64,000 bases of DNA from Ralstonia pickettii (GTDB lineage: Bacteria; Pseudomonadota; Gammaproteobacteria; Burkholderiales; Burkholderiaceae), in assembly GCF_001699815.1 (NCBI RefSeq), contig NZ_MCGB01000070.1:1-64000 (forward strand), read 5' to 3'. Position numbers and translations under genes: made by a program. Below the pieces are notes generated by a model, which saw only the letters and a list, made by a program, of their open reading frames with translations, searched no databases and was not told the origin of the DNA. Shown piece by piece: positions 1-64,000 of this stretch (its first letter is position 1; every line of letters starts with the position of its first letter).

Positions 1-230
1 AGCCGGCGCCCGCCCAGCCGCCGGCCTACGCGCCTCCGCCTGCCGGCGACACCGAACCGCCACGCGCAACGCCCGGCATGGCGAATCCGGCATCCACGTA
101 TTGCCTGCAGCGCGGCGGTCAGCTTGAGTTTTCCACGCGCGCCAACGGCGCTGAAGTGGGAACCTGCGTCAGCCCCGGCGGCGACGAATGCGAGGAATGG
201 GCGTTCCTGCGCGGCAGTTGTACGTGGTGA
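1..230 (+). CDS. DUF333 domain protein, 3' part only
   Basis: The reading frame is open from position 3 to a TGA at 228-230, so the gene begins before the window. The visible product starts with a Pro/Ala-rich linker and ends in a short cysteine-containing domain (NPASTYCLQRGGQLEF, then GTCVSPGGDECEEWAFLRG and a terminal CTW). This pattern of a CxxxGG segment followed by C-x-L/F-P and CEEWAL/F is the DUF333 family, often annotated as a putative hemolysin and usually found in small exported lipoproteins. Function is unknown. A hairpin follows at 258-287. Confidence 0.75.
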   Translation, partial: PAPAQPPAYAPPPAGDTEPPRATPGMANPASTYCLQRGGQLEFSTRANGAEVGTCVSPGGDECEEWAFLRGSCTW

Positions 231-257
231 GTGCCGGCAGTCGCCGCAGGTAATGAA

Positions 258-287
258 AAGGGCCGCAGATGTTGCTGCCCTTCTTGT
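258..287 (+). terminator. Hairpin terminator after the DUF333 gene
   Basis: Arms AAGGGCCGCA and TGCTGCCCTT pair with one mismatch around a 5-base loop and are followed by a T-rich stretch (CTTGTTTG). It lies between the DUF333 stop and the convergent ArnT-like gene. Confidence 0.5.
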
Positions 288-315
288 TTGGGGGATGCGA
301 TTGGTTTGGAGAGGC

Positions 316-2010
316 TTACCGCCGCGCCACCACCACCTTGTCGGCAGATTCAGCCACCAGCCGCATCGGCACGCCCGCTTCCTGCAGCTTCTGCCACGTC
401 GTGCGGCGCATGAATGCGTAGGCGGGTGGCCCGTCGGTCCAGCGCTTGATCCATGCGTCCGTGGTGGCAACCACCTTGTTTGGCTCCAGGCCGGCGCCCA
501 TTTCCAGCTCGTCAAAGCCCGAGACCAGCGTCATCGGCCGACCGAGGTAGTAGATGGCGGTCTGGTCCAGCCACTCGACTGAGTAGAACGGTGTCTCGGC
601 GGGAATCGGGCCCGTCGCATTCAGCGTCTTTTCGATGACGTCGCGGGCAGACAGCGCGTCGCGGAAGATCTCGCTGGCGTTGAGAATGCGGTCCCAGCAG
701 AACAGGGCGGAGACCGACAGCACGATCACGGCCACTGTGCGCCGCTGCCAGCGCAGCGCCACGAGAGCGGCCAGCGTGCCGGCAGCCAGCATGGCCATCA
801 CCTCGCGCAGCGCCGGCATGGCCAGCGCAACCTGTTCGGCGGGCATCTTGGCGCCGGCCTTGGCGCCGATCATCGGCACGGCAAACCATAGCCCGATGGC
901 GATCAGCAGATTGACGCCCAGCGACCATGCGACCGCGCGGGTCGGCATCTTCTCCAGCGCCAGTGCCAGCACGATCGCCAGCGCGGGGAAGGCCGGCACG
1001 ATATAGCCCGGCAGCTTCGAGTTCGATGCCGAGAAGAACAGGAAGATCATCCCCGCCCACGCAATCGACCAGCGCATCAGGTCAAACTGCCGCGTGCCGA
1101 CAAACAGATCGGCCGCGCGACCCACCCGACGTCCGATGGCTGCAAACAGCAGCGGCGTCCACGGCAGCAGCCCCGCCGCGCCCACCGCGATGAAGTACCA
1201 CCACTTGCCGCTGCGATGGTGCTCGTTAGTCAGGAAGCGCTGGAAATGCTCGTGGATGAAGAAGAAGTTGAAGAACTCCGGGTTGCGCTGCTGCACGATC
1301 ACGAACCACGGCACCGTGGCGATCAGGTACAGCGCAAGGCCCGGGAGCCAATGCATGCGGCGGATCAGCGCCCAGTCGCGCGTCATCAGCAGATAGGCCA
1401 CGCCGATCAGCCCGGGGACGACCAGCCCGATCAATCCTTTGGTGAGCGTCGCGCCCGCCAGCGCCAGCCAGACCACCAGCATCCACGCGAGCCGCCCACC
1501 ACGGGATGCACCGGGCCGCTGCGCGAGCGCAAAACCGCACGCACCGACGGTCAGGAAGAAGCCCACGCCCATGTCGAGCGTGATGACCTGCCCGAATAGC
1601 AGATACAGCAGCGACGAGGCGAGAATCGCTGCGCCGGTTGCCGCCGCCCGCCCACCGCGATAGGCCGCCAGCGTCCAGGCCGTCATCAGGATGCCGCCCA
1701 GGCCGAACAGCACCGGCCACAGGCGCGCTCCCCAGGCGCTGACGCCGAATGCCTGGAACGTGGCAGCCGTCGTCCAATACTGCAGGGGCGGCTTCTCGAA
1801 ATATTTGAGATCGTTCAGGCGCGGCGTCACCCAGTCGCCGGAGACCACCATCTCGCGCGGGATCTCCGCATAGCGGCCTTCATCGGGTCGGAACAGGGTG
1901 GAGCGCTGGAACAGGTCGTCCGTCCACAGCGCGAGAAACACGCCGATGAGAGCGACAACGATCAGCGCCATCCATGGCGAGCGGCGGGCAGAGACTAGGC
2001 GGGATTCCAT
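316..2010 (-). CDS. ArnT-like glycosyltransferase (GT39/GT83, PMT superfamily)
   Basis: A 564-residue integral membrane protein. The first membrane helix (about residues 12-30) is followed by the acidic catalytic loop FRPDEGRYAEIPREM with the D43-E44 pair, then KYFEKPPLQYW. Both motifs are typical of ArnT and related enzymes that transfer sugars from undecaprenyl-phosphate carriers to lipid A or other periplasmic acceptors. About ten further hydrophobic segments follow and the C-terminal domain is soluble-like. The length agrees with ArnT (about 550). No other arn genes are nearby, so the donor sugar cannot be read from context. Transcribed alone, convergent with the DUF333 gene. Confidence 0.85.
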   Translation of the reverse strand: MESRLVSARRSPWMALIVVALIGVFLALWTDDLFQRSTLFRPDEGRYAEIPREMVVSGDWVTPRLNDLKYFEKPPLQYWTTAATFQAFGVSAWGARLWPVLFGLGGILMTAWTLAAYRGGRAAATGAAILASSLLYLLFGQVITLDMGVGFFLTVGACGFALAQRPGASRGGRLAWMLVVWLALAGATLTKGLIGLVVPGLIGVAYLLMTRDWALIRRMHWLPGLALYLIATVPWFVIVQQRNPEFFNFFFIHEHFQRFLTNEHHRSGKWWYFIAVGAAGLLPWTPLLFAAIGRRVGRAADLFVGTRQFDLMRWSIAWAGMIFLFFSASNSKLPGYIVPAFPALAIVLALALEKMPTRAVAWSLGVNLLIAIGLWFAVPMIGAKAGAKMPAEQVALAMPALREVMAMLAAGTLAALVALRWQRRTVAVIVLSVSALFCWDRILNASEIFRDALSARDVIEKTLNATGPIPAETPFYSVEWLDQTAIYYLGRPMTLVSGFDELEMGAGLEPNKVVATTDAWIKRWTDGPPAYAFMRRTTWQKLQEAGVPMRLVAESADKVVVARR

Positions 2011-2118
2011 GCGGGGGCGGCGATAGCGAGCACGGTCGGAAAGGCTTGGATTCTAGTCGATGCAGGGTTAGCGGATGGTTAGCCTGGCCAAATGTCTTGC
2101 CCCTGACCTGTAGCGCGT

Positions 2119-2275
2119 ATGAACAAAGCCCAGCTCGACAACGATTACGCCATCCACATTGCCAAGCATTGCCCGACGGCGACGATCTTCATCCCGTGCG
2201 TCAATGGTCTGAGCCACAACGAAGCCGAAGATGCGCGGCGCCGATGTGCTGCTGCATGCCATGCTGGCTCGGTGA
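2119..2275 (+). pseudogene. Remnant of an M20-type amidohydrolase (AllC/HyuC C-terminus)
   Basis: Translation gives HIAKHCPTATIFIPCVNG followed by LSHNEAEDA, which matches the C-terminal metal-site region of allantoate amidohydrolase/N-carbamoyl-amino-acid hydrolase (normally ...PTAMIFVPC-DGISHNEAE). Immediately afterwards the homologous end continues in the +1 frame as GADVLLHAMLAR and a stop at 2273-2275. The rest of the roughly 400-codon gene is absent. This is a decayed 3' end carrying a frameshift. Family assignment rests on the short motif only. Confidence 0.6.
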
Positions 2276-2378
2276 CAGAGCGCGGGATGGCGCTTTGCCC
2301 GACCCGTCAGTAGGGTCGAATCGTTGCAACTTGTTGCGGTAGCATTGCGCTTGCCGGCGATCCTGCCGGTTCAGTACG

Positions 2379-2525
2379 TCTTCAGGGCGGGGTGAAATTC
2401 CCCACCGGCGGTATGCGGACCGTGTGTCCGTGAGCCCGCGAGCGCCTTGCATGCGCCTGCATGCAGGGGTCAGCAGATCCGGTGAAATGCCGGGGCCGAC
2501 GGTCAGAGTCCGGATGGAAGAAGAT
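2379..2525 (+). ncRNA. FMN riboswitch (RFN element)
   Basis: The conserved RFN landmarks appear in order: CTTCAGGGCGGGGTGAAATT, CCCCACCGGCGGTA, then after a variable arm CAGATCCGGTGAAATGCCGG, GCCGACGGTCAGAGTCCGGA and GGAAGAAGA. The element sits about 130 bases ahead of ribB on the same strand. FMN binding is expected to reduce ribB expression. The leader after the aptamer contains a small perfect hairpin at 2543-2559 but no clear terminator, so translational or Rho-dependent control is plausible. Confidence 0.95.
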
Positions 2526-2655
2526 GTGCGGAACAACACGCTCGTGCTACAGGAGCACGCCTGGCTTTGTGCCGGGCTGCGCCGCTGCATGGCTCGCGCG
2601 TGTTTGTCTGCTTGCCCTGGAACGTCTTGTCGCCAATCTTGCGAGGAGCGTTTCC

Positions 2656-3381
2656 ATGTTGTCCACTCAGCAATCCCCTGCAGTTCACCCGCCCGCATTG
2701 CTTGCCGCGAATGTGGCCTTTGATGCCATCGAAGCCCGCTTCGATCCGGCCGACATGCCTGCGCGCATGGCCGCCGCGCTCGATGCAGTTCGGCTTGGCG
2801 TGCCCGTTGTCGTGCTCGACGATGCCGATCGCGAAAACGAGGTTGACCTCATCGTCGCCGCCGACAAGCTCACGCAGGCCAGCATGGCCATGCTGATTCG
2901 GGAATGCAGCGGCATCGTCTGCCTGTGCCTGACGGCGGAGAAGAGCGCGTCGCTCGGCTTGCGTCCGATGGTGGAAGACAACCGCAGCCAGTACGGCACG
3001 GCGTTCACGGTGTCGATCGAAGCCCGCACCGGCGTGAGCACCGGCGTATCGGCGGCGGACCGTATCACGACAATCCGCGCGGCCATCGCGCCGGATGCCG
3101 ATACGCAATCGGTTGTCAGCCCGGGGCACGTATTCCCGCTGGTGGCAAAGGAGGGTGGCGTGCTCACGCGCCGCGGTCACACCGAAGGCTCGGTCGACCT
3201 GGCACGTCTGGCAGGCTTGCCGCCGGCCGCAGTGCTATGCGAATTGATGCTGCCCGACGGCACCATGGCGCGCCGTGACGACGCGGTGCGCTTCGCCGAT
3301 CAGCACAACCTGCCGGTGCTGACCATTGAAGATATCGTTCAATATCGGGAGCAGATGGAGCGCGCGGTCAGCTTTGTCTGA
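2656..3381 (+). CDS. ribB: 3,4-dihydroxy-2-butanone-4-phosphate synthase
   Basis: Makes 3,4-dihydroxy-2-butanone 4-phosphate from ribulose 5-phosphate for riboflavin synthesis. The 241-residue product has the diagnostic [16 protein letters not shown] segment (about residues 55-70) and [14 protein letters not shown], both characteristic of RibB. There is no fused GTP cyclohydrolase II domain. The ATG at 2656 is chosen because GAGGAG lies seven bases upstream. The longer open frame would run through the riboswitch. Expression should be controlled by the FMN element upstream. Confidence 0.95.
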
Positions 3382-3415
3382 CGACCAGCCGGCCGCGCGA
3401 GAGAGGTGACGCTGA

Positions 3416-4042
3416 TTACCGCTTGAGCGCGGCTGCTTCCTTGGCGAGCGCCGTGATGCCTGCCCAGTCGCCGGCAGCGACCTTGTCCTTGGGCACCATC
3501 CATGAGCCGCCCACACACACCACGTTGGGCAGCGCGAGGTAGTCGGGCGCGCTTTGCGGCGTGATGCCGCCGGTCGGGCAGAAACGCACATCGCCGAACG
3601 GCCCGTAGATCGACTTGAGCATCGGGATGCCGCCAGCCGCTTCGGCCGGGAAGAACTTGAGCGTCGTCAGGCCGAACTCCAGCGCCAGGATCAGCTCGGA
3701 CGGCGTGGCGATGCCGGGCAGCCAGTCCAGTTCAGTCTTCCCCTGTGCCGCGGCCAGCATGGGCGTAATGCCCGGCGATACCGCAAACACCGCACCGGCA
3801 TCCTTCGCCTGCTGGAAATGCTCCGGCCGCGTGAGCGTGCCGGCACCGACGATGGCGTCGCTGCCCAGGTCCTTCACCACGGCCCGGATCACGTCCAGCG
3901 CTACCGGCGTGCGCATCGTGATCTCGAACGTGCGGATACCGCCCTCGTACAGCGCGCGGCACACCTTGACGCCTTCATCGACAGATTGGAACTGCAGCAC
4001 CGGGATGACCGGGCCGGCCTTGACGACGGAATCGATACCCAC
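3416..4042 (-). CDS. eda: 2-dehydro-3-deoxyphosphogluconate (KDPG) aldolase
   Basis: Cleaves KDPG to pyruvate and glyceraldehyde-3-phosphate. The 208-residue protein has the class I aldolase features of Eda: catalytic Glu40 in RTFEITMRTP, the VGAGTL strand, AVSPG, and Schiff-base Lys129 in TTLKFFPAEAAGG. It is the last gene of the leftward operon (RpiR, deacylase, RidA, GntP, Eda), 34 bases after gntP. No edd (6-phosphogluconate dehydratase) is present. The KDPG is instead expected from the KDG kinase at 9746-10672. Confidence 0.93.
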   Translation of the reverse strand: MGIDSVVKAGPVIPVLQFQSVDEGVKVCRALYEGGIRTFEITMRTPVALDVIRAVVKDLGSDAIVGAGTLTRPEHFQQAKDAGAVFAVSPGITPMLAAAQGKTELDWLPGIATPSELILALEFGLTTLKFFPAEAAGGIPMLKSIYGPFGDVRFCPTGGITPQSAPDYLALPNVVCVGGSWMVPKDKVAAGDWAGITALAKEAAALKR

Positions 4043-4076
4043 AACGTTCTCCTAGATCAACATCAACGGAACAAGC

Positions 4077-5429
4077 TTAAACGACGGTCGCCAGCGCCAG
4101 CGTGAGCAGCAGCGCGACGATCGAGATGATGGTTTCCAGCACCGTCCACGTCTTGAAGGTCTGCGGCACGGTCAGGTTGAAGTACTCCTTCACCAGCCAG
4201 AAGCCACCGTCGTTCACGTGCGACAGGATCAGCGACCCCGCGCCGGTGGCCAGCACCATCAGCTCCGGCTTGACGGCGGCGCCCGAGGCGGCGGCGATCG
4301 GGGCGACGATACCGCAGGCGGTCGTCATGGCCACCGTGGCCGAACCCGTAGCGATACGGATCAGCACGGCCACCACCCAGCCCAGCAGCAGCGGCGACAG
4401 ATGTGCATCGGTGGCGACGGCCACGATGGCCTTCGACACGCCCGAATCACGCAGGATCTGGCCGAAGCCGCCGCCCGCACCCACCACCAGCGTGATCGTG
4501 GCGATCGGTGCCAGACACTCGTTGGTGAACTTGAGGATGGTCTCGCGGTTGAAGCCGCGTGCCTTGCCGAACGTGTAGAAGCTCACGATGGCGGCAATCA
4601 GCAGGGCCATCACGGAGTTGCCGGCCAGCTTCAGGATGTCGTTTGCCAGCGTCTTGGGCGCGACGATCAGGTCGGCCCAGCTGCCGATCAGCATCAGCAC
4701 CACCGGCAGCAGGATCGTGAACAGCGTCACGCCAAAGCCCGGCAGCTCGCGCTTCTGGTCGGCTTCAACAAATTGGGCGGCCAGCGGGTTGTTTTCGTCC
4801 GGCTTGACGTAGCGCGAGACCAGCATCGCCCACAGCGGACCGGCCAGGATGGCAGTCGGCAGGCCGACGATCAGCGCATACATGATCGTCTTGCCGATGT
4901 CGGCCTGGTAAGCCGTCACGGCCAGCAGCGCGGCCGGGTGCGGGGGGATCAGGCCATGCACCACCGACAGACCGGCCACCATTGGCAGGCCCACCAGCAG
5001 GATCGGCGTACCCGTGCGCTTGGCCACGTTGAACGCAATCGGGATCAGCAGCACAAAGCCGACTTCAAAGAAGACCGGCAAGCCGATGATGAACGCCACG
5101 ACCATCATGGCCCAGTGCGCGTTCTTCTCGCCAAAGGCACTGATGAGCGTTTTGGCGATGCGCTCGGCACCCCCTGATTCCGCCATCATCTTGCCGAGCA
5201 TCGTCCCGAGGCCCACCACAAGGGCGATGTGGCCGAGCGTGTTGCCCACCCCGGTTTCGAACGCCTTGACGATGTTGCCCATCGGCATGCCAACTACCAC
5301 GCCCAGCACAAGCGAGACGACGATCAGCGTGACGAACGGGTTCAGTTTCTGGACAGCAATCAGGTAAATCAGTGCGACCACCGCTAGCGCGGCGGTCAGC
5401 AATAGCGAGTTGCCTTGCATCGGGACCAT
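4077..5429 (-). CDS. GntP-family gluconate-type permease
   Basis: A 450-residue inner-membrane transporter with about twelve hydrophobic segments. It carries the GntP family blocks VHGLIPPHPAALLAV and SHVNDGGFWLVKEYFNL, and the usual length. Family members take up gluconate, idonate, glycerate or D-serine by proton symport. Here the neighbours (deacylase, D-amino-acid deaminase, KDG kinase, Eda) suggest an aldonate carrying an amino or acylamino group, such as glucosaminate. That is inference. The start is supported by GAGGAGG seven bases before the ATG. Confidence 0.9.
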   Translation of the reverse strand: MVPMQGNSLLLTAALAVVALIYLIAVQKLNPFVTLIVVSLVLGVVVGMPMGNIVKAFETGVGNTLGHIALVVGLGTMLGKMMAESGGAERIAKTLISAFGEKNAHWAMMVVAFIIGLPVFFEVGFVLLIPIAFNVAKRTGTPILLVGLPMVAGLSVVHGLIPPHPAALLAVTAYQADIGKTIMYALIVGLPTAILAGPLWAMLVSRYVKPDENNPLAAQFVEADQKRELPGFGVTLFTILLPVVLMLIGSWADLIVAPKTLANDILKLAGNSVMALLIAAIVSFYTFGKARGFNRETILKFTNECLAPIATITLVVGAGGGFGQILRDSGVSKAIVAVATDAHLSPLLLGWVVAVLIRIATGSATVAMTTACGIVAPIAAASGAAVKPELMVLATGAGSLILSHVNDGGFWLVKEYFNLTVPQTFKTWTVLETIISIVALLLTLALATVV

Positions 5430-5509
5430 CGGGTTTCCTCCTCAGGGATATTCACGGCTCTTGTTGTCTGGGCGCCCCGTCGTGCAGGGCGCCTTTACGA
5501 AAATGCGGA

Positions 5510-5896
5510 TTACGGCTTCTTGTACGCCACGCAATCGACTTCAACCTTGCAGTCGATGACCATGCTCGACACCACGCAGGCGCGCGCGGGCGGGTTGGCA
5601 CCGAAGTACTCCTTGAACACCTTGTTGAACGACTGGAAGTCGCGCGGGTCATCCAGCCACACGCCACAGCGCACGACGTGCTCGGGCCCGTAGCCCGCTT
5701 CGGCCAGGATGGCGAGCACGTTCTTGATGGTCTGGTGCGATTGCTCGACGATGCCGTTGCCGACCACCTCGCCGTTCACCATGGGCGTCTGGCCCGAAAC
5801 GAACAGCCAGCCGTCTGCGCCGGCTGCGCGGGCAAAGGGGAGGTGCTGGCCACCGGTGCCGGTGCCGCCTTCAACGCCAATTCGGGTAATCGTCAT
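5510..5896 (-). CDS. RidA family enamine/imine deaminase
   Basis: A 128-residue cytosolic protein of the RidA/YjgF fold. It has FVSGQTP, the EQSHQTIKNVLAILAEAG helix, and the key Arg105 in PPARACVVSS that anchors the substrate carboxylate. RidA proteins hydrolyse reactive enamines and imines released by PLP-dependent dehydratases. Its place in an operon opposite a PLP-dependent deaminase fits that role. The ATG at 5896 follows AAGGA with an 8-base spacing. A longer open frame to 6052 overlaps the deacylase gene and is unlikely. Confidence 0.9.
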   Translation of the reverse strand: MTITRIGVEGGTGTGGQHLPFARAAGADGWLFVSGQTPMVNGEVVGNGIVEQSHQTIKNVLAILAEAGYGPEHVVRCGVWLDDPRDFQSFNKVFKEYFGANPPARACVVSSMVIDCKVEVDCVAYKKP

Positions 5897-5937
5897 CGCT
5901 ACGTTCCTTCTTTCAAACTTGCAAACAAAACTTGGAT

Positions 5938-7422
5938 TCAGTGAGTTTCCGCGGTCACAGCTGCGTGCGCACGGGGCCCACGCTTGAGGAAGCGGCCCGC
6001 CCGATGCGGCTGCACCGCGCCGTCCTGATATGACAGATGGCCGTTGACCCACACCGCCGCAATGCCCGCCGCCGGTTGCTGCGGGTCGGTAAAGGTGGCG
6101 ACATCGCGCACCGTTTCGGGGTCGAACAGCACGAGATCGGCCCAGTAGCCTTCACGCACCAGGCCGCGTTCGGTCAGGCCGAAACGCTCGGCGGACTGGC
6201 CTGTCATCTTGCGGATGGCGGCTGCGAGCGAGAGCAGCTTGCGCTCCCGGCTGTAGTAGCCGAGCACGCGCGGGAAGGCGCCCCACAGGCGCGGATGCGG
6301 CTTCGGATCGTTCGGCAGGCCATCGGAGCCGATGACGGTGGCGGGGTGGGTGATGATGCGGTCCAGATCCTGCGCGGACATGTTGTGGTACACGGCGCCG
6401 GCCGGCTGCAGGCGGCGCGCGGCGTCCACCAGGTCGGTGCCCCACGCGGCCGCAATCTCCTTGAGCGTCTGCCCGGCCATGCTGGGTTCGGGCTCCGACC
6501 ATGTGATGAAGATGTCGAATTCGTCCGTCACCTGCTTGAGGTCCAGCGTGGACGAGCTTGCGGTGTACGGATAGCAGTCGCAACCCACCGGCTGATAGCA
6601 CTGTGCACCTTCGATGGATTCCAGCACCTCGCCCGCGCGGCCCCAATTGGCAGCGCCTGCGCATTTCAGGTGTGAGATCACCACCGGCACGCGCGCATGT
6701 TTGCCGACGCGGTACGCCTCGTCCATCGCATCGAGAATCGCCGCAAATTCGGTGCGCAGATGCGTCGTGTAGATCGCGCCAGCTTCGGCCAGCGGCTCCG
6801 CCAGGCCCATCACTTCTTCGGTGGTCGACGCAAAGGCGTTGGCGTAGGCCAGGCCTGTCGACAGGCCGAGCGCGCCGTGGTCGAGCGCCTCGCGCAACTG
6901 TGCGCGCATGCCTTCAACCTCGCCAGCGGTGGCGGGGCGGTCGAGGCGGTCCAGATGGTTATTGCGCAGTGCCGTGTGCCCGACCAGCGCGGCAACGTTC
7001 ACAGCGGGTTGCGCGCGCTCGACGGCGTCCACGTACGATGCGAAGGTCGGGTACGCAAACGCGCTGGTAGGCCCCAGCAGGTTCATCGGATCGGGCGGCT
7101 CGCCCTTGAGCGTGGCCGGCGACGCGCTGATACCGCAGTTTCCGACGATGACCGTCGTAATGCCCTGTGACACCTTGCACAGCATGTCGGGCGTGCGGAT
7201 CACGTTGGTGTCGTCGTGCGTGTGCACGTCGATGAAGCCGGGGGCGAGGACGCGGCCTTCGCCAGCGATTTCCTCATCGCCCAGCCAGGCGGTGGAGTCC
7301 GATGTGGCGATGGCGGCGATGCGGCCGTCGGTGATGGCGACGTCGAACAGCGTGGCCTCGGGGTCGTGGCCGCTGCCGTCCACAATGCGGACCTGACGGA
7401 TGACGGTGTCGTACTGCTGCAT
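5938..7422 (-). CDS. N-acyl-D-amino-acid deacylase (D-aminoacylase family)
   Basis: A 494-residue zinc amidohydrolase. It has the metal motif FIDVHTHDD (His67, His69), the VGNCGIS loop with the metal-ligand Cys of D-aminoacylases, SHLKCAG, and IGSDGLPNDPKPHPRLWG with the catalytic Asp. Such enzymes remove N-acyl groups from D-configured amino acids. In this operon the likely substrate is an N-acylated D-amino sugar acid. That is inferred from the KDG kinase and KDPG aldolase partners. The start at 7422 has GGAG upstream and lies one base after the RpiR stop, suggesting translational coupling. Confidence 0.88.
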   Translation of the reverse strand: MQQYDTVIRQVRIVDGSGHDPEATLFDVAITDGRIAAIATSDSTAWLGDEEIAGEGRVLAPGFIDVHTHDDTNVIRTPDMLCKVSQGITTVIVGNCGISASPATLKGEPPDPMNLLGPTSAFAYPTFASYVDAVERAQPAVNVAALVGHTALRNNHLDRLDRPATAGEVEGMRAQLREALDHGALGLSTGLAYANAFASTTEEVMGLAEPLAEAGAIYTTHLRTEFAAILDAMDEAYRVGKHARVPVVISHLKCAGAANWGRAGEVLESIEGAQCYQPVGCDCYPYTASSSTLDLKQVTDEFDIFITWSEPEPSMAGQTLKEIAAAWGTDLVDAARRLQPAGAVYHNMSAQDLDRIITHPATVIGSDGLPNDPKPHPRLWGAFPRVLGYYSRERKLLSLAAAIRKMTGQSAERFGLTERGLVREGYWADLVLFDPETVRDVATFTDPQQPAAGIAAVWVNGHLSYQDGAVQPHRAGRFLKRGPRAHAAVTAETH

Positions 7423-7423
7423 G

Positions 7424-8317
7424 TCAATCTCCGAGCGGCTGACGATTGCCGCCGCCGCGATGCGCATCGAGCACGTACTTGATGCGCCGTAACAGTTCCT
7501 TGCTGCGATCGGCTTGCTGCAGTGCGACTTCGGTGGCCAGCAAGTCGATCATCATCATCATGGCGTAGCGCGATGACGACGGCTTGAAGATGAAATCGGT
7601 TTCCATGGCCTGGATCGGCAGCAAGACATCGGCCAGCGCCGCCAGCGGCGAGCCGATGGCCGTGATGGCGACGATCCTGGCGCCGTACTCGCGCGCGATG
7701 GTCACGCTGTCGATGACCTCCGGCACGTGGCCGGTCACGGAAAACACGACCACCACATCGTCCGGGCTGAGCGTGGCCGCGACCATCCGCTGCAGCATCG
7801 AATCATGATAGGTGGTGACCGGCCGTCCCAGGCGGGCCAGCCGGTAGCGCATTTCGTCGGCCATGGTGGTCGAGCCACCGCCCATGCCGAACACGGCAAT
7901 CATGCGCGCCGCCACCAGTGCGACGGCCGCGGCGCGGAATGCCTCCGGCTGCACCAGGGCGCGGTTGGCTTCCAGCACGTTGCTGATGTCGGCCAGGATG
8001 CCGTCTGCGCTGGACGGCGGGCGGTCCGCGCCGCCATCCAGAAAGCGCTGGCCGACTGCGGCTGCCTGCGCTAGCTTGAGCTTGAGTTCGCGCACGTCAC
8101 GGCAGCCCATCGCCTTGGCAAAACGGGTGACGCTAGCCTCACTCACGCCGGCGCGTTCGGCAAGCGTCTGGATGCTGCCGGCGGCGGCCTCCGCGATGTC
8201 GCTCAGGACGGTCTGCGCGACCTTCTGCTCGGCGGGGCGCAGTTCAGCGGCACGCTGGGAGAGTCGGGTCACGATGTCCATCGGTTCACGCATGGGGTCG
8301 GGCTTAGGGTCTCGCAT
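7424..8317 (-). CDS. RpiR/MurR family transcriptional regulator
   Basis: A 297-residue regulator with an N-terminal RpiR helix-turn-helix (AELRPAEQKVAQTVLSDIAE, then LAERAGVSEASVTRFAKAMG) and a C-terminal SIS sugar-phosphate-binding domain (FGMGGGSTTMADEM; VFSVTGHVPEVIDSV). Members sense phosphosugars such as KDPG. It is the first gene of the leftward catabolic operon and lies divergent to the deaminase gene. Two palindromes in the intergenic region (8362-8376, 8461-8475) are its candidate operators. An internal ATG at 8281 gives a more family-typical N-terminus of 285 residues. Confidence 0.9.
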   Translation of the reverse strand: MRDPKPDPMREPMDIVTRLSQRAAELRPAEQKVAQTVLSDIAEAAAGSIQTLAERAGVSEASVTRFAKAMGCRDVRELKLKLAQAAAVGQRFLDGGADRPPSSADGILADISNVLEANRALVQPEAFRAAAVALVAARMIAVFGMGGGSTTMADEMRYRLARLGRPVTTYHDSMLQRMVAATLSPDDVVVVFSVTGHVPEVIDSVTIAREYGARIVAITAIGSPLAALADVLLPIQAMETDFIFKPSSSRYAMMMMIDLLATEVALQQADRSKELLRRIKYVLDAHRGGGNRQPLGD

Positions 8318-8361
8318 TCTGGCCCCCGGTAGTCGTCCGGATAGCGGCTTTGAGAGTGTTT

Positions 8362-8376
8362 TGGTACTTTGTAACA
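8362..8376. promoter_or_regulatory. Candidate RpiR operator 1
   Basis: TGGTACTTTGTAACA is an imperfect palindrome of the form TGNTAC-N3-GTANCA, 45 bases ahead of the longest rpiR start. The same form recurs at 8461-8475, and the 13 bases TTGGTACTTTGTA recur there in inverted orientation without a mismatch. Assignment to the adjacent RpiR regulator is inference. Confidence 0.55.
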
Positions 8377-8455
8377 GGCTGGCCCGGAGAATAGTTTCGC
8401 CACTATCATTGTGTCAACCCGATGTTTACCCCCAAAGGAACACGAGTCGATTCCC

Positions 8456-9733
8456 ATGAGTGATACAAAGTACCAAGGAGACGCCAACGCTGTCGTCAAC
8501 CCGCTCGACAAGGGCTTGGGTGCGTTGGAAGCCGCATGCGCGCCGGAGCAGATCGCTGCCCAGCGCTGGAATGTATTGAACGAAGACCTGAACCTGCCCG
8601 CAGCGGTGCTCTCGCAATCCCGCGTGGAGCACAACCTGGCGTGGATGCAGCGCTTCGTGAGCGAATACGGCGCCAAACTCGCGCCGCATGGCAAGACGAC
8701 GATGGCGCCGCGCCTGTTCCAACGTCAGTTGGCCGGCGGTGCGTGGGGCATCACACTGGCAACGGCGCACCAGACGCGCATTGCGTACGCCCACGGCGTG
8801 CGTCGCGTGCTGATGGCCAACCAGCTGGTGGGCAAGCGCAACATGGCGATCCTCGCCGAGTTGCTGGCCGATCCGACGTTCGAATTCTTCTGCCTGGTGG
8901 ATGCGGCGGATCAGGTCGATCAGCTTGCTGCCTTCTTCGGTAAGACGGGGCGCCCGATCCAGGTGTTGATCGAACTGGGCGTGCAGGGCGGCCGCACGGG
9001 CGTGCGCGACGATGCGCAACTGCAATCGGTGCTCGATGCGCTCACGCGTGCCAATGGCGCCGTCAAACTCGCGGGCGTCGAAGTCTATGAAGGCGTGATC
9101 AAGGAAGAAGCGGATATCCGCACCTTCCTGCAGCGCGCCGTGAAGGTGATGGGTGATCTGGCAAAGGGCGGGCGCCTGCAACGCACGCCGGCCGTGCTGA
9201 CCGGTGCCGGTTCGGCTTGGTACGACGTCGTGGCCGAAGAGTTCGCCAAGGCCAATATCGGCCAGCCGTTGGATGTGGTGCTGCGCCCGGGCTGCTACCT
9301 GACGCACGACGTGGGCATCTACCGCGCGGCGCAGACCCGTATCGACGCCAACAACCCGATTGCGCACAAGATGCGTTCGAGCCTGCTGCCTGCGCTCCAG
9401 CTTTGGGCCTATGTGCAATCCGTGCCGGAGGCTGAGCGCGCCATCATCGCAATGGGCAAGCGTGACGCCGCATTCGACGCGGGTCTGCCACTGCCAGTGC
9501 TGCATTTCCGCCCAGGTGACAAGACGCCGTCAGCCACGCCGGCGCACTGGGAAGTCACCGGCATGATGGATCAGCATGCCTACCTGAAGATCGCCCCCGG
9601 CGACGACATCAAGGTCGGCGACATGATCGCCTTCGACATCTCGCACCCGTGCCTCACCTTCGACAAGTGGCGCCAGATTTCTGTCGTTGACGACGCCTAC
9701 AACGTGGTCGACGTTGTGCAGACCTACTTCTGA
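8456..9733 (+). CDS. PLP-dependent D-amino-acid deaminase (DSD1/D-threonine aldolase fold), possible glucosaminate dehydratase
   Basis: A 425-residue protein of the alanine-racemase-fold D-serine dehydratase/D-threonine aldolase family. PLP-binding Lys80 lies in KLAPHGKTTMAPRLF. The C-terminal beta domain keeps the HPC pair (SHPCLTFDKW) that binds the metal in D-serine dehydratases of this type. These enzymes eliminate water and ammonia from 2-amino-3-hydroxy acids of D configuration. D-glucosaminate has exactly that arrangement and would yield 2-keto-3-deoxygluconate, the substrate of the downstream kinase. That specificity is inference. The ATG at 8456 begins MSDTKYQ. Operator 2 overlaps its first codons. 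The kinase follows after 12 bases. Confidence 0.85.
   Translation: MSDTKYQGDANAVVNPLDKGLGALEAACAPEQIAAQRWNVLNEDLNLPAAVLSQSRVEHNLAWMQRFVSEYGAKLAPHGKTTMAPRLFQRQLAGGAWGITLATAHQTRIAYAHGVRRVLMANQLVGKRNMAILAELLADPTFEFFCLVDAADQVDQLAAFFGKTGRPIQVLIELGVQGGRTGVRDDAQLQSVLDALTRANGAVKLAGVEVYEGVIKEEADIRTFLQRAVKVMGDLAKGGRLQRTPAVLTGAGSAWYDVVAEEFAKANIGQPLDVVLRPGCYLTHDVGIYRAAQTRIDANNPIAHKMRSSLLPALQLWAYVQSVPEAERAIIAMGKRDAAFDAGLPLPVLHFRPGDKTPSATPAHWEVTGMMDQHAYLKIAPGDDIKVGDMIAFDISHPCLTFDKWRQISVVDDAYNVVDVVQTYF
8461..8475. promoter_or_regulatory. Candidate RpiR operator 2, inside the deaminase start
   Basis: TGATACAAAGTACCA matches the TGNTAC-N3-GTANCA form of operator 1 and occupies codons 2-7 of the deaminase gene. 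Centre-to-centre distance to operator 1 is 99 bases. A repressor bound here would block transcription or early elongation, and two sites allow looping. Binding is inferred. Confidence 0.5.
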
Positions 9734-9745
9734 GCGGGGCCGCCC

Positions 9746-10672
9746 ATGGCAGACATCCTCGCCTACGGCGAAGCGTTGATCGAATTCAACCAGGCGGATT
9801 CCGGCAGCACGTCGTGGAATTTCGGCTTCGGCGGCGATACGTCGAACTTCTGCATTGCCGCGGCACGGCAGGGCGCACGCACGGGCTACATCAGCGCGGT
9901 GGGCGCCGACCGCTTCGGCCAGGCGCTGCGCGGGCTGTGGCAGGACGAAGGCGTGGACCACACCTACGTGCACACCGACACGCAGGCGCCAACGGGCCTG
10001 TACTTCGTTTCGCACGATGCGCGTGGTCACCACTTTGACTACCTGCGCGCGGGCTCCGCAGCGAGCCGCTTCCAGACGGCGCAGTTGCCGTTGCAGGCGA
10101 TAGCGGCGGCCAAGGCGTTTCACCTGTCGGGGATCAGCCTGGCGATCAGCGATACCGCATGCGACGCCGGTTTGGCGGCGATGGCCCATGCGCGGGCGGC
10201 GGGTGTGCTCGTCTCGTTCGACACCAACCTGCGCTTGCGCCTGTGGCCGCTGGCGCGTGCCCGCGCCGTGATGCAGGAAGCGATGCGAACGTGCGATCTG
10301 TGCCTGCCGAGTTGGGATGACGTGACGGTGTTGCTCGACTGCCATGACCATGACGGCATTGTCGATACGCTGCTCGGCTGGGGCGTGAAGCTGGTGGCGC
10401 TCAAGATGGGCGCGGAAGGTTGCTATGTGGCCACACCGGAGTCCCGTACGCTGGTGCCGCGTCATACGGTCAATGCTGTCGATGCGACCGGCGCGGGGGA
10501 TTGTTTTGGTGGTGCGTTTGTGGCGCGGATTGTTGCCGGAGATTCGCCGGTAGAGGCGGCGCGGTATGCCAATGTGGCGGCTGCGATTTCTACAACGGGG
10601 TATAGCGCTGTGGCGCCGATTCCGCGGGCGGAGGTGGTGCGGGCGGCGTTGGGTCAAGTTCAGGCTGATTAG
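9746..10672 (+). CDS. kdgK: 2-keto-3-deoxygluconate kinase (PfkB family)
   Basis: A 308-residue ribokinase-family sugar kinase. It has the N-terminal GFGGDTSNFCIAAARQGA substrate loop typical of KDG kinases, DTNLRLRLWP, and the PfkB signature AVDATGAGDCFGGAF with catalytic Asp252. It phosphorylates KDG to KDPG, which the Eda of the opposite arm can cleave. It is twelve bases downstream of the deaminase and probably co-transcribed with it. Assignment as KDG kinase rather than another PfkB kinase rests on the substrate loop and on pathway context. Confidence 0.88.
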   Translation: MADILAYGEALIEFNQADSGSTSWNFGFGGDTSNFCIAAARQGARTGYISAVGADRFGQALRGLWQDEGVDHTYVHTDTQAPTGLYFVSHDARGHHFDYLRAGSAASRFQTAQLPLQAIAAAKAFHLSGISLAISDTACDAGLAAMAHARAAGVLVSFDTNLRLRLWPLARARAVMQEAMRTCDLCLPSWDDVTVLLDCHDHDGIVDTLLGWGVKLVALKMGAEGCYVATPESRTLVPRHTVNAVDATGAGDCFGGAFVARIVAGDSPVEAARYANVAAAISTTGYSAVAPIPRAEVVRAALGQVQAD

Positions 10673-10719
10673 GCGCTGTTGGTATGTCCCTTATTTCATC
10701 CCCTGCCGGGGCTGACTCA

Positions 10720-10886
10720 CTTTCTTTGTCTTGCCAAAGAAAGTAAGCAAAGAAAGGCGCGCCCGAGATGGCGACCCCCTCCTTGAATTTATGTCGCAGA
10801 GAGGGAGCGCAGGCAACTCGCTTCGCTCAAACAGGCCTGCGCCCTTTCTCCTCTCTGCAACAGAAATTCAAGGCGCCATCTAGGGC
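10720..10886. repeat. Palindromic intergenic element
   Basis: Two nested inverted structures lie between the kinase and the acylase. CTTTCTTTG (10720-10728) pairs with CAAAGAAAG (10735-10743). A much larger imperfect palindrome then spans 10761-10886. Its outer arms GCCCGAGATGGCG and CGCCATCTAGGGC match with one mismatch, and its inner arms CCTTGAATTT...GCAGAGAG and CTCTCTGC...AAATTCAAGG also match. No protein of known family is encoded. The TTTCTTTGnCTTGCCAAAGAAAGTAA motif is familiar as a dispersed element of Ralstonia/Burkholderia relatives. Copy number cannot be judged here. Confidence 0.6.
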
Positions 10887-10950
10887 AGGGTACGGCCAAA
10901 CCGTCGTGTGCCTGTGTTGGTGCCCAGTTGTGTTCTTGTTGGGTAAAGAA

Positions 10951-10983
10951 AAACGCCACCGCGTATTTGCGGTGGCGTTTTTT
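10951..10983. terminator. Strong bidirectional terminator
   Basis: A perfect 12-bp stem (AAACGCCACCGC / GCGGTGGCGTTT) around GTATTT has T-runs on both strands. It lies 17 bases past the stop of the leftward acylase gene, so it most likely terminates that gene. It could also stop readthrough from the kinase. Confidence 0.85.
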
Positions 10984-10999
10984 CTTGCGCATCGTGTGC

Positions 11000-13429
11000 T
11001 TACTTCCCCGGCACCAGATGCACGCGCGACTCGGTCGCCGCTTCCACCGCCTTGCGCGAATACAGCAGCGGGAAGTACTTGCCCTTGAGCCACAGCGGTG
11101 CCAGGTCGCGGTAGTGCGGGCTGTCGGGGTTGCCGGACTGGCCGGGCAGGTTGACGGCGCGCGAGTTGTCCCACTTGCCGACGTCCACCACCGTGCGGAA
11201 CGAGGGGCCGTTCGTCTGCAGGAAATCGCTCGCGCGATACGTGGATTGATTCGGCGTGTAGGGGCTGCCGCCTTCGGGGGTGGGGCCGACGTTGAGCTTG
11301 GCGCGCGTTGCCTCGTCGACGATGGCGGTGAACGGATGGGCGTTCAGGTTGTGATGCAGCTGGCCCCAGTTCCACGCTTGCGGGTTCGGGCCCTGGCGCT
11401 TGACCATGTCGGTCCACGCATTCTTCAGGCTGTCGAGCAGCACGGCATCGCGTTTGGCGGCGGCTTGCTGCGGGTCTTCGCCGAACTTGCGATCGCTGCC
11501 TTGCGGGTGCTCCAGCGTGTCGAGCATGACGTCGGTGTCGGGCGCGGCCATTGCTTCGGCGCTGGCCTTGGAAAGCACGGCGTTCTTGAATGCGCGGCCC
11601 AGGTGATGCGTGAACCAGACCTCATGCAGCGCGGCTTGCGGAGAATCCGCCAGCATGGTCGCGTTCCAGCCCTTGAACAGATTGAGCGCAGCCTGCGTGT
11701 CGGCGTCGTCGGACGACAGCGGCGCCAGCAGGGCCGTCAGCCTGCGCGCCGGGATCGACACCATGTCGTTCTGCAGGCGCATCGAATCTTCGATCGACAC
11801 TTTGTCCAGCTTGGACAGCACTTCGTCAATGCGTACGTGGCGCGAGCCGTTGGTCCACTCAAAGCCGAGTTTGCGTTCGCGGTACGGGTAATCCGCCGGC
11901 AGGTTCATCTCGTTGGACGAGGTGAAATAGCCGGACTTCGGGTTGTAGCTGCTGGGCAGTTGGTCGCCGCGCCAGAAGCCGGCCCATTCATAGCGGCCGT
12001 CCCCGGGCACTGGCAGCAGGCCGTCCCAGTTCGGGCGGATCGGGGCGAGGCCGCCCGGCACCCAGCCGATGTTGCCCTTCGTGTCTGCGTAGACCTGGTT
12101 TTCCGTAGGCGCACCCCAGTTCATCATGGACTGCCTGAACTGCGCGAACGTGCGTGCGCGCATGTAGCCGACCGAGCCGAAATAGGGTGACATGCCCGGC
12201 GACAGCCACGCGGAGCGCACGGCATACGCGCGGTGCTTCTCGGCATCGATGTAGATGACGGGGCCGTGGCGCGTGAAGGTCAGGTCGACGGGGCGGGATT
12301 CACCGCCGCGCACCTTCACGGTTTCGTGCAGCACGATGAAGGGCTCCCAGCCGCCGTTGTAGCGGTACTCGCCGTTGTTGGCCGGGTTCAGTTCGTAGAC
12401 GTACAGGTCTTCTTGGTCGATGTTGAAGATGGTCAGGCCAAACGCCACGTGCCCGTTGTGCCCGATCGACACGGCCGGCAGCGAGGGCTCGCCGGCGCCG
12501 ATGATGTCGAGCGTGGGCGTGCTGACATGGGCGATGTAGCGCAGGCTGGGTGCCGAATACGCGCGGTGCGGGTCGTTGGCCATCACGGCGCGGCCGGTGG
12601 TGGATTTGCCCGGCGCGATCACCCAGTTGTTGCTGCCCTCCATGGTCTCTTCAAGGTTGGCAGCGGCTGCCACGCGCGTGCTGTCGACGTCTACGCCCTT
12701 GAGGGATTCGGGCGTGAGGCGCGCGCCCTGCGTGGCAAGCGTGAAGACCCTCAGCAGATCCTTCGGCAGGCATGGGTCCAGGCCTTCGGGCAACTGGGTT
12801 TGCCAAGCGGGCTGCAGGCGGAAGCGGACGGTGTCGTCGGAAAGGTTGGCCTTGCAGGCCACGTTGGCACGTGCAACTTCCGATTGCAGATTGCGCGTCA
12901 GGCCGTGGCTGCGGATGCGCACCACGTCTTCCGGTGCCCAATGCGCGGGCGCGTAGTTGAGCTTGCGGAACTCGAACGGCATCTGCTCCGGATGCTTAGC
13001 CAGCCAGTCGACATACGCGTTGATGCCGGCCACGAAGCGCGTGGCAATGCGCTGCGCATCGGGGCTGTAGTGGTTCCATTCGACCTGCATGTCACCGCGA
13101 TAGAGGAACAGCCGCGTGGCGCGATCCTGTTCCACATAGGCCGGGCCGAACACTTCCGAAAGCTGACCCAGGCCCCGGCGGCGCCACAGGTCGATCTGGA
13201 ACAGGCGGTCTCGCGCGGCGTTGAAGCCTTGCGCGAAAAAGCCGTCGTCTTCGCTCCTGGCATAGATGTGCGGCACGCCCCAGCGGTCGATCAGGATGTC
13301 GGCGGGCTTTGACAGGCCGGGCACGGCGATGGTCTGGGCGGCAGCTGTGTGCGCATCCTTGGCAACGGCCTGCGCGGAAAACCCGAGTGCAACGGCAGAC
13401 AGCAGAATGGAAAGCGAACGGATAGGCAT
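11000..13429 (-). CDS. Penicillin acylase family protein, probable acyl-homoserine-lactone acylase
   Basis: An 809-residue Ntn-hydrolase precursor. A signal peptide (residues 1-23) is followed by the alpha chain (WGVPHIYARSEDDGFFAQGF; AARDRLFQIDLWRRRGLGQL). The autoproteolytic site is Gly265|Ser266 in EGSNNWVIAPGKS, where Ser266 becomes the N-terminal nucleophile of the beta chain. Typical beta-chain blocks follow (ANDPHRAYSAPS; GHNGHVAFGLT). Periplasmic enzymes of this size include AHL acylases such as AiiD, described from a Ralstonia isolate. Quorum-signal degradation is therefore the favoured guess, with beta-lactam or other amide cleavage as alternatives. The ATG at 13429 is preceded by GAGGAG. 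Monocistronic, ended by the terminator at 10951. Confidence 0.88.
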   Translation of the reverse strand: MPIRSLSILLSAVALGFSAQAVAKDAHTAAAQTIAVPGLSKPADILIDRWGVPHIYARSEDDGFFAQGFNAARDRLFQIDLWRRRGLGQLSEVFGPAYVEQDRATRLFLYRGDMQVEWNHYSPDAQRIATRFVAGINAYVDWLAKHPEQMPFEFRKLNYAPAHWAPEDVVRIRSHGLTRNLQSEVARANVACKANLSDDTVRFRLQPAWQTQLPEGLDPCLPKDLLRVFTLATQGARLTPESLKGVDVDSTRVAAAANLEETMEGSNNWVIAPGKSTTGRAVMANDPHRAYSAPSLRYIAHVSTPTLDIIGAGEPSLPAVSIGHNGHVAFGLTIFNIDQEDLYVYELNPANNGEYRYNGGWEPFIVLHETVKVRGGESRPVDLTFTRHGPVIYIDAEKHRAYAVRSAWLSPGMSPYFGSVGYMRARTFAQFRQSMMNWGAPTENQVYADTKGNIGWVPGGLAPIRPNWDGLLPVPGDGRYEWAGFWRGDQLPSSYNPKSGYFTSSNEMNLPADYPYRERKLGFEWTNGSRHVRIDEVLSKLDKVSIEDSMRLQNDMVSIPARRLTALLAPLSSDDADTQAALNLFKGWNATMLADSPQAALHEVWFTHHLGRAFKNAVLSKASAEAMAAPDTDVMLDTLEHPQGSDRKFGEDPQQAAAKRDAVLLDSLKNAWTDMVKRQGPNPQAWNWGQLHHNLNAHPFTAIVDEATRAKLNVGPTPEGGSPYTPNQSTYRASDFLQTNGPSFRTVVDVGKWDNSRAVNLPGQSGNPDSPHYRDLAPLWLKGKYFPLLYSRKAVEAATESRVHLVPGK

Positions 13430-13696
13430 GGCGATGCAGTCTCCTCTCTGAGCCCGGAATGCCAGCGCAGCCCAGATGGGCAACTAGGTTCAGGCGTTCT
13501 TATGGATGCAGCAGACAACCGCGAGCGCGGCTGATGGGAAGGGCAAGCTAGCCGATCGTGTGAGCGGGTGCTGGCAACAGCTAGGGGAGAGATGCCCACC
13601 GATCGGCACAGGCCTATGAGTATGCGGATGCGCCGCCACTTGCGCCAATGACTTTTGTTCAGTCAACCATTCCGTCACGGCATGGTTGCCGATGTG

Positions 13697-15745
13697 TCAC
13701 ACCAGCGTTTCAGGCCCGGTCTTGCGATGCACATTGGCGGCCAGCACGTGGCCCAGTTCGCCCGGGAAAATCGGCTTGGTGATGACGGATTGGTACCCGG
13801 CCTCCTTCGCCGCCTTCAGGCGGATCGGGTCGGCAAATGCCGTCACTGCGATGGCGGGCAGGTCGGTCCAACCGCGTTCGCGCACGGCCCGCACTAACTG
13901 CATGCCGTCCATGCCCGGCATGGCGAGGTCGCTGACCAGCGCATCGAACGGGTAGGCGTTGGCGACTGCATGTTCCAGCGCATCGAGTGCGGCCGCCCCG
14001 CTGGATACGGTGACAACGTCGGCCCCGTAGCGCTCGAGCATCAGCGCGATCACGCCGAGCGACTCGGGGTTGTCATCCACTGCCAGCACGCGGATGCCGT
14101 CCAGTGTCGGCACGCCCGTCCCCGCGACGAGGCCCGGCGTGCGGTTGGCCTGTTCGCCCGGCTGCGCGGCATGCAGCGGCAACGACACGGCCATGGTGGT
14201 GCCACGGTCCGCACCGCTGCTGGCTGCCGTGATGCGGCCGTGGTGCAGTTCGACGAGTTGTTTGGCAATCGCCAACCCCAGCCCGAGCCCGCCGTGCCGA
14301 CGCGTGCTGGACAGGTCCGCCTGCTGGAACCGATCAAAAATATGCGGCAGGAAGGTGGGCTCGATGCCGATGCCGGTGTCGCGCACGGTGGCGACCACGC
14401 CTTCGGGCGCCGGATGCACCGAGAGCCGGATGTGGCCGCCCTCGGGCGTGAACTTGACGGCATTGGCCAGCAGGTTCCAGAACACCTGCTTCAGGCGCCC
14501 GGCATCGCCTTGCAGCATCGGCACGGGCAGGAATTCGGTCTCGATGGTGATGTTCTTCTGGCGCGCCATCGGCTCGATGGTCTCGCGCGCGCGTTCCAGC
14601 ACGTCGGCCAGATCTACGGGGCCAATCTCCAGTGGAACCTTGCCCGAAAGGATGGCCGACATGTCGAGCAGGTCGTCGATGAGGTGGACCTGCGTGCGGG
14701 CGCTGCGCTCGATGGCTTCAATGCCGCGCTTGAACATCGCTTCGTCGTACGCGCGCATGTTCAGCAATTGCGCCCAGCCCAGCACCGCATTGAGCGGCGT
14801 GCGCAGCTCGTGGCTGACGGTCGCCAGGAAGTCGTCTTTCAGGCGGCTGGCGCGCTCGGCCTCTTCGCGGGCGCGGGATTCGGCTTCGAGCAACTGCGTG
14901 CGGCGGGCCTCGGCCTGGCGGCGTTCGCTGATGTCGATCACGGCGTTCGTCAGGCCGATGATCTCGCCGGTGTCGTCGCGCAGCGGCATGACCACCACGT
15001 CGTAGACCACGCGCTGCGTGTGGCGCCGCCGGAACGCGAACTCCACGCGCGTAGGCGTGCCCGTTGCGATGACGCGCTGGCCGGCTTCGGTCAGGCGCGA
15101 TGCAGCGCGGCGGCCGAACACTTCGCGCACCGTCCGTCCCAGCAACTGCTCGGGCTGCAGGCCGAACACGGGGTTGTGCACCCACGTGAAGTGCATCGTG
15201 TTGTCGACGTCGTAGAGCGAAATGGGCGAAGCCTGCAGCGCGGCCAGCAGGCGTTGCTGCGACAGGCGTTGCTGGGTTTCGGCCCGCGCGCGCCGTTCAG
15301 CCCCGGCGCGGGCACGACGCAACTGCTCGCACAAGGCGCAGATAAGCAGTGCGCCCACCCCAAACACCGTCATCTGGATCGGCGTGAGCGGCACAGCGGC
15401 AGGCCAGCTTTGCAGTGCAGCCAATGCGATGAACAGCCCCGCATAGCAGACGATGGCCAGCATCCCCGGCCAGAAGCCGCCATACCACGCGGCAATTGTT
15501 ACCACCGGAAAGGCCAGGTAGAACGGCAAATGGATGCCCATTGCCGATTCGAGCAGCAACCGCCCAATCGTGCCGACGGCGGCCGCACCCATCGCCACCA
15601 GCCATGCCGATGGACGAATGGCCGGGGCATCGTTGAACCCGCTCTTGCTGAAGGGCCCAGGGTCCGGCAACCGGGCAGGGTCAGCAGCGCGCGCGTCCGA
15701 CGGGCGGGAAGATGAGGGCAGGATGGACGTCACAGTCGGGCGCAA
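13697..15745 (-). CDS. Hybrid sensor histidine kinase/response regulator
   Basis: A 682-residue membrane sensor. An N-terminal four-helix DUF4118/MASE-like region (residues 47-140) precedes a coiled segment and a PAS domain (about 165-275, LQASPISLYDVDNT...). HisKA follows with His312 in ATVSHELRTPLNA, then HATPase_c (VFWNLLANAVKFTPEGG; DTGIGIEP; GGLGLGLAIAKQLVE) and a C-terminal receiver domain (VLAVDDNPESLGV; SDLAMPGMDGMQLV; ITKPIFPGEL). All phosphotransfer residues are present. No partner output protein is adjacent, so it is an orphan kinase. Signal unknown. Confidence 0.9.
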   Translation of the reverse strand: MRPTVTSILPSSSRPSDARAADPARLPDPGPFSKSGFNDAPAIRPSAWLVAMGAAAVGTIGRLLLESAMGIHLPFYLAFPVVTIAAWYGGFWPGMLAIVCYAGLFIALAALQSWPAAVPLTPIQMTVFGVGALLICALCEQLRRARAGAERRARAETQQRLSQQRLLAALQASPISLYDVDNTMHFTWVHNPVFGLQPEQLLGRTVREVFGRRAASRLTEAGQRVIATGTPTRVEFAFRRRHTQRVVYDVVVMPLRDDTGEIIGLTNAVIDISERRQAEARRTQLLEAESRAREEAERASRLKDDFLATVSHELRTPLNAVLGWAQLLNMRAYDEAMFKRGIEAIERSARTQVHLIDDLLDMSAILSGKVPLEIGPVDLADVLERARETIEPMARQKNITIETEFLPVPMLQGDAGRLKQVFWNLLANAVKFTPEGGHIRLSVHPAPEGVVATVRDTGIGIEPTFLPHIFDRFQQADLSSTRRHGGLGLGLAIAKQLVELHHGRITAASSGADRGTTMAVSLPLHAAQPGEQANRTPGLVAGTGVPTLDGIRVLAVDDNPESLGVIALMLERYGADVVTVSSGAAALDALEHAVANAYPFDALVSDLAMPGMDGMQLVRAVRERGWTDLPAIAVTAFADPIRLKAAKEAGYQSVITKPIFPGELGHVLAANVHRKTGPETLV

Positions 15746-15884
15746 TACCGGGCGGAGAATAAAGCAGCCAAAGGTGCCTCAGGATACGAATTGGCCGCCA
15801 CCGATGCCATCGGGGTTTCGCTGACATGCTTGCAAGACAGCGCCCGATTCTTGCTCAGGCCAGCAGTGGCGCGGTCTGGCGGGT

Positions 15885-17213
15885 TTATCCCCCTGAAGAG
15901 GGGTGTCCGGCATCCGCCGGGTGCGGATCGCGCATGCGGTCGCGTTGCGCCAGGGCCGGGAACAGCCGCATCCAGGCTGCCACCACCAACAGCGTGCCGA
16001 GGCCGCCAATCACCACCGAGGCCACCGGCCCAAGCAGCCCCGCCAGCATGCCCGATTCGAATTCGCCCAACTGGTTGGACGCGCCCACGAACACGGAATT
16101 GACTGCGCTCACGCGCCCGCGCATGGCATCGGGCGTATCGAGCTGCACCAGCGAAGTGCGGATCACCACACTGATCATGTCGGACGCCCCCAGCAGCACC
16201 AGCGCCAGCATCGACAGCGGCAGCCAGTGCGACACCCCAAATACCAGCGTCGCCAGCCCGAACACCGCCACGGCGGCAAACATCACCCGGCCGACGTGCC
16301 GATCCAGCGGACGGTGCGCCAGGAAAAGCGCCATGCCCAGCGCCCCCACCGCCGGCGCCGAGCGCAGCAGCCCCAGCCCCCATGCGCCTGTGCCAAGGAT
16401 GTCGCGCGCGTAGATCGGCAGCAGCGCCGTCGCGCCGCCCAGCAGTACCGCAAACAGGTCGAGCGAGATGGCGCCCAGCACCACCGGCCGCCCCTTGATG
16501 AACGCAATACCCGCGAACAGCGATTCGAGGCTGACCGGCGTGCTGACGGGCGCCGCCCGCTCCATCCGTACCAGCGCCAGCAACACGTGCGCGAGCAAGA
16601 ACAGCCCTGCTGCCGTGGCATACACCACCGGCGCGCCTGCCACGTAGAGAAAGCCGCCCAGCGCCGGTCCCAGGATCACGCCGGTCTGCCCGGCCGAACT
16701 GGACAGCGCCACCGCGCGCGGCAATGCCTGCAGGGGCACCAGCGTCGGCAACAGCGCTTGCAGCGTCGGCGTCTCGAACGCTCGCATCGCGCCAATCACC
16801 ACCACGCACAGGAAGATCGGCTGCACGCCTGCGTGCCCATTGGCTGCCATGACGGCCAGCGCGAGCGCCACCAGGGCTTCGATGGCCTGGCAGGCGCGCA
16901 CGACGTACCGCCGGTCGTAGCGGTCCGCAATATGGCCGGAGGCCAGCACCAGCACCACCGACGGCAGAAACTGCGCCAGCCCGACCAGCCCCAGCACATA
17001 GGCGCTGCGCGTGAGGTCGTAGATCTGCCAGCCGACGGCCACCCCGAACATCTGATACGCGAAGGTGGTGGACAGCCTGGCGAACCAGAACAGCCTGAAC
17101 GCGGGATAGGAAAACGGCGCATGCGACAGCGTTTGCGCAGATGCGGAAGAGGAAGCGGGGGAAAGACCGGCGTCGCCAGACACGTTGGATGTGCGCCGGT
17201 ATCCGGCGATCAA
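15885..17213 (-). CDS. MFS transporter (EntS/DUF894-like exporter)
   Basis: A 442-residue major facilitator with twelve hydrophobic segments. It begins at PAFRLFWFARLSTTFAYQM and has the loop-2 motif GHIADRYDRRYVVRAC. The pattern resembles EntS-type exporters. The substrate is unknown and there are no siderophore genes nearby. The start is uncertain: the frame opens with TTG at 17213 without a Shine-Dalgarno sequence. The last codons form CCCCTCTTCAGGGG over the stop. Convergence with no downstream partner suggests a single-gene unit. Confidence 0.85.
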   Translation of the reverse strand: MIAGYRRTSNVSGDAGLSPASSSASAQTLSHAPFSYPAFRLFWFARLSTTFAYQMFGVAVGWQIYDLTRSAYVLGLVGLAQFLPSVVLVLASGHIADRYDRRYVVRACQAIEALVALALAVMAANGHAGVQPIFLCVVVIGAMRAFETPTLQALLPTLVPLQALPRAVALSSSAGQTGVILGPALGGFLYVAGAPVVYATAAGLFLLAHVLLALVRMERAAPVSTPVSLESLFAGIAFIKGRPVVLGAISLDLFAVLLGGATALLPIYARDILGTGAWGLGLLRSAPAVGALGMALFLAHRPLDRHVGRVMFAAVAVFGLATLVFGVSHWLPLSMLALVLLGASDMISVVIRTSLVQLDTPDAMRGRVSAVNSVFVGASNQLGEFESGMLAGLLGPVASVVIGGLGTLLVVAAWMRLFPALAQRDRMRDPHPADAGHPSSGG

Positions 17214-17335
17214 TGAAGGAGGCGGAAAGGAGGCGTGAAGCGTCCGTCATCGTAGCGGAAGTCGCCCCCTTGTAGCCGCCCGCGCGGGTACGCGGCTTGC
17301 GAAACTGCTGGCACATCATTACAGGAGATTTCATC

Positions 17336-17692
17336 ATGGCCACGCACAACGCCCGGTCAAAGCCGGCGCCGCCCAGATCGACGGCCAAGCCGAAGAACCA
17401 CCGTTGGTCGCGCCACGTCATGGAGACCAGCGACGCGCTGGACATCGAACCCGATATCTTCAAGTTGCGCAGCCCCGCGCGGATTGCGGCGTCGCTCAAG
17501 GCATCGGCCGAGCATAGCCGGCGGCGCAAGGGGACGGCATTCCAGTCGGCCATGTCAATGCTGACGTTCTATATCAATCGGGCGGCGCACAACCTCAGCG
17601 GCGGGCGTCGCCGGATTCTGGAACGTGCCAAGGATGCTCTGCGAGCCGAATTTGGCCGCCGTGCCCAAAGCACGGCCAAGGCCCGGCATTGA
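17336..17692 (+). CDS. DUF3175 domain protein
   Basis: A 118-residue basic, soluble protein. A lysine/proline-rich N-terminus is followed by RWSRHVMETSDALDIEPDIF, RSPARIAASLKASAEHS, KGTAFQSAMSMLTFYINRA and a terminal ERAKDALRAEFGRR, which defines DUF3175. The family has no established function. The composition would suit nucleic-acid or stress-related binding. The ATG at 17336 follows AGGAG with a 9-base spacing. An 18-base gap separates it from the convergent small gene at 17711. Confidence 0.85.
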   Translation: MATHNARSKPAPPRSTAKPKNHRWSRHVMETSDALDIEPDIFKLRSPARIAASLKASAEHSRRRKGTAFQSAMSMLTFYINRAAHNLSGGRRRILERAKDALRAEFGRRAQSTAKARH

Positions 17693-17710
17693 TGGAAGGG
17701 GCGACGCCGC

Positions 17711-17989
17711 TCAGATGGTCAGCATGACGCTGAGCAGTTGGCGAGCCACCGCCTTGTAGTCGGCGTTGTCACTCTGCGGCGAATACGTGGACAGTGTCTT
17801 GCCCCGGTATTTGACGGTCACGATGCCGTTGCGGGTTGAATAGGTGGCTTCGATGGTCCGGCCGCCGCGCTCGAGATTGAAGGGGATGGTCTCAGCGATC
17901 AGCCGTGCGGTTTCTTGCGTGGCCGGTGAGGGCGGCACGGCCGACAGCGGCGGGTATGAGGCGAGTGCTTGTTGTTCGGGGTGGCGCAT
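17711..17989 (-). CDS. Hypothetical protein, 92 aa
   Basis: Begins MRHPEQQALASYPPLSAVPP at an ATG with GAGGAGG six bases upstream, which supports real translation. The second half (RLIAETIPFNLERGGRTIEA; TYSTRNGIVTVKYRGKTLST) looks like a small beta-rich domain. No signal peptide or membrane helix. I do not recognise a family. Confidence 0.6.
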   Translation of the reverse strand: MRHPEQQALASYPPLSAVPPSPATQETARLIAETIPFNLERGGRTIEATYSTRNGIVTVKYRGKTLSTYSPQSDNADYKAVARQLLSVMLTI

Positions 17990-18342
17990 GGCGCCTCCTC
18001 TTTGGGGAAAACGGATATGCACTCCAACGCAGGTTCCGTACCAGCCCCGTTGGGCGCGGACATGCCGAGTGGCCGCCCGAAAAGTGGCACATCAACGGCA
18101 GCGGGGCGCTCGACATGCGCGCGGGTTTGACGTCACGCGTCGGTCCGTTGACGATATTTGTCAGATTTGTAAACGCAATTAACCGCCAAAAATTTTAGGC
18201 CCGTGTAAATCCGGGCTATCAAGGCGGGGGGACAGGTGCCATTCTGGTAAGTGCCATGCCGCGCGCATCAAACCAACCACATGCACATCGCGCCTTGCAG
18301 GCACCCCTGCCGACGTTCCAACCATGCCAATAAGGAGGCAAT
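17990..18342. other. Intergenic region upstream of dodecin
   Basis: 353 bases with no convincing gene. The stretch 18150-18200 is notably AT-rich (GATTTGTAAACGCAATTAAC; CCAAAAATTTTAGG). A TTGACG at 18147 could be a -35 box, but the matching -10 is weak. AAGGAGG at 18330-18336 is the dodecin ribosome-binding site. Confidence 0.5.
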
Positions 18343-18591
18343 ATGGGTTCCCATACCTACAAGTTGATCGAGCTGGTCGGCTCTTCTCCCGAGTCCAGCG
18401 ATGCGGCGGTACGCAATGCCATCGCACGGGCAAGCGAAACGCTCAACCATCTGGATTGGTTTGAAGTCCTGGAAACGCGTGGCCATCTCGTCGACGGCAA
18501 GATCGCGCATTGGCAGGTGACGCTCAAGGTCGGGATGCGGCTGGAGACGCTGGAAAGCGAAAAGCCCGCCGGCAAGAAGAAGGGCAAATAG
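18343..18591 (+). CDS. Dodecin family flavin-binding protein
   Basis: An 82-residue protein that should form the dodecameric flavin-storage shell. It has the family pattern [39 protein letters not shown] and the W-Q pair in [17 protein letters not shown]. The residue stacking on flavin would be the Trp of LDWFEV. The tail PAGKKKGK is basic. A strong ribosome-binding site (AAGGAGG) precedes the ATG and a terminator follows at 18601. Confidence 0.92.
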
Positions 18592-18600
18592 CGGGTGAAG

Positions 18601-18635
18601 AAAAAGGCGGCCCGGATTGCTCCGGCCGCCTTTTT
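18601..18635. terminator. Terminator between dodecin and the phosphoesterase
   Basis: AAAAAGGCGGCC and GGCCGCCTTTTT pair with a one-base bulge around an ATTGCTCC-type loop. Runs of A and T on both sides make it bidirectional for the convergent genes. Confidence 0.8.
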
Positions 18636-18656
18636 CACGATGACTGCGTTGCAGCG

Positions 18657-20819
18657 TTATTGAGCCTGCGTGAAATCCAGCGCGTTGGTCAGGTCGCCCA
18701 TCGGCTTGTTGCCGTTGGAGACGAGCGCGTCGTCACGTTGCTTGATACCCGGCAGCGTCGGCAGGTCGAAGCGGTGCGTGATCAGGCGCAGGACCGAAGC
18801 CGTGTCGTACTGGGTGTGGTCAACGAAACCCTTCTTGGCGAACGGCGAGACGATGATCGCCGGGATACGCGTGCCCGGGCCCCAGCGGTCGGCCTTCGGC
18901 ACCGTGGCGTGGTCGTAGAAGCCACCGTTTTCGTCATACGTCACGACGATCACCATGTTCTTCCACTGCGGGCTCTTCTGCAGCTGGGCGATCACGTTGA
19001 CGATGTGCGCGTCGCCGTCAGCCACATTGGCGTAGCCCGGGTGCTGGTTCAGGTTGCCTTGCGGCTTGTAGAACGTGACGGCGGGCAGCTTGCCTGCGGC
19101 TGCGTCTTGCAGGAAGGCGGCGTCGTAGTCGCGCAGGTGGGCCGCACGCTCGGCGGCGCCGGTGGTCGTGGCCGGGTCGAAGCGGCTGAAGTAGTTGAAC
19201 GGCTGGTGGTGCGGCTGGAACTGGATCGCGCCGCTGTAGATCACGCTGCGCGTGGTGTTCGGAGCGTCGGCGATGGCCGCGTTCCAGGCGCCGGCGTACC
19301 AGGCCCAGTCCACGCCACGGGCGGTCAGCAGGTCACCGATGTTGGTGGTCGACTGCTTCGGCATCGTCGACGCCTTGGTCGGATCAGCATAGGCTGCGTT
19401 GCCGCTGGCTACGGCGTTGCCCGAGGGCTGGTACGGCGGCTGCATCGTGTTGACGGCGTACGAGTTGCCGTTGCTGTCGACCGGCGTCAGGCTGCCGTCC
19501 TTCGTGGGATTGCCATCGTCGCCAGCGCCTGCGTATGAGGTCGGCGCACCGGCCATCACCGAGCTTGCAGCCGGGATGAGCGTCGGGCTGCCGTCTGCAT
19601 TCGTCTTGACGTTGGCAATGCTGTTGACCGCCGGCGACGCCTTTGCGTTCGGGTAGATCGGTGCGCACGCGCAGACCAGGTACTGGTGGTTCAGGAACGA
19701 ACCGCCGAAGGCGCCCATGAAGAAGTTGTCCGCCAGCGTGTATTGCTTGGCGATGTTCCACATGGCCATCTTGCTGCCGTCGTAGTAGCCCATGGTCAGG
19801 CCGCCGGCATCGGCAAAGGCGGCGAACTTGTCGTTCTTGCCGCCGTTGATCTGCATCTGGTTCTGATAGAAGCGGTGCCAGAGGTCACGCGTGATGACGT
19901 TCTGGCCGACCACCGTGCCCGTGCTGCCGAAGCCCGACGGGCTGTCGATCTGGAACATCTGGTTCGGCATGTTGGCGGTGGAAGCCTGCGTGATCTGCAC
20001 GCTCTGGCCGGCGGCGGTCACGCCACCCCAGGTGGGCGGCAGCGTCGGCAGCACGGAGCCGTCGAAGTCTTTCTGCGCAACGGCAGTGCCCGTCGAGGTC
20101 GGGTTCACACCGGGGATGCCATTGGCGCCCGGGAACAGGCCGTACAGGTTGTCGAAACCGCGGTTTTCTGCGTAGATGACCACGATCGTTTTGACGTTGT
20201 TTGCCAGCGCCATGCGCTTGGTCACCCCGTCGTGCAGGCGCTTGTCGATGTCGCCACCATTGGCAACGGCGTCAGCGATCAGATCGATGGCCTGGTCGAT
20301 CTCAGCCTGCAGCGCAGTTTTGGTGTCAGCGTCGGTTTCCTTGTTGTGGTCTTCCAGCAGCTTGTCGATCGTCACGCCAAGGCGAGCGGCCAGTGCCGTC
20401 TTGGCAGCGTTGATGTCACCGCCGTTGCTGTCCATCAGCACCGCCAGTTCGGTCGAGATGGCGCTGACAACAGCATTGGCACCGGCCGGTGCGCGGAACA
20501 CCAGCGGCTGCGTGATGGCCGTATGCGTACCCTTGTCCGGGTCGTTGCGGAAAGCGTCCGTGCCGATTTCCACGGTGATGGCGCCCGTGCCCGACAGCGA
20601 GTACGCGCCGTTGGCATCGGTATAGGTGCTGGCTTCACCCGAATCGCACTTGCCGTTGTTGTTGGCGTCGATACAAACTTTGGCATGTTCGAAGTAGCTG
20701 CCGGTCACCACGCCAGAGGTGGACGCGGAGGCACTGCTGTTCGAATCACTGCCACCACAGGCAGACATGCTGGCAGCAACCAACGCGGTCAGCGGCAAAA
20801 GACGAAGCGCTCGGCTCAT
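18657..20819 (-). CDS. Exported lipoprotein phosphoesterase (AcpA/phospholipase C family)
   Basis: A 720-residue protein. The N-terminal signal ends in a lipobox-like MSAC (Cys at about 20), followed by a Gly/Ser linker. A repeat-like segment with Asp/Asn spacing (CIDANNNGKCDSGEASTYTD) resembles carboxypeptidase-regulatory or calcium-loop modules. The catalytic phosphoesterase domain of the acid phosphatase/phospholipase C family follows: IVVIYAENRGFDNLYGLFPG, GAFGGSFLNHQYLVCACAP, VTYDENGGFYDHATVP and the GPGTRIPAIIVSPFAKKG end. Predicted to release phosphate from extracytoplasmic esters. A candidate Pho box lies at 21015. The ATG at 20819 has AGGGA upstream. Confidence 0.9.
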   Translation of the reverse strand: MSRALRLLPLTALVAASMSACGGSDSNSSASASTSGVVTGSYFEHAKVCIDANNNGKCDSGEASTYTDANGAYSLSGTGAITVEIGTDAFRNDPDKGTHTAITQPLVFRAPAGANAVVSAISTELAVLMDSNGGDINAAKTALAARLGVTIDKLLEDHNKETDADTKTALQAEIDQAIDLIADAVANGGDIDKRLHDGVTKRMALANNVKTIVVIYAENRGFDNLYGLFPGANGIPGVNPTSTGTAVAQKDFDGSVLPTLPPTWGGVTAAGQSVQITQASTANMPNQMFQIDSPSGFGSTGTVVGQNVITRDLWHRFYQNQMQINGGKNDKFAAFADAGGLTMGYYDGSKMAMWNIAKQYTLADNFFMGAFGGSFLNHQYLVCACAPIYPNAKASPAVNSIANVKTNADGSPTLIPAASSVMAGAPTSYAGAGDDGNPTKDGSLTPVDSNGNSYAVNTMQPPYQPSGNAVASGNAAYADPTKASTMPKQSTTNIGDLLTARGVDWAWYAGAWNAAIADAPNTTRSVIYSGAIQFQPHHQPFNYFSRFDPATTTGAAERAAHLRDYDAAFLQDAAAGKLPAVTFYKPQGNLNQHPGYANVADGDAHIVNVIAQLQKSPQWKNMVIVVTYDENGGFYDHATVPKADRWGPGTRIPAIIVSPFAKKGFVDHTQYDTASVLRLITHRFDLPTLPGIKQRDDALVSNGNKPMGDLTNALDFTQAQ

Positions 20820-21014
20820 GATTTCCCTGGATTGTTGTGTGGGGGACGAAAGCGAGCCGGAGTCTGTGCTTCGTGTGTGACAAGTTGATGATGAGAACGC
20901 TGGCGTGGAGCTGATTTCGCCCCAGTTGAGCGTGATGACCATCGTCAGGATGAGCAGGGGTACCACCGATCGTTTGAAGACATTTGCCACCACGGGTCAT
21001 CTCCAAGGGCTGAC

Positions 21015-21032
21015 GTGACAGACGTTTGACGA
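21015..21032 (-). promoter_or_regulatory. Candidate Pho box
   Basis: On the minus strand the 18 bases read TCGTCAAACGTCTGTCAC. The second half equals the CTGTCAC half of the PhoB consensus and the first half keeps GTCA with the correct 11-base periodicity. It reads toward the phosphoesterase gene, about 195 bases from its start. Inference only. Confidence 0.4.
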
Positions 21033-21093
21033 CATCAAAGTGTCATGGCCGCCGTGCTAAGTTGCAAGGTTTGCAAAATCCCGCCTGTCGAAA

Positions 21094-22485
21094 ATGTCCC
21101 GTGTGCTGCCCGCTGCAACGTTTCGCGTGATCGCCGTATCGGCGCTTGCCGGCGTGGTCGTCGTGTTGTGCGGGTGCGGGCGGGGCGATCCTGCGGCCCA
21201 TGCCGCAACCGTGGCGGCTTCGGCACCAGCAGCGGTGGCGCCATCGACGGCGGCGGGCGTAAAGCCCGCAGCGGCCCCTGCCTACGAGAAAGCCTTCTAC
21301 ACGATGATGGCTACGCGCCGCCCGTCGGTGCCTGCAATGGCGGCGCTTGGCAAGGCGCTGTTCTTCGATCCTGCCCTGTCTGCCTCGGGCAAGCAGGCCT
21401 GCGCCAGCTGCCATAGCCCGACACATGCCTATGGCCCACCGAACGATCTGTCGGTCCAGCTTGGCGGCACGGGCATGAACAAGACGGGCGTGCGCGCAGC
21501 ACCATCGCTGCGCTATCTGCAGAAGGTGCCGCCGTTCTCCGAACACTTTTACGAGAGCGACGGCAACGACTCGGAAGACCAGGGCCCGACCGGCGGCTAC
21601 ACGTGGGATGGCCGCGTGTCGTCCACGCACGACCAGGCGCGCATCCCGCTGCTGTCGGGGCACGAGATGGCCAACGGAACGCAGGCCAGCGTCGTGGCCA
21701 AGCTGCGCAATGGCCGCCACGCGCAGACGTTCCGCCAGGTATTCGGCAACGACATCCTCGACAACGAAGACACCGCCTTCCGCGCGGCACTGATGGTGCT
21801 CGAGGTCTTCCAGGAAACACCGTCCGAGTTCTATCCGTATGACAGCAAGTACGACGCGTTCTTGCGCAAGCAGGTGAAGCTGTCGCCGCAGGAGTTGCGC
21901 GGGCTGAAGGCGTTTGCCGATCCGGCCAAGGGCAACTGCGCGTCGTGCCACGTGAGCGCCATCAAGCAGGACGGGGCGTTCCCGGCCTTCACCGATTTTG
22001 GCCACATCGCCGTGGGCGTGCCACGCAATCGCTCGCTGGCCGCCAATGCGGATCCGAAGTTCTTCGACCTGGGCCTGTGCGGCCCCGACCGGACCGATCT
22101 CAAAGACCGCACGGACTATTGCGGCCGCTTCCGCACGCCGTCGCTGCGCAACGTGGCGCTGCGCAAGACGTTCTTCCACAACGGCGCCATCCACTCGCTG
22201 GAAGACGCGGTGCGCTTCTACGCCCAGCGCGACACGCAGCCGCAGAAGTGGTACCCGCGCAAGGCTGACGGCACGGTCGACAAGTTCGATGATCTGCCGA
22301 CCCAGTACCGCGCCAACGTCAACATGGAGCCGCCGTTTGGCGGCAAGCCGGGCGACAAGCCTGTGCTGTCCGAGGCCGACGTGCGCGACATCGTTGCGTT
22401 TCTCAAGACGCTCACCGACGGCTATCGCCCCGTGCGGGCGACGCAATCCGGCAGCCAAGGCGGCAGCCGCGTCGCACAGCGCTAA
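21094..22485 (+). CDS. Di-haem cytochrome c peroxidase family protein
   Basis: A 463-residue exported protein with two CxxCH haem sites: C103-ASC-H107 and C282-ASC-H286. An N-terminal helix ends near LCGC, possibly a lipobox (Cys26/28), followed by an Ala/Pro-rich linker. The FRTPSLRNVALRKTFFHNG block and terminal DVRDIVAFLKTL are standard for MauG/CcpA-type peroxidases. It should act in the periplasm, reducing peroxide or oxidising a protein substrate. It is divergent from the phosphoesterase gene. The role of that pairing is unknown. Confidence 0.9.
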   Translation: MSRVLPAATFRVIAVSALAGVVVVLCGCGRGDPAAHAATVAASAPAAVAPSTAAGVKPAAAPAYEKAFYTMMATRRPSVPAMAALGKALFFDPALSASGKQACASCHSPTHAYGPPNDLSVQLGGTGMNKTGVRAAPSLRYLQKVPPFSEHFYESDGNDSEDQGPTGGYTWDGRVSSTHDQARIPLLSGHEMANGTQASVVAKLRNGRHAQTFRQVFGNDILDNEDTAFRAALMVLEVFQETPSEFYPYDSKYDAFLRKQVKLSPQELRGLKAFADPAKGNCASCHVSAIKQDGAFPAFTDFGHIAVGVPRNRSLAANADPKFFDLGLCGPDRTDLKDRTDYCGRFRTPSLRNVALRKTFFHNGAIHSLEDAVRFYAQRDTQPQKWYPRKADGTVDKFDDLPTQYRANVNMEPPFGGKPGDKPVLSEADVRDIVAFLKTLTDGYRPVRATQSGSQGGSRVAQR

Positions 22486-22608
22486 GCCTCGCAATCCAAG
22501 CCCCGCGGCCCGTTTGTTGCAACACCTTGCGACGGATTCGCGCAAAGCCGTGCTTGCGCTGCGGTTATCATCGGCGGATCGTCTTTCTGCTGTCTTCTAC
22601 TTCCCGCT

Positions 22609-24189
22609 ATGACCTGGCTTGCTGACCCGTCCGTCTGGATTGGCCTGTTTACCCTGGTGGTGCTCGAGATCGTTCTCGGCATCGACAACCTCGTTTTCAT
22701 CGCCATCCTGGTCAACAAGCTGCCGCCGGCGCTGCGCGACCGCGCCCGCGTGATCGGGCTGGGGCTGGCCTTGCTGATGCGCATGGTGCTGCTGGCCGCC
22801 ATGTCTTGGCTGATCGGGCTCACCAGGCCGTTGCTCACGCTTGGGCCGGTCGATCTGTCGGGCCGATCGATCATCCTGCTGCTGGGCGGCTTCTTCCTGC
22901 TGTTCAAGGCCACGTCCGAACTGCACGAACGCCTGGACGGCCAGCCGCAAGACGAAAGCCATGGCAGCGGCCACGGCAAGTTCTGGAATGTCATTGTGCA
23001 GGTGGTGATTCTCGATGCGGTGTTCTCCATCGACTCCGTCATCACTGCCGTGGGCATGGTCAACGACCTGCCGGTGATGATGGCGGCCGTGGTGGTCGCC
23101 ATGGGCGCCATGCTGTTTGCCTCGCGCCCGCTGACGGAGTTCGTCAACGCGCATCGCACGGTGGTGGTGCTGTGCCTGAGCTTCCTGCTGATGATCGGCT
23201 TCTCGCTGGTGGCCGAGGGCCTGGGCTTTCATATTCCCAAGGGCTATCTATATGCGGCCATCGGTTTCTCGATCCTGATCGAGTTCTTCAACCAGATGGC
23301 CCAGCGCAATACCGTGCGCTACGAGCGCCGCCGCCCGCTGCGCGAGCGCACCGCCGATGCGGTGCTGAGCCTGTTGGGCGACCGCCGTGGCGCGCCGGCG
23401 GAGTCCGAATCGCACGAAGCGGTTTCGCACGCGGCTGGCCAGTCCGTGCCCGAGACCGTGTTCCGTCCGGAAGAGCGCAGCATGGTCAGCGGCGTGCTCG
23501 ACCTGGCCGAGCGCTCGGTGCGCTCGATCATGACGCCGCGCCACGATATTTCGTGGGTGGATCTGGATGCCGACGTGGCCGTCACGCGCAAGTTGCTGCT
23601 GGCGGTGCCGCACAACCAGTTTCCGGTGTGCCGCGGCGGGCTGGATGACCTGCTGGGCGTGGCGCGCGCCAAAGACCTGATGGGCGATCTCGACACGCGC
23701 GGCTCCATCGACGTGGACCGCAGCGTGAAGCCCGCGCTCAAGGTGTCCGACAACATCGGCATCCTGCGCCTGATGGATCAGCTCAAGCGTGCGCGCGGGC
23801 GCATGCTGGTGGTGACCGATCCGCTGGACGTGGTGCAAGGTGTGGTGACGCCCATCGACGTGCTCGAAGCCATTGCGGGTGAATTCCCCGATGAAGACGA
23901 ACGCCTTGGCGTAGTGGAAGTCAGCGATGGCTGCTGGGAAGTCGCCGGCGAGGCGGACCTGCGCCAGCTCGAAGACGTGCTGCACGTCGAGTGGCTGCTT
24001 GACGAAGGCGGCGGCGCCACGAGCCTGGGCGGCTATCTTTTCAACCAATGGGACCGCCTGCCTGAAGTGGGCGACACGCTGGTGCGCCACGATCTGCGTT
24101 TCCAGATCCTCGAAGCCGGCAGCCGCCGCATCGTGCGCGTGCGCATCGAGCGCATGGAAGATGTGACGGCACCCGAGGCGGAAGCCTAA
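22609..24189 (+). CDS. TerC family membrane protein with CBS and CorC/HlyC domains
   Basis: A 526-residue protein like YegH/YoaE. The TerC domain (about residues 5-235) has acidic intramembrane motifs [15 protein letters not shown] and [15 protein letters not shown]. It is followed by a CBS pair ([33 protein letters not shown]) and a CorC_HlyC transporter-associated domain ([19 protein letters not shown]). Such proteins are linked to metal-ion export, for example manganese. The substrate cannot be told from sequence. Ends overlap by 4 bases with the convergent DMT gene. Confidence 0.9.
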
Positions 24190-25103
24190 GACGTCGTCGA
24201 TGAAAGCGGCCTTGGTGCGCGCGCCAAACCAAGGCTGAGCACACCTGCCAGCACGCACGCAATGCCGCCTACCTGACGCGTGCTGACGGCCTCGCCGAGC
24301 AGCGTTGCTGCGAACAGCACGGCTGCCACGGGTGCCAGCGCGGTGAACAGCGATGCCTCCGCACCGCTGACGCGCGCAGCCCCGGTATACCAGAGCATGA
24401 AACCACCGACTGTCGGCACGATGGCGTAGTAGGCCACCGCCATCAGCGCGTGCGTTGTCTGCACCGATGCGTGCAACTGCCAAGGCGCTTCCCACAGCGC
24501 GGGCACCAGCGCCGTCAGCAAACCGAACGCACTCATCAATGCCGACAGCGCAAGCGGCGGCACCGGCGTGCGCAGCCGCTTGTTGAGCAGGATGAAGAGC
24601 CCCTCGCACACCACGGCGCCCATCACCAGCAGGTTGCCGAGCAGCGGATGTGTCGCGTCGCCGCGCGGCTGCAGGGCGATGGCCAACACGCCGGCGGTGG
24701 CCAGCCCAATCGCCCCCAGCACCGCGCGGCCGGGTCGTTCGCCCAGCAGCACGATCGCGATGAGCGCCGACATGACCGGCAGCGTGCCGACGATGACGCC
24801 TGCATCTGCCGCTGACGTGTGCCGCAGGCCCGAAATGAGCAGCGTCGTATAGCCCACGCTGCCGGCGGCTGCCTGCAGGAAGAGCAGTACCCAATCGCGG
24901 CGTGCAAGCACGGGCCAGCGCGTGCGGGTCATGCGCATGATGACGAGGAACATCGGCAGCGCCATCGCAAAGCGCAACGCTGTCGCCGTAAAGGGCGGCA
25001 AGCCCGCCGCGATGATCTTGCTGGCGGCCACGGTGCTGCCCACCAGCACCATGGCCAGCGCAAGGTAGAGGCAGCCTTCGAGTCGATTGGACAGTTTTGA
25101 CAT
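24186..25103 (-). CDS. EamA/DMT family exporter
   Basis: A 305-residue permease with ten hydrophobic segments in two EamA repeats ([19 protein letters not shown] near the start; [21 protein letters not shown] in repeat two). Likely exports a metabolite or amino acid. It is immediately downstream of an AraC regulator on the same strand (about 90-base gap), which may control it. Substrate unknown. Confidence 0.88.
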
Positions 25104-25195
25104 ATCGCATCCCGCGTGTGTGGAAGCCGCAGGATGGGCCCACGCGATGCGTGCGTCTTGAACGAAATTGCAGGGGGGAGGGGCGGCAGATGCGG

Positions 25196-26023
25196 CTAGC
25201 GTGCCGCCGCCACCATGCCCGGCGATACGCCGTACTTGCGCACGAACTGCCGCGTCATGTGGCTTTGATCGGCAAAGCCGCAGGCGGCCGCCACTTCCGC
25301 CAACGGCTGGCCTTGGGCGATCAGCCGACGCGCCAGGGCCACGCGACGCTGCACCTGATAGGCGTGGGGCGTGAGGCCCGTGACGCGGGCAAAGCCGCGC
25401 AATACCTGGAAGCGGCTCAGGCCGGTCTCGTGCGCGAGGTCGAGCAGGGAGATGGCCGCGGCCGGGTCATCATCGATGCGGGTGCGGGCGAGCCGGATGG
25501 CATCGGGTGCTGCATCGCCATGTTTGCCGGTCGTCCGGTTCGCGGGATGCAGCGCCGCCGCCAGTACGGACAGCAGCAGTTGCTCGCGCAGCAGCGAGTC
25601 GTTTCGGGTGGCGGGCATCGTCATCTGCGCAAACAGCAGACGGACGCGCGGTGCGAGATTGGAGTCGCGGATGACCGGGCGGTCAAACTCAGCGTCGCCG
25701 TCGTGGCCGGGGTGCAGATCCGTCGCCAAGTCGGCGACCACGCCCGGGTCGAGGTAAAGCATGCGCCACGCGCGCCCGGCATCGCCGATGGGTGTGCCAT
25801 CGTGCACTTCAAGCGGATTGACGGTGATGACGTCACCCGCGCCGGCTTCTACGGTGCCGCGTCCGCTGAATGATTTCTGCGCCCCGCGATCAACGATGCC
25901 GATGCCAAACTGGCCATGCGTGTGGCGCGGGAAGGTGTGACCGGAATCTGCGGCGACGGCTTCCACACCGCGCATGGCGCAGCGATGCATTGAAAACGCG
26001 AGGTTGGCCGGCCGGTTGGGCAA
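25196..26023 (-). CDS. AraC family regulator with cupin sensor
   Basis: About 275 residues. The N-terminal cupin/arabinose-binding fold (HTFPRHTHGQFGIGIVDRG, then GDVITVNPLEVHDGTP) is followed by two AraC helix-turn-helix motifs (SLLDLAHETGLSRFQVLRGF; LAEVAAACGFADQSHMTRQF). I prefer the TTG at 26023 because AAGGA lies eight bases upstream. The frame stays open to an ATG at 26104, whose extra residues look non-coding. This type commonly controls the next exporter gene, here the DMT protein. Confidence 0.88.
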   Translation of the reverse strand: MPNRPANLAFSMHRCAMRGVEAVAADSGHTFPRHTHGQFGIGIVDRGAQKSFSGRGTVEAGAGDVITVNPLEVHDGTPIGDAGRAWRMLYLDPGVVADLATDLHPGHDGDAEFDRPVIRDSNLAPRVRLLFAQMTMPATRNDSLLREQLLLSVLAAALHPANRTTGKHGDAAPDAIRLARTRIDDDPAAAISLLDLAHETGLSRFQVLRGFARVTGLTPHAYQVQRRVALARRLIAQGQPLAEVAAACGFADQSHMTRQFVRKYGVSPGMVAAAR

Positions 26024-26235
26024 AGGCGGTTCCTTGTGAGGGGAATACGCGAATCTGTGGGTGCAGCGTGGCCGCAGCATACGCTTTCTTCGCATTTCGC
26101 TCATTTTTTGCCCACAGGCGGTTGGTATGCTGCGGCTTTCTGCGGCAATGCGCCCGGTAAGATCACGCCGTGCCTGCAGCCGGGCAGCGCGGGAATCGCG
26201 ACCGCCAACGGCGCCCGACCGTCCCTGACTGATCC

Positions 26236-27792
26236 ATGCGACCGTCTTTCGGTATCACCCCCAAGCTGTTCGTTGCGTTGTTCATGCTGAGCATCTTTGT
26301 TGCGCTCGCCATGGGCACGGCGGTGCGCTGGCGGTTTGACGCCAACTTTCTCGACTACGTGAACGCGCGCGAATCCGAGCGCATGACCGTGCTCGCGCAA
26401 AGCGTGGAGGCCGCCTACACGCAGCACGGCGGCTGGGATTTCCTGCGCGACGATCGCATGGCGTGGTTCCGCCTGCTGCGCCGCGAAGGCGCCCGGGCCC
26501 GCGCCAACGGCATGGGCGGCGACCGCTTCGACCTGCCACCGGGCCATCGCTTCGAGCCGCTCCCACCCGGCGCCGACCGTGGCATGGACAGAGACATGCC
26601 GCCGCCGCCCGGCCCGCCTCCCGCAGGCAGCATGCCGCCGCACCCGGCCGACGAGCCGCCGATGCCGCACTCGCCGATCTGGCTGTTTGATGCCCAGCGC
26701 AACGTCATCATTGGCGACGGGCTGCCGCTGGGCCCAAACGCGCGATGGCAGGAACTGCACCACAACGGCCAGACCGTCGGCTGGCTGGCCATGCCGCCGC
26801 GCGTACGGGTGCCCGAAGGCGCCGACCAGGCATTCCAGGTGCAGCAGTTGCGCGCCACGTGGATCATCGCGGGGCTGTCGGTCCTGCTGGCGGCGTTCAT
26901 GGCGGTGCTGCTCGCACGCGGTCTGCTGGCCCCGATGCGCCGGCTGACGGATGCCGCGCGCCGCATGGCCGACGGCGACTACGCCACTCGTGTCGACGTG
27001 CATTCGCGCGATGAACTTGGCGGGCTCGCGGCGGATTTCAACCACCTTGCCGCGTCGCTGGAGGCCAACCAGAAGATGCGCCGTCAGCTCACGGCCGATA
27101 TCTCGCACGAGCTGCGCACGCCCCTGGCCGTGCTGCGCGGCGAACTGGAAGCACTGGAAGACGGCGTGCGCCCGTTGACGGCCACCTCGCTCGCGTCATT
27201 GCAGGCCGAGGTGTCGACGCTCAGCAAGCTCATCGACGACTTGTACGAACTCTCGCTGGCCGATGTGGGGGCGCTTGCTTTCCACATGGAGCCGCTCGAC
27301 CTGGCCGATACCGTGTGCGGCGCCGTGCAAGGCTTCACGCCACGCCTGATGGAAAAGGGCATTGCGCTGCAGCTGGATGTGTCGGCAGCGCCGTCGCATG
27401 CCACGATGGTCAAAGGCGATGCGCAGCGCCTGCGGCAGGTCATGCAGAACCTGCTGGAAAACACCCTGCGCTATACCGATGCCGGCGGCACGCTGCGCGT
27501 GCATGTCCATCAGGAAGATGACTGGCAGCAGATCGACGTGCAGGACAGCGCGCCGGGCGTGCCCGAAACGATGCTGCCGCGCATCTTCGATCGCCTGTTC
27601 CGGGTGGATGCCTCGCGCAGCCGGGCACAAGGCGGGGCGGGCCTCGGATTGAGCCTGTGCCAGACCATCGTTGCTGCACACGGCGGCACCATTGAAGCCA
27701 GACATTCGCCGTTGGGCGGGCTGTGGATCGCCATCCGCCTGCCTGTTCTTGATGTGCTTGATCCGCTAGCCGACCATGATTCTGATCATTGA
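26236..27792 (+). CDS. Sensor histidine kinase, BaeS-like
   Basis: A 518-residue two-helix sensor. TM1 is about residues 10-28 and TM2 about 208-227. The periplasmic loop contains an unusually Pro/Met/His/Gly-rich stretch (residues 93-147). HAMP (RGLLAPMRRLTDAARRMADG) precedes HisKA with His291 in ADISHELRTPLAVL and an intact HATPase_c (QNLLENTLRYTDAGG; GGAGLGLSLCQ). The order kinase-then-regulator is the reverse of most baeSR-like pairs, and the two genes overlap by 17 bases. A Spy-like protein follows, so envelope or metal stress sensing is likely. Confidence 0.92.
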   Translation: MRPSFGITPKLFVALFMLSIFVALAMGTAVRWRFDANFLDYVNARESERMTVLAQSVEAAYTQHGGWDFLRDDRMAWFRLLRREGARARANGMGGDRFDLPPGHRFEPLPPGADRGMDRDMPPPPGPPPAGSMPPHPADEPPMPHSPIWLFDAQRNVIIGDGLPLGPNARWQELHHNGQTVGWLAMPPRVRVPEGADQAFQVQQLRATWIIAGLSVLLAAFMAVLLARGLLAPMRRLTDAARRMADGDYATRVDVHSRDELGGLAADFNHLAASLEANQKMRRQLTADISHELRTPLAVLRGELEALEDGVRPLTATSLASLQAEVSTLSKLIDDLYELSLADVGALAFHMEPLDLADTVCGAVQGFTPRLMEKGIALQLDVSAAPSHATMVKGDAQRLRQVMQNLLENTLRYTDAGGTLRVHVHQEDDWQQIDVQDSAPGVPETMLPRIFDRLFRVDASRSRAQGGAGLGLSLCQTIVAAHGGTIEARHSPLGGLWIAIRLPVLDVLDPLADHDSDH

Positions 27793-28435
27793 AGACGAAC
27801 CCAAGCTGGCTGCATTGATGACCGACTATCTGCGCGCCGCCCACTACGAGACCGAGTGGCTGGCCGATGGCACGCACGCAGCGCAGCGCATTCGCGAGAC
27901 GGCACCCGAACTCGTGCTGCTCGACCTCATGCTGCCCGGCAAGGACGGCCTGGAGATCTGCCGGGAGGTGCGCGCCTTCAGCGAGGTGCCCATCGTCATG
28001 GTGACGGCGCGCGTGGAAGAAATCGACCGCCTGCTCGGCCTTGAGCTGGGCGCCGACGACTACGTCTGCAAGCCCTTCAGCCCGCGCGAACTGGTGGCGC
28101 GCATCAAGACCATCCTGCGGCGCGTACAGCGCGGTGGCGGCGTGCCGGAGAGCGCGTTGCACATCGATGCTGCTGCCTATGCCGCCACGCTGCGCGGCCA
28201 GCGCCTCGACCTCACGCCGGTGGAATTTCGCCTGCTGGCCGCGCTTGCGGGCGCACCGGGGCGCATCCTCTCACGCTCGAATCTGCTTGAGCAGATCTAC
28301 GACGACCACCGCATCGTGACCGACCGCACGGTCGATACGCACATCAAGAATCTGCGCCGCAAGATGGAGCAGGTGAGCCCGGGCACCGAGATGATCCATT
28401 CCGTCTATGGCGTGGGTTACCGGCTCGACGCCTGA
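27776..28435 (+). CDS. OmpR-family response regulator, BaeR-like
   Basis: A 219-residue regulator. The receiver domain has IIEDEP, phospho-acceptor Asp50 in LVLLDLMLPGKDG and Lys in DDYVCKPFSPREL. The winged-helix DNA-binding domain contains LTPVEFRLLAALAGAPGRIL and RTVDTHIKNLRRKMEQ. Its start overlaps the kinase gene (ATGATTCTGATCATTGA), indicating co-translation. The likely target is the Spy-like gene 105 bases downstream. Confidence 0.93.
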   Translation: MILIIEDEPKLAALMTDYLRAAHYETEWLADGTHAAQRIRETAPELVLLDLMLPGKDGLEICREVRAFSEVPIVMVTARVEEIDRLLGLELGADDYVCKPFSPRELVARIKTILRRVQRGGGVPESALHIDAAAYAATLRGQRLDLTPVEFRLLAALAGAPGRILSRSNLLEQIYDDHRIVTDRTVDTHIKNLRRKMEQVSPGTEMIHSVYGVGYRLDA

Positions 28436-28540
28436 GGTTCAAGAAAACTCCTCTGTTTGCACACCTTCGGTGCAGTGTCGATGGCTACAGTGAGCACAAG
28501 GCTGGCGTGTCCGGCCGACGATCTCATCAGGAGCCTCATC

Positions 28541-29113
28541 ATGATCGCTGTGACTTCCCGCCGCCTGGTCGCCGTTGTTGCCGGGCTTGTTTTCTCATGT
28601 GCCGCGGTGGCCCAGACTGCCGCACCGGGCGCGGCTCCGCTCTCGCCGATGCAGCCAGTGCCGCCGCACGGCCCCGGCATGGTGGGGCGAGGGCCGGGCC
28701 CCGCGTTCGGCCCAGGCGGTCCGCACGCCATGGGCCCGCATCATGGTGGCGCGCCTTTCCTGCGCGGCCTCACCCTGACTGAAGCGCAGCGCGACAAGAT
28801 CTTCGCCATCGAATATGCGCAGATGCCGGAAGCACGCGAGCAGCACAAGGCCATCGAGCATGCCCGCCGCGATCTGCATCAGATGGTGGCATCGGGCCAA
28901 TACGACGAAGCGCGGGCACGCGGTCTGACCGAATCGCTGGGCCGCGCCGTGGCCCGCGAAGCGCAACTGCGTGCGCAGGCCGGCGCCAAGGTCATGCAGG
29001 TGCTCACCCCTGAGCAGCGCAAGCAGGTTGCCGATCGTGAGGCCCGGCGTGTTGCCGAACGCCCACTTGAATATGACGAAAGTGCTCCGCCGCCGGAACT
29101 GGCTGCGATGTAA
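28541..29113 (+). CDS. Spy/CpxP-like periplasmic protein
   Basis: A 190-residue protein with a signal peptide (residues 1-24, ending CAAVAQ). A Gly/Pro/His/Met-rich segment follows (GPGMVGRGPGPAFGPGG, then PHAMGPHHGG). The alpha-helical LTxxQ region comes next (LRGLTLTEAQRDKIFAIEYA, later MQVLTPEQRKQVADREARR), matching the two LTxxQ motifs of the Spy/CpxP/CnrX-like family. Probably a periplasmic chaperone or metal sensor regulated by the two-component pair upstream. The ATG follows CAGGAGC. Confidence 0.82.
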   Translation: MIAVTSRRLVAVVAGLVFSCAAVAQTAAPGAAPLSPMQPVPPHGPGMVGRGPGPAFGPGGPHAMGPHHGGAPFLRGLTLTEAQRDKIFAIEYAQMPEAREQHKAIEHARRDLHQMVASGQYDEARARGLTESLGRAVAREAQLRAQAGAKVMQVLTPEQRKQVADREARRVAERPLEYDESAPPPELAAM

Positions 29114-29174
29114 TAAAGCGCGATCAGCGTTGGAACCGCTCTCGGTCGGCGGCGAGCGGCCCGTGAACGGATTC

Positions 29175-29615
29175 CTAGCGGTAGACCACCACTGGCACGT
29201 GCGCGTAGGTCAGGACCTTGCGCGTCTCGTTGCCGATCAACAGTCGCCCCATCAGGCTGCGATGCCCGTGCGATGCCATGAAGATGACGTCGCACGCGTG
29301 CCGCTCGGCCGCGTCAAGAATGCCCAGGTAAGGCTCGGCAAACTGCGACACATCGCTGTCGAACTGCACGCCTTCTTCTCGCGCCCGCTCTGCAATGCGC
29401 TCGATGCAGTCTTTGGCGTAGCCCTGCACCGTTTCCATGTAGTACGCATGCGGACACTCCCCCACGCCTGCCGAATAGGCCATGTTGGGAAATTCTTCAA
29501 TGCACGTATAGGCGGTGAGGCGGCAGCCGGTGGCTCGCGCCAGCTCGAGTGCGCCGTCGATGGCCTTGCGGCACTGCTCGGAGCCGTCGGTCGGCAGGAG
29601 GATATGGGTAAACAT
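29175..29615 (-). CDS. Universal stress protein UspA family
   Basis: A 146-residue single Usp domain beginning MFTHILLPTDGSEQCRKAID. The nucleotide-binding pattern G-2X-G-9X-G is recognisable in MASHGHRSLMGRLLIGNETR. Such proteins act in the cytoplasm under starvation, oxidative or anaerobic stress. The start at 29615 has GGAG at 6-base spacing, better than the upstream ATG. Single gene. Confidence 0.92.
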   Translation of the reverse strand: MFTHILLPTDGSEQCRKAIDGALELARATGCRLTAYTCIEEFPNMAYSAGVGECPHAYYMETVQGYAKDCIERIAERAREEGVQFDSDVSQFAEPYLGILDAAERHACDVIFMASHGHRSLMGRLLIGNETRKVLTYAHVPVVVYR

Positions 29616-29769
29616 GGCGGTCTCCATGGGGAACCCATCTCCACGTTACTGCGCCGGCCAATGCGCCTCTATCGTGGAAAACGCTAGTGCAGCACAGCAT
29701 TTCGGCCGATATGACGACCGGTCGATCGCGGTGCACGGACGTTCGGATATTGACGTGGCAGCTTGCGGC

Positions 29770-30687
29770 CTACCCCCGTTGCCAGGCCTGCCGGTAGCGT
29801 GATGGCGACGCGCCAAGCTGGAGTGCAAATCGCCGGCTGAAATGGCTCGGGCTGGCAAAGCCGCAGCGCTCGGCAATCGTCGCCAGCGCAAGGGTGGTGG
29901 TGCGCAGCAGCATTTGTGCACGCGCCATGCGTTGCTGCATCACCCACTCATGCGGCGCGGCCCCGAACGACGCGCGAAACATCCGCGCGAAATGGAATTC
30001 CGACAGATTTGCTTCTGCCGCCAGTTGTCCGAGCGACAGGGGCAGATGCAGTTCGGCATCGATGCGCGTGGCAATGCGCCGGCACACGTGCGGCGCCAAC
30101 CCGCCACGCACGGCGAGCGCCCGCGTGCGGCCCTGTGTCTGGACCAGATACGACAGCGTGTCGTTGGCCAGCGCGTTGGCGCGCATGCGGTCGTCCAGGT
30201 CGGTCCAATCGAGCTGGGCGATGTTCGCGCAGGCTTGTGCGAGATGCGCGTCTTCGATGAAGGTGCGGTCGTGCAGCGTGAACAGGCGAGGCTCCGCGTC
30301 GAGCAGACGCACGGCGTGCCCGGCCAGCGCGTCGGGCGCGAAATACAGATGAACGAAGCGCATCGGTTGCTCGATCACCCAGCTCGACTGGTGTTCGGCC
30401 GGCAGCATGCACACGCGGCCCGGCGCGCCGAACAGGTGCGGCAGATCTTGCCGGTGCGTCGTGTAGCCGCCTTGCAGATAGACCGACAGCGTGTGGTGCC
30501 CGGGCTGGATGTAGCGGGCCTCGTCGTGCTCGTTGCGCCAGATGGCGGCGGTCACGCCATCGCCCAGGTTGGTGACGCGCTCGAGCGATGCGCGCGAGCC
30601 GCGTGCAAGCGTGCCGAAGACGCTCGCGTCTGCGGTTACGCGAGGATCAGCAGGTTGGGTCGATGGGGACGTGGGGGCGCGGCGCAC
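29770..30687 (-). CDS. AraC family transcriptional regulator
   Basis: A 305-residue regulator with an N-terminal sensor domain (PGHHTLSVYLQGGYTTHRQ) and a C-terminal AraC DNA-binding region with two helix-turn-helix units (LGQLAAEANLSEFHFARMFR; LATIAERCGFASPSHFSRRF). The effector is unknown and there is no obvious adjacent target operon. It is followed about 150 bases later by the Usp gene on the same strand. Confidence 0.88.
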   Translation of the reverse strand: MRRAPTSPSTQPADPRVTADASVFGTLARGSRASLERVTNLGDGVTAAIWRNEHDEARYIQPGHHTLSVYLQGGYTTHRQDLPHLFGAPGRVCMLPAEHQSSWVIEQPMRFVHLYFAPDALAGHAVRLLDAEPRLFTLHDRTFIEDAHLAQACANIAQLDWTDLDDRMRANALANDTLSYLVQTQGRTRALAVRGGLAPHVCRRIATRIDAELHLPLSLGQLAAEANLSEFHFARMFRASFGAAPHEWVMQQRMARAQMLLRTTTLALATIAERCGFASPSHFSRRFALQLGASPSRYRQAWQRG

Positions 30688-30739
30688 GCGTCGATGTTAC
30701 CAACGATGGCACCGCGATGCGACGCAACGCGTCGGGGTG

Positions 30740-31171
30740 CTATCCGCCGCAGAGTTGGCGCGCGACTTCGCCCGCCAGGCCGATGCCATCCACGCGTTGC
30801 CAGCCGGCGTCGTTGGCGAGTTGCCTTTCGCTGACGGTCAGCGCGCCCTGGTACAGCTTGGCTTGCGAGACCGAAAACTGCCGGCTGCGGCAATCGACGG
30901 TGTACAAGAAATCGGCCATATCGCCGCGAAAGGCGCCGAACATGCGCTGCAGCGAACGCATGCCCGCGCGGTTCGACGCTTCCACACGCACCCATGCGCT
31001 GACTGGGCCACTGGGCATGCGCTGGATGCTGCTGACGTCGAGCGACGCGTAGCTGTCCGGCTGATTGGGCAGCGGGATCCAGCGCTCCGCGCCGGCCACC
31101 GGCATGGACAGCGCCGCCAGCGCTGCCAGCATGCCCGCCATGACTCGGTGCGCGAAGGCGAAGGGTGTCAT
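30740..31171 (-). CDS. Exported protein resembling surface-adhesin protein E
   Basis: A 143-residue protein with a signal peptide (to about residue 28, PVAGA|ERW). The mature part has WIPLPNQPDSYASLDVSSIQ, VWVRVEAS-like strands and the paired cysteines Cys107 region (TVDCRSRQF) and C-terminal RQLCGG. The layout resembles the Haemophilus surface-adhesin protein E domain, widely found as small periplasmic proteins of unknown role. Its start overlaps the stop of the upstream gene by 4 bases. Confidence 0.65.
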   Translation of the reverse strand: MTPFAFAHRVMAGMLAALAALSMPVAGAERWIPLPNQPDSYASLDVSSIQRMPSGPVSAWVRVEASNRAGMRSLQRMFGAFRGDMADFLYTVDCRSRQFSVSQAKLYQGALTVSERQLANDAGWQRVDGIGLAGEVARQLCGG

Positions 31172-31530
31172 CGGGGCTTGCCGCCCGGTACGGGGATGGC
31201 AATCGAGTCGGAGTGGCTGCAGGCCATCATCACGCCCGCCTTGTCGACGTCAATCATCACGGTACCGGGCTTGTCGGCCGTGCTGGGCGTGGCGGCCAGA
31301 CTGCCCGACAGGCGCTGCATGATCGCTTGGCAGGTCGGGGCCGTAGAGGCAACGGTAGTGGCCTTCTGGGTCTTAGCGGCCGGAATTGGGGCGGCCACTG
31401 CCGCAGCCGCAGGCGGCGTGGAAGCGTGCGCGCGCGGCAACGCAACCAGTGCGGCCAGCACGCTCACGGCAATCAGCAACCGCGTGGTGCGCCGTGAAAG
31501 CGATCGATTGGGGGAGGACAGAGACGGCAT
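31168..31530 (-). CDS. Small exported protein of unknown function
   Basis: About 120 residues. The N-terminal signal (RLLIAVSVLAALVALPRAHA) is followed by an Ala/Pro/Lys linker and a short domain with two Cys (PTCQAIMQRLSGSL; VMMACSHSDSIAIP) that could form one disulfide. Translationally coupled (ATGA) to the adhesin-E-like gene. I do not recognise a family. The start may alternatively be 24 bases upstream at 31554. Confidence 0.6.
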   Translation of the reverse strand: MPSLSSPNRSLSRRTTRLLIAVSVLAALVALPRAHASTPPAAAAVAAPIPAAKTQKATTVASTAPTCQAIMQRLSGSLAATPSTADKPGTVMIDVDKAGVMMACSHSDSIAIPVPGGKPR

Positions 31531-31554
31531 GACAGTCCAGGCACGGGCATCCAA

Positions 31555-31860
31555 ATTGCGCCTGCTAGGTCACGGGGCAGACGCGCTCTTTCGATCAATA
31601 ACGGCACGCCGCGCGCGAACTTGACGCGGCAATCTGCCTCATGGGTCACTCTCGCGTGATTTTGCCTGCGCAAAGCGACTTCACGTGAACGACATAATCG
31701 GGCAGGTCGGAACATTCTCACCCATGTAGCGACCAACTAATAAGTCGGGGGATATTCTCCGGCGTCCTTTGTATCGCGAAACGGGCCGCACATGAGTTCG
31801 CACATGCCGATGATGCAAGCAGGCGGGATAAGCAGCAACGGGGTTCGTGCAGTGCCAAAA
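31555..31860. other. Non-coding stretch before the hairpin/small-ORF locus
   Basis: About 300 bases without a plausible gene. It is less GC-rich than the flanks (for example ACCAACTAATAAGTCGGGGG). Possible promoter for the structured transcript at 31861-32066: a CATAAT near 31695 preceded by weak TTCACG. Nothing firm. Confidence 0.35.
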
Positions 31861-31924
31861 CAAAGGGGTCGGCGGAAATGAAAATGGGATGGAATACCCG
31901 GTCTTTTCCGCCCTTTGTTTTTCC
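31861..31924 (+). promoter_or_regulatory. Stem-loop with T-run, possible attenuator
   Basis: CAAAGGGG-TCGG-CGGAAA pairs with TTTCCG-CCCTTTG (a 5-base bulge on one side) and is followed by TTTTT. The 3' arm CCCTTTG could instead pair with the AAGGGGG ribosome-binding site of the small ORF just downstream, giving two exclusive folds. Confidence 0.45.
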
Positions 31925-31936
31925 AAGGGGGCCACT

Positions 31937-32053
31937 ATGATTTACAACATGGCGATGCAACGCGTTACTGCGTCGATTGCCCCATGGGTCGGTTCTCCTC
32001 TCTGGAACAGATCGACACGGTCCAGAGATTTCAACCCGCGCCTCGTCAACTGA
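31937..32053 (+). CDS. Putative 38-residue small protein or leader ORF
   Basis: ATG at 31937, preceded by AAGGGGG at 5-6 bases spacing, opens a 38-codon frame beginning MIYNMAMQRVTASIAPWVG and ending in RDFNPRLVN. The stop codon lies in the loop of a perfect terminator hairpin. No family recognised. It may be a leader peptide or a dual-function small RNA. The next gene starts 190 bases later. Confidence 0.4.
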   Translation: MIYNMAMQRVTASIAPWVGSPLWNRSTRSRDFNPRLVN

Positions 32054-32067
32054 GCGCGGGTTTTTTC
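32033..32067 (+). terminator. Rho-independent terminator ending the small-ORF transcript
   Basis: Perfect 9-bp stem AACCCGCGC / GCGCGGGTT with a TTTTTTC tail (stem 32033-32041 and 32054-32062). The loop contains the TGA of the small ORF. It separates this transcript from the GGDEF-EAL gene. Confidence 0.8.
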
Positions 32068-32243
32068 TTGGGCAATGCAAACGTAGGGTGGCCACCACAT
32101 GCGCGTCAGGGGTATCGCAGGCGACACCCTTCAGTTTTCCATCAGCGCGCCGTTGTGGTTAGGGTCGAGACACGTGTAGTCTCGCGACTCGCTTTCTCAT
32201 TGCCGTCGCTGTTGCCGTTATCGCTCACGCCATCGCATTGCCC

Positions 32244-34994
32244 ATGACCCAGTTCCTTCCGGCTCAGGCCGGAGCCTCTCCTGCAGACGTTGCGCCCAGC
32301 CCCGAGGCCGCCCAACGTCCGGTGGCGGTTACGGCCGGGGCGATGGCCGAAGGGCGTAATACCGATTTCGACGCGCTGTCGCGGCTGTCGTCCGACGCGG
32401 TATTGCTGACCGTGGATGGGCGCCTGGTGCAAGCCAACCCGGCCGCTGCCCGTCTGCTGGGCGCGCAGGATCCAGCGCAATTGGCAGGCCTGCAACTCGC
32501 CGGCCTGATTCATCCCGATGACGTTGCCCAGGTGGTGCCGCGCCTGGCGGGCATGGTGAGCAGCGGCGTGTCTGCCCAGCCCGTCGAGCACCGTCTCGTG
32601 CGTGCCGACTACACGCATGTTCTGGTTGCCAGCGAAGCCGCCGCGTGCGAGCACGAAGGCCAGCCCGCCGTCATGCTCGTGCTGCGCGAAGCCGTGTCGC
32701 GCCATGCGTTGGAGCGACACGCCGTTCAGGCGCGCGCCGAGGCGCTGCATGCGCGCCGCCTGCTCGCTTCGGAGAATGCCGTGCTTGCGCAACTTGCCTC
32801 CAACGCGACACTGTCGACCGTGCTGCGCCACCTGTGCCTGTACGTCGAGCAGGTCTACCCGAATGCCATGTCGGCGCTGTTGTTGCTGGATGCAGGCTCG
32901 CAGACCCTGCGTGTGGCCGCTGCACCCACGTTGCCTGCGGCCTATGCCGCCACGCTGGAAAACTCGCCTGTCGGTCCCGAGGCGGGCGCATGCGGTTGTG
33001 CCATGTACCTGGGCGACACCGTGTTCATCGACAGCATTGCGACCGACCCGCGCTGGCAGCGGGAGCGCACGGCAGCACTGGCGGCGGGTTTTGCTTCCGC
33101 CTGGGCGTTGCCGATCCGTTCATCGCGCGGGGACAAGCTTGGTGTGCTCGCGCTGTTCTATCGACAGCCGTGCATGCCCGTGGAAGAAGAACAGCATTTC
33201 CTTGACGACGTCACGCACCTGGCGGGCGTTGCCATCCAGAAAGACAACGTCGAACGTGGTCTGGCCGAAAGCGAAGAGCGCTACCGGCTGGCGATTTCGA
33301 ACCTGCACGAAGGCGTCGTCATCATATCGCCGGACGGTGTGGTGCAGGCCGCCAACGCCAGCGCCGAGCGAATCTTGCGCGTCCGCCCGGGGCAGCTTGT
33401 CGGGCGTAACCGGCTCGACCCGATTCAACGCGTGGTGGACGAATACGGCAAGGAAATCGGTTCGACCATGATGCCGTCCGGGCAGGTGCTGCGCACTGGC
33501 GAGCCCATCTTCGGCCGCGTCTACGGGCTGTTGCTCAAGACGGGCGAACTGATGTGGGTGCGGCAGAACATCATTCCGATCCGTCGTCACGCCGAGCCCA
33601 CGCCTAGCAGCGTGATGCTGTCGTTTGCCGATATCACCGACATCAAGCGCGCCGAGCAGCGCCTGCGCCATCTGGCCGCGCACGACGCGCTCACGGGGCT
33701 GACCAACCGCAGCTTCTTCATCGCGCACCTGGAAAGCGCCATTGAGAGCGCGCGCGACGAGAGCCGCGAACTGGCGCTCTTCTTCCTCGACCTTGACCGC
33801 TTCAAGAGCGTGAACGACACCGCGGGCCATGCCTGCGGCGACACGCTGCTGCAGAGCGCGGCCGCACGCCTGACCGACTGCATCGGCCCCGGCGACGTGA
33901 TCGCCCGTCTGGGCGGCGACGAGTTCGTCATCCTCATCGACCAGCGTGTCGAGGGAAAGCGGATTGCCTTGCTGGCTGAGCGCTTGCTGCAGGCCATGCG
34001 CGAGCCGTTCGATACCGTCAACGGGCGGTATTACCTGGGCGTGTCGATTGGCGTGGCGCTGTATCCGCACGACGGCATTTCGGGTTCCGACCTGCTACGT
34101 TCGGCTGACGCCGCCATGTACCGGGCCAAGCAGAACGGCCGTAACCGTGCACAGTTCTACACGGCTGAACTGAACGCCCGCCTGCAACGTCGCTACATGC
34201 TGGAAAACGCGCTGCGTGACGCGCGCGAGAACAACGAGCTGCAGCTCGTCTATCAACCCAAGTACGACCTGGCCAGCCATCGCATCGTTGGCGCCGAGGC
34301 GCTGCTGCGCTGGAACAGCGCCAAGCTCGGAGCGATCTCGCCGGTGGAGTTCATTCCGGTGGCGGAAGAGACGGGGCTGATCGTGCCGATTGGCGCATGG
34401 GTCCTGCGCCGTGCCTGCGAGCAGGCCGTGATCTGGTACGAAGCACTGGGCTACGACTTCCGCATGGCGGTCAACCTGTCGGCGCGCCAGTTCCAGGCCG
34501 GCGATGTGGTGCCGATGATCGAGCAGACGCTGGCCGACTCTGGCCTGCCGCCCACCGCGCTCGAAGTCGAAATTACCGAAAGCCTGCTGATGGGTGGTGC
34601 GGATGAAGTCCGCCCCATGTTCGATGCGCTCACCGCGCAGGGCATCCGGATCTCCATCGACGATTTCGGTACCGGATATTCATCGCTGTCGTATCTGCAG
34701 CGCTTCCCGATCAGCAACGTGAAGATCGACCGCTCGTTCATCACCGGCATTCCGCACGACCCGGATTCGGTGGCGCTGACCGAGGCCATCGTCGCCATGG
34801 CCCGCGCCCTGGGCATGACGGTCACAGCCGAGGGCGTGGAAGACGCAGACCAGGTGGAGTTCCTCGCCAAGGCGGGCTGCCAGGAAATCCAGGGTTACTA
34901 CATCGGTAAGCCGGTCACGGCCGAAGGTTTCGACCGTTTGCTGCGGGCGCACCTGTCGGTTGTGGATGCCGGCGTGCGCGCCGCGCTGGGCTGA
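32244..34994 (+). CDS. PAS-GAF-PAS-GGDEF-EAL protein (c-di-GMP turnover)
   Basis: A 916-residue soluble signalling protein. PAS-like region about residues 40-130, GAF about 170-320 ([20 protein letters not shown]), PAS about 340-455 ([19 protein letters not shown]), GGDEF about 470-630 with intact [14 protein letters not shown] about 640-900 with intact GAEALLRW and [15 protein letters not shown]. Both diguanylate cyclase and phosphodiesterase motifs look competent, so the net activity cannot be told. No membrane helices. The first ATG (32244) is used. A TTG two codons earlier is possible. Confidence 0.92.
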
Positions 34995-35117
34995 CCGCCC
35001 GACCCGAATCGCGCTTTTCCCACCGTTCACACCGGCGTTTCTGCCGTTCGTCGCAATCCGCTCCCGCGTGCGGGGGGCCGGCACCTACGCTGGCGTCATT
35101 CCAACAGGGAGACCGCC

Positions 35118-35621
35118 ATGGTCGAATCGATCGCCTCCATCGTCTCGCATACGCCCGCCTGGGTGTTCGTCGTGTTTGCGGTGCTGATTGCCATTGGGGT
35201 GCGTCAGATGCAGCCCCGCATCGTGTCGCGCCGCCGCCTGATCGTGCTGCCGCTCGTGGTGGCCGCGTATTCGCTTTACGGCGTGTCGATGGCAAGCCAT
35301 GGCAGCCCGCTTGCGCTCACGATGTGGCTGGTCGCGGTTGTCGTGGCGTTCCTGGTGACGTATATGTCGCCGCCCAACGGCGCCGTCTCTGAAACGGCCC
35401 GCACTGTGCGTGTGCCGGGCAGCTGGGTGCAGATGGTCGTGATCGTGGGCCTGTTCGCCGCCCGCTATGCCTACAACGTGATGCTGGCGATTCGCCCGGA
35501 AGTCTCGCACTCCGGCAGCTTCACGGCGCTGTTCAGTGCGCTGTTCGGCTTCCTGGGCGGGCTGCTGCTCTCGCGCTCGGTGCTGCTGCATGTGCGTACG
35601 CCGCGCCTGGCGGCGGCTTGA
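35118..35621 (+). CDS. DUF6622-like membrane protein
   Basis: A 167-residue protein with five hydrophobic segments (first PAWVFVVFAVLIAIGVRQMQ, last FTALFSALFGFLGGLLLSR). The GVRQMQPRIVSRRRLIVLPL motif is typical of this small uncharacterised family in beta-proteobacteria. No function known. The ATG follows CAGGGAG. Confidence 0.75.
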   Translation: MVESIASIVSHTPAWVFVVFAVLIAIGVRQMQPRIVSRRRLIVLPLVVAAYSLYGVSMASHGSPLALTMWLVAVVVAFLVTYMSPPNGAVSETARTVRVPGSWVQMVVIVGLFAARYAYNVMLAIRPEVSHSGSFTALFSALFGFLGGLLLSRSVLLHVRTPRLAAA

Positions 35622-35679
35622 ACCAGCAAATCGGCGTTAACATCCGGCATGTTGCAATCTCCATTCAAGACGGGACGAC

Positions 35680-36492
35680 ATGCTGGAACTCGATGGCACC
35701 ATCTGGCTGCGCGCCGGTGAAGACAACTGGGGCGGGCGTGGCCGGATCGAACTGTTGGCTGCCATCGGGCAGACCGGCTCCATCACGGCAGGCGCCAAAG
35801 CCGTGGGCCTTTCCTACAAGGCCGCCTGGGACGCCATCGACACCATGAACAACCTGGCCGGCGAGCCGTTGGTGGTGCGCACCACGGGCGGCAAGGGTGG
35901 TGGCGGCAGTGTGCTGACGCCGCGTGCGCAACGGCTGATCGAGAGCTTTCGCGTGCTGGAAGCCGAGCACCGCCGCTTTGTCGAGCGCCTGGATGCGGCC
36001 GCGCAGGCCGCCAGTGAAGACGTCCACCTGCTGCGCCGCCTCATGTTGCGCACGAGCGCGCGCAATACGCTGTTCGGCACGGTCGAATCGGTCGCGCCGG
36101 GCGCCGTCAACGATGTGGTGACGCTGCGCCTGCCCGGCGGGCAGGCTGTCGCTGCCACCATCACCCAGGAGAGCACGCGCGTGCTGGGGCTGGCGCCGGG
36201 TGTGCAGGCCGTCGCGCTCATCAAGGCGCCTGCCGTGATGCTGATGCGCGGCGCCGGCGAGTGGCGCGTCTCGGCAGAAAACCAATTGCCGTGCGTGGTC
36301 ACGGAAATCCGCGATGGTGCGGTGCAGGCCGAAGTGCGGCTGCGCCTGCTGGATGTAAGCGACCCGTCGGCGGCGGAAACCGTGCTGGTGGCCATGCTCT
36401 CGCGCACGGCGGTTCAAACGCTGGCGCTGGCTGAAGGCGTGGAAGCCGTGGCGGTGTTCGAGGCGTCGAGCGTGATCCTGGGATTGGCCTGA
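35680..36492 (+). CDS. modE: Molybdate-responsive regulator ModE
   Basis: A 270-residue protein. The N-terminal LysR-type winged helix (GRGRIELLAAIGQTGSITAG, then AKAVGLSYKAAWDAIDTMN) is followed by two Mop/TOBE molybdate-binding domains (about 128-192, SARNTLFGTVESVAPGAVND; about 200-268, AENQLPCVVTEI). The length and order match E. coli ModE (262). Molybdate-loaded ModE represses mod transport genes. A ModE-box candidate lies at 38520 upstream of modB. The flavodoxin gene follows after 7 bases. Confidence 0.93.
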   Translation: MLELDGTIWLRAGEDNWGGRGRIELLAAIGQTGSITAGAKAVGLSYKAAWDAIDTMNNLAGEPLVVRTTGGKGGGGSVLTPRAQRLIESFRVLEAEHRRFVERLDAAAQAASEDVHLLRRLMLRTSARNTLFGTVESVAPGAVNDVVTLRLPGGQAVAATITQESTRVLGLAPGVQAVALIKAPAVMLMRGAGEWRVSAENQLPCVVTEIRDGAVQAEVRLRLLDVSDPSAAETVLVAMLSRTAVQTLALAEGVEAVAVFEASSVILGLA

Positions 36493-36499
36493 CGCCCTC

Positions 36500-36997
36500 A
36501 TGACGCCGAAAACCCTGCTGATCGTCTACCACTCGATGACGGGCGGCACGCGCCAGATGGCCGAGGCCGCGCAGGCCGGCGCGGCAGAAGAGGGCGGCGT
36601 GACTGTGCGCTTGCTGCACGCCGCGCAGGCGGGTCCCGACGATGTGCTCGCCGCAGACGGCTATCTCTTCGCGACACCCGAAAACCTCGCCGCCATCAGC
36701 GGCCAGCTCAAGGATTTCTTCGATCGCTGCTATTACCCTGCGCTCGACCGCATCAACGGTCGTCCATACGCGTGCCTGATCTGCGCGGGCAGCGATGGCC
36801 AGAATGCGGTGCGTCAGATTGAACGCATTGCCACCGGCTGGCGGCTCAAGCCCGTGGCCGAGCCGATCATCGTCTGCACGCATGCGCAGACGCCCGAGGC
36901 CATCCTGGCGCCAAAGCAGATTGGCGCAGAGGATCTGGAGCGCTGCCGTGCCCTCGGGCAGGCCTTGGCAACGGGGCTCGCGTTGGGCGTGTTCTGA
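36500..36997 (+). CDS. Flavodoxin/NAD(P)H:quinone-reductase-type flavoprotein
   Basis: A 165-residue flavodoxin-like protein. It has the FMN phosphate loop LIVYHSMTGGTRQMAEAAQA at the N-terminus, GYLFATPENLAAISGQLKDF and the RPYACLICAGSDGQ loop. Probably an FMN reductase or flavodoxin. It lies 7 bases after modE and convergent with modC (2-base gap), so it may share molybdate control. A direct link to molybdoenzyme function is inference. Confidence 0.8.
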   Translation: MTPKTLLIVYHSMTGGTRQMAEAAQAGAAEEGGVTVRLLHAAQAGPDDVLAADGYLFATPENLAAISGQLKDFFDRCYYPALDRINGRPYACLICAGSDGQNAVRQIERIATGWRLKPVAEPIIVCTHAQTPEAILAPKQIGAEDLERCRALGQALATGLALGVF

Positions 36998-36999
36998 CG

Positions 37000-37739
<740 letters not shown>

Positions 37740-37743
<4 letters not shown>

Positions 37744-38450
37744 GCCAGCTGCTCCTGCAGGCTCGGTGCGCGCCCTTGCAGCAGGCGGCTGGCCACGACC
37801 AGCACCACGATGCAGGTGACCGAGGTGATCAGCACCAGCGTATTGGCCGTGGCGTCGTCGCCGGCCTGCACGGCTTCGTAGATGGCCACGGAGAGCGTCT
37901 GCGTGCGGCCGGGCAGGTTGCCGGCAATCATGAGGGTGGCACCAAATTCGCCCAGGGCACGGGCAAAGGCCAGCAGCACACCGGCTGCAATGCCGCGTGC
38001 AGCCAGCGGCAGCGTGACGCGAAAGAACACGGCGGCTTCGGGCAGGCCCAGCACACGCGCCGCGTTTTCCAGTTGATGATCGACGCCTTCAAAGGCGGCG
38101 CGTGCCGACTTCATGACCAGCGGAAACGCCACCACGGTGGAGGCGATCACCGCACCCTGCCAGGTAAAGACGAGCTGGATGCCCATGCTGTCGAGCCACC
38201 CGCCGATCGTGCCGCGCCGGCCCAGCAGCACCAGCAGGTAATAGCCGAGCACCGTCGGCGGCAGCACCAGGGGCAGCGTCAAGACCGAATCGATGACCTC
38301 GCGCAGGCGGCTGCGCGTGCGTGCGAGCGCGTAGGCCGCGCCCACGCCCAGCACGAGGTTGAGGACGGTCGCCCAGCCCGCCACCTTGAGTGAGAGCAGC
38401 AGAGGCGTCCAGATGGAAGCGGACATGCGGATACGTTGGGAAGGTGCCAT
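37740..38450 (-). CDS. modB: Molybdate ABC transporter permease
   Basis: A 228-236-residue permease with five or six helices. It carries the binding-protein-dependent signature region ALGLPEAAVFFRVTLPLAARG-type loop (EAA motif, split here as VLGLPEAAVFF and RVTLPLAARGIAAG) and AFARALGEFGATLMIAGN, diagnostic of ModB/CysT-like permeases. The alternative start at 38426 (MSASIWTPLLLSL) fits the family better. No Shine-Dalgarno is clear for either. There is no modA upstream. Confidence 0.9.
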
Positions 38451-38519
38451 CGGCCGGCCGGGTCATGCCCGCGAACGGCGCGGTGCGTTGGGTGCCGGCG
38501 ACAGATTGGGTGAGTTATC

Positions 38520-38543
38520 CGAAATATAGGGTTGGATATAACG
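38520..38543. promoter_or_regulatory. Candidate ModE box upstream of modB
   Basis: Half-sites CGAAATATA (38520-38528) and TATAACG (38537-38543) form the palindrome expected of the ModE operator (CGnTATAT...ATATAACG). It lies 70-95 bases upstream of modB, with modE in the same locus. Confidence 0.65.
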
Positions 38544-38615
38544 CCAGGTCAATCCTGGCATGTTACGCAGCACTGCGCGAAAGTCGCATGGCCGTAGGTC
38601 GCAGGCAGTCCACAG

Positions 38616-38642
38616 CAAAAAAAAACGCGGCCGAAGCCGCGC
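38616..38642 (-). terminator. Terminator of the efflux operon
   Basis: On the minus strand GCGCGGC-TTCG-GCCGCG is followed by ten T residues (the A-run 38616-38625 on the plus strand). It lies about 40 bases past the stop of the outer-membrane channel gene. Confidence 0.85.
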
Positions 38643-38682
38643 AGATCTCGCTTTCCAGAGAGAGAGAGGGAGCAATGCCTGG

Positions 38683-40251
38683 TTACTGTTGCGCCACCGT
38701 TGCGGGCTGGGCCGCGGTGGCTGCGTTAGCCGGTGCAGCCGGCGGCAGATCCCCCCAGCCACCGCCCAGCGCCTTGATGAGCCCCACCGTGGAGTTCACG
38801 CGGCTGCCGGCCAGCTGCACGCCGATGCGTTCGGCGGACAGCATGTTGCGCTCGGCATCGATCACGTCCAGGTAGTTGACCGACCCCGCGTTGTAGCGCG
38901 TGCGCGAGAGTTGCGCGGCGCGCGTGGAAGCGCGCACGGCGTCGTCCTGTGCCTTGGCCTGATCGGCCAGCAGACGCAGTTCCGAGAGGTTGTCTTCCAC
39001 CTCGCGGAAGGCGACGAGCACGCTTTCGCGGTAGTTGGCGACGTTCTCTTCATACGCGGCACGGGCCTGCTTCACGCCGGCGCTGCGGGCGCCACCGTCG
39101 AAGATCGGCAGCGACAGCGCGGTGCCGACCAGCGGGCCGAGAATCCACGTGCGGCTGCCCCACTTGAGCAGGTCGCCGATGTCGTGCGACTCGTAGCCGA
39201 AGCCGCCCGTGAGCTGCAGTTGCGGGAAGAACGCCGCGCGCGCCACGCCAATGCGTGCGTTTGCAGCCGCCATCGAGCGTTCGGCAGCGGCCACGTCGGG
39301 GCGGCGTTCCAGCAGGGCGGAGGGCAGGCCCGCCGGTACGCGCACTTCGGCCGATTGCAGCGGGTCTGCGCCCATCGTGAAATCGGCCGGTGCCTTGCCC
39401 AGCAGCGTTGCCAGTGCGTGCTCGAGCACCGCGCGACGGCGCTGTACGCCGATGCGGTCGGAGCGTGCCGTGGCCAGTTCGGCATCAGCGCGGGCGACGT
39501 CCAGCTCGCCGATGTCGCCGGTGTTGAAGCGGCGCTGCACGAGCTTGAGCGCCTCTTCACGGCCGACCAGCGTGCGGGACAGCAAGGCTTCTTCCGCGTC
39601 CAGCGTGCGCAGGCTGAAATACGTCTGCGCCACGTCGGCCTGCAAGGTCAGCCGTGCGGCACGGTACAGCGCCTCGACGCGCTCGGCGTCGGCACCGGCG
39701 GCATCGATGTTGTTGCGCACGCGGCCGAACAGGTCGACCTCATACGCCACGGTGGACTGCGCGCGCCAGTACGTCTGCGGCTGCACGGGCGCGCCGACCG
39801 GCAAGCCGGCCGATGCCGCCGACGCCCGCTGGCGCGTCGGGCCGAAGCCCACGTCCAGTTCCGGGAACAGCGATGCACGGTTGGCCTGCACGAAGGCGCG
39901 CGCCTGCGTCACGCGGGCGGCGGCGGCGGCCAGCGTGGGGCTGGCTTCAGCGGCCTGCGCTTCGAGCTTGTCGAGCGTCGGGTCGTTGAAGATCTTCCAC
40001 CACGCGCCATCGGCGGGCAGGGCGGGCTCGGCGGTTTTCCACTTGCCTTGCTCGTTTGCCGCCAGCGGTGCATCGGTCGCCTGCGCAGGCTGCGCAGCTT
40101 CCTTGAAGGCGTTGGGCGTGCCAACGTCCGGCTTCTCGTAGGTCGGGGCGAGCGAGCAGGCCGCGAGGAACAGCGCGGCGGCCAGCGCCAGCGGAGTCCA
40201 GCGGCCCGCGCGCATGGCCGGACCTGTTTGTTGTTGTGTCGACGCGTTCAT
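38683..40251 (-). CDS. Outer-membrane efflux lipoprotein (NodT/OprM family, OprC/OpcM-like)
   Basis: A 522-residue TolC-like channel. A lipoprotein signal ends ALFLAAC|SLAPTYEKPDVGTP. Two homologous OEP repeats follow (ADGAWWKIFNDPTLDKLEAQ; the VPAGLPSALLERRPDVAAAE block between them). It is the last gene of the leftward efflux operon, after the adaptor and pump. The gene order (LysR, hydrolase, adaptor, pump, channel) is that of Burkholderia ceo/bpeEF-oprC. A terminator follows at 38616. Confidence 0.9.
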   Translation of the reverse strand: MNASTQQQTGPAMRAGRWTPLALAAALFLAACSLAPTYEKPDVGTPNAFKEAAQPAQATDAPLAANEQGKWKTAEPALPADGAWWKIFNDPTLDKLEAQAAEASPTLAAAAARVTQARAFVQANRASLFPELDVGFGPTRQRASAASAGLPVGAPVQPQTYWRAQSTVAYEVDLFGRVRNNIDAAGADAERVEALYRAARLTLQADVAQTYFSLRTLDAEEALLSRTLVGREEALKLVQRRFNTGDIGELDVARADAELATARSDRIGVQRRRAVLEHALATLLGKAPADFTMGADPLQSAEVRVPAGLPSALLERRPDVAAAERSMAAANARIGVARAAFFPQLQLTGGFGYESHDIGDLLKWGSRTWILGPLVGTALSLPIFDGGARSAGVKQARAAYEENVANYRESVLVAFREVEDNLSELRLLADQAKAQDDAVRASTRAAQLSRTRYNAGSVNYLDVIDAERNMLSAERIGVQLAGSRVNSTVGLIKALGGGWGDLPPAAPANAATAAQPATVAQQ

Positions 40252-40276
40252 AGCGATGTCTTGATGAGTATTGACC

Positions 40277-43200
40277 TTAGTGCTGGGTCGACGGCACAGG
40301 CAGCGTGCCATCCAGGTCCAGATCACGATCGGGGGCGTCTTCCGAGCGCTGGCCGCGGCGTGCCGCCAGCGTGCGCAGCAGCACGTAGAACACCGGCGTG
40401 AGGAACAGGCCGAACAGCGTCACACCCAACATCCCCGCGAACACGGACCACGCCCATGATGAAAGCGATCGACGTCATCAGGATCGGGCGCAGACGCAGG
40501 CGGCAAGCCTCGATGGCGGCTTCCACGATGGTGCGTCCTTGCAGCTCCAGCTCGCGCGCAAACTCCACGATCAGGATGGCGTTCTTGCACGCCAGCCCCA
40601 CCAGCACCACCAGACCGATCTGCGTGAAGATGTTGTTGTCTCCATGCGAGACCCACACGCCCAGCATGGCGGCAAACAGGCTCATCGGCACGATCAGGAT
40701 CACGGCCAGCGGCAGCGTCAGGCTTTCGTACTGCGCGGCGAGCACCAGGAACACCAGCAGCACGCAGATCGGGAAGATCCACACGGCCGAGTTGCCGGCC
40801 AGGATCTGCTGATACGTCAGATCCGTCCACTCGAAGCGCACGCCCTTGGGCAGCGTTTCATGCGCGATGCGTTCCACGGCCGCCTGCGCCTGGCCCGACG
40901 AGAAGCCCGGGGCCGGGCCACCGTTGATATCGGCAGCGGTGTAGCCGTTGTAGCGCACGACCATGTCTGGCCCGAAGCCTTGCGACACGCGCAGCAGCGA
41001 AGACAGCGGCACCATCTCGCCCGCGGTGTTGCGCGTCTTCAATTGCAGGATGTCTTCTGCATGCGCGCGGAACGGCGCGTCTGCCTGCACCTTCACCTGA
41101 TACGTGCGGCCGAAGCGGTTGAAGTCGTTCACGTACAGCGAGCCCAAATACACCTGCATGGTGTCGAACACATCCGTCACCGGCACGCCAAGCTGCTTGG
41201 CCTTCACGCGGTCAAGGTCTGCATTCAACTGCGGCACGTTGATCTGGTAACTCGAGAACGACGGGCCCAGCTCAGGCGTCTTGCGTGCCTTCGCCATGAA
41301 GGCCTGCGTGGCGGCAAAGAGCTGTTCGTAGCCGACCGAGCCGCGGTCTTCCAGTTGCAGCTTGAAGCCACCCACCGTGCCGAGGCCTTGCACCGGCGGC
41401 GGCGGGAACACAGCGATGAACGCGTCCTTGATCGCACCGTACTGCTGGTTCAGTTGCCCCGCGATGGCACCGCCCGACAGGTTGGGGGTCTTGCGCTCGT
41501 CAAACGGCTTGAGTGTGACGAACACGATGCCCGCGCTCGGGCTGTTGGTGAAGCCGTTGATCGACAGGCCCGGGAACGCCACGGCGCTTTCCACGCCGGG
41601 GTGCTTGAGGGCGATGTCCGACATGCGGCGGATGACGTCTTCCGTGCGGTCCAGCGAGGCACCGTCCGGCAACTGCGCGAAGCTCACCAGGTACTGCTTG
41701 TCCTGCATCGGCACGAAGCCGCCCGGCACCTTGTTGAACAGCAGCGCGGTCGCTCCGATCAACGCCAGGTAGATGCCCAGCATCACGGCCTTGCGGCCGA
41801 TCACGCGCGACGTGCTGCGGCCATACGATTCCGACGCCGCACCAAACACGCGGTTGAACGGACGGAAGATCCAGCCCAGGCCCTTGTCCATTGCACGCGC
41901 CAGCCAATCCTTCGGCGCGTCGTGGCTCTTGAGCAGCAGGGCGGCCAGCGCGGGCGACAGCGTGAGCGAGTTGAAGGCCGAGATGACGGTCGAGATCGAG
42001 ATCGTCAGCGCGAACTGCTTGTAGAACTGACCGGTCAGGCCCGTCATGAAGGCCAGCGGCACGAACACGGCAATCAGCGTCAGGGCAATGGCGATGATCG
42101 GGCCGCTCACTTCGCGCATGGCCTTGTACGTGGCCTCGCGTGGCGATAACCCTTCGGCGATGTTCCGCTCGACGTTTTCCACCACCACGATGGCATCGTC
42201 CACCACGATCCCGATCGCCAGCACCAGCCCGAACAATGACAGCGCGTTGATCGAGAAGCCGAACATCAGCATCAGGCCAAACGTACCGATGATCGACACC
42301 GGCACCGCCAGCAGCGGAATGATCGACGCACGCCACGTCTGCAGGAACAGGATCACCACGAGCACCACAAGCGCCACCGCTTCCAGCAGCGTGTGCGTGA
42401 CGGCTTCGATGCTCGAGCGGACGAACTGCGTCGGGTCATAGACGATGCGGTAGTCGACGCCTTCGGGAAAGTCTTCCTTCAGCTCGGCCATCGTCTTGCG
42501 CACGTCATCCGAAATCTGCAGCGCGTTGGAACCCGGCGCCTGGAAGATCGGAATGGCCACCGCCTGCTTGTTGTCCAGCAGCGAACGCAGGCCGTATTCC
42601 GACGCAGCCAGCTCGATGCGGGCCACGTCACGCAGGTAGGTGACGGCGCCGTTGGGCGAACTCTTGAGGATGATGTCGCCGAACTCCTGCTCGGTCTTCA
42701 AGCGGCCCTGTGCGTTGACGGACAGTTGCAGGTCCGTACCCGGCACCGACGGCGAACCGCCGATCACACCGGCTGCCACCTGCACGTTCTGGTCGCGGAT
42801 GGCCTTGACCACTTCGTTGGCCGTCAGGCCGCGCTCGGCCACCTTGTTCGGGTCGAGCCACACGCGCATCGAGTAGTCACCCGAGCCGAACAGCTGCACC
42901 TGGCCCACGCCGCTGATCCGTGCAAGGCGGTCCTTGACGTTCAGCACGGCGTAGTTGCGCAGGTACGTCATGTCGTAGCGGTCGTTGGGCGACAGCAAGT
43001 GCACCACCATCGTCAGGTCGGGGCTGCTCTTGACGGTGGTCACGCCCAGGCGCTGCACCACGTCGGGCAGACGCGGCAGCGCCTGCGACACGCGGTTCTG
43101 CACGAGCTGCTGTGCCTTGTCCGGGTCGGTGCCCAGCTTGAAGGTGACCGTCGTGGTCAGGTTGCCGTCGCTGTTGGCTTGCGACTGCATGTAGAGCATG

Positions 43201-43427
43201 TTCTCGACGCCGTTGATCTGCTCTTCGAGCGGCGAGGCGACGGTCTCGGCAATCACCTTCGGGTTGGCGCCCGGGAACTGCGCGCGCACCACCACCGAAG
43301 GCGGCACGACCTCGGGATACTCCGAGATCGGCAATCGCCAGATCGAGATGATCCCGATCAGCAGGATCAGCGTGGAAAGCACGCCCGCAAAGATCGGGCG
43401 GTCCACGAAAAATTTAGAGAAGTTCAT
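40277..43427 (-). pseudogene. RND efflux pump, BpeF/CeoB-like, with internal deletion and frameshift
   Basis: A HAE1-family inner-membrane pump. The first 994 codons are normal: MNFSKFFVDRPIFAGVLSTL, the TM4 acidic pair (GIVVDDAIVVVENVER), and RLRPILMTSIAFIMGVV. At about 40446 the frame breaks. The expected ending is found in another frame (VFAGMLGVTLFGLFLTPVFY, then VLLRTLAARRGQRSE) to a TAA at 40277-40279. Between FIMGVV and VFAGML the roughly 18 residues normal for the family (PLV..GAGAEMRHAMG-like) are missing. The annotated-looking frame would end out of frame at 40323 with an Arg/His-rich tail. This should remove the helix 11/12 region and inactivate the pump, unless it is an assembly artefact. 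Confidence 0.85.
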
Positions 43428-43456
43428 GGCTGTGAGCGATGAGGTTCAGTCGCAAA

Positions 43457-44767
43457 TCAAGCGCGGTCGGCCGGCAGGCGTTGCGCGGTAGCGGCGGTCT
43501 TGGCGTTGGCGGCCTTGGCCTCGGCCTTGGCAGCAGGTGCAGTCGTTGTGTCGGCTTTGGCTTCGGCCGGTGCTGCGGGCGCTTCGGGTTGTGCACCGGG
43601 CAGCACCACGCGCTTGGTGACCAGGCTATCCATGGTCACCGTGTTGGGTGCCACGGCGTCGCCGGGGCGCACGCGCTGGATGCCATTGACGACGATCCGT
43701 TCACCCGCCTTCAGGCCCGACTTCACCACGCGCAGGCCGTCAATGGAGGCGCCCAGCACCACCGGCCGATAGCTCGTCTTGTTGGCCGCATCCACCACCA
43801 GGACGAACTTCTTGTCCTGGTCCGTACCGATGGCCTTGTCGGTGATGAGGATGGCGTCGTGCGGTGCGCCGGTGCTCATGCGCACGCGGGCGTAGAGGCC
43901 CGGCGTGAGGCGGCCGTCGGCGTTGTCCAGCGTGGCCCGCACGCGGATCGTGCCCGAGCGCACATCGAGCCGGTTGTCGACGGACTGGATGGCGCCTTCG
44001 CGCGTGTAGCCGTCTTCATTGGCCAGCCCGATGTAGACCGGCGTCTTGGCGCCCTGGGCGGCCTTGGCGGAGTAGCGCAGGTAGCTTTGTTCATCCGCAT
44101 CGAACGCCACGTACATCGGCGAGACCGACACCAGCGTCGTCAATACCGGCGCAGCACCCCCCGCCGAGACGACGTTGCCGACGGTGATTTCTGCGCGCGA
44201 CACGCGGCCCGCGACCGGCGCCACGATGTGCGTGTACTCCAGGTTCAGCCTGGCGGCTTCCAGCGCGGCGGCGGCGCCTTGCAGGTTGGCTTGGGCCTCG
44301 CGGGCGGCGTTTTCCTTCTCTTCGAACTCGCGCCGCGCGATGGCGTTGTCGGCCACCAGCTTCTGCGCGCGGTCCAGCTCCGACGTGGTGTAGGCCACGC
44401 GCGATTTGGCGGCGGTCAGTGCGGCTTGCGTGCGGGCCACTTCCGCCGCGTAGGGGCGCGGGTCGATGGTGAACAGCGCGTCGCCCTTCTTGACGATGCT
44501 GCCGTCCTTGAAGTGGACGGCGGTGACGGTGCCGCTCACCAGTGGGCGGACTTCTACGCGTTGAACGGCTTCGATTCGGCCGGAAAATTCATCCCATTCG
44601 GAAACGTTCTTGGCCAGCACCGGCGCCACATCCACCGGCGTGGCGGCGGGGGCGGCTGCCGGCTGTTGCGATGCGCCGGCGCTGGAGACCAGACCGTAGG
44701 TGCCCACAGCTGCAACGCCGAGCACGGCGGCAACCGAAATGGCGAGTGTGCGTTTGGACAGGCTCAT
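43457..44767 (-). CDS. RND efflux periplasmic adaptor (BpeE/CeoA-like)
   Basis: A 436-residue HlyD/MexA-type adaptor. The N-terminal signal helix (KRTLAISVAAVLGVAAVGTY) is followed by the lipoyl half-motif VRPLVSGTVTAVHFKDGSIV, an alpha-hairpin (LVADNAIARREFEEKENAAR) and the second lipoyl half HIVAPVAGRVSRAEITVGN. The beta-barrel domain contains PVYIGLANEDGY. The C-terminus is Ala/Lys-rich (EAKADTTTAPAAKAEAKAAN). Encoded 29 bases ahead of the broken pump gene. It would be without a functional partner if the pump is dead. Confidence 0.92.
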   Translation of the reverse strand: MSLSKRTLAISVAAVLGVAAVGTYGLVSSAGASQQPAAAPAATPVDVAPVLAKNVSEWDEFSGRIEAVQRVEVRPLVSGTVTAVHFKDGSIVKKGDALFTIDPRPYAAEVARTQAALTAAKSRVAYTTSELDRAQKLVADNAIARREFEEKENAAREAQANLQGAAAALEAARLNLEYTHIVAPVAGRVSRAEITVGNVVSAGGAAPVLTTLVSVSPMYVAFDADEQSYLRYSAKAAQGAKTPVYIGLANEDGYTREGAIQSVDNRLDVRSGTIRVRATLDNADGRLTPGLYARVRMSTGAPHDAILITDKAIGTDQDKKFVLVVDAANKTSYRPVVLGASIDGLRVVKSGLKAGERIVVNGIQRVRPGDAVAPNTVTMDSLVTKRVVLPGAQPEAPAAPAEAKADTTTAPAAKAEAKAANAKTAATAQRLPADRA

Positions 44768-44882
44768 GATGACTCTCTCGATTTTGTTGGGTAAGCAAAG
44801 AGAAAAAGACTGGGTAAAAGCGCTTTGGCCGCAGCGTAGAAATACGCGGGCGGCCTTGCACTCCGTTTCTTGTTGTCTGGGT

Positions 44883-45974
44883 TCAGCCAGGCGTCTCCCC
44901 GGTCGGGTCAATGGAAGTGCGGTCCTTCCGATCCGCACGTGGACGGCGTTTGCGTGGTGCCGCCGTCTGGCGCGTCATGCCAAGGTGCCAGCGCAGGAAG
45001 CACGTCATCTCGTCTTGCGCCACGGCGCTCATGGCGATCGAGTCATGGCAGGCCTCGTTCACGCGCACGACCTGCGTGACCACGCCAGCTTCAATAAGGC
45101 ACGCGGCATAGCGTTCTGCTTCGGTGCGCAGCAGGTCTTGCGGCGCAGTGAGCAGCAGGGCGGGGGGCAGGCCCTGCAGGCGGCGCGATTCCACCGGCGC
45201 GGCGTAGGGATGCACGCGCTCGGTCGGGCGGGGCAGGTACTGGCGATAGCAATCGGCACAGACTTCAGCCGAGTTGTCTGCGTTGGCCAGGTGGTCGGGG
45301 CGCACGCGAGCCATGGTCGGATCGAGCATCGGCGCGATCAGGACCTGCGCACGGAGGTTTGGGCCGCCACGGTCGCGCGCAATCATCGTCAGCGCGGCCG
45401 ACAGGTTGCCGCCGGCGTCGTGCCCGGCCACTGCGATGCGGCGGCGGTCGATACCCCATGCGTCGGCATGGTCGGCCATGCAGCACAGTGCGGCGTACAC
45501 GTCTTCCGGTGCGGCGGGGAAGGGCGCGGCGGGCGCCAGCGAATAGCCGACCGTGACCACCACGGCGGGCAATGTGGCGGCCAGGTAGCGTCCCGGCGCA
45601 TCGGCATCATCAATGGAGCCGCGCACGAAACCGCCACCATGCAGGTACAGCACGCCAGGGCGGCGCAGCGGTGCGGCGGCATCGTCGGCGTGCATTTCTG
45701 GGCGGAACACACGCAGGCGGATACGGCCCGCGTAGCCCTGCGTCCAATAGTCTTCGGCCGTGACCTCGCGCGGCAACGGCGCCGCGCCGGCCGTTTCCTT
45801 GCACGCAGAAGCTTGCTTAGGCAGCGTCGATGCTGCGCCGCGCAATTTGTTATTCAGTGCAACATTTGTGGGAGCGGGCGTTGCGTACGGTTGTGCTGGG
45901 CGAACAGCGGCCGATGCCGCATCGCTGGGCAGCGAGCGATCCGAAACAACGAGGCGCGGTGGAGAAGAACCCAT
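44883..45974 (-). CDS. llpE: LlpE-like alpha/beta hydrolase with Asp at the nucleophile position
   Basis: A 363-residue hydrolase of the hormone-sensitive-lipase family. The oxyanion motif is HGGG (residues 112-115) and the acid and base are Asp280 (TAPQDLLRTEAERYA) and His310 (NEACHDSIAM). The nucleophile elbow reads AVAGHDAGGNLS, so Asp186 replaces the Ser of the usual GDSAGG. First gene of the efflux operon, divergent from the LysR regulator. The Burkholderia ceo/bpe operon carries a lipase-like llpE at the same place. Whether the enzyme is active is open. Confidence 0.8.
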   Translation of the reverse strand: MGSSPPRLVVSDRSLPSDAASAAVRPAQPYATPAPTNVALNNKLRGAASTLPKQASACKETAGAAPLPREVTAEDYWTQGYAGRIRLRVFRPEMHADDAAAPLRRPGVLYLHGGGFVRGSIDDADAPGRYLAATLPAVVVTVGYSLAPAAPFPAAPEDVYAALCCMADHADAWGIDRRRIAVAGHDAGGNLSAALTMIARDRGGPNLRAQVLIAPMLDPTMARVRPDHLANADNSAEVCADCYRQYLPRPTERVHPYAAPVESRRLQGLPPALLLTAPQDLLRTEAERYAACLIEAGVVTQVVRVNEACHDSIAMSAVAQDEMTCFLRWHLGMTRQTAAPRKRRPRADRKDRTSIDPTGETPG

Positions 45975-46314
45975 GATGTCAGGCAGGGCTTACCTTTGCG
46001 GATAACCCGGATATCGATGGGCTGAATGATGGTGATTAGACGAACGCGGATAAATGCCTATAATCAGACATCACTATTAGTTGCAGCCGAACAATCAGAA
46101 TTTACGGTTGTGCTACAAAGTGTCCATGCTCAAGGCCGATCTTGTTGCACTGCGAAAACCCGTAGTCGCAGCTTTCCTGATCGCGCCTCTTGCTCAGAAC
46201 GCGTGCGTGTTCTCGAACATGAGCAGACCCCTTGATTCCACAAGTCCGGCGCATTGGCCGTTTTGATTCGGGCAGTGCGCCCGCCCCGTGGAGTCCGTCC
46301 CTAAGGAGCCGCAG
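45975..46314. promoter_or_regulatory. Divergent control region of the efflux locus
   Basis: 340 bases between the hydrolase and the LysR gene without a credible ORF. A sigma-70-like promoter reads toward the regulator: TTAGAC (46036-46041), 17-base spacer, TATAAT (46059-46064). Being AT-rich around 46040-46110, it is the expected site for LysR T-N11-A boxes. I did not find a clearly conserved one. Confidence 0.5.
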
Positions 46315-47259
46315 ATGGATCGCTTGCAGGCCATGCAGGTTTTCACGCGCGTCGTGGAAGCCAGCAGTTTCACCAAGGCTGCCGACAGCCTTCAGTTACC
46401 CCGCGCCACGGTGACGAACCTGGTGCAAAGCCTTGAGGCACACCTTGGCGTGCGCCTGCTGCACCGGACCACACGCCGTGTGAATGTCACCGCCGATGGC
46501 GCTGCGTATTACGAGCGCTGCGTACGCTTGCTCGGCGATCTTGAAGAGACCGAGGCTGCGTTCTCGCAAAGCTCGTCGGGCGCACGCGGCACCTTGCGCA
46601 TCGACGTGCCTGCGTCGATTGGCAAACGGTTGCTTGTGCCGCGCATTCGCGATTTTCACGAGGCGTACCCCGATCTTCAGTTGGAGATCGGCATGAGCGA
46701 TCGCACCGTCGACCTCGTGCAGGAGGGCGTGGATTGCGCCGTGCGCGGTGGCGAGTTGCAGGACTCCAGCCTTGTCGCGCGCCGCATCGGCCAGCTGTCG
46801 ATGGTCAATTGCGCGTCGCCCGAATATCTGGCCCGCTGCGGTACGCCCAAGACGTTGGAAGACCTGCAGGACCACACGGCGGTGAATTACTTCTCTGCGC
46901 GCAACGGCCGCCGCATGGATTGGGATTTCGTAATCGACGGGCAGAAGCAGATTCACAAGGTGCGCAGCATGGTGTCCGTCAACGATGCCGAATCGGCGGT
47001 GGCGTGTGGCCTGCATGGCCTGGGGCTGCTACAGACTTCACGCTTCCTGGTGTATGAGCACCTGATGTCGGGCGCGCTGGTGGAAGTGCTGCCGGATCAT
47101 ATTTCCGAAGCGGTGCCCGTATCGGTGGTGTATCCGCACAACCGGCATCTGTCGCCCAAGGTGCGGGTGTTTGTGGACTGGGTTGCGACGCTGTTTGCCG
47201 ACCACCCGTGCCTGCAGCTCAAGGAAAATCCGCGACTGCACATTGTTAGCGCCGCCTGA
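46315..47259 (+). CDS. LysR family regulator (CeoR/BpeT-like) of the efflux locus
   Basis: A 314-residue LysR protein. The winged helix contains MDRLQAMQVFTRVVEASSFT and KAADSLQLPRATVTNLVQSL. The effector domain is PASIGKRLLVPRIRDFHEAY, then LEIGMSDRTVDLVQEGVDCA. Divergent transcription from the hydrolase-adaptor-pump-channel operon is the arrangement of Burkholderia ceoR/bpeT, which activates that pump. The ATG at 46315 follows AAGGAG with 6-base spacing. Confidence 0.9.
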   Translation: MDRLQAMQVFTRVVEASSFTKAADSLQLPRATVTNLVQSLEAHLGVRLLHRTTRRVNVTADGAAYYERCVRLLGDLEETEAAFSQSSSGARGTLRIDVPASIGKRLLVPRIRDFHEAYPDLQLEIGMSDRTVDLVQEGVDCAVRGGELQDSSLVARRIGQLSMVNCASPEYLARCGTPKTLEDLQDHTAVNYFSARNGRRMDWDFVIDGQKQIHKVRSMVSVNDAESAVACGLHGLGLLQTSRFLVYEHLMSGALVEVLPDHISEAVPVSVVYPHNRHLSPKVRVFVDWVATLFADHPCLQLKENPRLHIVSAA

Positions 47260-47356
47260 ACAGTTATTTCTGCAAAGTCGCATTTATTAGACGGGAGCAA
47301 CGATCTATTCTGCCCTCCGAGCGCAACAACGAGCGCAAACGAACAAGGATCAGATC

Positions 47357-47614
47357 ATGAACTCCCGCCTCTTCTCCGCCTTCTCCCGCCGCGCTGTCCT
47401 GGCCATGGTGGCCACCGTGTCGGCTTCCGCCACGCTGCTGTCGCAGCCCGCAACGGCGTCCATCCAGCCCAACTTTGACGCTCCGGCCGCAACGCAGGCT
47501 GGTCGCTTTGATCCGTACACGCAAGGCACTGACCGCCAGGCCGACACGTATGGCTACCTGTCGTGGAACGGAGATGCGAGCTATCCGAACGGCGGCGCTG
47601 CATCGCGCGCATAA
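47357..47614 (+). CDS. Small secreted protein, 85 aa
   Basis: A signal peptide (RAVLAMVATVSASATLLSQ, cleavage near ATA|S) precedes a roughly 50-residue mature part rich in Asp, Asn, Gly and Tyr (RFDPYTQGTDRQADTYGYLS, then WNGDASYPNGGAA). No cysteine. I do not recognise a family, but AAGGA ahead of the ATG and a strong terminator after it indicate a true gene, transcribed alone. Confidence 0.65.
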   Translation: MNSRLFSAFSRRAVLAMVATVSASATLLSQPATASIQPNFDAPAATQAGRFDPYTQGTDRQADTYGYLSWNGDASYPNGGAASRA

Positions 47615-47648
47615 ACCGCGCATCGACTGAATTTTTTTCCTCCCTGTT

Positions 47649-47685
47649 TGCGGCGTGGCTTGAGCGGTCACGCCGCATTTTTATT
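47649..47685 (+). terminator. Rho-independent terminator
   Basis: Perfect 9-bp stem TGCGGCGTG / CACGCCGCA followed by TTTTTATTATT, 35 bases past the small secreted-protein gene. Confidence 0.85.
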
Positions 47686-47762
47686 ATTCAGGCGCCCGGC
47701 AAAACCCTTGCGGCGCGACCGTGCCAAGGCACCCATGTTGGGTTGGGAGTATCGTGGCAGGC

Positions 47763-48539
47763 ATGCAAACCGTCGTCCTCACGTTCGATTCCAATCTGAC
47801 GCCGCTTCTTCCGCAGGCGTTGCGCGGGCATCCCGTTGCACGCGCGTGGGCAGACGGCGCCACGCTCAAGCACGCTATCGAGGCACTTGGCGTGCCGCAT
47901 ACGGAAGTAGGGCAAGTCCTGGTGGACGGCCGGCCCATGGCGCTGGAGGCCATGTTGCCCGCCCGGGGCTACATTGCCGTTTCAGCGGTGGAGCCCCTGT
48001 TGCCCACCGCGCCGCTGCACTTTCTGTGCGACGCCCACCTGGGCGCAACGGCGCGCTTGCTGCGCATGGCCGGCTTCGATACCGCCTACGACAACAACTA
48101 CGCCGACGCGGCCATCGAAGCTCTCGCGAACGGAGAAGACTGGATCGTGCTCTCGCGTGATCGTGAACTCCTCAAGCGACGGGGCATCCGTCGTGGCGCG
48201 TTCATCCGTGCGCGTGAGCCGCAAGCGCAGATGCGCGAAATCGTCATGCGCCTCCGGCTGGCCGATGTGGCCAGGCCGTTCTCTCGCTGTCTCGAATGCA
48301 ATGTGCCGTTGCGGATGCTGCGCCCGGAAGAGGCTTCCGCCAGCGTGCCGCCCCGCGTGCGTGAGCGCCAGCGGCTCTTTAGCACCTGTGATGTCTGCCG
48401 CCGCGTCTATTGGCCCGGTTCGCACTGGGCGCGCATGAATGCCGTGTTGGCCGACATGCTTTCGCCCGAGGCCGACGCATCCACAGACACAGCAGAAGCT
48501 GCCGAGCGTATGCCGCGCACCGGCAGCGCGGGCGCCTGA
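47763..48539 (+). CDS. Mut7-C RNase-domain protein with ubiquitin-like N-terminus
   Basis: A 258-residue protein. The first about 80 residues form the Mut7-C ubiquitin-like domain (MQTVVLTFDSNLTPLLPQAL). The Mut7-C PIN-like domain follows: FLCDAHLGATARLLRMAGFD, DWIVLSRDRELLKRRG, then a zinc ribbon SRCLECN and STCDVCRRVYWPGSHWARM. Acidic residues of the PIN fold are kept. Predicted nuclease linked to RNA or toxin-like functions. The biological role is unknown. Its stop abuts the otsA stop with no gap. Confidence 0.85.
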   Translation: MQTVVLTFDSNLTPLLPQALRGHPVARAWADGATLKHAIEALGVPHTEVGQVLVDGRPMALEAMLPARGYIAVSAVEPLLPTAPLHFLCDAHLGATARLLRMAGFDTAYDNNYADAAIEALANGEDWIVLSRDRELLKRRGIRRGAFIRAREPQAQMREIVMRLRLADVARPFSRCLECNVPLRMLRPEEASASVPPRVRERQRLFSTCDVCRRVYWPGSHWARMNAVLADMLSPEADASTDTAEAAERMPRTGSAGA

Positions 48540-49970
48540 CTATCGCGACGGCGCGCCGCGCAGGTCTGTCACGAACCGCTCGCGCCAGATGGTGAGGTTG
48601 GCCGACCGCAGCCGATCCATCATGTGGGCATAGCGCGCCTTGCGTTCTTCGAGCGGCATCGTCAACGCGCGGTTCAGTGCCTCGGCCATGCCGCGCGTGT
48701 CATACGGGTTGACGATCAGTGCGGCATCCAACTCGCGCGCCGCGCCGGCAAAGCGCGACAGCACGAGCACGCCCGGGTTTTCCGGGTCTTGTGCGGCCAC
48801 GTATTCCTTGGCGACGAGGTTCATGCCGTCACGCAGAGGCGTGACATAACCGATCTGCGAGCTGCGGAAAAGCGCCATCAGCACGCGCCGTTCGTACTGC
48901 TTGTTGATGTAGCGGATGGGCGTCCAGTCCAGTTCCGAATGCTTGCCGTTGATGCGGCCCGATTCAGCCTCCAGCCGCTGCCGGATCTGCTGATAGCTCT
49001 GCACGTCCTGGCGCGACGTGGGCGCAATCTGGATGAAGGTCACGTGCCGGCGATGGTCCGGAAAATCGTCCAGCAATTGCTCGAACGCGCGGAAGCGCTC
49101 GGGCAGGCCTTTGGAATAGTCGAGCCGATCGACGCTCATGATGAGTTTCGTGGGCGGCTGGCCTTGGCCTTGCCCCTGCGGCGCAATGCGCTCGCCGCGC
49201 GCGCCCGCATGCCGCATGAACGGATTGCGCCGTGCCAGCGACGCCTTGGCTTGCTGCGCGATCTCGTCCGGATGCACGCCGATCGGGTAGACCTCCGCGC
49301 GCAGCGTGTGGCCATAGGCGTGTACCGGGCCGTTCTGCTCTTTCTGCTCGATGTAGCCGCGCGCCTCGCGCTCGATGTAGTCGTAGAAGGCCACGCGGTC
49401 GGTCTCTGTCTGGAAACCGACCAGGTCGTACGCACACAGCGCGCGCATGAGGTCTTCATGCGGCGGAATCGTCGTCAGGATTTCCGGCGACGGAAACGGA
49501 ATATGCAGGAAGAACCCGATGCGGTTGGTCAGCCCCAGCGCGCGGCACTCTGCGGCAAACGGGATCAGGTGATAGTCGTGCACCCAAAGGATGTCGTCGG
49601 GTTGCACCAGCGCCTTGAGCTGATGCGCAAACTGCGCATTGACGCGCCGGTAACCGTGGTACTCCTGGCGCTCGTAGCGCGACAGATCCACGCGGTAATG
49701 GAAGATTGGCCACAGCGTCGCGTTGGCAAAACCGCGGTAGTACTGGTCGTAGTCCTTGCGGTTCAGGCCGACGGTGGCATAGGTGATATTGCCCTTGGTG
49801 ACGATGGTCGGCTCGTGTGAAACAGTGGCTGCGCTTTCGCCGCTCCAGCCAAACCAGATGCCGCCGGTTTCGCGCAGCGCATCGAACACACCCACGGCCA
49901 GGCCGCCGGCCGTTCCCTGGCCTTCGGCAACGGGCGCAACGCGGTTGGAAACCACAATGAGTCGGCTCAT
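48540..49970 (-). CDS. otsA: Trehalose-6-phosphate synthase
   Basis: A 476-residue GT20 enzyme forming trehalose-6-phosphate from UDP-glucose and glucose-6-phosphate. It has N-terminal [23 protein letters not shown], the acceptor-site [52 protein letters not shown] and the donor-site [19 protein letters not shown]. Overlaps otsB by 4 bases, so the pair is an osmoprotection/desiccation operon, otsB first. Confidence 0.95.
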
Positions 49971-50767
49971 GCGGCACCTCGCTTGGACGGGGCCGTGAGC
50001 GTTGCCAGCCAGGCCCGCAATGCCGCCGCGTCTTGCACGCGCCAACGCGCCTGGCTTGGGCCCGTCCCCACCTTGATCGACCAGCCCTCCAGCGCATTGA
50101 CGGCATCGAAGGCGCTTTCATCGGTCAGGTCGTCGCCGGCAAACAGCGCCGTGCGGCCCATGAAGGGCGGTTCGGTCATCAGCGTGTGCACTACGTCGCC
50201 CTTGCTGGCGCCGCGCGGCTTGAGTTCGGCGACCATCTTGCCGGCCTGCAGGCGCACGTGGTCGGCATAGCGGCGCGCGAGGCGGTCCGCTACCGTCAGT
50301 ACGGCGTTCTCGGCTTCAGGCGCGTGGCGGTAGTGCAGGGCAAACGCAATTCCCTTGCTTTCCAGCACCACGCCCGAAAACTGCGTCGACAACTGCGTGA
50401 GTTCTGCGCGCAACTCGCGCTCCAGTTGCGCGAGTGCATCTGCGTCAGCGTTCAGGCGGACGAAGCCGCCGTCTGCATAGCGGCGTTCGGCGCCGTGCAC
50501 ACCGGCGATGACGAGGCCGGGCAGAGACAGGCGCGACTCCACGTCATGCACCGTGCGCCCGCTAATGATCGCCAACGCGCCCCCGCTGGCGGCATGCAGC
50601 GCGGCCAGCGTTTCGCGCAGCGGCGCAGAAACATGCACCGCTTCGGGTTGCGGCGCGATATCGACGAGGGTGCCGTCAAAGTCGAGCAGGAAGGCCGTTC
50701 GGCCCAGGTCGAGCGAGGGCAGGGGCGCCGCGTTGGCAGAAGACTGGGGAGAGACGTTCTTGGACAA
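49967..50767 (-). CDS. otsB: Trehalose-6-phosphate phosphatase
   Basis: A 266-residue HAD phosphatase with motif I FLLDFDGTLVDIAP, motif II AIISGRTVHDVE, the HGAERRYADG cap and motif IV FAGDDLTDESAFDAVN. Converts trehalose-6-phosphate to trehalose. First gene of the otsBA operon. The 160-base upstream gap to fadH should hold the promoter. Confidence 0.95.
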   Translation of the reverse strand: MSKNVSPQSSANAAPLPSLDLGRTAFLLDFDGTLVDIAPQPEAVHVSAPLRETLAALHAASGGALAIISGRTVHDVESRLSLPGLVIAGVHGAERRYADGGFVRLNADADALAQLERELRAELTQLSTQFSGVVLESKGIAFALHYRHAPEAENAVLTVADRLARRYADHVRLQAGKMVAELKPRGASKGDVVHTLMTEPPFMGRTALFAGDDLTDESAFDAVNALEGWSIKVGTGPSQARWRVQDAAALRAWLATLTAPSKRGAA

Positions 50768-50928
50768 ACCGGTTCTTGTGAATGTGCGTGATGCGCCTGT
50801 TCACGCAAGAACCGGGCCGGCCACGCCAGCCGTTGTCATTTCGGCATTCGCAACGGGCGGGAGAGGGTGGCGAGATTGTAAAAATGGGCACGTGATGCAA
50901 AACCTTCACATCCCGCGTGCCCAAGACG

Positions 50929-53067
<2,139 letters not shown>

Positions 53068-53087
53068 CTAGATGTGTGGACTGCGCG

Positions 53088-53294
53088 TCAGGATTTTTCC
53101 GACTTTTTCGCGTCGTCTTCAGCTGGCTTGCCGAGCAGCGCTTTCAGCAGCTTGTTCTGGGGAATCGCCTTGCCGGTGCCCTGGCCGGGCTTGCCGGTGC
53201 GCTGGCTGTTGCGCTTGAGGTTGTTGGCGATTTTCAGGCCCTTGAGTTTTTCGAGGTCGGTTTTCTTCACGATGGGGTCCGCAATGGGATACAT
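53088..53294 (-). CDS. Small basic hypothetical protein
   Basis: 68 residues (MYPIADPIVKKTDLEKLKGL, then KIANNLKRNSQRTGKPGQG) with Lys-rich ends, no helix for membrane or export. Conserved-looking soluble small protein without a recognised family. The start lacks a clear ribosome-binding site. Divergent from the recombinase-like gene. Confidence 0.55.
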   Translation of the reverse strand: MYPIADPIVKKTDLEKLKGLKIANNLKRNSQRTGKPGQGTGKAIPQNKLLKALLGKPAEDDAKKSEKS

Positions 53295-53380
53295 GAGCTG
53301 CGTGTTACGCTCGGCAGGATACGCGAATTGCCACACCCTCGGTCCGCCCACGCCCGTTTTTCAGCATTTCCGCTACCGCT

Positions 53381-54361
53381 TTGACCTCATTCACGCCGCC
53401 CGCCACGCCCGTTCCGGACCTGTTTGAGCCCAGCCTGCAAGACTGGGCCGAGCGGCCCGCGCAAGCCTTCGAACATTGGCTGGCCGCGCGAGGCTATCGC
53501 GAATCGTCGGCGACGGTGTATCGCGCGATGTGGCGCAAATGGCTGCGCTGGGCCGAGTCGCATCAACGCGCCTTGGCCAACTGGAGCGCGGGCGACATCG
53601 CCGCCTTTCTTGATGAATCGGGTCTGACCAAGCTGCATCGCTACCGCTACGCGCGCCTGATCGAACGCGTCTTCCATCAGATCGAGCAACAACGCACGGG
53701 CACGCACAACCCTGCAAGCTCGGCGGTGCAGCAGAAGTTGGCGGAAGGCGAAAACGATCCGACCACGTTTCTCTCCTTTGCCGAGCGCGCGGCGATCGAG
53801 GCTTCCCTCGAGGTGGACGCGCAGGCCAGCGAGGCCGCCGCCAATGCCAGCGCGTTCAAGCTGGCGCGCGACCGCGCACTCGTTGCGGTTTGCCATGGCG
53901 CGGGGTTGAAGGTCGCGCAGGTGCAATCGTTGCTGCTCCGCCAGGTGGATGCGGCGCTTGAGGCGATCGTCGTCGAGCGCCCGCGCGGCCCGTCGTACAA
54001 GGCGCCCATGCTTGAAGCTGCACGCCCCGCGATGGCGGCCTGGCTGGCGGTGCGCGCACACGCAGAGGTGCCGGGCGAGCGCGTGTTCGTTGCCGATGCC
54101 GGCGGGCGTGTCATGCACGCAGCGTCGGTGTACCGGCGCGTGGAGGCCTGGCTGGCTGCGCTGCCGGCGTTGTTGCACCGCAGCGAGCGGCTGTCGCCGC
54201 AGACGCTGCGCAATGGCTACACCGCCGCGCTGTTCGACGCAGGCGCAAACCCTGCCGAGGTGGGGTACGCACTGGGCCTGCGCGATGCGACTTCGGCATG
54301 GCGTCTGCGCGCAGCCTATGCTGAGTGGCAGGCGGCCGCCCATCCAGATGGCCAGCCGTAG
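53381..54361 (+). CDS. Tyrosine-recombinase-like protein, catalytic residues degenerate
   Basis: A 326-residue protein with a SAM-like core-binding domain (AFEHWLAARGYRESSATVYR) and a catalytic-fold C-terminal domain. The usual first Arg (GLRxSEL) is Lys177 in AGLKVAQVQSLLL. Box II reads LSPQTLRNGY, keeping Arg277 but with Gln274 for His. LGH is LGL (298-300). Tyr313 is a possible nucleophile. It could be an inactive, domesticated XerC/D relative used for DNA binding. Starts at TTG without a good ribosome-binding site, so the true start is uncertain. Confidence 0.65.
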   Translation: MTSFTPPATPVPDLFEPSLQDWAERPAQAFEHWLAARGYRESSATVYRAMWRKWLRWAESHQRALANWSAGDIAAFLDESGLTKLHRYRYARLIERVFHQIEQQRTGTHNPASSAVQQKLAEGENDPTTFLSFAERAAIEASLEVDAQASEAAANASAFKLARDRALVAVCHGAGLKVAQVQSLLLRQVDAALEAIVVERPRGPSYKAPMLEAARPAMAAWLAVRAHAEVPGERVFVADAGGRVMHAASVYRRVEAWLAALPALLHRSERLSPQTLRNGYTAALFDAGANPAEVGYALGLRDATSAWRLRAAYAEWQAAAHPDGQP

Positions 54362-54528
54362 TGCATTTTTTGGACAACCGAGGCTTCAAACTGGCCGCTA
54401 GCCGTTGGCTGGCTTTGCTATGATCGCGCTGTTTTGCGCGCTGCGGAGCAGGTCGGCGCAGCGTAGAACGATGATGCCGGGCTCAAACCGGCACGCTGGC
54501 TCTCTCCTTCCTCGATACCTCGCACCCC

Positions 54529-55554
54529 ATGACAGAAACGATTCTGCTGACCGGCGCTACCGGCTACATCGCCTCGCACACCTGGGTTGAATTGCTGGAT
54601 GCGGGCTACCAGGTGATCGGACTCGACAACCTCTGCAACAGCAGCTCGACCGTGCTCTCCCGCATCGAGCAGATCACCGCCAAGACGCCTAAGTTCGTGC
54701 AGGGCGACGTGCGTGACCGCCGCCTGCTAGATGACCTGTTTGCCAGTTCGCGCATCTCAGCTGTCATCCACTTTGCGGCGCTCAAGTCGGTGGGCGAATC
54801 GGTGCAGAAGCCGCTGGCCTACTACGACAACAACATGGGCGGGCTGGTCACGCTATGCGCGGCCATGGCGCATGCGAATGTGCGCCAGCTCGTTTTCAGC
54901 TCGTCGGCAACGGTGTATGGCAATCCGCACACCGTGCCGATCACCGAATCGTTTCCGCTGTCGGCCACCAACCCGTATGGCCAGACCAAGGTGATGGGCG
55001 AACAGGTGCTGCGCGATCTGGAGATTTCCAATGCGGCGTGGCAAATCGCCTACCTGCGCTATTTCAATCCGGTGGGCGCGCACCACAGCGGCCTGATCGG
55101 CGAAGACCCGCGCGGCATCCCCAACAATCTGATGCCGTATGTAGCGCAGGTGGCGGTGGGCAAGCGCGAGAAGCTTTCCATTTACGGCGGTGACTGGCCA
55201 ACGCCTGACGGCACCGGCGTGCGCGACTACATCCACGTGGTGGACCTTGCGCGCGGGCACCTTGCGGCGCTCGACACGCTGCGTCGCGATGGCCGCGGCT
55301 TTACGGTCAACCTCGGCACGGGCCGCGGGTATTCGGTTCTGGAAGTGGTGGAGGCCTACAAGCGCGCCAGCGGCAAGCCGGTTCCGTACCAGATCGTGGA
55401 TCGCCGCCCCGGCGATATTGCAGCGTGCTATGCCGATCCGGCACTGGCGGCCTCGCTGCTGGGGTGGCGCGCGCAATACGGCATCGAGCGCATGTGTGAA
55501 GACTCGTGGCGTTGGCAAAGCATGAATCCGGACGGCTTTCAAACCCGTGGCTGA
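54529..55554 (+). CDS. galE: UDP-glucose 4-epimerase
   Basis: A 341-residue extended SDR. The N-terminal NAD motif is ILLTGATGYIASHTWVELLD (the third Gly of GxxGxxG is Ala here). It also has DVRDRRLLDDLF, SSSATVYGNPHTVPITESFP, active-site Y-x3-K in NPYGQTKVMGEQ, and PDGTGVRDYIHVVDLARGH. Interconverts UDP-glucose and UDP-galactose for envelope polysaccharide. Downstream genes are not sugar genes, so it is probably transcribed singly. Confidence 0.93.
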   Translation: MTETILLTGATGYIASHTWVELLDAGYQVIGLDNLCNSSSTVLSRIEQITAKTPKFVQGDVRDRRLLDDLFASSRISAVIHFAALKSVGESVQKPLAYYDNNMGGLVTLCAAMAHANVRQLVFSSSATVYGNPHTVPITESFPLSATNPYGQTKVMGEQVLRDLEISNAAWQIAYLRYFNPVGAHHSGLIGEDPRGIPNNLMPYVAQVAVGKREKLSIYGGDWPTPDGTGVRDYIHVVDLARGHLAALDTLRRDGRGFTVNLGTGRGYSVLEVVEAYKRASGKPVPYQIVDRRPGDIAACYADPALAASLLGWRAQYGIERMCEDSWRWQSMNPDGFQTRG

Positions 55555-55592
55555 TTCATTGAACTACTCGAACCCAAAGGAGACGCCCCGTC

Positions 55593-57020
55593 GTGGATGA
55601 GCCGTTCATCGCTCACCTGGTCAATACGCTGGCGCACGCGTTGTTGCCTGCGTTGCTGCCGTTTGTCGTGGCCTGCGGCGCGGGCAGTCTGCTGCTGCGT
55701 CTGCTTGATGACTTGCGCAGTGCGACGGCCCCGCGCACGCGCGTGCCGCTGGTCATGACAGCGTTGTTCTCGGCGGTCGGGCTGTGGGCAGTGCCGCTGC
55801 TGCCGCTGCTTGCGCATTGGCCGCTGCACGAAGGTCCCGCGGTGCTTGTGATGACGCTCGCGTCGTTCTGCTGGAGCCTGGCCGTGGCGGCGCTGTGGTG
55901 TGTGCTGGGCGGCCGTGCGGGCCTGATGCGCGCCCTGTTGCTCGGCGTGTTGCTGAGCGTAAGCGGCCCCGTGGCGGTGTTGCTGCTGGCGGGTGTGACC
56001 AGCTTCAGCGCCACCGCCTGGGAAGACGCCGGGCTGCTCGGTATCGTCATGGCTCTGTCGGCGATGGCGTGTGCTGCGGCGCTGCAATTTGCGCTCTCGG
56101 CGCGGTCGGGGGCGACCGGGGTAGCGGTACGCCGTCCGGGCGTGAGTCTGTTTGTCAGCGTGCTGTTTGGCGTTGCGTTGACGGCGGATGCGGTGTACAC
56201 GGCGTCGCTCGCAGGCTCGTTTTCGACGCTTTCCGACATGCCCGGCAATGCGCCGGCAGGGTTGCGGTTGCTGCTCGTGATGGGCGCGGCTGCAACAGCG
56301 CTCGCTGCTTTGCTGCTGGGCTATCGGGATCGTGCAACAGGCGACACCGCCGCCGCCGTTGCCACACGCGAAATCCGTCTGCGCAAGGAGACCGTGCAGG
56401 CGCTCAACGACCTGGAGCAGAGCTACCGCCGCCGCGAGGCCGAACTTGTTGCCCGCCATCAACTGCTGCTCGACGGCGCAGATGTCGGTCTGTGGGAGTT
56501 CGATCTGGTCACCCGCGCTGCGCAGTTCTCCGCGCGCTTTGCCGCCATGCTGGGCTACACGCTCAAGGAGATCGGCCCAAGCACGAGCGAGTATCTCCGT
56601 CTGGTGTACCCGGATGATCTGCCCATGGTGCTCAATCGCATCCAGGCGCATGTTGACGGCAATACGCCGGCTTACGTGGCGGAATTCCGCATGCGGCACA
56701 AGGACGGCAGCTATCGCCAGATTGCCGCGCACGGCGTGGCAGTGCGCGACGCCGGTGGCAATGCCGTGCGCATGGCAGGGTCGCATATCGAGGTGGCTGC
56801 AAAAGCAGCCTCGGCGGGGGTTGCCGGCTCAGCCGCTTCGATCGTTGCCGAGGCACCGGAAACGCTGCGTCGCCATGGCTTGTGGGAATCCTGGTCGCCT
56901 GCCGATCATCCCGCCGCAGAAGCTGTCGCACCGCAGACAGAATCGACATCACTGCCTGGGCCCACTACGACGTCCACAGGCGGCGCGCTTCCCAGCATCA
57001 ATCCCGACGCCTTGCGTTGA
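55593..57020 (+). CDS. Membrane protein with cytoplasmic PAS domain and no output domain
   Basis: A 475-residue protein with about seven hydrophobic segments (residues 10-245), a coiled stretch (TREIRLRKETVQALNDLEQS), one PAS_3-type domain (about 295-405, GADVGLWEFDLVTRAAQFSA; VAEFRMRHKDGSYRQIAAHG) and a low-complexity tail. There is no kinase, GGDEF or methyl-accepting domain. Starts at GTG 55593, with AAAGGAGA upstream. The membrane part resembles MASE/MHYT-type sensor modules. It may act through the adjacent chemoreceptor, but that is speculation. Confidence 0.7.
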   Translation: MDEPFIAHLVNTLAHALLPALLPFVVACGAGSLLLRLLDDLRSATAPRTRVPLVMTALFSAVGLWAVPLLPLLAHWPLHEGPAVLVMTLASFCWSLAVAALWCVLGGRAGLMRALLLGVLLSVSGPVAVLLLAGVTSFSATAWEDAGLLGIVMALSAMACAAALQFALSARSGATGVAVRRPGVSLFVSVLFGVALTADAVYTASLAGSFSTLSDMPGNAPAGLRLLLVMGAAATALAALLLGYRDRATGDTAAAVATREIRLRKETVQALNDLEQSYRRREAELVARHQLLLDGADVGLWEFDLVTRAAQFSARFAAMLGYTLKEIGPSTSEYLRLVYPDDLPMVLNRIQAHVDGNTPAYVAEFRMRHKDGSYRQIAAHGVAVRDAGGNAVRMAGSHIEVAAKAASAGVAGSAASIVAEAPETLRRHGLWESWSPADHPAAEAVAPQTESTSLPGPTTTSTGGALPSINPDALR

Positions 57021-57200
57021 GGCGTCTTTCTCTGTGTCCCCTTTCCTCCGCGGTGACTTGGCACTTGGGTAGATGTCCTACTCAAGTTTTTCGCATATGT
57101 GTTCGATAGCTCAAGCAGAGCGCGTGTAATCGCGCCAGGGGAGCGCCGCGATCGGTACCTGTGCCTAGCGGACAAAGAGAAAACGCTTGGAGGAAGGAAG

Positions 57201-58742
57201 ATGAATCGACTCACGCTTCGTCAGAAGCTGTGGCTGCCACTTGTCCTGAGTTGGCTTTGTCTGTTGTTGATCACATTGTGGAGCACTTGGGAGACCCGCA
57301 CCCTGCGCCTGGAAGAACGCCAGCGCGACTTGCAGAACATCAGTGAATCCGTATTCAGCATCATCAAAGACTACGGACAGATGGCGCAAGACGGTAAGCT
57401 CGCCGCCGACGAGGCCCGCGCCCAGGCCCTCGCGCGCATCAAGATGATCCGCTACGGCAAGGATGGCTACTTCAGCATCAACCAGACCAACTCGGTGATG
57501 GTGATGCATCCGATCAAAGCCGAAATGAACGGCAAGGACATGTCGGGTTTTACCGACCCGGCAGGGAATCATCTGTTCGAGGAAATCTCTCGCGTGGGCA
57601 AGAGCGGCGGCGGCTTTGTCGATTACCTATGGCCCAAGCCCGGCGCGGAAGCGCCGCAGCCGAAGAAGAGCTACGTGCTGTATTACCAGCCTTGGGACTG
57701 GTGCCTCGTCACGGGCACGTATATGGACGACATCGAGACCGCATTCCACGCGTCGCTAATCAAGGCGCTGGGGCTGCTGTTTGGTGTCGGCTTGCTGATG
57801 ACTGTGGTGGTCGTGGCCGTTACGCGCAGCCTGCAGCGCCAGTTGGGTGGCGAGCCCGCTTATGCTGCCCGCATTGCCGGCCGCATCGCCGCGGGTGATC
57901 TGGCTGTGCCGGTTGAAACCCGCTCGGGGGATCGCGACAGCATGCTCTACGCCATGGCGCAGATGCAGCGTGAGCTGACGGGCACGATCGGCAACATCAA
58001 GAGCTCGGCGGATTCCATTGCCAGCGCCACCAAGCAGATCGCTGCCGGCAATGCCGACCTGTCGCAGCGTACGGAGCAGCAGGCCTCGTCGCTGGAAGAA
58101 ACGGCGTCGAGCATGGAGGAACTGACGAGCATCGTGAAGCAGAACGCCGACAATGCGCGTCAGGCAAGCACACTGGCCGTCAATGCGTCGGATATTGCGG
58201 TCAAGGGCGGAGAGGTGGTCGGGCGCGTGGTCGAGACAATGTCCGGCATCAACGAAAGCAGCAAGAAGATTGCCGACATCATCGGGGTGATCGAGGGCAT
58301 CGCTTTCCAAACCAACATCCTGGCGCTGAACGCTGCCGTGGAGGCCGCCCGCGCGGGCGAGCAGGGCCGAGGCTTTGCCGTGGTGGCGGGCGAAGTGCGC
58401 AGCCTGGCGCAGCGCTCGGCGAGCGCTGCCAAGGAAATCAAGGACCTGATCGGCGATTCGGTGGGCCGGGTGCAGAACGGCTCGGCGCTGGTGGAAGAGG
58501 CTGGCGTGGTGATCCAGGACGTGGTGACTGCCGTGAAGCGCGTAACGGACATCATGGGCGAGATTTCTGCGGCGTCCGACGAGCAGAGTTCCGGCATCGA
58601 GCAGGTCAACCAGGCTGTGAACCAGATGGACGAAGTGACGCAGCAGAACGCTGCGCTCGTGGAGCAGGCGGCGGCCGCTGCGCTGTCGCTGGAAGAGCAG
58701 GCGCAATTGCTGCGTACGGCTGTGGGGCGCTTCCAGGTATAA
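57201..58742 (+). CDS. Methyl-accepting chemotaxis protein, sCache_2 sensor
   Basis: A 513-residue chemoreceptor. TM1 about residues 10-30. The periplasmic single-Cache domain (about 31-185) includes [20 protein letters not shown] and [18 protein letters not shown]2 about 188-208, then HAMP and the signalling domain with the conserved hairpin [20 protein letters not shown] and methylation-type Glu/Gln segments ([20 protein letters not shown]). sCache_2 receptors often bind small organic acids. No C-terminal CheR-binding pentapeptide. The ATG at 57201 follows GGAGGAAGGAAG. A terminator follows at 58773. Confidence 0.94.
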
Positions 58743-58772
58743 CTGCGCCTGACCACTGTCAGGCAGACATGC

Positions 58773-58806
58773 AAAAGGCCGGCAAATTCGCCGGCCTTTC
58801 TCTTTT
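58773..58806. terminator. Bidirectional terminator between the chemoreceptor and H-NS
   Basis: Perfect 10-bp stem AAAGGCCGGC / GCCGGCCTTT with a 6-base loop, followed by TCTCTTTTG. Serves the chemoreceptor gene. Confidence 0.85.
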
Positions 58807-58862
58807 GTGGTTTCCGGCGCGCCTCTTTGTGCGGGCTCGGAATGCTGCGCTGGAAGCGCTGC

Positions 58863-59171
58863 TCAGGCGACCAGAAAATCCTCCATCTTCCGGCCCGACG
58901 ACAGCTCCTTTACCAGCCAGCCCGGGCGCTTGCCACGGCCCGTCCAGGTATTGCCGTTGTTGTCGCGGTAACGCACCGGCACCTTACGGCCAGCCTTCTT
59001 CGAGGCCACGGCACCCTTGGCGCCAAAACCGAGGTCTTCGGCGGTCAGGCCGTATTCCACGATCTTGTGCTTGATTTCAGCGATCACCGTCGCTTGTTCA
59101 TTTGCCCGAAGTTCATCGGCTTGGCGCTGCAGTTCAGAGATCTTCTGAACGATTTCCTTGTAAGTCGGCAT
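58863..59171 (-). CDS. H-NS family nucleoid protein (BpH3/Bv3F type)
   Basis: A 102-residue DNA-binding silencer. The N-terminal coiled oligomerisation helix (YKEIVQKISELQRQADELRA) is joined by a basic linker to the C-terminal DNA-binding motif VRYRDNNGNTWTGRGKRPGW. The TWTGRG-RP core is the H-NS signature. The ATG follows GAGGA. A perfect TATAAT lies 57 bases upstream. Confidence 0.95.
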   Translation of the reverse strand: MPTYKEIVQKISELQRQADELRANEQATVIAEIKHKIVEYGLTAEDLGFGAKGAVASKKAGRKVPVRYRDNNGNTWTGRGKRPGWLVKELSSGRKMEDFLVA

Positions 59172-59584
59172 TATGGATTCCTCAACTTTGCAATTGAAAC
59201 GCGGGCACGCTCCCCGTAGCCCAGCGCATTATAACGACTTTGCCATTGAGAATTGAATTTCGTTAAGACCTCATGTCAACGACGTGGATTTTCTGCCGCA
59301 CTGTTCTTTGCGCTAACCTGCATGGGATGGGCGTTTGCGCGATGTGTCGAAATCATAAACATATGAACCATTACAAAACCATTGGGCCGTATTGCAATCG
59401 ATGCAACGCACCAACTACGCAATCCCTACTCAATTCTTTTCTTATGTGACTGCTTCATTGCTTCGGCAATTGCCGGTGGTCTTGGTCTAATATCGGCGAA
59501 TATGAAGATGAAAGGTTGCTGAAGCGCGATGCCGAATGCATCAAAATGGCGCATTTTCTGTGCCGCCTATTCGATGCCGCCTGT
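59172..59584. promoter_or_regulatory. AT-rich intergenic region with the hns promoter
   Basis: 413 bases without a plausible gene, distinctly AT-richer than the window, fitting H-NS autoregulation. On the minus strand TATAAT (complement of 59228-59233) lies 57 bases before the hns ATG. The matching -35 is weak. An ORF reading rightward from 59516 is antisense to the GGDEF-EAL gene and is rejected. Confidence 0.6.
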
Positions 59585-61672
59585 TCAGGCGTACTCGACT
59601 CCAAGCAACCCTTGAAAATCCTTGGCCGGCATCGGACGCGCCAGCAGATAGCCCTGAACCTGGTCGCATTGCAGATTCACCAGGGCCTGCATTTGCGCTT
59701 CGGTTTCCACGCCTTCCGCCACCACGGTCATGTCCAGCGAGTGCGCCATCGCGCAAATGGCGCGAATGATGGCGGCTGCCTCGGGCGGATTGTCATCGAG
59801 CGCGGAGACGAATGCGCGATCGATCTTGATCTGCTGGGCGCGAAATCGCTGCAGATAACTGAGGCTGGAATAACCGGTCCCGAAATCGTCAATGGCCACC
59901 TCGAAGCCGAGCGACTGGATCTGACGGATGACCGCGATGCTTTGGCTCGCATCGCGCATGGCCGCGGTTTCGGTGATCTCGAACATCAACCGATGTGCGG
60001 CAACCTGATAGCGATGCAGGATCTGCGACAGACGCTGCACGAGATCGGGTTGCTGGAATTGCCTTGGCGAGAGGTTGACGGCAATGCGCTGCGGCGCCAT
60101 GCCGATGGCATCCCAGTGCATGATCTGGCGACAGACTTCTTCGACCACCCAGTCGCCCAGTTCGACGATGGTGCCGGTGCGTTCGGCCAACGGGATGAAC
60201 TCCGCTGGCGACACCGGGCCAAGCTCCGGGTGGTTCCAGCGCAGAAGTGCTTCGGCGCCGGCCATGGCCTGCGTGCGCGCGTCGTACTTTGGCTGGTAGT
60301 ACACGGAGAGCTGCCCGTTGAGGGCCGCATGCGAGAGCGCACGTTGGATCTGCAGCACGCGGTGTGCCGTGGTGTTCAGGCGCGGCTCGAAGAAGCGGTA
60401 GGCGTTGCCGGTGGATTGCTTGCAATCGAACATGGCCGTGTCGGCATGTTCAAGCAGCGTGTCTGCCGTCGCACCGTTGTGAGGATGAACGACTACGCCA
60501 ATGCTGGCGGTCGCGCGCAGGCGCCGGCCTTCCACTTCCACCGATTCACGCAGGCGGAACAGCAGCTTGTCGCCAATGGTGGCGGCAGACTCGGGCAGCG
60601 CCAGACCTTCAACGAGGATGCCGAATTCGTCGCCGCCAAGGCGTGCCACGGTGTCTTCGCCGCGAATCGCCTGGCGCAGGCGCTCGGCAATGATTTGCAG
60701 CACACGGTCACCGGCGTTGCGGCCGTATTGGTCGTTGATCTGCCCGAAATTGTCGAGATCCAGATAGAAGAGAGCAAACGGACGCCCGCGTCGCGTGGAC
60801 GACAGGATTGCCGCCTCCAGCGCTTCGCGCAGATGCAGGCGGTTCGGCAGGCCGGTCAGCGCGTCGTGGAGTTGGGGCCGGGGCGTCTGGTTTGCCACGC
60901 GCGCCAGCGAAGCTTCCAGGTGCGCCTGCGCCGAGTCGACACGGGTCTCGAGCATCATCAGCACCGCGTGCAGGCCCAGTGCGATCAACACGCCGCCGGC
61001 GCTGAGCATGATGACGGGCACGATATGCATCGTTGATTCATCGGCCGGCCAAGCGGCGGCGCACGGCCACAGCACGAGCGATAGCACCGCAGTTGTCGCC
61101 AGCACGGCTGCGGCACGTGCGCGCAGACCCACGGCGGCGCGGCGCTGCGCGGGCGGCATATGAAATGCCATGCACATCGCCAAGCACACGCCTGCACCAA
61201 GCACCAGCGTGCCGCCGCCCCAGCCAAGCACGGCGCGGCGCAGCGACAATGCCTGGTCATGCACCCAGGGGCGTGTCATATACAGCTCCATCGTCAACAG
61301 GCCGATGGCAAGCGCCACGGCGCCCATGGCAATGCTGCGTCGTTGCGGAGCCTGTGCGCCATTGGAAGCCGAAGTGTCCGGCAACACGATGGAGAAAGCC
61401 GCCAGCGAGGCCGCCAGCGCTGTCATGAGTGTCGCCACAATGGGCGCGGATACGGCCGCACCGACCTGCCGATGCAGGCCGAGCTGGCCGAGCCAAAGCC
61501 CCGCCCACAGCCCAATGCCAAGAATGACCGCACAGGCGATGCGCCAGTTGCGGCGTTTTGCGATCGTCGAGCCCCCCGGCAGACGTGTCGCAGCGTCCAG
61601 TGCGGCAAACGTGGTCAGCCCAGTGCTGACCCACGCAAACAGCAGCAGCGCAATATGGAAATCGTTATGCAT
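59585..61672 (-). CDS. Membrane GGDEF-EAL protein (MHYT-like sensor)
   Basis: A 695-residue protein. Seven hydrophobic segments (about residues 5-250) resemble an MHYT-type sensor, with metal-ligand motifs only partly present. GGDEF domain (about 275-435) has intact [16 protein letters not shown] domain (about 445-690) has intact [23 protein letters not shown] and [17 protein letters not shown]. Both catalytic sites look competent, so cyclase, phosphodiesterase or switching activity is possible. Second bifunctional c-di-GMP protein in the window. Confidence 0.9.
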   Translation of the reverse strand: MHNDFHIALLLFAWVSTGLTTFAALDAATRLPGGSTIAKRRNWRIACAVILGIGLWAGLWLGQLGLHRQVGAAVSAPIVATLMTALAASLAAFSIVLPDTSASNGAQAPQRRSIAMGAVALAIGLLTMELYMTRPWVHDQALSLRRAVLGWGGGTLVLGAGVCLAMCMAFHMPPAQRRAAVGLRARAAAVLATTAVLSLVLWPCAAAWPADESTMHIVPVIMLSAGGVLIALGLHAVLMMLETRVDSAQAHLEASLARVANQTPRPQLHDALTGLPNRLHLREALEAAILSSTRRGRPFALFYLDLDNFGQINDQYGRNAGDRVLQIIAERLRQAIRGEDTVARLGGDEFGILVEGLALPESAATIGDKLLFRLRESVEVEGRRLRATASIGVVVHPHNGATADTLLEHADTAMFDCKQSTGNAYRFFEPRLNTTAHRVLQIQRALSHAALNGQLSVYYQPKYDARTQAMAGAEALLRWNHPELGPVSPAEFIPLAERTGTIVELGDWVVEEVCRQIMHWDAIGMAPQRIAVNLSPRQFQQPDLVQRLSQILHRYQVAAHRLMFEITETAAMRDASQSIAVIRQIQSLGFEVAIDDFGTGYSSLSYLQRFRAQQIKIDRAFVSALDDNPPEAAAIIRAICAMAHSLDMTVVAEGVETEAQMQALVNLQCDQVQGYLLARPMPAKDFQGLLGVEYA

Positions 61673-61976
61673 GCGAGCGCATCCGGCGCGGCCCCCCGAT
61701 CTACGACCAGCGCCTAGTCTGTGTTTTGCGGCGAGGATAGCGCAAAAACCTGTCGTTTCAGGCCGCGAAAAGGCGCGTTTGTTGCGCGTTATTCACAGAA
61801 TGCGTCGGGATCATTCGCCGTTACCGCTTCGCATCAAGCAAGCATGACGGCGCCACGCCTGTCTTGGGGGATCGGCAGAAACCGCCGAAACGTGAGCCGG
61901 GTATACGCGGATGGCTCGCCGCTCGTGATTGAGCGTCGGAAGTCAGGCGAAGTGGGGAGGAAAATCGCGCACGTAC
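61673..61976. other. Intergenic region between the LuxR and GGDEF-EAL genes
   Basis: About 300 bases downstream of the LuxR stop and upstream of the GGDEF-EAL start. Contains GCGCAAAAACC and short CGCG-rich inverted segments near 61765-61790, but no convincing promoter, terminator or ORF. Confidence 0.4.
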
Positions 61977-63230
61977 TCAGGCGTTGAGGCGGCCCCGCCG
62001 GCGCGCAGCCGGAGTGGCAGCGCCAGCACGTTCCAGATCGACGCTGGGCAACAGATGCAGCAGGCGCACAAGCTCAGACTGGCGATGCGTGCCGGTCTTG
62101 CGCAGGATGTCGCGGATATGCACGCGCACCGTGTGCAGCGAGAGAAATTCGCGCTCGGCAATTTCCTGCAGGGTTTCGCCTGCGGCCAGCCGTGCAGCGA
62201 CGATGCATTCCTTGTTGGTCAGCCCGAAGAGCGAGGCGAGCACGCCGGCGTCCATGACGGACCGTGCCTCGGAGTTGCCGACGAGCACCAGCGCCAGCGG
62301 CGAGGCCCAGGCCGAACGCATCGCATCGGAAGGCGTGAGCGGCGTGGCAATGAACGGTACCGGGCGGCCATCGCGCGCCAGGTACATCCACGAACCGGCC
62401 GCGCCTTGTACGCCGAGTGACCCGGCAGCATGTTCGATGAGGTTGCGAAGCGCCGCGTCGTGTGTGTGATCAGCCGAATGCAACAGGCTGCCATCGAGCG
62501 ACAAGCGGTCGTCTTCCGTCGTCATCGTGCGCGCCCAGGCGTTGGCGTATTTCACGCGCATGGTGCGCTCGATGACCATCACGCCGAAGTCGAGCGTATC
62601 CAGCCCGGCCATGCCGAGTGCGGCGAGTTCGTTCAGCTCAAGATTGCGCTGCTGCATGCGCGCAGCCCGCTGCAGGTGCGGCAGCACGCGCTGCAGGCGG
62701 GTTTCGCGTTCGATGGTGCTGACTTCCGATGCATCGTCGTCGCGCGTGCGCAGGCGCATCGTGACGCGCATGTCGGGCGTATCGATCAGTGTCATGCCTG
62801 CCGAAGGCGTCTCTTCGGGCGGCGCGGCGCTCAGCAGTTGCGGATCGTGACAGAAGCTGTTGCAGTGGCCCGGCTGCGGGCAGTGCTGGCACCAGCCCGA
62901 CGAAACGCCGTGGCGCGGCGTGTCGGTGTGCTTGTCCCAGACGAAATAGTGTGCGCTTTCGGCGCCGGCATACACAGAAAGCAGGGCCAGGGCGATCGGC
63001 ATCTGCGCAGGCTCGAGTACCGCCTCGTAGATGGTATCGACGAGTCGATGGAATTCTGCGTCATCCGATAGACGTTGCAGCATGATGGCCCCCGGTGCGT
63101 ATTGCGACAGCTCAGAGTGCAATCCCTTGCTGTCGGCGTGTTGCGGCGTGATGCCGCCGTCGCTGTCATGATTATTGTTGTTCTGCGCGACTTCTGTGGT
63201 AATCGGCAACTCTTTGGAAAAACTTAACAT
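61977..63230 (-). CDS. LuxR-family transcriptional regulator with a cysteine cluster
   Basis: A 417-residue regulator. The N-terminal half (about 50-190) holds a C-x2-C-x5-C-x3-C-H cluster (Cys114, 117, 123, 127, His128). A PAS-like middle (GMAGLDTLDFGVMVIERTMR) follows, and the C-terminal LuxR helix-turn-helix (LTNKECIVAARLAAGETLQE; FLSLHTVRVHIRDILRKTGT) is intact. The first 49 residues, with an Asn run, may be untranslated; ATG at 63083 (MLQRLSDD) is an alternative. The next upstream gene on the same strand is the TpsB-like transporter. Confidence 0.85.
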   Translation of the reverse strand: MLSFSKELPITTEVAQNNNNHDSDGGITPQHADSKGLHSELSQYAPGAIMLQRLSDDAEFHRLVDTIYEAVLEPAQMPIALALLSVYAGAESAHYFVWDKHTDTPRHGVSSGWCQHCPQPGHCNSFCHDPQLLSAAPPEETPSAGMTLIDTPDMRVTMRLRTRDDDASEVSTIERETRLQRVLPHLQRAARMQQRNLELNELAALGMAGLDTLDFGVMVIERTMRVKYANAWARTMTTEDDRLSLDGSLLHSADHTHDAALRNLIEHAAGSLGVQGAAGSWMYLARDGRPVPFIATPLTPSDAMRSAWASPLALVLVGNSEARSVMDAGVLASLFGLTNKECIVAARLAAGETLQEIAEREFLSLHTVRVHIRDILRKTGTHRQSELVRLLHLLPSVDLERAGAATPAARRRGRLNA

Positions 63231-63361
63231 TCCGCTTTCGATGCTCCCAAATTCCGGCGGCGATGTATCCCCCCCTTGAGAGGGGAGTATGGGCGACTTT
63301 CAGCGCTGAAAATATAAAAAATATAAAAAATTCGTGCACATGTTCACGATACCGGCGTGCG

Positions 63362-64000
63362 TCAGTTGAACTGGTACGTGTAGGCGGCGTTGAACCGCAG
63401 GCTGCGCGAGCTTGAGTTGATCGGCTTGTCTCCCACGGGACGCGCGATGGCCAAGTCCAGCGTGTAGTACTTCCGATCGGAGAAGCGCACGCCCAGGGCA
63501 ATCGAGCCGAGCTGATCATGCACCAGCGTGCCTGCGTTCGAATAGACCTTTGCGGTGTCGTACAGCAGGTAAGGTTGCACGGTCTTCAGATAGTCCATCG
63601 ATACCTGGAATGCGCGGTTGATTTCCACCGATGCGCCCCAGCCGCGATCACCTGCCACTTCACCGGCCGGATAGGCGAGACCGAAGAAGCGTCCGCCAAA
63701 GCTGATCTGCTCCGACGATGGAAGCACCGCGCCGCTGTACTGCGCTGCCCCCGACACCACCACGCCAAAGCCCAGGGGCAAGTCGTGGGCTTCGCTGGCG
63801 GTGACGCGCGTGCGCAGGAAGCTCAGGTCAACATCGTTTTTGGCGTTGGACGAGGCGGCCTTGCCGGCGCCCAAGCTATTGATGCCTTGGTATAAGCCCA
63901 ACGACGCACGTCGAGTCTCGCCCGGGTTGATTTCGGTATAGAGCACCTCGGCGCCGGCCACGCGGACTTTGGTATCCAGCTCAGTTTGCGGGAGCGTGGT
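63362..64000 (-). CDS. ShlB/FhaC/HecB family outer-membrane transporter, C-terminal part
   Basis: The frame is open to the window edge, so the 5' part is missing. The visible 212 residues are the C-terminal beta-barrel of a TpsB two-partner-secretion transporter: RVTASEAHDLPLGFGVVVSG, the conserved QISFGGRFFGLAYPAGEVAG loop, and the terminal strand ending AYTYQFN with a C-terminal aromatic/Asn. It would export a large TpsA exoprotein, expected outside this window. Confidence 0.85.
   Translation of the reverse strand, partial: TTLPQTELDTKVRVAGAEVLYTEINPGETRRASLGLYQGINSLGAGKAASSNAKNDVDLSFLRTRVTASEAHDLPLGFGVVVSGAAQYSGAVLPSSEQISFGGRFFGLAYPAGEVAGDRGWGASVEINRAFQVSMDYLKTVQPYLLYDTAKVYSNAGTLVHDQLGSIALGVRFSDRKYYTLDLAIARPVGDKPINSSSRSLRFNAAYTYQFN

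Follow-up and report, generated by a model that had tools for sequence, protein, structure and literature searches.

The locus raises the question of whether seven neighbouring genes, among them a deacylase and a deaminase gene, serve the breakdown of N-acylated D-amino acids or that of an N-acetylated sugar acid. The genes lie in a 64-kb stretch of Ralstonia pickettii DNA, referred to here as the window. On homology to a known system, the cluster very probably catabolises external N-acetyl-D-glucosaminate (GlcNAc1A) by an OngB/OngC-like route.

Organization of the Locus

All seven open reading frames were found, five on the minus strand and two divergent on the plus strand, and their families were assigned with Pfam and NCBIfam models (Table 1), which bears out the divergent seven-gene arrangement proposed in an earlier sequence-only reading. 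The deacylase gene of that reading is likewise present, but a start at 7467 would overlap rpiR, and the start is likely the ATG at 7422, from which the protein begins MQQYDT with GGAGA just upstream. The description of the cluster as self-contained needs a caveat, since its eda gene is the only strong KDPG aldolase gene that the genome yielded (237 bits, against 94 for the other PF01081 match) and edd is present in the host genome, so that eda probably serves the Entner-Doudoroff route too.

Table 1. Genes and predicted operators of the cluster, with positions in the window.
Feature	Position	Strand	Model matches and remarks
eda, KDPG aldolase	3416..4042	-	PRK05718 277.7 bits (cut-off 241); TIGR01182 248.7 (cut-off 156)
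gntP, GntP-family permease, proposed N-acetyl-D-glucosaminate importer	4077..5429	-	TIGR00791 498.8 bits (cut-off 292.75)
ridA (OngD-like)	5510..5896	-	PF01042 (Ribonuc_L-PSP)
Putative OngB-like N-acetyl-D-glucosaminate deacetylase	5938..7422	-	Amidohydro_3; ORF opens at 7467
RpiR-family regulator (OngR-like)	7424..8317	-	HTH_6 + SIS
Putative OngC-like fold-type III PLP D-glucosaminate deaminase (DSD1-type)	8456..9733	+	PF14031 + PF01168
PfkB-family kinase, proposed 2-keto-3-deoxygluconate kinase	9746..10672	+	PF00294
Predicted operator 1, TGGTACTTTGTAACA	8362..8376		15-bp palindrome between rpiR and deaminase gene
Predicted operator 2	8461..8475		inside codons 2-7 of deaminase gene

Comparison with the ong Cluster

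The ong cluster of Pseudoalteromonas prydzensis ACAM 620 was described by Jiang et al. in 2022 (PMC9537276), who report from genetics and biochemistry a route from N-acetyl-D-glucosaminate to D-glucosaminate and acetate, then to 2-keto-3-deoxygluconate (KDG) and ammonia, and on to KDPG. In the same paper, an ong cluster is recognised by at least four co-occurring ong homologs with E < 1e-5 and more than 30% identity. With the P. neustonica cluster as a stand-in for ACAM 620 (its OngB is 88% identical to PpOngB), the identities amount to 68% for RidA, 54% for the deacetylase, 46% for the deaminase and 45% for RpiR, with E values of 5e-61 or lower. The window cluster thus has homologs of OngB, OngC, OngD and OngR in common with the ong cluster, along with a PfkB kinase gene, the same predicted operator ahead of the deaminase gene and the inferred chemistry, whereas it differs in its divergent layout, in having eda inside the operon and GntP for the SSS symporter OngIT, which was not found in the cluster, and in the absence of any TonB receptor (the nine annotated proteins from 2.6 to 13.5 kb include none) or OngA-type GH20 annotated in or beside it.

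By this homology, GntP would import GlcNAc1A, probably scavenged from outside, and the OngB-like amidohydrolase would take off acetate, as its specificity residues suggest. The OngC-like PLP enzyme would convert D-glucosaminate to KDG and ammonia, after which the PfkB kinase would form KDPG and Eda would split it into pyruvate and glyceraldehyde-3-phosphate. RidA is required in the known ong system (OngD is essential in P. prydzensis; PMC9537276), and it may handle the enamine, as the sequence-only reading proposed. RpiR would repress the two divergent operons through a pair of predicted operators, one intergenic and one in the first deaminase codons.

The sequence from N-acyl-D-glucosaminate through glucosaminate and KDG to KDPG had already been drawn in the sequence-only reading, and is supported by the homologous ong cluster (PMC9537276) and the specificity residues of PpOngB (PMC12017989). 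A DSD1-type glucosaminate dehydratase is not the novelty which that reading took it for, since OngC was published in 2022 as a DSD1-type enzyme acting on glucosaminate (PMC9537276) and glucosaminate annotations in Cupriavidus date to 2010 and 2013 (JMP134, PMC2842291; H16, H16_B1211-B1213, PMC3734047). The JMP134 paper places such genes in other Cupriavidus/Ralstonia strains as well and states that glucosaminate use there had not been evaluated (PMC2842291), and in the available text of the two Cupriavidus papers the deacetylase, permease, RidA and regulator are not tied to the glucosaminate genes.

Specificity Residues of the Deacetylase

Among PDB sequences, the window deacetylase matched 9g5m (function unnamed) with 663 bits, PpOngB with 554, AfDam with 435 and BbDam with 383, and it is 54% identical to PpOngB and 45% to AfDam. 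Ser292 and Gln298 of PpOngB are reported to set its specificity for GlcNAc1A, and PpOngB has no detectable activity on N-acetyl-D-amino acids (PMC12017989). The D-aminoacylases AfDam (1m7j) and BbDam (3gip) have the fold, metal site and catalytic Asp in common with the window protein, but lack the Ser292/Gln298 pair and are inactive on GlcNAc1A (PMC12017989). In the alignment, Ser306 and Gln312 of the window deacetylase correspond to this pair, and the D-aminoacylase signature (Thr292 with Leu298 in AfDam or Arg298 in BbDam) is absent from it. Also kept are ten catalytic, metal or anchor residues together with Ala193 and Ala256 of PpOngB, while position 348 (Gly in PpOngB) is Asn. Gln298 was conserved in all 73 orthologs of the family and in none of 15 paralogs, and Ser292 in 66 of the 73 orthologs as against 1 of the 15 paralogs, the other seven orthologs having the D-aminoacylase-like Thr. 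These residues point to an N-acetyl-D-glucosaminate deacetylase.

Deaminase and Permease

The window deaminase combines the Ala_racemase_N (PF01168) and D-ser_dehydrat (PF14031) domains of the DSD1/DTA fold-type III enzymes, and its Lys80, His397 and Cys399 are invariant in 11 aligned sequences, the window's own included. These residues presumably have PLP and zinc roles. A near full-length match of 608 bits was obtained to 3gwq, deposited as 'D-serine deaminase', a name in which glucosaminate does not occur. OngC of P. prydzensis deaminates D-serine and D-threonine too (PMC9537276), so the deaminase alone leaves the substrate unfixed. The deaminase tree (76 rows, the 209-residue fragment L124 left out, the outgroup too distant to root it) is by itself no proof of one substrate, because the deaminases of L125, L129 and L133, loci without the deacetylase signature, fall within the sampled group. 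Ammonia elimination from a glucosaminate is also known in the literature for an enzyme that resembles the window deaminase in this reaction but, in the text available, acts on the 6-phosphate.

The permease scored closer to gluconate transporters (PRK14984, 430 bits) than to the D-serine transporter DsdX (338.5 bits), and it occupies the place held in other clusters by an SSS symporter. Permeases were surveyed in 84 loci, made up of the best 80 of 388 relatives from a contig search and four from the class search; at 13 of the 84 the contig ends less than 7 kb from the deacetylase on one side, so that neighbours not seen there may be beyond its end. At the 72 signature-bearing loci, 30 had GntP, 22 SSS, none both and 20 neither among the matches listed. 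No published demonstration of GntP as a GlcNAc1A carrier was found; GntP and glucosaminate occur together in the available text of a Bacillus cereus paper (PMC4896439).

An N-acyl-D-amino acid pathway, in which the deacylase would yield D-serine or D-threonine, the deaminase a 2-keto acid, RidA would clear the enamine and the kinase and aldolase would serve the Entner-Doudoroff route only, agrees with the protein families, which are those of D-amino acid enzymes, with the wider activity of OngC, with the standing of eda as the genome's only strong KDPG aldolase gene beside edd, and with four loci where the deaminase adjoins a deacylase lacking the Ser/Gln signature. It was set aside as improbable in view of the signature residues, the inactivity of PpOngB on such substrates and the gluconate-like permease, and the PfkB kinase of the operon moreover scores best against a KDG/KDGal kinase model.

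Kinase and Aldolase

The best NCBIfam model of the window kinase, the KDG/KDGal kinase NF040938, gave 184.5 bits and the KdgK model NF052444 gave 152 bits, neither reaching the cut-off of 400 that both models have. The NF052444 cut-off is missed as well by the kinases of P. neustonica (261 bits) and Vibrio (373 bits). The window kinase differs from P. neustonica KdgK, to which it is 28% identical, in that this other PfkB model fits it better. The aldolase is a canonical Eda, with 278 bits against 99 bits for DgoA. Beside the deacetylase/deaminase pair, the lineages differ: among the loci listed, PfkB kinases occur, some with Eda, and a DGOK kinase with a DgoA-type aldolase occurs at four enterobacterial loci, one Paraburkholderia locus and one Lentisphaerales locus. 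Such variety beside the same pair is what a 2-keto-3-deoxyhexonate as product would lead one to expect.

The C4 epimer N-acetyl-D-galactosaminate, degraded via 2-keto-3-deoxygalactonate, is a still less probable substrate. DGOK and a DgoA-type aldolase replace KdgK/Eda in the Klebsiella, Raoultella, Buttiauxella and Leclercia loci (in Klebsiella, DGOK PF05035 306 bits and NF006600 302 bits, cut-off 207), and the bifunctional model is the best, though below cut-off, for the window kinase; Glu226 of PpOngB, which contacts the C4 hydroxyl, is kept in AfDam too and is therefore not diagnostic. The window aldolase is of the Eda kind, however, and a Vibrio cluster (L101) and a Photobacterium cluster (L079) have Eda with KdgK, though another Vibrio cluster (L090) shows neither. 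GlcNAc1A is the proven P. prydzensis substrate, and GalNAc1A is not named among the tested substrates in the available text.

Distribution Among Genomes

In 120 genomes drawn evenly from the window's family, an ortholog of the deacetylase (OngB) was detected in 73, and the deaminase lay within 7.5 kb of it in 72 of these as against none of 15 deacetylase paralogs, so the association is not due to chance; in the one exception (G017) the two genes are on different contigs. A survey of the seven families, proposed earlier as a check, thus upheld the deacetylase-deaminase pair, while the full set was confined among the 73 to Ralstonia, the window's genus (10/10), and Cupriavidus (9/9), the other 54 having neither kdgK nor eda detected nearby. 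Three family genomes (G038, G048, G072) have the deaminase without the deacetylase at E <= 1e-60, and no deaminase was detected nearby at 16 of the 72 signature loci among the matches listed. A class-wide search, with at most four candidates scored per genome, gave matches at E <= 1e-150 in at least 4 of 368 other genomes.

Free D-glucosaminate from periplasmic glucosamine oxidation, with the deacetylase as a side activity, is the least probable main substrate: it would need only the deaminase, kinase and aldolase, and the Cupriavidus genes are so annotated (PMC2842291, PMC3734047), but deacetylase and deaminase genes lie together in 72 of 73 family genomes and no membrane PQQ glucose dehydrogenase in the genome exceeds the cut-off (best 114.5 bits against 832.65).

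Predicted Operators

Within two mismatches, the operator palindrome was found in 79 of the 91 divergent rpiR-dsd regions as against about 1% of shuffles. The frequency in these regions is partly circular, since some of them supplied the consensus, but the circularity does not touch the shuffle control or the P. neustonica site. The 91 comprise 87 distinct sequences, 75 of them with a match, and those from related genomes do not count as independent. In P. neustonica the same operator lies between the TonB receptor gene and ongC and is absent at ongIT, and OngR of P. prydzensis is reported to act at ongOT-1/ongC (PMC9537276). A refined pattern matched only twice in the 64 kb (0.02 expected), operator 2 being one of the matches. 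In 72 of 73 motif-carrying regions the fourth deaminase codon reads ACA or ATA, and if the second operator is indeed written into codons 2-7, these do double duty, for the protein and for the regulator. Not every locus has the operator: where rpiR and dsd are not divergent, it was matched within two mismatches in only 3 of the 31 regions upstream of dsd and in none of the 11 upstream of gntP. With p 0.013 from 13 non-independent genus-spacing pairs, a phasing of the two sites by about 11 bp is no more than suggestive, and in one region the spacing is 0, the best site there being the embedded site itself. The 15-bp predicted operator common to Ralstonia and Pseudoalteromonas, with its second copy in the first deaminase codons, is new here and offers a testable target for OngR.

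Host Genome and Chitin

The window's genome gave no match to AA10 LPMO (PF03067; also none in the ten sampled genomes of the genus, its own included), GH18 or GH20 (PF00728, the family of periplasmic OngA), in contrast to ong-linked chitin oxidation, and oxidative chitin degradation of its own was set aside, as were the GlcNAc-6-P route (best NagA match 21.7 bits, cut-off 225.65) and glucosamine oxidation by the membrane PQQ enzyme. Since the chitin-oxidising and -hydrolysing families tested have no match in the host genome, the substrate is probably scavenged, and the cluster looks like a scavenging version rather than a chitin-oxidation pathway.

A broader proposal, standing about evenly balanced, is that the GlcNAc1A pathway is common in Burkholderiaceae, mostly without an LPMO of their own and GntP-fed in some genera, which would make them scavengers of oxidised chitin sugars from others, with a repressor acting through two phased operators, the second inside the deaminase gene. 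AA10 LPMO is present in only 12 of the 73 family genomes with an OngB ortholog, and this LPMO-poor distribution suggests cross-feeding on oxidised chitin, the use of the oxidised sugar being separated from its making. By these findings, a pathway described from gammaproteobacteria that oxidise chitin and are mainly marine would reach into another large family of bacteria, and genes that often carry the label D-aminoacylase or D-serine / D-amino acid deaminase would gain likely functions.

Gene Content of the Cluster and Its Host Genome

The seven ORFs proposed by the sequence-only reading were confirmed at their positions in the window (3416–10672), and the families named for them (GntP permease, deacetylase, deaminase, RidA, a PfkB-type putative KDG kinase, aldolase and RpiR regulator) were recovered by profile matches. 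The deacetylase probably starts at 7422, where GGAGA lies ahead of the ATG. The host genome (5.24 Mb) belongs to the genus Ralstonia, with the window forming part of its contig C70. Ralstonia sp. NFACC01 has a deaminase sharing 98% identity with the one in the window. Throughout the host genome, AA10, GH18 and GH20 gave zero matches and NagA and membrane PQQ glucose dehydrogenase none above the cut-off, Eda gave one strong match, and Edd is present. Adjoining the cluster, 11000–13483 encodes a penicillin-acylase family protein (PF01804, 2e-204) with weak PvdQ similarity, possibly an acyl-homoserine-lactone acylase, and another, distant protein with a D-ser_dehydrat domain is encoded in the same genome (L001:706-1875, G000:C16).

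According to PMC9537276, N-acetyl-D-glucosaminate (GlcNAc1A) is deacetylated in Pseudoalteromonas prydzensis by OngB, OngC converts the product to 2-keto-3-deoxygluconate (KDG) and ammonia while also accepting D-serine and D-threonine, KDG is phosphorylated by KdgK, OngD (RidA) is essential with a role undefined there, OngR is a repressor, and uptake requires the SSS symporter OngIT. A hand derivation of the stereochemistry shows that D-glucosaminate and D-threonine agree in configuration at C2/C3, a fit for a D-amino acid beta-eliminase. Because the same holds for D-galactosaminate, C4 would be set by the downstream enzymes alone.

Specificity Signature of the Deacetylase

In PMC12017989, which describes the structure of the P. 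prydzensis deacetylase (PpOngB), Ser292 and Gln298 are named as key residues parting GlcNAc1A deacetylases from D-aminoacylases. The window deacetylase matched 9g5m most closely in the PDB (663 bits), followed by PpOngB (554) and the D-aminoacylases AfDam (435) and BbDam (383); its Ser304, Ser305, Ser306 and Gln312 align with PpOngB Ser290, Ser291, Ser292 and Gln298, and all ten metal, catalytic and anchor residues checked are retained. Gln298 was observed in 73/73 family orthologs versus 0/15 paralogs and Ser292 in 66/73 versus 1/15, the remaining seven orthologs carrying Thr at 292 (six in genus g25, one in g18). The Gln298 equivalent of AfDam is Leu by structure in PMC12017989 but Arg in our sequence alignment, and with either residue AfDam lacks the signature. 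The closest structure (9g5m / 9gv8), named just 'Amidohydrolase family protein', carries the same Ser/Gln motif, is perhaps an unrecognised GlcNAc1A deacetylase, and by eye resembles the Klebsiella locus L098 in sequence.

Linkage and Variants of the Cluster

Of 120 evenly drawn family genomes, 76 encode the deaminase and 73 the deacetylase ortholog (E<=1e-60). Across all 73 deacetylase loci, the window included, the deaminase lies within 7.5 kb in 72, accompanied by RidA in 64, RpiR in 62, GntP in 24, a DGOK/DgoA pair in two and an SSS symporter in one, while an AA10 LPMO occurs in 12 of these 73 genomes; none of the 15 paralogs has any cluster neighbour within about 6 kb on each side. All seven families co-occur in 10/10 Ralstonia and 9/9 Cupriavidus (g3) genomes but not family-wide, kdgK and eda each being found at 19/73 loci.

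A wider set of 84 loci comprised the best 80 of 388 relatives and four from a class-wide search, in which four is a lower bound; at 13 of the 84 the contig ends close to the deacetylase, so neighbour counts there may be incomplete. In this set the Ser/Gln pair is present at 72 loci, with the deaminase nearby at 56/72 versus 4/12 without the pair; GntP lies near 30 of the 72, SSS near 22, both near none and neither near 20, and GH20 (at least 150 bits) near five, every one with SSS. At L124, L125, L129 and L133 the deaminase adjoins a deacylase with Thr plus His, Tyr or Leu instead of the pair, possibly a sister pathway for a different N-acyl-D-amino acid. Pfam checks of query genes from the P. 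neustonica, Vibrio, Gilvimarinus and Klebsiella loci returned GH20, SSF, DGOK, a KDPG-type aldolase, and TonB plug and barrel (two separate ORFs in L119).

The kinase also varies: P. neustonica KdgK is only 28% identical to the window kinase, with a different best NCBIfam model. DGOK and DgoA-type genes take the kinase/aldolase place in Klebsiella, Raoultella, Buttiauxella and Leclercia, and lie beside the OngB-like gene at L098:13413-14874 and at L082, L091, L095, L070 and L117; they may point to a galacto substrate or simply be replacements for the same reaction steps. Eleven Pseudomonas loci (L078, L083-L087, L089, L092, L093, L097 and L100) show gntP-rpiR-deacetylase with the full signature; neither deaminase nor ridA was detected near them (at L089 the contig is truncated on one side), and another enzyme may perform the deamination.

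Predicted Operator Pair

The palindrome TGTTACNNNGTAACA, a consensus derived from some of the counted regions themselves, was found with at most two mismatches in 79 of 91 divergent rpiR-dsd (deaminase) regions (58 family, 33 other) versus 1% of shuffles. A refined pattern, partly modelled on operator 1, has exactly two matches at this stringency in 64 kb, operators 1 and 2 of the table below, against 0.02 expected.

Predicted operator sites in the window
Site	Position	Description
Predicted operator 1	8362-8376	match to palindrome TGTTACNNNGTAACA
Predicted operator 2	8461-8475	within codons 2-7 of deaminase gene; refined-pattern match

At the embedded-site position, the start peptide (T/I)-(K/N)-Y-(Q/H) is encoded in 73/91 regions, with codon 4 nearly fixed as a rare codon (ACA 63, ATA 9, ACT 1). 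In a 78-region subset, ACA encodes the motif Thr in 63/63 cases versus 4% of Thr codons elsewhere in those genes, and 62/63 embedded sites have at most three mismatches versus about 7 expected by synonymous resampling. Spacings between paired sites group near 87, 99, 111, 121 and 132 bp, in steps of ~11 bp. Loci L050-L052 have a similar deaminase start peptide with no DNA site found, so a protein role may contribute as well. In P. neustonica, the stretch separating ongC from the TonB receptor gene holds two sites (one and two mismatches), further two-mismatch sites occur inside ongC and in flanking genes beyond the cluster, and none was found near ongIT, a distribution agreeing with the OngR regulon of P. 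prydzensis published in PMC9537276.

Relation to Earlier Predictions

The word GntP is absent from the main text of PMC9537276. No published account was found of a GntP form in a host lacking an LPMO, of the exchanged kinases or of the paired operators, operators not being a subject of that search. Glucosaminate use in Cupriavidus/Ralstonia was predicted earlier from a glucosaminate deaminase and KDG kinase (PMC2842291), genes H16_B1211-B1213 of Cupriavidus necator H16 were likewise annotated for glucosaminate (PMC3734047), and the central idea is therefore known. With its substrate assigned by homology, the Ralstonia cluster would import GlcNAc1A through GntP and process it in the order of the ong steps, under a putative RpiR repressor answering to an effector.
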